Positions 1 to 26,584 of a stretch of DNA of 26,584 nt are shown here, in pieces. Under the pieces are notes generated by a model. That model searched no databases. It had not been told where the DNA came from and saw only the letters and a program-made list of their open reading frames with translations. Origin of the DNA: a virus. Within the stretch, counting starts at the first letter, position 1; the number at the start of each line of letters is the position of its first letter. The stretch spans positions 1 through 26,584 of IMG/VR virus record IMGVR_UViG_3300027805_000074; one strand, given 5' to 3'. A program made the position numbers and the translations under genes.

Positions 1-390
1 CGATCAGGCAATCTTCACGCTGGCCGGACAGGCTGCCGGATTCATTACCGCGGGCAATCTGGATGCCGCAATCGGAACCTTCACGCTCGGCGTGCAACCG
101 GCCAATCTCAACCGGGGCGCCCGGATTATAGCTGAACAGACAACCTTCACGCTCGGTGGGCAAGATGCCAATCTTAACCGCGGCCGTCCTCTTACAGCCG
201 ATCAGGCAACCTATACGCTTACCGGCCAGGATTCAAACATCAACCGCGGGGCTCGGCTTATTGCCGATCAGGCAATCTTCACGCTGGCCGGACAGGCTGC
301 CGGATTCATTACCGCGGGCAATCTGGATGCCGCAATCGGAACCTTCACGCTCGGCGTGCAACCGGCCAATCTCAACCGGGGCGCCCGGAT
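1..390 (+). repeat. Exact 126-bp direct repeat, 264 bp apart
   Basis: Bases 1-126 and 265-390 are identical as far as I can read; the copies diverge at 127/391. The 264-bp period equals 88 codons, so the duplication keeps frame inside the repeat protein. The left copy runs into the window edge, so its full length is unknown. Perfect identity points to a recent duplication or gene conversion. Confidence 0.9.
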
Positions 391-1072
391 CGCAATGGAG
401 CAGGCCGCATTCACGCTTACCGGACAGGCTGCCGGGCTGAACTTCGGAACGTATGTGACCGCTTCCGGCTCATCATTTTTGCTTTTTGGGCAAAGCACCG
501 GATTGAATCTCAACCGATTTCTTACCAGCGAATTTTCACAATTCAATCTGTTCGGGCAAGTTGCCAATTTCCTTTCTGCCGGAAAGATATTGGCTGATAC
601 AGGAGTGTTATCGCTCGCCGGTCAGGCTGCTAACGTGAATCGCGGCGCGCGGCTTATGATGGAGCCGGCTGCCCTCGCGCTTGCCGGGCAAGATTCTAAT
701 CGAGCATTCAGAATATTAGCAGACAGCCGGAACTTCACCCTTACCGGTCAAGATGCCGGGCTGATAAGCTTTCGCCGCCTTAATTCGGACACGCAAACAT
801 ATTCACTGGTTGGGCTTGCTGCAGATTTCAACCAGGATAAAAAATTGGTGGCTTCGGTTGCGATCCTGACTGTGACTGCTAATGATGCAATCTTCCGAAC
901 TTTCAGGTTAGTTGCCGATGGACGCAATTACACACTCACCGGTGGCCCTGCGAACTTTGCAAAAACAAACAAATTAGAGACCGACACGGCCGCCGTGACG
1001 CTCACCGGCAATAACGCCAACCTTATATACTCCAGCGCATTCTATACTCCCCGTTTGATATGGTACATCTGA
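2..1072 (+). CDS. Repeat-rich phage structural protein (5' partial)
   Basis: The reading frame is open from the first bases of the window, so the true start lies upstream; the GTG at 92 is an internal valine codon, not a start. The protein is built of about 16 to 22-residue units of the form ANLNRGARL-x-A-x-x-x-FTL-x-GQ (for example NRGARLIADQAIFTLAGQ), repeated roughly fourteen times and decaying toward the C-terminus. Similar FTLTGQDA repeats are familiar in phage virion proteins encoded between capsid and tail genes, where they are usually left as hypothetical or decoration proteins; that role is inference. It overlaps the next gene by one base (TGATG), which implies one transcript and coupled translation. 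No signal peptide can be judged because the N-terminus is missing. Confidence 0.7.
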   Translation, partial: DQAIFTLAGQAAGFITAGNLDAAIGTFTLGVQPANLNRGARIIAEQTTFTLGGQDANLNRGRPLTADQATYTLTGQDSNINRGARLIADQAIFTLAGQAAGFITAGNLDAAIGTFTLGVQPANLNRGARIAMEQAAFTLTGQAAGLNFGTYVTASGSSFLLFGQSTGLNLNRFLTSEFSQFNLFGQVANFLSAGKILADTGVLSLAGQAANVNRGARLMMEPAALALAGQDSNRAFRILADSRNFTLTGQDAGLISFRRLNSDTQTYSLVGLAADFNQDKKLVASVAILTVTANDAIFRTFRLVADGRNYTLTGGPANFAKTNKLETDTAAVTLTGNNANLIYSSAFYTPRLIWYI

Positions 1073-1665
1073 TGAAGCAACACACATACGAATCATATCG
1101 GATTACATCGGCGTATACCGATCTTCCAGTAACGCTCGACCGCGTTCGCCAACATCTGCGCAATGAGGACCTTAATTACGACGATGAGTACGTAATAGGC
1201 CTGATCCGTGGCTGTGCAAAAACGATCGAGCAACACTATGGCCTTTCGCTGCTGAGCCAGACCTACGTGGAGACGCACCGCGAATTTCCCGGCTTTTCTT
1301 CCAGAGCAATCGAACTGCGTGTTCATCCTATTGTAGCTATCACCAGTATCCAGTATCTGGACGCTGACGGCACCACCAAAACTTGGGATTCTGCTGAGTA
1401 TTACTCAGGAAGGTATCTCAATGCTTCGTTTGTTGCGCCTAAAATTGGGTACGAATATCCATCCACGGTAGCAGACCGTGCCGGGGCGGTTACGATAACC
1501 TATACCGCCGGATTCGGCACAAAAGCGTCTGATGTGCCTAACGACATTCAAACTGCGCTCCTGCTGATGATTGGGAAACTGTACACCAACCGTGAAGACC
1601 CAACACAATCCTTGCCGAGTGCATCCGATGCGCTCATGTCGGCCTACCTTCGATTTCACTGTTAA
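1072..1665 (+). CDS. Head-tail connector protein, HK97 gp6-like
   Basis: Product of 197 residues when started at the ATG overlapping the upstream stop (TGATG); an in-frame ATG at 1060 would add four residues. The N-terminal stretch PVTLDRVRQHLR-x-E-x-x-x-DDEYV followed by helices and a central IELRVHPIVAITSIQYLDADG, then VTITYTAGFG and a C-terminal helix ending near the tail of the protein, is the pattern of gp6/gp15-type connectors (the PhiE125 gp8 group). Such proteins form a ring below the portal and pass DNA to the head closure protein. Neighbours fit: head closure, neck and tail terminator genes follow. The family call is by pattern recognition. Confidence 0.8.
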   Translation: MKQHTYESYRITSAYTDLPVTLDRVRQHLRNEDLNYDDEYVIGLIRGCAKTIEQHYGLSLLSQTYVETHREFPGFSSRAIELRVHPIVAITSIQYLDADGTTKTWDSAEYYSGRYLNASFVAPKIGYEYPSTVADRAGAVTITYTAGFGTKASDVPNDIQTALLLMIGKLYTNREDPTQSLPSASDALMSAYLRFHC

Positions 1666-1677
1666 TAAACTAATATT

Positions 1678-2064
1678 ATGAAAATTAACGATTTGTTTAA
1701 ATCAACCAATTTTACGCTTGCCATTGTGCTCGCCATTGGCGGGCTATGGGTCGGATTCCCGGAAGGTGAGCTTCGCGGTATTGTTGAGGCGCTATTCGGC
1801 ATCGTGGCAGGCGCAGGCCTGGTGCGCGAGAAGATGAAAAGCGCAACCGTGGACTGGAAAGCATGGATCAGAAGCGCCAATACCTGGAACTATATTGGTA
1901 CTGCGGTGATCGCTATTGTTCCGGCTCTTCCAATTGATTTTTTTCAGCGCGTTCGTGACCTGTTGGATTCCGCCCTGATCGGCAACTGGCAGGGAGTGGT
2001 CACTTCTATTTTTTCCCTCGCCACGATACTCTATTACGTGCTCCGGCCGAAAAATGGCGTCTAA
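1678..2064 (+). CDS. Four-helix membrane protein in the head-tail block, function unknown
   Basis: Product of 128 residues with about four hydrophobic segments: near 12-30 (LAIVLAIGGLWVGF), 36-50 (EALFGIVAGAGLV), 71-86 (YIGTAVIAIVPALPI) and 104-122 (GVVTSIFSLATILYYVL). Charged residues sit between the second and third segments. A holin is possible on length and topology, but the position among connector genes rather than beside the endolysin is unusual for one. It starts 12 bases after the connector stop and overlaps the head closure gene by 11 bases, so it belongs to the same operon. I do not recognise a specific family. Confidence 0.7.
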   Translation: MKINDLFKSTNFTLAIVLAIGGLWVGFPEGELRGIVEALFGIVAGAGLVREKMKSATVDWKAWIRSANTWNYIGTAVIAIVPALPIDFFQRVRDLLDSALIGNWQGVVTSIFSLATILYYVLRPKNGV

Positions 2065-2383
2065 GACTTACATAGGTAATTTGAATCGGCGCATAACTAT
2101 CCAGCGCCGAACGGTGACGGTGGACTCACACGGTGGCCGGGTGGAATCGTATTCCAATCTGGCTACTGTGTGGGCTTCTCTTGATCATCCGCAAACCGGA
2201 TCTGGTGAAGATATGGCTAACGCCTTGAAAATTGCTACGCAAAACACCGTATTCGTGATCTGGAAACGCGATGTGCAATTCACAGATCGAATAACGTACA
2301 ATGGCAACGTGTACGATATTACCCGAATAGCCGAAATTGGATTGAATCAATATTTGCAACTAACCGCAGAAAGGAGGGAGTAG
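2054..2383 (+). CDS. Phage head closure / head-tail adaptor protein
   Basis: Product of 109 residues with the typical head-tail joining pattern: NRRITIQRRTVTVDSHGG near residues 10-27, then TVWASLDHPQTGSGED, a central strand FVIWKRDVQFTDRI, and YNGNVYDITRIAEIG with QYLQLTAER at the end. The sequence RITIQR...VWA...GE...F.IR....T.R..Y.G..Y.I is the hallmark of the SPP1 gp16/HK97 gp7-like family (Phage_H_T_join). These proteins seal the DNA-filled head and provide the tail docking site. It overlaps the upstream membrane gene by 11 bases and is followed after two bases by the neck protein gene. Confidence 0.87.
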   Translation: MASKTYIGNLNRRITIQRRTVTVDSHGGRVESYSNLATVWASLDHPQTGSGEDMANALKIATQNTVFVIWKRDVQFTDRITYNGNVYDITRIAEIGLNQYLQLTAERRE

Positions 2384-2385
2384 TA

Positions 2386-2871
2386 ATGCCCAAGATAAAC
2401 GACAATTCCGGCATAAACGCCGAAATAAACGAGTTGCGCGATAAGCTTCGCCGTATGAGTGCGAACTCAAAGAAAAGGATGCAGTCAATCTACAAAAGAT
2501 CGGCACAACCGCTGATTCAGGAAATTCAGGTGCGCGCACCGGAATCAGATCAGCCTCACAGCCGTTCCGTGGGCGGAGAGGTAGTAGCAACCTATTACCC
2601 GGGAAACTTGAAGCGGTCTTTCAAGATTTTGATCTTCAATCAGTCGCCTGCTGTGTTTGTGGGGCCAAACTTGAATAAGAGCAATCCTCGAGGCGACTTT
2701 AAAGGCATCCGAACCGACGCCTATTATGCGCACTGGATGGAGTTTGGGGCGCCGGGTTCCGGCATCAAGCCAGGGCCTTTTGTGCGGCCTGCCGTACAAT
2801 CTGCCGGCCCTGCGGTGCTGGAAAAAGCAGTCACGCTGTTGAAGAAGGAAATTGAAAAAAGTGTAAAATGA
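2386..2871 (+). CDS. HK97 gp10-like neck / tail completion protein
   Basis: Product of 161 residues. The N-terminal half is helical and basic (ELRDKLRRMSANSKKRM), followed by RSAQPLIQEIQVRAPE, a variable middle, and the characteristic C-terminal segment AYYAHWMEFG-x-PGSGIKPGPFVRPA. The Y-x-x-W-x-EFG...P-x-PF-x-RPA signature is that of HK97 gp10-like proteins. They act at the head-tail interface during tail completion. Its ATG lies two bases after the upstream TAG, and it overlaps the tail terminator gene by four bases (ATGA), so translation is probably coupled on both sides. Confidence 0.88.
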   Translation: MPKINDNSGINAEINELRDKLRRMSANSKKRMQSIYKRSAQPLIQEIQVRAPESDQPHSRSVGGEVVATYYPGNLKRSFKILIFNQSPAVFVGPNLNKSNPRGDFKGIRTDAYYAHWMEFGAPGSGIKPGPFVRPAVQSAGPAVLEKAVTLLKKEIEKSVK

Positions 2872-3245
2872 ATATCATTCAGCCAATTCGCGAACTTATT
2901 GCCGCAAATACCACGGCCAACAACCTGCTGTCTGGCCGGGTGTACGCTGAAATCATTGCCCAGGGAAGCGCATATCCCTGCGCGGCGCTGAATGTAACTG
3001 GAACGGAACCGAACAACACCAAAACCAGTGCTTCGGATATGGATGTGCATAGGCTTCAAATAGACGTATATGGGTCCACTTTTGCAAGCGCATGCCAGGC
3101 ATCCGAGGCTATTCGAGCCGCAATAGACTACCAGCAAACCGCCAATATCACCGGCATTTTCTTACAACGCATAATAACCGGGTATTCAGATGTACCTGAA
3201 AAATTCCGACAAATGTCGGAGTACTCGGTGGTGCTCAAACGATAA
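2868..3245 (+). CDS. Tail terminator / tail completion protein (DUF3168-like)
   Basis: Product of 125 residues. Features of the SPP1 gp17/HK97 gp12-like tail terminator family are visible: an N-terminal helix IIQPIRELIAANTTANNLL, then GRVYAEIIAQGSAYPCAALNV, the segment DMDVHRLQIDVYGSTFASACQASEAIRAAID, and a final strand SEYSVVLKR. The order P-C/Y-x-x-x-V...R-x-Q-I-D-x-Y is typical. The protein caps the tail tube at the correct length and binds the head. It begins inside the stop of the neck gene (ATGA overlap) and precedes a small gene and the tail tube gene, the usual order. Confidence 0.82.
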   Translation: MNIIQPIRELIAANTTANNLLSGRVYAEIIAQGSAYPCAALNVTGTEPNNTKTSASDMDVHRLQIDVYGSTFASACQASEAIRAAIDYQQTANITGIFLQRIITGYSDVPEKFRQMSEYSVVLKR

Positions 3246-3249
3246 TACT

Positions 3250-3495
3250 ATGAAAATACGAATCACAAAAACGATCGAAATCAACGGAACAGCGTGGCAG
3301 CCCGGCTGGGTAGGCGGCTTTGACGAATCATTCGCGCGCGGACTAATTGCTGAAGGAAAGGCTGCCGAAGTGCCGGATGATGCGCGCACTTTCAAATTCG
3401 ATCCAACCGAAACAAAACTTACCGAGTGTATCCCCGAGCCGGGTGCAATCGAAGCGCAAACGCAAGCCAAGGAAGCATTGACTTTCAAAAAATAA
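3250..3495 (+). CDS. Small hypothetical protein before the tail tube gene
   Basis: Product of 81 residues from the ATG at 3250; an upstream in-frame ATG at 3190 lies inside the previous gene and is unlikely. The sequence begins MKIRITKTIEINGTAWQPGWVGGFDESFARGLIAEGKA and has a charged C-terminal half. The pattern G-x-x-x-x-PG...L-I-x-x-G-x-A resembles small phage proteins with a short beta fold found near tail tube genes, whose role is not established. It sits 4 bases after the terminator gene and 24 bases before the tube gene. Confidence 0.7.
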   Translation: MKIRITKTIEINGTAWQPGWVGGFDESFARGLIAEGKAAEVPDDARTFKFDPTETKLTECIPEPGAIEAQTQAKEALTFKK

Positions 3496-3519
3496 CGTTA
3501 ACGTCTAAATTTTCTATCT

Positions 3520-3939
3520 ATGCCGACCACAGGAACGGTTTTGGCCAAAAACATGGCTTTTTACACGGGCAGCACTACGCCTGTCCTCATCACCTGCCAG
3601 ACGAATGCAAGCCTTTCGCAGACAACCAACATGTTCGAAACAACGTGTAAGGATGCAGGCGCTTGGGGCGCTCAGCAACCGGGCGTAAAGAACTGGACTG
3701 CATCCGGTGAAGGATTGCTGGCTTTTTCTGCAACCAACGGCTACACGGTCTTGTGGGATGCCTGGAACAACCAGACGGCCGTCTCGATCGTATTTCAGAC
3801 CGGGGTAACCGGTGACACGAAATTCAGTGGAACCGGATACATCAGCTCGCTCGAACTGACCTCCAACGGCAACGACGAAGCCGTAACCTTCTCGTTCGAA
3901 ATCACCGGCAGCGGCGCGCTGGCAAAAGCAACGACCTAA
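3520..3939 (+). CDS. Major tail tube protein (TP901-1-like)
   Basis: Product of 139 residues. It has the make-up of a siphovirus tube subunit: N-terminal strand NMAFYTGSTTPVLITCQTNASLSQTTNMFETTCKDAG, then the NWTASGEGLL segment, a central helix, and GTGYISSLELTSNGNDEAVTFSFEITGSG at the C-terminus. The motifs W-x-x-S-x-x-G and G-x-G-x-I-x-S-L-x-x-x-x-x-x-x-E-x-x-x-F-x-x-x-x-x-G-x-G are common in the Phage_tail_2 family. It polymerises as hexameric rings around the tape measure protein. The next gene starts on its last base (TAATG), and is the tail assembly chaperone, as expected. Confidence 0.88.
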   Translation: MPTTGTVLAKNMAFYTGSTTPVLITCQTNASLSQTTNMFETTCKDAGAWGAQQPGVKNWTASGEGLLAFSATNGYTVLWDAWNNQTAVSIVFQTGVTGDTKFSGTGYISSLELTSNGNDEAVTFSFEITGSGALAKATT

Positions 3940-4412
3940 TGATTGACTACATCAAAATCGGCGGAAAAGAAAGACCTATTGCTTTCGGGCATCGGGTAGC
4001 GTACAACTATGAAGTTACAACCGGTAACAACTACAATGCCCTGGTATTGCAGGTTGCTGACATGATCACCAGGTCGGCATCTGCAATATCGGGCATTAAT
4101 CCGCAACAGATGGAGCTGGAAGATGCTGCCACAATGCTTCAAAATTCGGGTCGAAAAGCGGCGGAATCTTTTTCAATCGTGCCATTGACCAAGCTCACGT
4201 TTGTGGGCTTGCAATATGCGCACAGGAAGGAAGGCGTAACCGTGGATTTCGAGGAAGAGGATGTGGCCGAATGGCTATTCGATGATTCGGAGGCTATGCA
4301 GGCTGTATTCGTATGTCTGTTCGAATCATTGCCGAAAGCAGACCAATCCGAAGGTACCGAAAAAAAGAAGGCGCCGCGCCCGTCACCGGCCCGACGGCGT
4401 GGCAAGAACTGA
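3939..4412 (+). CDS. Tail assembly chaperone, short form (G-like)
   Basis: Product of 157 residues ending in a basic tail (RPSPARRRGKN) when read without frameshifting. It lies exactly between tube and tape measure genes, where siphoviruses encode lambda G/GT-type chaperones. Residues 1-140 would be shared with the longer frameshifted product. The start codon overlaps the stop of the tube gene (TAATG). The second half is acidic (DFEEEDVAEWLFDDSEAM), typical of these chaperones, which bind the tape measure and recruit tube subunits but are absent from the virion. Individual sequences are poorly conserved, so the call depends mostly on position and the frameshift signal. Confidence 0.85.
   Translation: MIDYIKIGGKERPIAFGHRVAYNYEVTTGNNYNALVLQVADMITRSASAISGINPQQMELEDAATMLQNSGRKAAESFSIVPLTKLTFVGLQYAHRKEGVTVDFEEEDVAEWLFDDSEAMQAVFVCLFESLPKADQSEGTEKKKAPRPSPARRRGKN
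4361..4403 (+). promoter_or_regulatory. Programmed -1 ribosomal frameshift signal
   Basis: A heptamer A-AAA-AAG lies at 4361-4367 in the correct zero frame (codons GAA 4359, AAA 4362, AAG 4365). Five bases later a strong hairpin begins: 4373-4380 pairs with 4396-4403 and 4382-4384 with 4393-4395, with one bulged C (4381), one G-U pair and an 8-base loop (4385-4392). Slippery site, 5-nt spacer and stem are those of a textbook -1 signal. The -1 frame then stays open to 4744. Confidence 0.88.
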
Positions 4413-4744
4413 TTGAAGCGGCCGCGATGGTAGGAATGTCGGAAAGCGAGTTCTGGGACAGCACGCCCAGGTATTTTGCAGCCCGGCAAAAAGCGTATAT
4501 CCAACAGGAGCGGCGGCAATGGGAGCGCGCCAGATTTATCGGCTGGCTGGCTGTGTTGCCGCACGTTGGGAAAAAGTCCGGCGGGCTGTCGGCCAAGAAA
4601 CTTTTCCAGTTCGAGTGGGAGGTAGAAAAGCCGGTGTTTGAACCGTTCAATCTTGAGGAAATGAAGTCTTTTGAACTTGACGCAATTGCCATTCTCGAAA
4701 AGCAATTGGGTATCAAATTAGAATCACAGTATGCCGACAATTAG
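4367..4744 (+). CDS. Tail assembly chaperone, frameshift extension (T-like part of GT)
   Basis: This frame, at -1 relative to the short chaperone, has no convincing start of its own and would be reached by frameshifting at 4361-4367. The extension is 125 residues (EGAAPVTGPTAWQELIEAAA...), making a fused product of about 268 residues from 3939. The extension contains MVGMSESEFWDSTPRYFAA, very like the short proteins placed before tape measure genes in other phages (x-x-G-x-S-x-x-E-F-W-x-x-T-P), followed by a basic helix rich in Q, E and R. It ends after the tape measure start, overlapping it by 14 bases. Confidence 0.83.
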   Translation, partial: EGAAPVTGPTAWQELIEAAAMVGMSESEFWDSTPRYFAARQKAYIQQERRQWERARFIGWLAVLPHVGKKSGGLSAKKLFQFEWEVEKPVFEPFNLEEMKSFELDAIAILEKQLGIKLESQYADN

Positions 4745-7700
4745 TGATTTGAACGTCCGCCTGGGCCTTGTTACTACCGAGTTCGAAAAGAACCTGGAAA
4801 AGGTAACGTTTACGATGCGAAAATCGGTTGCATCCGTAAACTCCTCAATTACTGCGTACAATGAAAAGTTAGAACTCTACGGTAACGGGAGCAGAACGGC
4901 GGCGGAGCAAACCAAATTTCTGAAGGATAGTATTGATCGGCTGCTGAAGGCAGGGTTTAAGGCTGCTTCGCCGCAGGTTCAGGAGTTAGCCAACAAGCTG
5001 AAAGCTGTTCAGCGTGAGTCTGACGTATTAAAGGCAAAATTTACCTCGATGATAGAGACAATGCGAAGCCGCGCTTCTTCATTGTCATCTTTGGGCGATA
5101 ACCTGACGATTGCCGTTTCTGCTCCGCTTGCTTTGTTTGGCGGCACGGCTATCAAGGCTGCTGGAGAAATAGAATCGTTACGCCTGGCACTTGAATCTAC
5201 ATTCGTGGATGCTGGCAGAAGCGTATCCGAAGCAAAAGCCGAATTAGATGCCCTTCGGCAAGCAGCGCTTGCACCGGGGCTTGATTTTGAGCAGGCCGTT
5301 CGCGGCTCTATTCGTCTGCAATCTGTCGGATTTGCGGCGGAAGAGGCCCGGGGCATACTGGTACAACTTGCCAACGCAGTCGCATCCACTGGTGGCACGG
5401 CGTTGGAACTTGACAGCGTGACTCGTCAGTTCACGCAAATGATTGCGAAGGGAAGAATCCTGCAAGAGGACTTAACAATCATTCAGGAAAATATGCCGGT
5501 CATCTCCAAGGCCATGGAGCAGGCATTCGGCACCAGGAGCGCGGATCGGCTTCGGGAAATGGGAATCACGGCAGAGCAATTTATCGCGGGTATAACCAAG
5601 CAGTTGGAAACGCTCCCACGGGTGCAAGGCGGCATAACCAACGCTTTGGTGAATTTGACATCGGGGCTGAAAAACCAAATGGCCAGGTTGGGTGATGAAA
5701 TTGATAAGACGTTTAACATTGGCCAGGTAGCAGATACAATGATTGGGGCGCTGACCAAAATTGTAGATTACTTCACAAGCCTCGAAGATTCGAGCAAGCG
5801 TGCGGTGGTTCAATTTGCCCTGCTTGCAGTAGCAGCCGGGCCGGTTGTAAAAGTCATCAGCGTTTTAAATGGCGTTGGCGCTCAGTTGGTAACAGGACTG
5901 AAAGCAGTTGCAGGCACAGGCCCCGCCGTGGTAGCATTTTTTAAGTCCATTCAATCTAACGGGCTGGCGGCAACACTGGGAATCACAAAACTTGTTCAGA
6001 GTTGGAAAGCACTTGACTTGGCGACCAAGGCAACTACGATCGGTGCGGTGATTGCCGTTGTAGTAGCCTTGGGCGTTGCTTTCTACACGCTCACCAACAG
6101 AGTTAATGAAACAGTGGCGGCGCAAAAAGCTCTGTCTGATGTGCAAAAATCAGCTGCTGAATCAGCAGCGCAGGAAGCAACCAAGGCAGAAGAGTTGGTG
6201 CGCGTTTTCACGCGCGAAAATGCAAGCCGTGATGATAAAAGGCGCGCAATTGAGGCGCTTAAACAACTTAATCCGACATATTTCGGCCAACTTGACGCGG
6301 AAAGAGCTACTACGGAAGATGTAACCACGGCGCTCAAGGCCTACACAAAAGAATTGATCCGCGCCGCAACCGTAAAGCAGGCTGTTGATAAGATTGCCGA
6401 GATTAAAACAAATCTCGCGGATCTGAAAGATGAATCCAAGTTGACAGTATTGCAAACAGGATTTATCGCGACAAAATCTGCTATAAAATCCGTGCTGAAC
6501 CCATTGCAATCTCTTTCGGCGGCACAAGAAGCTTTACAGGAAGGTGGGATACAAGCGGTAAAAAACGCAAACGACGCCAAAAAAGCGTATGAAGCACAGA
6601 TAGCGGCACTGCAAAAACTAATTGACGAAAACCAAACGGCAGCGGACATTACCAACCAGTTTGGCGGGGCGGCTGCAGCGGCTTCTGCATCTGTAAACGG
6701 AGTAGCAGCAGCGGCCGGACAAAGTGCGGATAATACAAAAAAAATGGCCTCTGCGCTTGCCGCGGTCAATGCTAACTTGAACGCCTACGAAGAGCGCGTA
6801 CAACTGGCCGGGGATGGGAGTCGGGATACCGAAGCAGAAATAAAGTTGCTTTCTTCCTCGATTGACAAACTGCTGAAAGCCGGATTTTCATCTGCTTCGC
6901 CGGATGTAGAAAAACTGAATCAGCGGCTGGAGGATACGAAAGACACCTCCGCAAAACTGCGCGAAGAATGGGATTCGCTGAAGAATTTCTTTTCTGACCC
7001 GACGCCAACTTTGCCCACCGTGCAGGCAGGCTCAACGGGTATCCAGCGGCCGGTGGCCGATCCCACGAATGTACAGGATGGTGCTTTCGGGATTGTGCCG
7101 CCGGATGCCCAAGGATTTCGAGATACAGCGCAAGGAATACGTGATTTTACGGCCTCTATTCAAGCTTCGATTGAGCCGATGACAACGGTTCAGGCAATTA
7201 TGAATGGGCTTGAAAAAGGCACGCTTTCTTTTTCAGATGCCTATGAGCAGGCAGTAGAGCAAATAGCGGAATCAGGATCGGTGGTAGAAAACGCCGCGCT
7301 TGCTATTGGGAAAGCCATGGCACAGAGTGCCAATGAGGGCGCCACGTCGTTTAAACAGCTTGCGCAGGCAGCCTTGGGAAGCGCCGCCAAAGTAGCCCGT
7401 GCGTACATTATAGAAGGGGTAGCTTCCACGGTGGCCAGCGCGCTGAAAACGGTGCCATTCCCCTTCAACCTGGCGATTGGTGCGGCAGCCGGTGCGGCAG
7501 CCGGCGCGCTTTTCAACAATGTGATTGGGCGCGTAGGAATCCCGGCGCTTGCGTCTGGTGGCGTAATATCCGGCCCGACGCTGGCGCTGCTGGGTGAATA
7601 CCCTGGAGCCAGATCGAATCCGGAAATTGCGGCGCCTGAATCCAAGTTGCGGAATATTTTTCGCCAGGAAGGCGCCGGGCAAACAGAAGTGTACGGCATT

Positions 7701-7766
7701 ATCCGAGGTGAGGACATCTTAATTTCAAGCGAACGCGCGGCGGCGAACCGTCGCAGGGTTAGGTAA
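4731..7766 (+). CDS. Tail tape measure protein
   Basis: Product of 1011 residues that sets tail length and takes part in DNA ejection. Residues about 105-330 form the conserved tape measure N-terminal domain, with LGDNLTIAVSAPLALFGGTA and the hallmark ILQEDLTIIQENMPVISKAM near 240-260. Hydrophobic segments lie near 359-380 and 435-458. Long Ala/Gln-rich helices follow. The C-terminus has the usual ending LASGGVISGPTLALLGEYPG and NPEIAAPESKLRNIF. A 70-residue module at about 34-104 recurs at about 678-750. The start at 4731 overlaps the chaperone reading frame, and the last base is shared with the next start (TAATG). Confidence 0.95.
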   Translation: MPTISDLNVRLGLVTTEFEKNLEKVTFTMRKSVASVNSSITAYNEKLELYGNGSRTAAEQTKFLKDSIDRLLKAGFKAASPQVQELANKLKAVQRESDVLKAKFTSMIETMRSRASSLSSLGDNLTIAVSAPLALFGGTAIKAAGEIESLRLALESTFVDAGRSVSEAKAELDALRQAALAPGLDFEQAVRGSIRLQSVGFAAEEARGILVQLANAVASTGGTALELDSVTRQFTQMIAKGRILQEDLTIIQENMPVISKAMEQAFGTRSADRLREMGITAEQFIAGITKQLETLPRVQGGITNALVNLTSGLKNQMARLGDEIDKTFNIGQVADTMIGALTKIVDYFTSLEDSSKRAVVQFALLAVAAGPVVKVISVLNGVGAQLVTGLKAVAGTGPAVVAFFKSIQSNGLAATLGITKLVQSWKALDLATKATTIGAVIAVVVALGVAFYTLTNRVNETVAAQKALSDVQKSAAESAAQEATKAEELVRVFTRENASRDDKRRAIEALKQLNPTYFGQLDAERATTEDVTTALKAYTKELIRAATVKQAVDKIAEIKTNLADLKDESKLTVLQTGFIATKSAIKSVLNPLQSLSAAQEALQEGGIQAVKNANDAKKAYEAQIAALQKLIDENQTAADITNQFGGAAAAASASVNGVAAAAGQSADNTKKMASALAAVNANLNAYEERVQLAGDGSRDTEAEIKLLSSSIDKLLKAGFSSASPDVEKLNQRLEDTKDTSAKLREEWDSLKNFFSDPTPTLPTVQAGSTGIQRPVADPTNVQDGAFGIVPPDAQGFRDTAQGIRDFTASIQASIEPMTTVQAIMNGLEKGTLSFSDAYEQAVEQIAESGSVVENAALAIGKAMAQSANEGATSFKQLAQAALGSAAKVARAYIIEGVASTVASALKTVPFPFNLAIGAAAGAAAGALFNNVIGRVGIPALASGGVISGPTLALLGEYPGARSNPEIAAPESKLRNIFRQEGAGQTEVYGIIRGEDILISSERAAANRRRVR

Positions 7767-10700
7767 TGGCAACCGTACTACAAGCAATATATCCCTCCAT
7801 AAAGGGCGGAACTTTCCGCGTCAATATCAATGATGGCAGTCCGGGAGGCACGGCCACGCAAATTGAATTAGCCGCCGGTGGGGCCCGCGTTCGATATAAT
7901 GGCGATGGAAAAAACCGGCTGAACCCAATCGTAGGAAGTAGTTGCGATATTGATGTAGTAGTGACGGCTCTTACCGATTCCGTTATTCAAACATTTGCCA
8001 ATAATCTGATCAGCAGCGCGGAAGGGCGCTACACGGTGTCCGTTGAGTATAATGGTGGCACAGGGTACTCATTGTATTGGTGCGGATATGTGCTGCCGGA
8101 TTTGAGCGGGTTCGAGGATTTGGCGGATGCTTACACCTTCAAGATTACTGCTACCGACGGACTTGCCAGGCTGAAAGGCATTGATTATGCAGTTGGCTCC
8201 TTCCCGACGGCTACGCCTTACGGGAACGTTCCGGTATTAGAGCATGTATTGAATTGTTTGAAAAAAGACGGACTTTCGGCTATCTACTTTCCATCCGGCA
8301 TCTTCCTGCGCACGGTCGTAAACTGGGTTGATTCCACTATTGGCGCGCCGGCTGCCGGTAAAGACCCGTTGGCGCTCACGCGGGTATCCGGCGAGGTATT
8401 TTCGAAGCGTACCGGCGCAGATGCCGGGGATGTGTGGGAGTTCAAATCGTGCTATGAGGTGCTGGAAATTATCTGTCGTCACTGGTGTGCCAGGCTTATA
8501 TTTTCCGGCGGCTCCTATCGTTTTGAGCAGATCAACGAACGTTCGCTGGATAATTACCCGGAAAGGCGGTACAGCGCTGCTGGATCGCTTATTTCCAGTG
8601 TGATCAATGCGCAATCGGATAAGCTGATAAACAATTCGGCGATCGGACACAAAATTAGCACGGTGGTATTCAATTACCTTCCGGCGATCAAAAGGACGCT
8701 GGTACGCTACGATCACCGAACCAACAAAAACTACCTCGAGGGATTGGGGTACAAGTGGTTTAAGACCTCGGGGAACAACAACCCTACCTCCTTATCCAAT
8801 ATTGAATTTGATTCTACTACGTACTTTCGGATTTCCGGAAGGGTGTACTTCAACCTCAGCATTTCCGGCTACACTGATCCGTGGCGATATATTTTTCGCG
8901 CGGATATTGTACTGGATACGGGGCATCGGCTGCGCTCTTTTACCGATCCGGGTGTAGATGGGTCAGGCAATCCAATTAATATCATTATCAGGGAGCCGCA
9001 GGCGTGGGAGATCAGCAGCGTGTACTACGAGATCAGTACGGATTTTTTTTATGGCACTACGGCTACCACTTTTCTCGATTTTTCAATCGTTACACCTGTG
9101 CTGCCATCCGGGGTACAATCGTTGACAATTGACTTTGATACACTTGCCGGTGAAAAAAACACGGGCAATAATCAAGGGGTAACGGTAAATGACTGGCGTT
9201 TCAGCGACTTGGTTTTCATCATGCTGAAAACTGACGATGCGAACAATTACGAGTCCAACCGATATTATACGGTCAGTAATACGAACACTGGTAATAGTGA
9301 AGCGGTTGATTTCAACTCCTTGTTTGGGCATGCTGTGAAGCCTTGGACGCCCGTGAAATTGCAGACCAGCGCAAACGGATCGGCGTGGACTGATACAACG
9401 GCCACCTGGCGCCAAGGGACTGACGCGACTAACTTTGAGTTTGGGAACCTGATTGCCGCTGAAATACTCTCCGGGCAGGATAAACCCTTGCGCCTGCTGG
9501 ATGGTCGAATAGCCGGCAGTAATATCTTTCCGCATTCGCGGATCGTGACAACAGATAACATTGGCTACCTGTTGATGCAGGCCGAATTTGAGACACAGAC
9601 GGGCGTGGCTACCGGCACCTGGTATGCGGCCGGAGTGAACCGCGGCCATAATTCGGGGCCGATTGTGCGCGTGCCAGACCCAACAACTTATCCTACGACT
9701 GCACCAGGCGGCGGTGGATCATCCGGACAATTTCAGACCGAAAGCAATGTGAAAGGCACGCCCGGCGGGCTGGCAGAACTGGGACTGGCAACGCAAGCCA
9801 CCAATTATCTTTCTGGAGCAGTTACTTCCGGTGTAGTGACCTCTATTCCGCTGAAATTCGGCGTGAAGGCTAATGCCTACCTTGCCGGTGATGATATATT
9901 TCTGGTCAATCCCCAAAACGGGCGAATTGAAGGATTTACTGTGTCGGCCACCGCCAACGCCGGGGATACATCGCTATCAGTTACCAGCAAGACTATTGAT
10001 TACGATTTCCCAAAAGATGCCTACGTTTTGTATTCTGTTCTCAACAAGTACACGGGGGAAGGGGGTGACGGCATGAATCTGCCGGATGGTTTGCTGGGAC
10101 AAATATTGCGGCATAATGGAGATGAATGGGCGCCATACTCTGGTACAACGGATGGACATGTACTGACATGGGATGCGGTAAATGGCTGGCAGGCGGAACC
10201 TATTCCTTCGGCGTCTGGTGGCACCGTTACAAGTGTAGGGCTTGCGATGCCGAGTTTGTTCAGCGTAACCGGCTCACCGGTGACTTCTTCAGGTACGCTG
10301 ACTGCGGCGCTGGTGACGCAATTGGCCAACCTTGTATTTGCCGGGCCGACATCTGGCGGCGGCGATGTGCCGACGTTCCGGCTATTGGTCGCCGGCGACA
10401 TCCCGAACCTCGATACCGCAAAGTTGACTACCGGAACGTTGCCAACGGCCCGGGGCGGCACGGGGCTGAACACGATCGGCACGGCATTGCAGGTGCTGCG
10501 CGTGAATGCAGGCGGCACGGCGCTGGAGTATGCCACTATCAGCACCGGTGGCGTTACAAGTGTAGGGCTTGCGATGCCGAGTTTGTTCAGCGTAAGCGGC
10601 TCACCGGTGACTTCTTCAGGTACGCTGACTGCGGCGCTGGTGACGCAATTGGCCAACCTTGTATTTGCCGGGCCGACATCTGGCGGCGGCGATGTGCCGA

Positions 10701-12055
10701 CGTTCCGGCTATTGGTCGCTGGCGACATACCGAACCTCGATACCGCAAAGTTGACTACCGGAACGTTGCCAACGGCCCGGGGCGGCACCGGGCTGAATAC
10801 GATCGGAGCTGCGACACAAGTGCTGCGCGTGAACCCTACCGGGACTGCACTGGAGTATTGGACGCCTAACGTTGGCACCGTAACAAGCGTTGGATTAACG
10901 GCTCCTGGCATATTCATTGTAACAGGTTCGCCGGTAACTGGATCAGGAACCCTTAATCTGAATCTGAATACAACGGCCACCAACTATGTGTTTGCCGGGC
11001 CTGCATCTGGTGGATCAGATATACCGCTATTCCGCTCTCTGGTACCGGCGGACATCCCGAACCTCGATACCGCAAAGTTGACTACCGGAACGTTGCCAAC
11101 GGCCCGGGGCGGCACGGGGCTTACAGGAATCGGCACGGCATTGCAGGTACTTCGGGTAAACTCAGGCGGCACCGGGCTGGAATATGCCACGATCAGCACC
11201 GGTGGCATTGGCGGCTCCATATCCAACACCCAAGTGGCATTCGGAACGGCCGCCAATACTATTGGAGGTAGTAGCAACCTGCTGTGGGATAATACCAACC
11301 TGTTCCTGCGTATAGGCAGCATTGCCACGCCATCAGCCAACCTGCAAATTGCACCGGTGGGGACGAGTGGTACGAAAGAGGTAATTAGAGCGCAAGGCAG
11401 TACATCTGGATTGATATACATGCTGCTATCCAATCAGTGGAATACATCGGGGGTCGGTAACACGCAGTTGCAATTAACTGTGGGCGGAGCAAACGGCGGT
11501 GATCCATATATTGTAATGAGTGTGTTGGGAATAATGTCTTGGTCGCTTGGAGTTGATAACAGCAACTTGGATGTTTTCAGGATTGCGCCTCAATCTAATC
11601 CATCTACCGGTACAAATGGCCTGACTATTACGAATGAGACGACTACAAAAATTGGCGTAAATAATACCGCGCCAGCGTTTGAGATTGACAATAACACCGG
11701 CAGAACACGATCGCTGGTGATGCTCAATACCAATAACCCGCCGACAGTGACGCTGGGGACGGGAGCAGGTACTGGTGCTACATTTCAGGTGACTGGAGGG
11801 AAAAATGGATTTTATATTTTTGTGACGACCGGTACGGCTCCCTCGGCGAATGCGCCAATCCTGAACGTAACTTATGGTGTAACCGGAGCGACAGCTTCTA
11901 ATCCTGTTTTTTGCGCAGCCACCACGCAGGCGGCTACGGACATCACGAAGGTATATGTAAGCGCCGCAAATGGTACGGGCTTGACATTCACCGCCAATGG
12001 AACTTTAGCGGCGTCCACGCAGTACGCGTGGCGCTGGAACGTAGAATATTTCTAA
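7766..12055 (+). CDS. Large tail tip / fibre protein (probable receptor-binding)
   Basis: Product of 1429 residues, directly after the tape measure gene with one shared base. No separate distal tail or tail-lysin gene is present, so this protein may combine tip and fibre functions (inference). Residues 1 to about 650 are beta-rich and look like a tail-tip scaffold. A Gly/Ser linker (PGGGGSSGQ near 650) leads to a region with NRGHNSG before it, then GEGGDGMNLPDGLLGQILRHNGDEW, a common fibre element. Residues 821-1147 are three 109-residue tandem repeats with the phage fibre motif LPTARGGTGL and GTVTSVGL. The last 280 residues are Thr/Gly-rich beta sequence without a recognisable chaperone cleavage motif. 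Confidence 0.85.
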   Translation: MATVLQAIYPSIKGGTFRVNINDGSPGGTATQIELAAGGARVRYNGDGKNRLNPIVGSSCDIDVVVTALTDSVIQTFANNLISSAEGRYTVSVEYNGGTGYSLYWCGYVLPDLSGFEDLADAYTFKITATDGLARLKGIDYAVGSFPTATPYGNVPVLEHVLNCLKKDGLSAIYFPSGIFLRTVVNWVDSTIGAPAAGKDPLALTRVSGEVFSKRTGADAGDVWEFKSCYEVLEIICRHWCARLIFSGGSYRFEQINERSLDNYPERRYSAAGSLISSVINAQSDKLINNSAIGHKISTVVFNYLPAIKRTLVRYDHRTNKNYLEGLGYKWFKTSGNNNPTSLSNIEFDSTTYFRISGRVYFNLSISGYTDPWRYIFRADIVLDTGHRLRSFTDPGVDGSGNPINIIIREPQAWEISSVYYEISTDFFYGTTATTFLDFSIVTPVLPSGVQSLTIDFDTLAGEKNTGNNQGVTVNDWRFSDLVFIMLKTDDANNYESNRYYTVSNTNTGNSEAVDFNSLFGHAVKPWTPVKLQTSANGSAWTDTTATWRQGTDATNFEFGNLIAAEILSGQDKPLRLLDGRIAGSNIFPHSRIVTTDNIGYLLMQAEFETQTGVATGTWYAAGVNRGHNSGPIVRVPDPTTYPTTAPGGGGSSGQFQTESNVKGTPGGLAELGLATQATNYLSGAVTSGVVTSIPLKFGVKANAYLAGDDIFLVNPQNGRIEGFTVSATANAGDTSLSVTSKTIDYDFPKDAYVLYSVLNKYTGEGGDGMNLPDGLLGQILRHNGDEWAPYSGTTDGHVLTWDAVNGWQAEPIPSASGGTVTSVGLAMPSLFSVTGSPVTSSGTLTAALVTQLANLVFAGPTSGGGDVPTFRLLVAGDIPNLDTAKLTTGTLPTARGGTGLNTIGTALQVLRVNAGGTALEYATISTGGVTSVGLAMPSLFSVSGSPVTSSGTLTAALVTQLANLVFAGPTSGGGDVPTFRLLVAGDIPNLDTAKLTTGTLPTARGGTGLNTIGAATQVLRVNPTGTALEYWTPNVGTVTSVGLTAPGIFIVTGSPVTGSGTLNLNLNTTATNYVFAGPASGGSDIPLFRSLVPADIPNLDTAKLTTGTLPTARGGTGLTGIGTALQVLRVNSGGTGLEYATISTGGIGGSISNTQVAFGTAANTIGGSSNLLWDNTNLFLRIGSIATPSANLQIAPVGTSGTKEVIRAQGSTSGLIYMLLSNQWNTSGVGNTQLQLTVGGANGGDPYIVMSVLGIMSWSLGVDNSNLDVFRIAPQSNPSTGTNGLTITNETTTKIGVNNTAPAFEIDNNTGRTRSLVMLNTNNPPTVTLGTGAGTGATFQVTGGKNGFYIFVTTGTAPSANAPILNVTYGVTGATASNPVFCAATTQAATDITKVYVSAANGTGLTFTANGTLAASTQYAWRWNVEYF
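10226..11206 (+). repeat. Three tandem 327-bp repeats in the fibre gene
   Basis: Unit starts are at 10226, 10553 and 10880, an exact 327-bp (109-codon) period. Units one and two differ at only a few positions until near their ends; unit three is diverged in its first half but again nearly identical around AACCTCGATACCGCAAAG. Each unit encodes VTSVGL...SPVT-x-SGTL...FAGP-x-SGG...DIPNLDTAKLTTGTLPTARGGTG. The pattern fits recent duplication and gene conversion. Confidence 0.95.
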
Positions 12056-12058
12056 TAT

Positions 12059-12382
12059 ATGATTACAGTATCAAGCGGCGCCAATGTGGTGCTTATGGAC
12101 ACAAGTACGATCGTGAATGCGATCAAATATTTTGAGCCAAAAATTGAAGTACAGGCCGTGATCAATAACAATCAGGGCGCAACACTTAACCTCATTGCTC
12201 GGGATGCCAATGATAATACCATGGGCCAACATACGCTGTATTTGGCCAAAAATGTGCTGAATGCTGAAACTATGACTGGCACGGGCGCTACGGCACAAGC
12301 GTACAGCTTGTTTGAAAAGGCGGCAGTGACCTATCTTCAAGGGCTATCCGGAAACAGCGGGATAACATTCACAATTAGTTAG
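12059..12382 (+). CDS. Small protein downstream of the fibre gene, unknown
   Basis: Product of 107 residues starting three bases after the fibre stop. It has no hydrophobic segment long enough for a membrane helix. Sequence such as MITVSSGANVVLMDTSTIVNAIKYFEPKIEVQ and a C-terminal GNSGITFTIS suggests a compact alpha/beta protein. By position it could be a fibre-associated or fibre assembly protein, but nothing in the sequence proves it. It ends just before a palindrome that may terminate the tail operon. Confidence 0.75.
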   Translation: MITVSSGANVVLMDTSTIVNAIKYFEPKIEVQAVINNNQGATLNLIARDANDNTMGQHTLYLAKNVLNAETMTGTGATAQAYSLFEKAAVTYLQGLSGNSGITFTIS

Positions 12383-12395
12383 CATTTTATGTGAA

Positions 12396-12411
12396 AAAAG
12401 GCGCGCCTTTT
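12396..12411 (+). terminator. Possible weak terminator after the tail genes
   Basis: A perfect 16-base palindrome AAAAGGCGCGCCTTTT lies 14 bases after the stop at 12382 and 18 before the next start. Folded, it is a short stem with a CGCG loop and a run of four T. It could slow or stop transcription between the tail and lysis genes, or act as a protein site. The stem is short, so confidence is low. Confidence 0.35.
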
Positions 12412-12428
12412 GCATTATAAGGGACAAA

Positions 12429-12740
12429 ATGGCGCTAATTTTGAACAAAAATTACTCATTCGGCATGGAGTTCCAGAAGTTGTTTCTTGAGTGGATCAGA
12501 AAGCAAGGAGGCACCGTTGTACTTCTTTCCCTGGCTATTATTGCCTTGTACCACGACTTCGTTGCGCGCACCAATGAAATGAAAATTACCATCGTTAATC
12601 AAGACAAAAAGATCGAAGCGCAGATTGATGAAATTCGGCGCTGCGAGATGGAGCGCACGCGGCTGGAATCTCGTGTGGAGTGGCTGGTGAATGAACTTTC
12701 AGCGCGATTTCCGAAGTTGAAAAGAATGCAACAGGAATGA
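12429..12740 (+). CDS. Membrane-anchored coiled-coil protein in the lysis block
   Basis: Product of 103 residues: a short N-terminal segment, one membrane helix near 26-45 (GGTVVLLSLAIIALYHDFVA), then a charged helical region to the end (MKITIVNQDKKIEAQIDEIRRCEMERTRLESRVEWL) with the heptad spacing of a coiled coil. One membrane anchor plus a coiled coil just before an endolysin is typical of a spanin-like or holin-accessory protein. The following gene overlaps its stop by four bases (ATGA). No family is recognised with certainty. Confidence 0.75.
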   Translation: MALILNKNYSFGMEFQKLFLEWIRKQGGTVVLLSLAIIALYHDFVARTNEMKITIVNQDKKIEAQIDEIRRCEMERTRLESRVEWLVNELSARFPKLKRMQQE

Positions 12741-12844
12741 AAATGATTGTAGCCAAAATTGTTTTTTGGATTTTTCTTGGCCCCTGCCTATTGTGCAGTT
12801 GGGCTGTAATGTGGGCTGCTAATAATATGGATGATGATGAATAA
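12737..12844 (+). CDS. 35-residue single-helix membrane protein
   Basis: This short frame starts in an ATGA overlap with the preceding gene and ends in TAA at 12844. It encodes MKMIVAKIVFWIFLGPCLLCSW followed by AVMWAANN and an acidic tail MDDDE. Most of it is one hydrophobic helix. Position between a coiled-coil membrane protein and the endolysin, and the coupled start, make it a credible lysis accessory peptide, perhaps a small holin or the partner of a spanin. A Cys inside a hydrophobic N-terminus hints at a lipoprotein, but no good lipobox is present. Confidence 0.5.
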   Translation: MKMIVAKIVFWIFLGPCLLCSWAVMWAANNMDDDE

Positions 12845-13067
12845 GGCTGTACAAGAGGTGCTATACGAAGCCATTGGTGAGGACGCTGCTGATAAGGCGA
12901 TTCATGCGCTTTACAAGGCGGCGGAGGCTATTCGTGATGAAAGGCCGAATATGCACGTGATTGTTGATATTAGCCACTTTGGCGAACTCACATGGGGAAA
13001 ACGGGTAATCGAGTTCACCAGGGCGCCGCATGATAAATTTGAATTTGAAGATGCCCCTGACGCTTAA
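12831..13067 (+). CDS. Small hypothetical protein before the endolysin
   Basis: Product of 78 residues; three consecutive ATG codons (12831, 12834, 12837) make the exact start uncertain. It overlaps the end of the small membrane gene and runs 38 bases into the endolysin frame. The sequence is soluble, with a helical first half (AVQEVLYEAIGEDAADKAIH) and strands near MHVIVDISHFGELTW. An acidic C-terminus (EFEDAPDA) ends it. No known family is recognised. Tight overlap on both sides supports its being a real member of the lysis operon. Confidence 0.6.
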   Translation: MMMNKAVQEVLYEAIGEDAADKAIHALYKAAEAIRDERPNMHVIVDISHFGELTWGKRVIEFTRAPHDKFEFEDAPDA

Positions 13068-13443
13068 ACTCCGATATTTCACGGATGCGGACTTCCGGAT
13101 GGACGGACACGATGTGTCTGAAAAAATGAATGCCGAGTTTCTTCGTAAGCTCGACGAATGCCGGCACCTTTCAGGTACGCCATTCGTCATAACCTCCGCA
13201 TTCAGATCCTCCGAGAAAAATAAACTGGTGGGTGGTGCTCCGGCATCCTTGCACTTGAAAGGCCGGGCGGTGGATATTATGTGTACCGACCCAGTGCTGC
13301 GTTACCGGATTGTGCAGGCTGCACAGTCGCTGGGCCTAACGGTTGGTGTGATGGAGCGCGGTCTGCACTTGGATGATCGGAAAGTACCGATTATGTTTCA
13401 CTACTATTCCAGAACTAAGGAAGCCACATCTCTGAACGAATAA
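13030..13443 (+). CDS. Endolysin, peptidase M15-type D,D- or L,D-peptidase
   Basis: Product of 137 residues (130 if the ATG at 13051 is used). The zinc peptidase M15A pattern is complete: SAFRSSEKN near 56-64, then the ligand motif S-L-H-L-K-G-R-A-V-D-I with H75 and D82, and G-L-H-L-D with H113 as the third ligand. Such enzymes cut peptide cross-links in peptidoglycan, and small single-domain forms are common phage endolysins. No signal peptide is visible, so a holin or similar export route would be needed. It closes the lysis block and the + strand late operon, and faces the minus-strand operon end. Confidence 0.9.
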   Translation: MINLNLKMPLTLKLRYFTDADFRMDGHDVSEKMNAEFLRKLDECRHLSGTPFVITSAFRSSEKNKLVGGAPASLHLKGRAVDIMCTDPVLRYRIVQAAQSLGLTVGVMERGLHLDDRKVPIMFHYYSRTKEATSLNE

Positions 13444-13447
13444 AAAA

Positions 13448-13473
13448 CCCCCGCTAATATGTATCAGCGGGGG
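13448..13473 (-). terminator. Rho-independent terminator of the minus-strand operon
   Basis: CCCCCGCT (13448-13455) pairs perfectly with AGCGGGGG (13466-13473) around a 10-base loop. Read on the minus strand the stem is followed by a run of T (complement of the A run at 13442-13447), the form of an intrinsic terminator. It also lies just after the endolysin stop, so it may work in both directions, but the + strand side lacks a T run. Confidence 0.8.
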
Positions 13474-13515
13474 AAACCAAATACCATTTTAACTACATCT
13501 TTGCTGCCTTACGCG

Positions 13516-13668
13516 TTACAAAGGTAGTTGTTGATTGCATTTTTTGCAATCAACTACCTGTTTTGGTGATGAAAAAATAAAAACCAAGTACACAAATGCG
13601 AATATTGCTATTGTGGTTATAATCAGGCGCTCGAAAAGTGATGTTTGATTTGTCTTTTTATTTTTCAT
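13516..13668 (-). CDS. 50-residue membrane protein with a CxxC motif
   Basis: This short minus-strand frame starts in an ATGA overlap with the stop of the 167-residue gene (stop 13667-13665, ATG 13668-13666). It encodes a basic N-terminus (MKNKKTNQTSLFERL), one membrane helix (IITTIAIFAFVYLVFIF) and a short tail with CKKC and NQQLPL. Positive residues before the helix suggest N-in topology. Coupling to the upstream gene and a sensible membrane protein design support it as real. It is the last gene of the operon. Its 3' end forms the large inverted repeat at 13522-13559. No family recognised. Confidence 0.6.
   Translation of the reverse strand: MKNKKTNQTSLFERLIITTIAIFAFVYLVFIFSSPKQVVDCKKCNQQLPL
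13522..13559. repeat. Strong imperfect hairpin at the end of the small membrane gene
   Basis: AGGTAGTT (13522-13529) pairs with AACTACCT (13552-13559) and GATTGCA (13533-13539) with TGCAATC (13545-13551), leaving a three-base bulge (13530-13532) and a loop of five T. All 15 pairs are Watson-Crick. It lies within the last codons of the 50-residue gene, upstream of the minus-strand terminator, and could stabilise the mRNA 3' end or assist termination. Confidence 0.7.
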
Positions 13669-14168
13669 TGTTGCACATTTACGGACACATTAATGACAGG
13701 ATTAATATTGACATTTGCCTGCTTATAACCCGGTACTGGATGTGGGTTCTTTGGCATCCAAGTAGGTTGTTGTTCACGGGGCTGGGACTTGCGCGGGTAA
13801 GTAAGCAAGCCGACGAAGGCCATCACGCCAGCGGTGATGGCAAGAGCGGTGGGATTAAAGGCAGTAGCAATCTCCCAAGCCAGAGCGCCGCCGGCTCCGA
13901 GTGATCCTAACTTGAGTAGTGTGATTGCGCCGGATTCGCGTGATACAGGCGAATATTGAGCCTGCGCCAACTGCTGTTGGCGAGCATACTCTTGGCGAAT
14001 CATCTCGCTGCGCTTGGCCTGCACGGATGCGTCTGGCTTTCGTTCGGATATTTCGAGCACGGGCGAACGTTGTGCTGGTTCCACCACTACGATTTCGACG
14101 TCCGTTGGAGCCAGTTGTTTAAAGTAATGTTCGCGTTGTGCGGAAGTAAGTGTTACGGCTTGTTTCAT
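13665..14168 (-). CDS. Membrane protein of the accessory operon, unknown
   Basis: Product of 167 residues from the ATG at 14168; a longer frame from 14237 would run back into the preceding gene and is less likely. Residues 1-75 are soluble and rich in Q, R and E (QRE, EYARQQQLAQAQ), followed by two hydrophobic segments near 81-100 (TLLKLGSLGAGGALAWEI) and 106-124 (PTALAITAGVMAFVGLLTY). The tail is Pro/Asn-rich and ends in an NVNINPVINVSVNVQQ strand-like segment. The gene lies 25 bases after the upstream stop and is coupled to the small membrane gene downstream. No recognised family. Confidence 0.7.
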   Translation of the reverse strand: MKQAVTLTSAQREHYFKQLAPTDVEIVVVEPAQRSPVLEISERKPDASVQAKRSEMIRQEYARQQQLAQAQYSPVSRESGAITLLKLGSLGAGGALAWEIATAFNPTALAITAGVMAFVGLLTYPRKSQPREQQPTWMPKNPHPVPGYKQANVNINPVINVSVNVQQ

Positions 14169-14193
14169 ATTTCGTTTTACTTTTGGATGAAAA

Positions 14194-14598
14194 CTAACTT
14201 GCTTTTTTTGCACCGGCAATGACTTCGAATGCCGCATCTGGTGCGGCCTTGTAGGCTGTGGCTGCTACCTGTTCCCTAGCTTCGAGCCATGCCTGCACCT
14301 GAAGCAGGACGTACATATCGAATGACTTGTTGATTGTCTGAAGGTCGCCCACCGGTGCGTAGTACGGGGTAGCGATAATCCGCACGTTGAAGGTATTACC
14401 GGAGGCTTCGAGCGCGCGCTGGATGCCTTCGATACGGGCGGAGAATCCGGTATCGAATGGGCTGTCAGGTAGGAGCAGAACCGGCATAGCGAGCCGGTTA
14501 AAATATAGTTGTCTGGCCGTTTCCTGACGGGTGCGCCATACGGCATGCCATAGAAAGGAAAATACAGTAATAAGAATGAGTACCCAGAATATTTGCAT
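14194..14598 (-). CDS. N-terminally membrane-anchored protein, unknown
   Basis: Product of 134 residues. The first 20 residues (MQIFWVLILITVFSFLWHAV) form a membrane anchor or uncleaved signal. The rest is soluble: TRQETARQLYFNRLAMPVLLL, then FNVRIIATPYYAPVGDLQT, and an Ala-rich C-terminal helix. The start codon touches the first copy of the TTGCGGT/ACCGCAA repeat cluster (ACCGCAA immediately followed by ATG on the coding strand), so translation or transcription could be controlled there. It is in the middle of the minus-strand operon. I do not recognise the family. Confidence 0.68.
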   Translation of the reverse strand: MQIFWVLILITVFSFLWHAVWRTRQETARQLYFNRLAMPVLLLPDSPFDTGFSARIEGIQRALEASGNTFNVRIIATPYYAPVGDLQTINKSFDMYVLLQVQAWLEAREQVAATAYKAAPDAAFEVIAGAKKAS

Positions 14599-14705
14599 TT
14601 GCGGTGTTATTTGCGGTGTAGTTGCGGGTTACTTGCGGTAATTTACCGCAACCACACCTGTTTAGTAATCAATCATTTGCGACCGCAACTGCGGTGACTT
14701 GCGGT
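14599..14705. repeat. Cluster of phased TTGCGGT elements
   Basis: TTGCGGT occurs on the + strand at 14599, 14611, 14633 and 14699, with near copies at 14622 (TTGCGGG) and 14689 (CTGCGGT), and the reverse complement ACCGCAA at 14645 and 14682. The first four are spaced 12, 11 and 11 bases, about one helical turn. They span the 70-bp gap upstream of the membrane-anchored gene and the last codons of the helix-turn-helix gene. An operator array or protein-binding RNA leader is the likely role. Confidence 0.8.
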
Positions 14706-15139
14706 AGGGCTGCATTGAATGCCCCTATTGCGCCCTCGATAGTCCGCTGCGACATGCCGACGGCCTTGGCAATGGCCGCCGATGACCGACCTTCGTACCA
14801 TAGTGGTTTTGCTTTTTCCGCGGCTCGCTTGGAGACGTTGCGACGCGCAAGTTCGCGCAGGTCGTCGTGTGTAAGGTAGGGCGTGCGACCGCTGGTGTCG
14901 GTACTGGTACCAGACTTAACCGGAGCTTCGTATGTGCGCTCGCCATCTGCCGGTTTCAGTTTTGTGGATAAGGCCACCGATGATGCGGTGGTTGCGACCA
15001 CCTCAAACTCAGAAGGCCGATCTTTTTGTTTTGGCGCTGATTTGGCGCCATGCCAAGCGGCTGGAGCGATAACGCCGTGCTTCTGCACGTCGAATGGCTC
15101 AAAACCCGCTATTTTGCAGAGAAAGTAAATGAAGTCCAT
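14669..15139 (-). CDS. Protein with C-terminal helix-turn-helix, probable DNA-binding regulator
   Basis: Product of 156 residues from the ATG at 15139; the longer frame upstream lies over the preceding gene. The N-terminus (MDFIYFLCKIAGFEPFDVQKHG) is followed by a low-complexity linker to about residue 90. Residues 90-145 are helical and contain a clear helix-turn-helix: WYEGRSSAAIAKAVGMSQRT near 114-133, with the A-x-x-x-G-x-S spacing. The last codons lie inside the TTGCGGT cluster, making it a candidate binder of its own locus (inference). It overlaps the upstream small gene by 41 bases. The middle is unlike known families. Confidence 0.7.
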   Translation of the reverse strand: MDFIYFLCKIAGFEPFDVQKHGVIAPAAWHGAKSAPKQKDRPSEFEVVATTASSVALSTKLKPADGERTYEAPVKSGTSTDTSGRTPYLTHDDLRELARRNVSKRAAEKAKPLWYEGRSSAAIAKAVGMSQRTIEGAIGAFNAALPQVTAVAVAND

Positions 15140-15362
15140 TATCTGGTCTTTGAATAAGTGTTTGTTCCCAATCGTATTGGATTGGATATTTTTGATGAAA
15201 TTCAAACATTTTTCCGTTTGAATCCCATTCCCTGTATTTTTTGTCCGGATATGGTTGGGCCTCAAACCAATAAGCACGACCATCATAGCCATTTATGGCG
15301 TAATAATTTGCCCATTTTGGGGCTTTTGACCAGTCAATTTTCGGCATGTTAGGCATGTTCAT
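15099..15362 (-). CDS. Small phage protein with WEQ-L-RP ending, paralogue A
   Basis: Product of 87 residues if started at 15362 (other ATGs at 15356 and 15344 are possible). It contains NYYAINGYDGRAYWFEAQPYP, an aromatic middle, and YDWEQTLIQRPDN. This matches the protein at 23887-24123 (NYAAVDKSGRAFWYRVKP and FDWEQSLQKRP). The general pattern, a small protein with A-x-D-x-x-G-x-A-x-W-Y and W-x-x-S/T-L-x-x-RP, is common in phages and has no assigned function. It overlaps its neighbours on both sides in the minus-strand operon. Confidence 0.72.
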   Translation of the reverse strand: MNMPNMPKIDWSKAPKWANYYAINGYDGRAYWFEAQPYPDKKYREWDSNGKMFEFHQKYPIQYDWEQTLIQRPDNGLHLLSLQNSGF

Positions 15363-15561
15363 TAGCGTGTAAAAGATTGATTGTAGCCAGCTCTTTCAAA
15401 GATTGCTCGGGCAAATTTCTCCAGTTGTTATATCCCACTGAATTGCCGATATTTTTATCCATTAACCATCGGCCAGTTGCCCGAACGTCAGGAAATTGCG
15501 AATCAGGGGGATAAAGAGTCTCAATGTGCTGGATTGCTTGTTCTTTTGTCATTTTTTCCAT
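15349..15561 (-). CDS. Small hypothetical phage protein
   Basis: Product of 70 residues from the ATG at 15561. It is soluble, with an N-terminal helix MTKEQAIQHIETLYPPDSQF, then PDVRATGRWLMDK, and VGYNNWRNLPEQSLKELATI. The string L-Y-P-P-D-S-Q and Y-N-N-W-R-x-L-P is one I associate with small proteins of unknown role in other phages. It starts 11 bases after the upstream membrane gene ends and its 3' end overlaps the next gene by 14 bases, so it is translated within the operon. Confidence 0.68.
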   Translation of the reverse strand: MEKMTKEQAIQHIETLYPPDSQFPDVRATGRWLMDKNIGNSVGYNNWRNLPEQSLKELATINLLHANEHA

Positions 15562-15572
15562 AGCGTGAAGTA

Positions 15573-16283
15573 TTATTTGTTGATTTCGAAAATTGCTGTG
15601 TATTGGACTGCGGCCAACATAGCAGCGGAAAAACCTGCTATTGCAATGGCTGTGCCGTGAGAACCTGAGTGAAAGATGTCGGTCACGGTGCCAAGAAACC
15701 TTGTTGGATTCCCACAAACACCGCCCATTAGGCCGTAATACAACCTCGAGAGGTTGCAAAAAGCCTCGTATCCGATGAGCAAGAAGGATAAAATAGCTGT
15801 AAGCCAAGAGCTGGTACCGGCAAGCGTGAATCCGAGTGCCGTAACGCTGAGTACGATGGTGTATAGCGCCGCCGTAATCGGCTCTGCGGTGATCTCCCCA
15901 GTTACGTGGTACATATTGGTGACACTTGCAGCCGTCGGGGCAACAAGCAGGAAGATTAGCATGGCGCGCCGCAGATTGAATTCAGGCGCGGAAGGTTTTT
16001 TTGCCGGCGGAATGGTTACCGGCGTGGCAGTGACCGGCTTATTTGCCGGTTTGTTGGCGGCGGCTTTTTTACGGCCGTCGGCAAGCAGTCGTCCGGATAT
16101 TTCACGGGGTAACGGCTCGGTTGCATCGAACGGTCTGGTGGGGAACATTCGCTTATATTTCATTCGTACGGCGTCCGTCCCAACGCCAAGAATGTTCGCT
16201 ATATCCTTCGCGGTAATGTTCGCCATATCCTTCGCGGTAATGTTCGCTACAACGTTTGCGGCAATGTTCGGATGTGTGCTCAT
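15573..16283 (-). CDS. Helix-turn-helix protein with four membrane helices
   Basis: Product of 236 residues from the ATG at 16283; the frame upstream overlaps the promoter. Residues 20-45 look like a helix-turn-helix (ITAKDIANILGVGTDAVRMK). The segment before it holds a duplicated NITAKD element, encoded by a direct DNA repeat near 16196-16250. A Lys/Ala/Pro linker (about 68-100) leads to four hydrophobic helices near 105-122, 137-155, 159-178 and 210-231. A cytoplasmic DNA-binding domain tethered to the membrane is suggested. It is the first gene of the minus-strand operon, directly downstream of the shared promoter region. No family recognised; it might regulate in response to membrane state (speculation). 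Confidence 0.72.
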   Translation of the reverse strand: MSTHPNIAANVVANITAKDMANITAKDIANILGVGTDAVRMKYKRMFPTRPFDATEPLPREISGRLLADGRKKAAANKPANKPVTATPVTIPPAKKPSAPEFNLRRAMLIFLLVAPTAASVTNMYHVTGEITAEPITAALYTIVLSVTALGFTLAGTSSWLTAILSFLLIGYEAFCNLSRLYYGLMGGVCGNPTRFLGTVTDIFHSGSHGTAIAIAGFSAAMLAAVQYTAIFEINK

Positions 16284-16306
16284 ATTTCGTTCGTTCGTTT
16301 GTTGTG

Positions 16307-16389
16307 CAAAGATAGTGAAACTTATTTCACAATTACAATAAAAAGACAAAAAAAAATTAAACTAATTTCACAAATGCCGTTTACCTTTG
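16307..16389. promoter_or_regulatory. Divergent promoters with shared operator-like sites
   Basis: On the minus strand TATCTTTG (16314-16307) fits the Bacteroidota -7 box TAnnTTTG and lies 24 bases from the ATG at 16283. On the plus strand TACCTTTG (16382-16389) lies only 4 bases before the ATG at 16394, which implies a leaderless or nearly leaderless mRNA. The palindrome GTGAAACTTATTTCAC (16315-16330) abuts the minus -7 box, and a second TTTCAC half-site (16366-16371) lies upstream of the plus -7 box. A common repressor is likely. Confidence 0.65.
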
Positions 16390-16393
16390 TCGC

Positions 16394-16651
16394 ATGAGCT
16401 ATCTTTTAACTCCGGCAGAAGCCTGGGCAGATTTTTGGGAGCATGTCAGACCTGTTATATGGGAGAATCTGACTCCTTCTGAAAGACAGGCATTGCAGCA
16501 GGCAAGGCGGGCTGCTGAAGGAAAAATTGTTAGAAAAGGGAGAGTAGTGCAACTAGGCCACCGCCGGTTGCAATATTTTTTGCAGCGTTACGCTCCTGAA
16601 AGATATACTTTTGAAATGTATATTCGGGTGAATCCCGAACATCTAAAATAA
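16394..16651 (+). CDS. 85-residue hypothetical protein in its own transcription unit
   Basis: Product of 85 residues, soluble and basic: MSYLLTPAEAWADFWEHVRP, ENLTPSERQALQQARRAAEG, then VVQLGHRRLQYFLQRYAPERY. The Gln/Arg-rich helical middle could bind nucleic acid, but no known domain is recognisable. The gene stands alone: a TAnnTTTG promoter ends 4 bases before its ATG, and two hairpins follow its stop. Divergence from the accessory operon and convergence with the repressor gene suggest a regulatory or lysogeny-expressed role. Confidence 0.68.
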   Translation: MSYLLTPAEAWADFWEHVRPVIWENLTPSERQALQQARRAAEGKIVRKGRVVQLGHRRLQYFLQRYAPERYTFEMYIRVNPEHLK

Positions 16652-16654
16652 TTA

Positions 16655-16681
16655 CACCCCCGGCGCAAGAGCCGGGGGGTG
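16655..16681 (+). terminator. GC-rich hairpin after the 85-residue gene
   Basis: CACCCCCGGC (16655-16664) pairs with GCCGGGGGGTG (16671-16681) with one extra G, around a 6-base loop. It begins 3 bases after the stop at 16651. The following T content is weak, so it may act together with the next hairpin. Confidence 0.65.
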
Positions 16682-16702
16682 ATTTGTTAGAACACCTGCT
16701 GT

Positions 16703-17068
16703 CTAAGCCTCTCCGCCTGGAGGGGCTTTTTTGTTTTGTGCAGACATAAGGTCGTACAGTTCGGCTTTGAGCCGGAGGATTTCAATTTTTGCCGCGGCCA
16801 GTTCCTTGGCCATAGCTTCTGCCGGGTTGACTGGCGGGAAACCATTCACGAACATTAATTCGGAGTTGCCTAACAAATACTCAATGTTTACGTTGGTGTA
16901 TCGTCGGAGGGTGCGCACGATCACGTCTGAAGTGATTGTTCGCTTGCCGGATAATATGCCGGATACGATGGGTGGAGATATGGTAGTTTCTTTGCAAAAC
17001 TTTGACGGCGTGAGTTTTAACGCATCGAGAAGGTTTTTAAATAGTGCAGAATCGGCGCTTTTTTCCAT
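16703..17068 (-). CDS. CI-like repressor, XRE-family helix-turn-helix
   Basis: Product of 121 residues from the ATG at 17068. Residues 9-60 form a Cro/CI-type helix-turn-helix: FKNLLDALKLTPSKFCKETT, then SPPIVSGILSGKRTITSDVI and LRRYTNVNIEYLL, the usual order of a Bacteroidota XRE domain. The C-terminal part (84-112) is a leucine-rich coiled coil (ELAAAKIEILRLKAELYDLM) fit for dimerisation, in place of a LexA-like autocleavage domain. No Ser-Lys protease motif is seen, so induction would not be by RecA-stimulated self-cleavage. It is divergent from the early operon, with paired repeats in the intergenic DNA. It is the likely lysogeny repressor. Confidence 0.8.
   Translation of the reverse strand: MEKSADSALFKNLLDALKLTPSKFCKETTISPPIVSGILSGKRTITSDVIVRTLRRYTNVNIEYLLGNSELMFVNGFPPVNPAEAMAKELAAAKIEILRLKAELYDLMSAQNKKAPPGGEA
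16705..16735 (+). terminator. Intrinsic terminator, plus strand
   Basis: AAGCCTCTCC (16705-16714) pairs with GGAGGGGCTT (16719-16728), one G-U pair, around a GCCT loop, and is followed by TTTTTTGTTTT. This is a good + strand terminator. It overlaps the last codons of the repressor gene on the other strand, so the two genes converge tightly. Confidence 0.82.
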
Positions 17069-17078
17069 GGGAAAACTG

Positions 17079-17188
17079 AAAAATGTTAGCAAAATAAAGA
17101 TTTAGTTAGATGAATGTATTTTTTTACACTCATTAACATTTTTTTTTACTCGGTATGTATGTTAATTGGTTTTGTTAACTTATATTTG
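17079..17188. promoter_or_regulatory. Early promoter and candidate repressor operators
   Basis: A -7 box TATATTTG at 17181-17188 lies about 27 bases before the ATG at 17216 and drives the early operon. Around it are inverted elements: AAAAATGTTA (17079-17088) against TAACATTTTT (17134-17143), a perfect 10-base match, and GTTAA...TTAAC (17161-17179) just upstream of the -7 box. All carry a GTTA/TAAC core and are candidate sites for the divergent XRE repressor. Confidence 0.6.
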
Positions 17189-17215
17189 TGCTATCATTTA
17201 ATTTTGCGTAACAAA

Positions 17216-17677
17216 ATGCACAAAGATACCACAAAAATAAAGGCCAAAACGGTGCGCTTCATTCACCGCGGCTTCAGCGGCAAAGAGTTCCTTTTGGAGT
17301 GCCGGGTGACTATTTGGCCGTTTGAGGACGAAAATGGCGCGCCTCAATTGCCGTCGGTGGACGTAGAAATAATGCGTACTGAGGATATGAGTGGATTCCC
17401 AATGAACGTGGAAAGTTTGCCTAAGCAGGTAATTAAAGAAATTGAATACATAGCCGGAGAATACTGCGAGTATGACTGCAGTGTGCCGAGGTTTTTTTCG
17501 GACGAATTACAGCAGGCTGAAATGTGGATGAAGGAAAAGAAAGACGCTTTTTTTGCCGCCCTTTCTGCGCAAGAAGAAGCGGAGCGCAGATACCGGGAAG
17601 CAAGACGCCATCACCGGGACGCCGAAGAGGAAGTAAATCGAATTAAAAGCATTGCAAACACGAAATATGATTACTGA
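17216..17677 (+). CDS. First early gene; unknown protein with C-terminal coiled coil
   Basis: Product of 153 residues from the ATG at 17216, which sits downstream of the early promoter. An upstream ATG at 17114 would place the promoter inside the gene and add an unlikely hydrophobic leader. The N-terminal half is beta-rich (KTVRFIHRGFSGKEFLLECRVTIWPF), the middle acidic, and residues about 95-148 form a long charged helix (QQAEMWMKEKKDAFFAAL, EEAERRYREARRHHRDAEE). As the first gene opposite a repressor it holds the cro position but has no helix-turn-helix. Function unknown. Confidence 0.65.
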   Translation: MHKDTTKIKAKTVRFIHRGFSGKEFLLECRVTIWPFEDENGAPQLPSVDVEIMRTEDMSGFPMNVESLPKQVIKEIEYIAGEYCEYDCSVPRFFSDELQQAEMWMKEKKDAFFAALSAQEEAERRYREARRHHRDAEEEVNRIKSIANTKYDY

Positions 17678-17888
17678 TATTGAGCAGATTAAAGATGAAA
17701 TTCGGGATGGCGACTACAAACTGGTTGCCAAGCGTGCCGGTGTTCACTACAACACTGTCGTGAATCATATTCACGGCAAGCACAAAACCAAATTTGAAAC
17801 TGAAAAGCGGCTGCTAAATGCATGGTCTGAGATCATAAACGAACGGCGGGCTTGGCGAGCCGAACTCAAACGCAGACTTAATTACTAA
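17667..17888 (+). CDS. Small helix-turn-helix DNA-binding protein
   Basis: Product of 73 residues from the ATG at 17667, which overlaps the upstream gene by 11 bases; a TTG at 17652 is less likely. The core KLVAKRAGVHYNTVVNHIHG (about residues 18-37) is a clear helix-turn-helix with A-x-x-x-G-V-x-x-x-T-V. The C-terminal half is a basic helix (NAWSEIINERRAWRAELKRR). It could be the Cro-like or antirepressor-type switch protein of the early operon, but size and fold alone do not settle this. Confidence 0.75.
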   Translation: MITDIEQIKDEIRDGDYKLVAKRAGVHYNTVVNHIHGKHKTKFETEKRLLNAWSEIINERRAWRAELKRRLNY

Positions 17889-17892
17889 CGAT

Positions 17893-18627
17893 ATGGAAGC
17901 AAAATCTTACGGAGAAAACAAAAAAAAGCGCCTGATAACCGGGCGAAAAGACAAAGACAAGGAAGGTCGGCAGGTGCTTAAACTTCGGGTGGATACGATT
18001 CCCGCTGATTGCGGGAATCGGACGTTCGAGACGTACACCTCAGAATCGGGAACGTACTGCTATGAAATCTTCTCCAATTTCACCGCGGTGGTGAAATCTG
18101 TTTACAAGATGAGCAAAAAGATTAAGGAGATTGATATGCCTTTCTTGGCGCTTGATGTGGAAAGCGGCGGTGAAGAAATAATTTGGGAAGTCGGGCAACT
18201 GGACAGCCGTAACAGCTTGAACCTGCTGGCTCGGATGCTGAACCCGTACTACGAGCCGTGGGAAAAGGCAACGTTTACGCCATACGATATGACGCGTGAT
18301 GGGAAAAGGCAGATTGGTATTTCTATCCGGCAGGGAGTAGATACGATCGGCTCCCCGGAGTGGAATGTGTTGAAAGATCAAGGCCGCCCGGATCCGCGTA
18401 CATGGGAAGGCCGCGGCGGAAAGATTGAATATGACTTCATGCCGGTGGCTGAGTGGATGCTGGATCGCGTAATTAAGAAAATCACAGGGATAGGGCCAGC
18501 CCCTACTCAAACCAGCGTGCGCGCATCCAGCGATGCCAATCAGATAACCAGTAACGTACATGTGGAGTATTCCCCGGCGAATGACAGGGCGGGTAAATCA
18601 TACGATGAAGACGATCTTCCTTTTTAA
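17893..18627 (+). CDS. Candidate single-stranded DNA-binding protein with acidic tail
   Basis: Product of 244 residues. The C-terminal end SYDEDDLPF is like the acidic tail of bacterial SSB proteins (DDDIPF type) that recruits replication partners. The preceding 35 residues form a polar linker (RASSDANQITSNVHVEYSP). Residues 1-200 do not show the ordinary SSB OB-fold signature; they include a basic N-terminus, FETYTSESGTYCYEIFSN and GRPDPRTWEGRGGKIEYDF. This could be a divergent ssDNA-binding protein or a recombination-annealing protein. It is upstream of the replication genes on the same strand, but separated from them by the 18628-18944 gap. Confidence 0.62.
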   Translation: MEAKSYGENKKKRLITGRKDKDKEGRQVLKLRVDTIPADCGNRTFETYTSESGTYCYEIFSNFTAVVKSVYKMSKKIKEIDMPFLALDVESGGEEIIWEVGQLDSRNSLNLLARMLNPYYEPWEKATFTPYDMTRDGKRQIGISIRQGVDTIGSPEWNVLKDQGRPDPRTWEGRGGKIEYDFMPVAEWMLDRVIKKITGIGPAPTQTSVRASSDANQITSNVHVEYSPANDRAGKSYDEDDLPF

Positions 18628-18655
18628 CAGACAGCCGGGAAAGACCGGCAATTAT

Positions 18656-18740
18656 TGCCCGGGGGCAGCCGGACTGGGGACAGCGGCAAATACAATAAGG
18701 ACATTGGGTATTAAATGCGGTTCGAATCCGCACCGGGCGC
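18656..18740 (+). tRNA. tRNA-like element with long body and non-canonical anticodon arm
   Basis: TGCCCGG (18656-18662) pairs with CCGGGCG (18733-18739), one wobble pair. A perfect T arm follows the tRNA plan: TGCGG (18716-18720), loop TTCGAAT, CCGCA (18728-18732), joined directly to the 3' acceptor strand. The 85-nt length fits a class II tRNA. A D-like arm GCCG/CGGC with loop GACTGGGGACAG is present, but the connector before it is 5 bases instead of 2, and I could not draw a normal anticodon arm; the discriminator is C. It may be degenerate or not an aminoacylated tRNA. Confidence 0.42.
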
Positions 18741-18767
18741 GAAGATTTTCATGAGAGAGATTATGAC

Positions 18768-18787
18768 GCCCGCCAAAAGAGGCGGGC
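18768..18787 (+). other. Perfect 7-bp GC hairpin between the tRNA-like elements
   Basis: GCCCGCC (18768-18774) and GGCGGGC (18781-18787) pair perfectly around AAAAGA. It resembles a terminator stem but is followed only by AAATTT. It separates the two tRNA-like elements and may be a processing or transcript-end structure. Confidence 0.55.
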
Positions 18788-18795
18788 AAATTTAC

Positions 18796-18859
18796 GGGGA
18801 AGTGGCGAAAGCGCAAAATGGTGATTTCGAGTGACCGGGTTCGATTCCCGGCTTCCTCA
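18796..18859 (+). tRNA. Short (64-nt) tRNA-like element, possible Thr anticodon GGT
   Basis: GGGGAAG (18796-18802) pairs with CTTCCTC (18852-18858) with one wobble. The T arm is perfect: CCGGG (18835-18839), loop TTCGATT, CCCGG (18847-18851). The discriminator is A and CCA is not encoded. The remaining 32 nt are too few for standard arms: a 3-bp mini D arm GCG/CGC (805-814) and a 3-bp anticodon stem AAA/TTT with loop ATGGTGA (18818-18824), which has T33 and would read GGT (Thr). A reduced, degenerate or mimic tRNA. Confidence 0.45.
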
Positions 18860-18879
18860 CGCAGAGCAACATTTGATTT

Positions 18880-18928
18880 AGTTAGGGTAAGAACCCGGCA
18901 GCTCGTAAGAGTTGCCGGGGCCCTGACT
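18880..18928 (+). ncRNA. Long hairpin with GNRA tetraloop
   Basis: CCCGGCAGCTC (18894-18904) pairs with GAGTTGCCGGG (18909-18919), 11 bp with one G-U, capped by GTAA, a GNRA tetraloop. Outside it AGTTAGGG (18880-18887) pairs with CCCTGACT (18921-18928), 8 bp with one wobble, across a TAAGAA/G internal loop. It ends 16 bases before the start of the next gene and could be a leader element of that gene or part of a larger RNA. Confidence 0.6.
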
Positions 18929-18944
18929 GCAAAAACCACGTACT

Positions 18945-19283
18945 ATGACTATGAGTAACGTAAAAACAAGTTCGTCAGAAACCTATCATTCAACTTCGGC
19001 GGAAAGAAACACCCTGCGGCACCGTATTGCCCGGTATATCTTGATGCAAACGTGTTCAGGGAAGCCGGTGACAAGGAAAGACATCGCCAGGTTTATGGGC
19101 ATTGAATCATCTACGGTAGCCGGCCGCGTAAATGAGATTGAAAAAAACGGCATCGAACTGGATGGTAAGCCGTACCGCTTGGAATACCTGGAACGCCGGG
19201 TAAAAGATCCGGTGACAGGAAAGCACGTAGAAGCATTCGCTTTGGTCAACAACGCTAATCAGCAAATGCGACTTGCAATATGA
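18945..19283 (+). CDS. Winged helix-turn-helix protein
   Basis: Product of 112 residues (110 from a second ATG at 18951). After a Ser/Thr-rich N-terminus, RHRIARYILMQTCSGKPVTR leads into KDIARFMGIESSTVAGRVNE (about residues 46-65), a clear helix-turn-helix, followed by EKNGIELDGKPYRLEYLERR and PVTGKHVEAFAL, which look like the wing. Such small wHTH proteins occur in phage early regions, with roles in regulation or replication that are mostly untested. It is coupled to the next gene by an ATGA overlap. Confidence 0.75.
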   Translation: MTMSNVKTSSSETYHSTSAERNTLRHRIARYILMQTCSGKPVTRKDIARFMGIESSTVAGRVNEIEKNGIELDGKPYRLEYLERRVKDPVTGKHVEAFALVNNANQQMRLAI

Positions 19284-19534
19284 TTCATCGGAAATCCAAC
19301 GCAATCGAAATTCCCATGAGCGAAGTGCCGGATGAGCAGCGTATCTGCGATCACTGTGATACGCTTGCCGACGGTGTGCTATACCGCTGGTCGAAACCCA
19401 GCCAGGTGCCGAGGGCGCTCGGCGGGAAAGTGCGAAAACCGGAGGTATGTCTGTGCTTTTTGTGCAGCATCGCATACGGACGGACCATGGAAATAAACGG
19501 GTGGAAAAAAATAAATTGTGAAAAAAGTTTTTGA
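19280..19534 (+). CDS. Small Cys-rich, probable zinc-binding protein
   Basis: Product of 84 residues. Two cysteine groups are visible: CDHC near residues 23-26 and CLCFLC near 57-62, separated by a basic stretch (RWSKPSQVPRALGGKVRK). The spacing is compatible with one zinc ribbon. It starts in an ATGA overlap with the wHTH gene. Its stop codon (TGA 19532-19534) lies inside the 19-bp palindrome upstream of the next promoter. No named family recognised. Confidence 0.68.
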   Translation: MIHRKSNAIEIPMSEVPDEQRICDHCDTLADGVLYRWSKPSQVPRALGGKVRKPEVCLCFLCSIAYGRTMEINGWKKINCEKSF

Positions 19535-19557
19535 ATCTCAAAAACGATGTATATTTG
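19527..19557 (+). promoter_or_regulatory. Promoter of the replication operon with 19-bp palindromic operator
   Basis: TATATTTG (19550-19557) is a TAnnTTTG -7 box. Upstream, GTTTTTGA (19527-19534), ATC, TCAAAAAC (19538-19545) form a perfect palindrome with 8-base arms that covers the place of the -33 box; its TTTG lies 16 nt before the -7 box, somewhat closer than usual. A protein bound to the palindrome would block initiation. The predicted transcript start, about 19562-19565, coincides with the first paired base of the leader structure. Confidence 0.65.
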
Positions 19558-19561
19558 TCCC

Positions 19562-19758
19562 GCTAAAACATTATTGAAGGAGCCATATCAGGCTCCAAAT
19601 ATGGGGCCTTTTATTGCTCCCAGCAGCGTTGTATTCAAGATACGGCGGTCTGTCCTTACCGAGCTGGTTAGCCCAGCATGGCTCCTTCAAAGAGTGTTTT
19701 AGCAGCGGTATGTGGCAGGCCGTCTTTTTGTTTGCCACGGATTAAACAACGCTGCATT
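19562..19758 (+). promoter_or_regulatory. Structured 5' leader with alternative folds, upstream of the replication initiator
   Basis: Helix P1: GCTAAAACA (19562-19570) with TGTTTTAGC (19695-19703), continued by TTGAAGGAGCCAT (19574-19586) with ATGGCTCCTTCAA (19678-19690), 22 pairs with a small internal loop. Helix P2: GCAGCGTTGT (19623-19632) with ACAACGCTGC (19746-19755), ending 3 bases before the ATG at 19759, with ACGGC (19642-19646) and GCCGT (19719-19723) inside it. P1 and P2 interlock, so they form either a pseudoknot or two competing folds. Local arms GGAGCC (19579), GGCTCC (19591) and GGGGCC (19603, followed by TTTT) also allow a terminator/antiterminator choice. Confidence 0.65.
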
Positions 19759-20559
19759 ATGCAAGAACAAGATAAATCCAGTTGCTTTGCGATTATTCCG
19801 GCAGACGTGCGCTATTGCACCGTCATTCCTGACGGCGCCAAACTTCTCTTCGCCGAAATTACGGCGCTTTGTAATCGCGAAGGATACTGCTGGGCTTCAA
19901 ATTCTTATTTTTCTTCGTTGTATAACTGCTCAACTGATACTGTTAGTCGGTGGGTGAAATTATTGCAAGACAACGGGTTTTTGCATGTTGAAATTGATAA
20001 GTCAAAAGGTAATCAGCGCCGAATATACTTATCAGGGTGTATCCGCAAAAATGCCGATACCCTACCTGCAAAAATGCAGATAGGTACCAGCAAAAATGCG
20101 GATACCCTATCCGCAAAAATGCCTATAGCTATCCGCAAAAATGCCGAACAGAATAGTAAATATAATAATACAGAGAAAGATATTGTTATTGAAAGCAAAA
20201 ACCAATTTCAAAATTGGTTACTTTCAATAAAAACTGAAAACAGCACCCGCGAAGCTTTTTCGCTTTCTCGGAAAATCCCGATCGTCAATTTTGATGAGTA
20301 CTTTGAGGCATTTGCCCTCGAGGCAACCGCCAAAAGCGAAAGCTACCATACTCGGGCTTCTTTGCTTTCGCACTTTCTGAATTTCTCTTCTTCGAGACAT
20401 TACCGTTCGACGCAAAAATATTCCGGCGGCGCGCCTGGCCGATCGGCGGAGCCTGCTCGGCGCTTCGCTACCGAAACGGAAATTGCAGAGCCTCGGCACC
20501 GTATGGTGGTATCTGCAGACAGCGAAGGAATTAAGGAACCCAAATACCGTCCGATATGA
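19759..20559 (+). CDS. Replication initiator (replisome organiser) with origin inside the gene
   Basis: Product of 266 residues from the ATG at 19759; the earlier in-frame ATG at 19678 lies in the structured leader and gives an unrelated N-terminus. Residues about 8-85 are the winged-helix domain of phage replisome organisers: FAIIPADVRYCTVIPDGAKL, LFAEITALCNREGYCWASNS, YNCSTDTVSRWVKLLQDNGF. The middle is a 15-residue repeat (KNADTLPAKMQIGTS, KNADTLSAKMPIAIR) encoded by the iterons. The C-terminal part is low in recognisable motifs and may bind the helicase or its loader. It starts the replication operon and overlaps the next gene by four bases (ATGA). Confidence 0.85.
   Translation: MQEQDKSSCFAIIPADVRYCTVIPDGAKLLFAEITALCNREGYCWASNSYFSSLYNCSTDTVSRWVKLLQDNGFLHVEIDKSKGNQRRIYLSGCIRKNADTLPAKMQIGTSKNADTLSAKMPIAIRKNAEQNSKYNNTEKDIVIESKNQFQNWLLSIKTENSTREAFSLSRKIPIVNFDEYFEAFALEATAKSESYHTRASLLSHFLNFSSSRHYRSTQKYSGGAPGRSAEPARRFATETEIAEPRHRMVVSADSEGIKEPKYRPI
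20041..20230. other. Probable origin of replication: iterons, AT-rich DNA, inverted repeat
   Basis: GCAAAAATGC occurs five times at 20045, 20068, 20090, 20113 and 20135, spaced 23, 22, 23 and 22 bases, so all face the same side of the helix. An AT-rich stretch follows (about 20150-20200). Then TTATTGAAAG (20186-20195) and CTTTCAATAA (20221-20230), with AACCAATTT (20200-20208) and AAATTGGTT (20211-20219) nested inside, form a 45-base inverted repeat. Iterons, A+T-rich DNA and a palindrome inside the initiator gene match the known plan of the lambda O/ori region. Confidence 0.8.
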
Positions 20560-21029
20560 AAACAAGACCAATTATTCGGATAGCGGATCGGCGGCTTGAA
20601 TTGCAGAGCGCCGTCTGTGCGATCGTGGAAGTAGATCGGTACTTTGGCACGCTCACCGATGTAAGCGTGCTGCTTGGGCTTACAGACGAACAGATACAGC
20701 GGGCGCCCGAGGTGAATGATTACCGTATTCGATACTTTTGCGCCGGTTGCTGCGCCGGGCTATACCGTGAATATCCGGCACACCGTGCGGATGAATACTG
20801 TGCTTTCCTCAACCAGTTGCACGCTATGCAAATGGAATCATGGCGGCGCGCACTTGCAGCGCTTGACGAGCAGACGATGGGGCTATGGGTGGAATACTGG
20901 AAGATCATCATTGGGAAATGCGGAGGCAGCTTGGAGCAATCCAAGGCGCATGTGCGTGACAGATTCTCGGGCCTTGAGGCCGAATACGGCGCTATATTGA
21001 ATGAAGCCTACAAAATAGCCCGGATATGA
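20556..21029 (+). CDS. Protein between initiator and helicase, unknown (possible helicase loader)
   Basis: Product of 157 residues, mostly helical, with Cys pairs in YFCAGCCAGLY and conserved-looking aromatic helices (MQMESWRRALAALDEQTMGL, WVEYWKIIIGKCGG). It has no Walker motif, so it is not a DnaC-type ATPase. It starts in an ATGA overlap with the initiator gene and ends in another with the helicase gene, so the three are translated together. Position suggests an adaptor or loader for the helicase, as with small non-ATPase loaders in other phages, but that is inference. Confidence 0.7.
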   Translation: MKTRPIIRIADRRLELQSAVCAIVEVDRYFGTLTDVSVLLGLTDEQIQRAPEVNDYRIRYFCAGCCAGLYREYPAHRADEYCAFLNQLHAMQMESWRRALAALDEQTMGLWVEYWKIIIGKCGGSLEQSKAHVRDRFSGLEAEYGAILNEAYKIARI

Positions 21030-22384
21030 AAGAAGGAATCGAAGTACAGTACCAGCAGTTGTCAGATGCATTGATTGCTGCTATCATTCGGGAGCCGCAT
21101 AACTTTCGCAAGTATGTTGCGAAGATCACGCCTGCGTGGTTTTCAGCGTCCAGATACGATCAGGTAACCGGAATGATCTGGCGCTTGCAGAAACAGTTTG
21201 GGAAATTCAGCGCCAACGGCTTGATACACGAGTGCCAGAAAAACGGCATCAACTTCACGGCCGACGATGCGGCCGTGCTGATGCGCAATGCCTCCGGTGT
21301 GGATTTGGAGATGGCATACCAGTGTTTTGAGCCGGTGTACAAGATGTGGGTGGAACACCGGGCTGCGCAAATGATACCAGGTGCTATTATGAGCGGTATG
21401 AGCGCGGAAGGCCTGCGGCGGAAGCAGGATGAATTTCGGCGCGAATCGGGTGCATACACCATCGCCGAAGATTTGAACTTCGATACCTTCGACCGCTGGG
21501 TTGAAGATAAATTGGAAGGGTACGAACCAGATTACCCATGCAAGCCCCACCTGCTGACCATGCGTGCCAGGCTGAAATACTATGAGCCGGGAGCCGTGAT
21601 GCTTATTGCGGCGCGGCCGGGGATGGGTAAGACGCAACTTGGGCTGAACATGCTGGAGCATTTTGAATCGTGCGGATTGCATGGGGTATTTAACAGCCTG
21701 GAGATGGGCTACGATGCCCTTCTGCGCAGGCGCATGGGCATCCTGACAGGCACAGACCCGAACTGCGACTGGAGTATGCTGGCGCCAGCGCGCCGGGCGG
21801 CCATTGTCGAAGCGGCGAAGAAAGTGAAGGACTCCAACGTGCGTTTTGTCACCGAATACGGGGTAACTGCATTTGTGAATATGCTGCACGCTATTAATTA
21901 CGAAAAGCCGATCCAGTACGCCATCGTTGATTACGTGCAGCTGATGAAGTACGAGGGCGCATCGAGGAACGCAAACAGGGATACCATCATTACCGAGGTA
22001 AGCAGGGAGTTGATGGAGGCTGCCAAGAGCCTCAATATTACCCTGGTGGCCATGGCTCAACTGAACAGGGGCGTAGAAGGCCGAGGAGGCTCCAAACGCC
22101 CGGCTCTGTCGGATATACGTGACAGCGGCAGCCTGGAGCAGGCAGCGCACTATGTATTTGCGCCATTCCGGGCTGAGTACTACGGCATCAATGAGGATGA
22201 AACGGGAGCCAGCACTAAGGGCAAGGCAGAAATATTGACGCTGAAGAACCGTAACGGCGTGACGTTCGACTACAAGTGCGCGTTCGATCCGGTATTGGGG
22301 TTCTATGACGAATCCTCACAGATAGCAGAGCCACCTATTACACAAGTTCAATACAGCCGCAATGAAGAAGCAATCCCCTTTTGA
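21026..22384 (+). CDS. Replicative DNA helicase, DnaB-like
   Basis: Product of 452 residues. The N-terminal 140 residues are a DnaB-type helical domain. The C-terminal RecA-like core has Walker A ARPGMGKT (196-203), FNSLEMGYDALLRRRMG (the DnaB E-M helix), Walker B YAIVDYVQLM near 297-306, and AMAQLNRGVEGRGGSKRPAL with SDIRDSGSLEQAAH, the usual DnaB motif 4. It unwinds the duplex at the phage fork. The last residues are NEEAIPF, reminiscent of SSB-like tails. The phage encodes no DNA polymerase in this window, so the host enzyme is probably used. Confidence 0.93.
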   Translation: MKEGIEVQYQQLSDALIAAIIREPHNFRKYVAKITPAWFSASRYDQVTGMIWRLQKQFGKFSANGLIHECQKNGINFTADDAAVLMRNASGVDLEMAYQCFEPVYKMWVEHRAAQMIPGAIMSGMSAEGLRRKQDEFRRESGAYTIAEDLNFDTFDRWVEDKLEGYEPDYPCKPHLLTMRARLKYYEPGAVMLIAARPGMGKTQLGLNMLEHFESCGLHGVFNSLEMGYDALLRRRMGILTGTDPNCDWSMLAPARRAAIVEAAKKVKDSNVRFVTEYGVTAFVNMLHAINYEKPIQYAIVDYVQLMKYEGASRNANRDTIITEVSRELMEAAKSLNITLVAMAQLNRGVEGRGGSKRPALSDIRDSGSLEQAAHYVFAPFRAEYYGINEDETGASTKGKAEILTLKNRNGVTFDYKCAFDPVLGFYDESSQIAEPPITQVQYSRNEEAIPF

Positions 22385-22586
22385 GCGATCGGATTGGACG
22401 CAGCGCTATCGAGAGTACGCTACCAGGCGCACATGGGAACAGATTATTCGTCAAACTTGGAAGTGCAGCGAACTTGCGGCCAGTCAGGAATTTCAGCGCG
22501 CTTTGGACGCCGGGGTGTTTGAGGTGATATATGTAAGCTTAACAAAAGGCGTGTTGGCTTATCGGGTAAAAAATTGTCAGCGATGA
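22362..22586 (+). CDS. Small hypothetical protein overlapping the helicase end
   Basis: Product of 74 residues, starting inside the helicase 3' end (23-base overlap) and ending in an ATGA overlap with the resolvase gene. It is basic and aromatic: SDWTQRYREYATRRTWEQII, KCSELAASQEFQRALDAGVF, then EVIYVSLTKGVLAYRV. No motif is recognised. Coupling on both sides supports it being translated. Confidence 0.62.
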   Translation: MKKQSPFERSDWTQRYREYATRRTWEQIIRQTWKCSELAASQEFQRALDAGVFEVIYVSLTKGVLAYRVKNCQR

Positions 22587-23083
22587 AAAAAGGCGCAATA
22601 TACATTGGAGTGGACCCGGCCTTTCGCCGTGATGGCTTTAGAGCTTGCGTAGTTGATTACGCAGATAGGACGGTGCGATTCTTGGCGTTTGATAGCGTGC
22701 TGCATTGGCATGACTGGTTGCGCTCTGAAGATGCACCGTTACCAGAGATCAATCTTGTGACGGTGATCATTGAAAACAGTTATTTGCAAAACCAAAACTT
22801 TGACATGACCGGATCCCGCTCGGAGATAGCCCGGAAAGGCCGGAACGTGGGCACCAATCAGGCGGTTAGCCAACTTGCGTACCAATCGGCTATTGGGCGG
22901 TACGGGAAAAGAAATGTTTTCGAGGTAAGCCCGAGAAAGAAGGGGGCAAAGTGGACGGACGTACAAGCAAAAACAGTAGCGATGGGGGAAGGGCTTTTGC
23001 TGACCAGAAGTAACCAAGACGAACGAGACGCCTTTAAACTGGCCATGATGGGCCGCAATCTGAAACAATATGAGCAACATTGA
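22583..23083 (+). CDS. RuvC-like Holliday junction resolvase
   Basis: Product of 166 residues from the ATG at 22583, which overlaps the upstream stop. The RNase H-fold pattern is clear: first strand AIYIGVDPAFRRDGFRACVV with D11, second acidic residue in VTVIIENSYLQNQ (E64), and a C-terminal acidic cluster NQDERDAFKLA (D146, D149). The middle KGRNVGTNQAVSQLAYQSAI and FEVSPRKKGAKW matches phage RuvC-like nucleases. It would resolve branched DNA made in replication and recombination before packaging. Confidence 0.82.
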   Translation: MKKGAIYIGVDPAFRRDGFRACVVDYADRTVRFLAFDSVLHWHDWLRSEDAPLPEINLVTVIIENSYLQNQNFDMTGSRSEIARKGRNVGTNQAVSQLAYQSAIGRYGKRNVFEVSPRKKGAKWTDVQAKTVAMGEGLLLTRSNQDERDAFKLAMMGRNLKQYEQH

Positions 23084-23261
23084 TAATTATGACCAAGACC
23101 GAGCGCGCCGCGCACGTATCGAGGCAGAATACAAAGAGCGGGTAAAGGGTCAAAACTTCAAAGCGCGCAAATACCGCGACGATTTAACCGGCATGCCAAC
23201 TGGAGTATGTAAAACGTCAAACAAACCGGCTTCGGACATATACAAAATAAAAATCAGGTAA
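23070..23261 (+). CDS. 63-residue basic hypothetical protein
   Basis: The frame starts 14 bases before the resolvase stop. The sequence is charged and helical at first (NYDQDRARRARIEAEYKERV), then polar and basic to the end (YKIKIR). It has no membrane segment or known motif. Its place in the tightly packed operon and suitable start make it plausible. Confidence 0.5.
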   Translation: MSNIDNYDQDRARRARIEAEYKERVKGQNFKARKYRDDLTGMPTGVCKTSNKPASDIYKIKIR

Positions 23262-23262
23262 T

Positions 23263-23403
23263 ATGTATCCAGATTTTCTTACGCGCAAACAAAATAAAAA
23301 GAAACCAAAAACCAAACGGCCAAAAGTACAAAGCGGTGTAAAAGCGTATTTGCTGGCTGAAAAATTGCTAACGGAAATCGTAACCGAAACAGAAATATTT
23401 TGA
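23263..23403 (+). CDS. 46-residue Lys-rich peptide
   Basis: A short frame, ATG at 23263 just after the upstream stop, ending in TGA that overlaps the dUTPase start (TGATG). It encodes MYPDFLTRKQNKKKPKTKRP, then a helix (VKAYLLAEKLLTEIVTETEIF). The strongly basic N-terminal half suggests nucleic acid binding. The tight junctions on both sides support translation. Confidence 0.5.
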   Translation: MYPDFLTRKQNKKKPKTKRPKVQSGVKAYLLAEKLLTEIVTETEIF

Positions 23404-23867
23404 TGAAGATTCACGTAAAAAAATTGCATCCGCTTGCAAAGTGGCCTGATCGCTCCTCTGAAAATGCAGGAGGCTGGGACGTCTTTTGCGTCTCCATTGA
23501 ACAACCTGAACCGGATTTAATAATTTGCAAAACCGGGATTGCTATGCGGCCGGCTGATTCGAATTACAAGATTACGCTTGTACCACGCTCAAGCCTGACA
23601 AAAACCGGCTGGATAATGCAAAACAGTCCGGGTTTAGGTGACCCAGATTACACTGGCGAATATCAATTTCGATTTCGGGCGCTGCCTATTGTTAAGGCAT
23701 ATTTTGGGAAACGAGCATTGAAATACCCTAAAAGTCCTTTTGCCCCAGGCGATAGGATTGGGCAAATCTACCTTGAGGAAATCATTCCAATTGAATTTGA
23801 AGAAGTGCTGGATTTGCCTAAAACCGAGCGTGGAGATGGTGGATTCGGTTCAACGGGCAAACAATAA
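23403..23867 (+). CDS. dut: dUTP diphosphatase (dUTPase)
   Basis: Product of 154 residues; it hydrolyses dUTP to dUMP and pyrophosphate and keeps uracil out of phage DNA. All five trimeric dUTPase motifs are visible: AGGWDVF (22-28) with the Asp, PRSSL (61-65), GLGDPDYTGE (77-86) with D80 as the likely catalytic Asp, PGDRIGQIYL (115-124), and RGDGGFGSTG (143-152). Motif 1 has Trp in place of the usual Tyr/hydrophobic residue, otherwise the enzyme looks intact. A TTG-ATG pair at 23400 makes the ATG at 23403 the sensible start. Confidence 0.93.
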   Translation: MKIHVKKLHPLAKWPDRSSENAGGWDVFCVSIEQPEPDLIICKTGIAMRPADSNYKITLVPRSSLTKTGWIMQNSPGLGDPDYTGEYQFRFRALPIVKAYFGKRALKYPKSPFAPGDRIGQIYLEEIIPIEFEEVLDLPKTERGDGGFGSTGKQ

Positions 23868-23886
23868 ACATAAAAAAACCCAACAC

Positions 23887-24123
23887 ATGAATGAAATTAA
23901 TTACCCGTGGGAATTTTGCCCACCCGGATACAATTACGCCGCGGTGGACAAATCCGGGCGCGCCTTTTGGTACAGAGTAAAGCCCACTAAGGTTCAAGAC
24001 CAATGGGCTGTAATGACTGAAGATTTAGAAATCTGTTATTTGCATTTTGGATTTTTAAAAAATCCGCCCAAAAACTTTGACTGGGAACAATCGCTTCAAA
24101 AACGGCCTGAAAAGGAAAAATAA
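23887..24123 (+). CDS. Small phage protein with WEQ-L-RP ending, paralogue B
   Basis: Product of 78 residues from the ATG at 23887. It contains YPWEFCPPGYNYAAVDKSGR, AFWYRVKP, and FDWEQSLQKRPEKEK. It resembles the product of 15099-15362 on the other strand in the same order of motifs. The family is widespread in phages and of unknown role. It is the last well-supported gene of the + strand early operon. Confidence 0.75.
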   Translation: MNEINYPWEFCPPGYNYAAVDKSGRAFWYRVKPTKVQDQWAVMTEDLEICYLHFGFLKNPPKNFDWEQSLQKRPEKEK

Positions 24124-24130
24124 ATTTTAT

Positions 24131-24211
24131 ATGTATCCAAAAGTATTTGATCTTCTTCTTATTATGATTGGAGCATTAATCGTTATTAGATTTTGCTCAA
24201 AAATGGAATAG
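24131..24211 (+). CDS. 26-residue membrane peptide
   Basis: A very short frame, MYPKVFDLLLIMIGALIVIR followed by FCSKME, forming one membrane helix. Its ATG lies 7 bases after the preceding stop and it ends 26 bases inside the excisionase gene on the opposite strand. It could be a real phage micropeptide or chance. Confidence 0.3.
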   Translation: MYPKVFDLLLIMIGALIVIRFCSKME

Positions 24212-24485
24212 CTGTTGCAAGGCTCAGCACCTGGGCGCGGTCAAATCGTACAGCCTTCCCGATGTAGAGACGTGTCAGGCGTCCGGCGCGGGCGTGGTTG
24301 TCAATAGTTGAAGGCGAGCAACCCAATAGCCGGGCGGCCTGTCGCTTACTTACATAATGTGCAACAGCTTCGCCTGGGCGGGTGCCATCGGCGCGCTGTG
24401 CTCGGTTGCTCTCTTTTCTTAGTTCCTGTAAAACGGCTTCAATGGATGAAAGCCTGGCGATAATCTCTTCAAACGGGTTAACCAT
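24186..24485 (-). CDS. xis: Excisionase-like helix-turn-helix protein
   Basis: Product of 99 residues. After an N-terminal coiled-coil-like helix (IIARLSSIEAVLQELRKE), residues 45-83 form a MerR/excisionase-type helix-turn-helix and wing: VSKRQAARLLGCSPSTIDNH, RAGRLTRLYIGKAVRFDRAQ. The order YVSK-x-x-A-x-x-L-x-x-S-x-x-T-I...G-x-L...G...R-F is that of HTH_17 proteins. It lies next to, and in the same direction as, the integrase, with repeats between the two. A role in directing excision at attP/attL/attR is likely. Confidence 0.78.
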   Translation of the reverse strand: MVNPFEEIIARLSSIEAVLQELRKESNRAQRADGTRPGEAVAHYVSKRQAARLLGCSPSTIDNHARAGRLTRLYIGKAVRFDRAQVLSLATAIPFLSKI

Positions 24486-24539
24486 ATTGCGGAAAATATT
24501 TAATTTCCTGCAAAGGTACCGTGTGATTGTAGCGCTTAT

Positions 24540-24587
24540 CCGGGTTAAGTGGGTAATCCGGATAAAACCGGATAAGTCCGGTTAAGT
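24540..24587. repeat. Tandem 10-bp repeats between excisionase and integrase
   Basis: CCGGATAAAA (24558), CCGGATAAGT (24568) and CCGGTTAAGT (24578) follow one another with no gap, and a fourth copy CCGGGTTAAG begins at 24540. Ten-base spacing puts all on the same face of the DNA. They lie just upstream of the excisionase start and just after the integrase stop, so they are candidate excisionase binding sites or an operator. Confidence 0.75.
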
Positions 24588-24597
24588 CGTGCTGGCT

Positions 24598-25758
24598 TCA
24601 AAGCAATAACAAATCAGCCTGATCCAATACTTGCGCTTCGAAGTCCTTCAGGTAGATTTTCGTTGTTTTTAAATCCGAATGTCCAAGTGCCTCCGATATT
24701 ATCTCCATTGCTACCCCAGCGCGCTTCAACTCGGTAGCATAAGTATGACGAGCGGTGTAGAAAGAAATCCCCTCTGAATCAACGCCAATGGAGGCAAAAG
24801 CGGCGCGAATTCCAAAGTTGACCTGCTTCATTATTCTTTTGATTCTTTCCCTACGCCGCTGGTCGTTTTCTTCTTTTCCAGTAAGGATTGGTACCAGGTA
24901 GATGCCTCCTGCGTAATAATCGAATACGGCTTGCGCTTTTCGATTGATGCCGATGGAGTACTGCTTGCCTGTCTTGGCGCGAATATACACAATACGGTTG
25001 TGCTCAATATTCGCAGGTTTCAGGTGCGCAAGGTCGAAAAGATTGATACCTCGAAGGTAGAAGGAGAGCAGGAACATATCTACTGGTAGCGTACCTGCAA
25101 TATTTTCGAGCTTTCGGATGTCGGCTATGGTGATAGCGCGTTTTCTGGTTTTGGTGTTCAACTTGGATAGCGAAAAATCTGAAAAAGGATTCCAGTCCTT
25201 GGACATTACTCCAGTTTTGGCGGCCCTGTTACAGGCAGCACGGAGTGTGCGCATGTAGAAGTGAATGGTGGTATCTTTGATTTGTCTTGCTTTCAGGTGA
25301 TCGGCATACCGATGCAGCCAAGCCAAGTCCAAATCAGTAAGCATTGCCGAAGGCCTGAATACTGCAATCGAGTTAGCCAAACTGATATAGTGCTGGGCGT
25401 TACCGATGCTTGAAACGGATGCAATGTATTTGCAGTATTTGTCAAGCGTTGGAACATCGGACGCGCCAAACACCGCAAATTCAAATCGGTCGAACGTAAA
25501 CGGCTCACCGGTGCGTTGGATCATAAGCAGGTAGTCGCTGGCGCGTTGCTCGTAAGTGCGAATCAGATCATTTAGTTCTTTGGATTTGGGGAATTTCTTT
25601 TTTAGCCTTGTTTCAAGCCAATCCTCGGGAAGGCAATACATACGTAAGCTAAAGTACTTACTTTTGCGGGCGAATGTAGCGCGCATGTACACGGTATGAA
25701 GGCCGTCTGCGTTTGGTTTAGGGTATAGCAATACCCGAAATGTAGGAAAGGTAGCCAT
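24598..25758 (-). CDS. int: Tyrosine-type phage integrase
   Basis: Product of 386 residues. Residues 1-90 look like the Bacteroidota arm-binding domain (FRVLLYPKPNADGLHTVYMR, then SLRMYCLPEDWLE). Residues about 105-200 are the core-binding helical domain. The catalytic domain holds R236 (SFYLRGINLFDLAHL), a beta-hairpin Lys (AKTGK, K262 or K265), R337 in FYTARHTYATELKRAG, H360 in EALGHSDLKTT and the nucleophile Y369 (KIYL). The first His of the H-x-x-R box is Y334, a variation also common among Bacteroidota recombinases. It integrates and, with the excisionase, excises the phage genome. Confidence 0.94.
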   Translation of the reverse strand: MATFPTFRVLLYPKPNADGLHTVYMRATFARKSKYFSLRMYCLPEDWLETRLKKKFPKSKELNDLIRTYEQRASDYLLMIQRTGEPFTFDRFEFAVFGASDVPTLDKYCKYIASVSSIGNAQHYISLANSIAVFRPSAMLTDLDLAWLHRYADHLKARQIKDTTIHFYMRTLRAACNRAAKTGVMSKDWNPFSDFSLSKLNTKTRKRAITIADIRKLENIAGTLPVDMFLLSFYLRGINLFDLAHLKPANIEHNRIVYIRAKTGKQYSIGINRKAQAVFDYYAGGIYLVPILTGKEENDQRRRERIKRIMKQVNFGIRAAFASIGVDSEGISFYTARHTYATELKRAGVAMEIISEALGHSDLKTTKIYLKDFEAQVLDQADLLLL

Positions 25759-25858
25759 GGATTGGTAAAAAATTCGACTAAAACAGAACTAAAACAAATG
25801 GCGAAAAATGGGGCGGTAAAAGTACGCTACAGCGCGTTGTGAAGCGATTATAAAATAG

Positions 25859-25890
25859 AAATCCCTCGCCGGTACGACGAGGGATTTTTT
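25859..25890. terminator. Strong bidirectional-type terminator
   Basis: AAATCCCTCG (25859-25868) pairs perfectly with CGAGGGATTT (25878-25887), followed by more T. On the minus strand a shorter T-rich tract also follows. It isolates the integrase region from the promoter of the next + strand gene. Confidence 0.8.
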
Positions 25891-25929
25891 ATTAACATTA
25901 TATGCATTTAAAGCCCCTTTAAGAAAGAT

Positions 25930-25960
25930 TTTGTTCTCTTGTTGTAAAGGTTTACATTTG
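25930..25960 (+). promoter_or_regulatory. Consensus Bacteroidota promoter with palindromic operator
   Basis: TTTG (25930-25933), 19 bases, then TACATTTG (25953-25960): both boxes and spacing fit the known Bacteroidota promoter consensus. The palindrome TGTAAAGGTTTACA (25943-25956) overlaps the -7 box and is a likely operator. The predicted transcript start falls inside the second 22-bp att-type repeat, about 30 bases before the ATG at 25995. Confidence 0.75.
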
Positions 25961-25994
25961 CGACTAAAACAAAACTAAAACAGATATTTTTCAA

Positions 25995-26246
25995 ATGCAC
26001 ATTACAACCCTTGCTTCTGGACTTACAGAAAGCCTTGTTGGGTGCCGTTGCCTTGATGATGACGGCAACGAATATGAGGTTGCAGACCATTATGGAGGCT
26101 GCACTTCGTTGCCTGAAATGGTTAATCTTGTATTGATACAACCAAATGAAGCGATACTGGCCAGCCCCCTGCCATACATAGGGGCAATGAACCGAAAGGT
26201 ATTCGATACCCACTACAAGGTTACCAGTAATACTACTATAGCATGA
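25995..26246 (+). CDS. 83-residue hypothetical protein upstream of the HNH gene
   Basis: Product of 83 residues, soluble, with no known motif: MHITTLASGLTESLVGCRCL, DDDGNEYEVADHYGGCTSLP and VNLVLIQPNEAILASPLPYI. The acidic segment and spaced Cys residues are notable, but the function is unknown. A consensus promoter lies upstream, and the gene is coupled to the HNH gene by an ATGA overlap, so both are probably transcribed into the packaging genes beyond the window. Confidence 0.7.
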   Translation: MHITTLASGLTESLVGCRCLDDDGNEYEVADHYGGCTSLPEMVNLVLIQPNEAILASPLPYIGAMNRKVFDTHYKVTSNTTIA

Positions 26247-26566
26247 GCAGATCAGCAACTAAGCGAACACCATTGAGAGGCCGCCCAAAGCCCGATGTAA
26301 ACCCGTACAACAATGAGAAGCGGTACACGCATAGCGCTTATCGCAAGCGAAGAGCAGTCTTCCTCAATGCTAATCCTTTGTGTGTTCATTGTTCTGAGAA
26401 GGGCTTGATTGAGCCAGCTACCGTCTTGGATCACATCCAACCGGTTGAGCAAGGCGGCTCTTTCTATGACACGGACAACTGGCAGTCGCTATGTGTTACA
26501 TGCCACGCAAGAAAGAGCAACAAGGACAAGGTAAGCAAGCGGAGGAAGGGGGGGCAAAAAGTATAA
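26243..26566 (+). CDS. HNH endonuclease, packaging-associated type
   Basis: Product of 107 residues. The N-terminus is basic and disordered-looking. The HNH core is complete: LCVHC, then ATVLDHIQPVEQGGSFYDTD, N-W-Q-S-L-C-V-T-C-H-A-R-K-S-N-K. The two CxxC pairs bind zinc; D-H of the DHI motif, the Asn and the final His form the active site. Small HNH proteins of this form usually lie directly upstream of terminase genes and help terminase cut DNA at the packaging site, as described for HK97 gp74-like proteins. Terminase genes are therefore expected just beyond the right edge. Confidence 0.9.
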   Translation: MSRSATKRTPLRGRPKPDVNPYNNEKRYTHSAYRKRRAVFLNANPLCVHCSEKGLIEPATVLDHIQPVEQGGSFYDTDNWQSLCVTCHARKSNKDKVSKRRKGGQKV

Positions 26567-26584
26567 CGCGTGTTGGCTGCGAAT

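Follow-up and report, generated by a model that had tools for sequence, protein, structure and literature searches.

Interlocked structured leader before a phage replication initiator gene: a possible transcription attenuator

Which role can be ascribed to an extensively self-complementary stretch of some 200 bases that lies directly before the replication initiator gene of a phage? The question is raised by the 26,584-nucleotide window analysed here, namely the whole of a linear IMG/VR virus record of 26.6 kb. The record carries tail genes, a replication module and an integrase that contains a SAM-like domain, and its promoter style suggests a Bacteroidota host. The leader is placed between a small open reading frame (ORF) ending at 19534 and the gene of a 266-aa initiator, which matches HTH_36 (E = 2.6e-11) and PHROG replication initiation proteins (best E = 1.1e-19); phage HTH_36 initiators match DnaD-like PHROGs too. 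The initiator ATG (19759) is found 3-56 nt 3' of the leader's 3' elements, and a DnaB-type helicase is encoded two genes beyond the initiator. The five iterons internal to the initiator gene indicate that the replication origin is probably within it, and three copies of the same iteron are found at the same place in the initiator gene of the closest relative (L025, see below). The spacers of the iteron array (20045-20144) are palindromic, which makes the minus strand there the most over-folded stretch of the contig. The features discussed in the following are collected in the table.

Table. Positions of the leader elements and of the associated gene features in the window
Feature	Coordinates	Strand	Basis or remark
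Bacteroidota-type promoter: exact -7 box TATATTTG (19550-19557), weak -33 box TTTTTG (19528-19533)	19528-19557	+	consensus match
Rod 5' arm (a), includes GGAGCC (element 1)	19562-19586	+	fold, duplex energy
Antiterminator-like hairpin 1:2 (GGAGCC 19579-19584/GGCTCC 19591-19596), -12.1 kcal/mol	19578-19597	+	folding
Terminator-like T1: AGGCTCCA/TGGGGCCT stem (19590-19609), -12.0 kcal/mol, then TTTTATT	19590-19616	+	folding
33-codon upstream ORF (ATG 19601), spans rod interior and 3' rod arm	19601-19702	+	may be chance, p = 0.16
10-pair helix, 5' arm	19623-19632	+	perfect pairing
T2 5' arm (b), within rod loop	19644-19654	+	terminator-like pair
Rod 3' arm (a')	19678-19703	+	fold, duplex energy
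3' hairpin (19711-19720/19730-19739), holds b' and the T2 T-run, competes with T2	19711-19739	+	folding
T2 3' arm (b', 19714-19724) and T-run TTTTTGTTT (19725-19733)	19714-19733	+	terminator-like pair
10-pair helix, 3' arm, 3 nt 5' of start codon	19746-19755	+	perfect pairing
Replication initiator gene, led by the structure	19759-20559	+	HTH_36; PHROG replication initiation proteins
Five iterons GCAAAAATGC, spacing 22-23 nt, inside the initiator gene	20045-20144	+	likely origin

An earlier note, made from the letters alone, had proposed that the leader holds far more complementarity than expected in about 200 bases, and this was borne out by folding (all energies are from nearest-neighbour models at 37 °C). 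The leader RNA folds at -84.2 kcal/mol as compared with -55.3 kcal/mol in shuffles (z = -6.7; 0 of 200 shuffles), and the interlocked-stem score of 26, given by the rod and its interlocking partner, is matched by none of 1,500 shuffles (shuffle maximum, 24). Among 1,056 segments of 200 nt taken on both contig strands, 19551-19750(+) ranks second for folding excess, the first rank belonging to the iteron array on the minus strand. The rod itself consists of 24 pairs (11 + 13, separated by a 1x2 internal loop), 23 of them Watson-Crick, with a duplex energy of -34.7 kcal/mol; the helix had been placed correctly, but with a count of 22 pairs. The data support the presence of a non-random, cis-positioned structured element before the replication initiator.

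The minus strand of the leader is also over-folded (z = -4.6). Inverted repeats that fold on both strands, 290 nt upstream of origin-like iterons, might be part of an origin, a protein-binding site or a recombination remnant acting at the DNA level with no RNA role. Such an element is very improbable by taking into account that no iteron copy is present in the leader, that the sense strand surpasses the minus strand in folding excess (-29.0 vs -23.8), and that in the relatives described below T-runs follow the second arm on the sense strand.

Bacteroidota promoters conform to the consensus TTTG-N19-21-TAnnTTTG. From the exact -7 box before the leader a transcript start at approximately 19560-19563 is predicted, in agreement with the earlier statement that the long helix, whose 5' end is at 19562, begins at the predicted transcript start. 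The -33 TTTG is found only at a short 16-nt spacing or, if one mismatch is allowed, at 17-18 nt, so that the promoter, assigned by consensus alone, is plausible rather than proven.

Three small complementary elements, GGAGCC (element 1, 19579-19584), GGCTCC (element 2, 19591-19596) and GGGGCC (element 3, 19604-19609, followed by TTTT), had been read as offering an attenuator. All are where they had been located and carry a terminator-like flag in a scan, which by itself is not significant because two such sites were found against 0.9 expected. The elements give rise to two mutually exclusive hairpins, 1:2 and T1, that are isoenergetic in isolation (-12.1 vs -12.0 kcal/mol). By folding of successive prefixes of the transcript, hairpin 1:2 is complete at 41-47 nt and is the sole nascent-RNA hairpin until approximately nt 47; the equilibrium shifts from 1:2 to T1 at 53-59 nt, while TTTTATT, a modest U-tract, is being made; and the rod appears from approximately 131 nt, retaining the T1 stem inside.

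With a confidence that falls slightly short of even, we read the leader as a conditional cis-acting transcription attenuator in the 5' untranslated part of the initiator mRNA. Control of transcription rather than of translation is preferred because of the isoenergetic 1:2/T1 pair and of the T-runs in relatives. The nascent RNA would form hairpin 1:2 first. Upon emergence of element 3, T1 could displace it and halt transcription approximately 55 nt from the start, while persistence of 1:2 would let the polymerase go on. Thereafter the rod could arise by pairing of element 1 with the 3' arm; by parting b from b' of T2, the rod would favour read-through to the initiator gene with the iterons inside it. 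Termination, modulated by a trans-acting RNA, by a protein or by translation of the leader, would set the dose of initiator, and might thereby contribute to phage copy number. If real, such control would make it possible to test by simple reporter fusions when, and at what dose, the phage replicates following infection or induction.

Two further pairings interlock with the rod. The T2 state is approximately 11 kcal/mol less favourable in the window than the rod-bearing state, and therefore only T1 fits the simple attenuation scheme there; the rod remains the energy minimum, unlike in the relatives. The other pairing, a perfect 10-pair helix reported earlier as ending 3 nt before the start codon, is present exactly so. 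It would cover positions -13 to -4 of the initiator start, and it is not the energy minimum in the computed states: a nested structure that contains it lies 7.3 kcal/mol above the minimum, and a pseudoknot of rod and 10-pair helix was crudely estimated at -78.8 vs -84.1 kcal/mol, i.e. approximately 5 kcal/mol above the minimum, with a penalty of 9.6. In these models the pseudoknot could exist as a minor or induced state at most. Thus, of the cis-acting switch or pseudoknotted RNA initially suggested, the switch is retained, in the form of attenuator-type alternative pairings and of the same layout in the nearest relatives, but not the 10-pair helix as the default partner of the rod, which costs 7.3 kcal/mol.

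The initiator and the helicase as single queries against viral contigs returned no relatives; a profile of the initiator N-terminal domain yielded 206 usable upstream regions, 154 of them non-redundant. The closest relative found, L025, encodes an initiator that is 66% identical and a similar upstream gene (47% identity), and further close-relative searches gave L025 again or distant initiators only. Its leader has no detectable similarity to that of the window, and the two sequences are unalignable. Despite this, a promoter (its -7 box is exact, as read from the sequence), interlocked a-b-a'-b' arms, a T-run and the ATG follow one another: GCTATCA/TGATAGC is interlocked with AAAAAACGCCTGTAACGG/CCGTTACAGGCGTTTTTTT ahead of the ATG, and an 18-bp stem runs into seven T shortly 5' of it. 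The succession of promoter, a, b, a', b', T-rich tail and ATG was also found, in sequences that are unrelated, in L026, L030, L083 and L227 (initiator identities of 54%, approximately 50%, 41% and 52%, respectively), the promoters being sigma-70-like. T-runs end the leaders of L025, L026, L083 and L227; L091 has interlocked arms without a T-run. Before b' emerges, a:a' lies at the minimum or no more than 0.8 kcal/mol above it in L025, L026, L030, L083 and L227, and once b' has been transcribed b:b' is the minimum in all five, an energy order that is, as modelled, the signature of an early antiterminator and a later-winning terminator. Pairings, energies, order of formation, non-randomness and the similar layout before related initiators are in this respect direct results of the computation.

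Direct searches for the leader gave less. The leader DNA had no match in phages; the arm pattern GAAGGAGCC..GGCTCCTTC had 14 matches in viral contigs, approximately the chance number by estimate, none of them like the leader; matches to the L227 and L083 leaders were limited to the coding part, and the protein relatives of L227 are without the leader.

Recurrence was assessed on intergenic gaps of at least 80 nt in both groups, with an interlock score of at least 20 and other intergenic leaders of the same contigs as controls. Interlocked stems precede 13 of 60 members of the initiator family and 23 of 374 controls (odds ratio 4.2, p = 3.5e-4), by scoring criteria that were partly post hoc (set after viewing some relatives) and with several tests tried. 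After removal of the window and of four leaders seen beforehand, the enrichment is maintained (9/55, p = 0.013), and that of long-loop stems, which rests on the leaders seen beforehand, is lost (p = 0.62). In a strict test requiring interlocked stems and a T-run near the ATG, 4/154 initiators scored, as compared with 4/1,030 upstream regions used as controls and 10/3,080 shuffles. The majority of the initiator family is without such a leader. Recurrence of interlocked leaders before the family is supported, but moderate.

Two other structures were observed in related loci. In L040, a non-initiator gene approximately 300 nt 5' of the initiator has interlocked stems and a T-run before its start codon (3473-3693), and the layout may, judging from this sequence, not be limited to initiators. 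In L020 (Fusobacterium phage FNU4), a long hairpin (37-nt arms, 4-nt loop, from a gapless scan) lies upstream of 1483, immediately 5' of the initiator.

In the ColIb-P9 repY-repZ and R1 tap-repA systems, a leader peptide is combined with a pseudoknot. The phage leader resembles them in having interlocked complementary arms and an upstream ORF before an initiator, but it differs in that the pseudoknot is not favoured by energy and the upstream ORF of the window is not above chance. Leader ORFs in the relatives are of 25-43 codons in L026, L030 and L083 and of 6 codons in L025, with none in L227; only those of L030 and L083 are suggestive (p of approximately 0.03 each), and no conserved leader peptide was found. 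An in-frame N-terminal extension of the window initiator from ATG 19678 (27 codons) was set aside as too short to tell from chance. The 43-codon ORF of L083 (3874-4005) has a Shine-Dalgarno-like GAGGA, traverses the two interlocked stems and overlaps the start codon of the initiator, an arrangement that makes translational coupling to the initiator possible.

These ORFs bear on a translational switch, in which the leader would always be read through, and refolding of the rod, the 3' hairpin or the 10-pair helix would mask or free the last 15 nt ahead of the start codon, perhaps via translation of the 33-codon ORF as in pSK41 or ColIb-P9/R1-type leaders. Three observations would be consistent with it: the 10-pair helix is perfect and stops 3 nt short of the ATG, its 3' arm has a weaker local partner as well, and the upstream ORFs of the window, L026, L030 and L083 terminate within the interlocked arms or overlap them. 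A switch of this kind is nevertheless unlikely, the helix being unfavoured in every computed state, the length of the window ORF falling within chance (p = 0.16), and the T-run ends in four relatives pointing to transcription.

No described class was thought to match the leader when it was first noticed. Rfam 15 agrees, as neither the window nor 16 related loci gave a match at gathering score and the best E-value matches to the leader are at chance level, but initiator leaders controlled by RNA are well known in plasmids (PMC5703833, PMC4981023). In pT181 and pIP501, the leader of the initiator forms a terminator in response to an antisense RNA, and in pSK41, whose Rep resembles DnaD, an antisense RNA (RNAI) masks the ribosome site (PMC5703833, PMC4981023). 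For the family of the phage initiator, RNA control was not described in a limited search of the open-access literature, which gave plasmid precedents only. As with pT181 repC and pIP501 repR, the phage leader is long, structured and untranslated, precedes an initiator, and has mutually exclusive alternative pairings of which one is terminator-like with a T-run (1:2 vs T1; T2 vs rod), a terminator-like hairpin with a T-run being found shortly before the initiator start codon. It differs from them in that no antisense promoter was found and no Cop repressor identified, in its HTH_36 initiator (Rep_trans/PriCT_1 in the plasmids) and in its location in an integrase-bearing phage with a probable Bacteroidota host. 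Like the pSK41/pSK1 RepA_N leaders, which control initiators with a DnaD-like N-terminal domain, it lies ahead of an initiator with DnaD-like resemblance; ribosome-site masking together with an antisense RNA is the feature of those plasmids. The likeness of the phage leader to the plasmid leaders is one of layout.

A copy-number device of the pT181/pIP501 type, in which T1 or T2 would be triggered upon binding of a counter-transcribed RNA from the locus to the leader, would have the same place and the same logic. It would also account for a leader that diverges much faster than the gene while its layout persists, as for incompatibility-determining RNA targets; this faster turnover would be in keeping with a leader targeted by a cognate trans-acting RNA. 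However, allowing up to one mismatch, no Bacteroidota-type promoter was found on the minus strand of 19400-20000 or in L025, unusual promoter types being outside that scan. Weak reverse sigma-70-like sites near the gene start in L030 and L227 would suit the device, but they are at the chance level for AT-rich DNA. Because an antisense promoter was sought and not found, the leader is kept out of the pT181/pIP501 class, and such a device is considered decidedly unlikely.

The leader, with its own promoter, a rod fold and two terminator-like ends, might instead be a separate gene for a trans-acting small RNA that would be approximately 55 or 172 nt long and stop at T1 or T2, with the initiator as a leak-through neighbour. 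This is hardly probable, as its sequence is unconserved even in the nearest relative, it belongs to no Rfam family, and the position directly before an initiator recurs in relatives.

The attenuator reading can be extended to phages with HTH_36/DnaD-like initiators in general, which would share a recurrent and very fast-evolving cis-acting RNA attenuator that meters the initiator, and hence replication, with the layout (promoter, a, b, a', b', T-run, start codon) kept and the sequence not. The extension is doubtful as it stands; if true, it would provide a phage counterpart of the plasmid copy-control leaders, responding to a trigger of an undescribed kind, and, if real, a regulatory layout retained through sequence turnover and missed by homology-based RNA discovery.

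Elsewhere in the contig, two adjacent tRNA-like elements are found on the plus strand of a 317-nt intergenic gap. The first (18655-18740) folds into a cloverleaf whose acceptor has 7 bp and whose T arm (GGTTCGAATCC) is normal; the second (18796-18859) scores 29.9 bits with the Rfam tRNA model (threshold 29) and has a reduced D/anticodon region. Both may be degenerate or decoy tRNAs, since ARAGORN detects neither. Just 3' of the second element there is a GC-rich hairpin, aacccggcagctcgtaagagttgccggg, at 18890-18930, and the segment 18751-18950(+) ranks fourth in the contig for folding excess.
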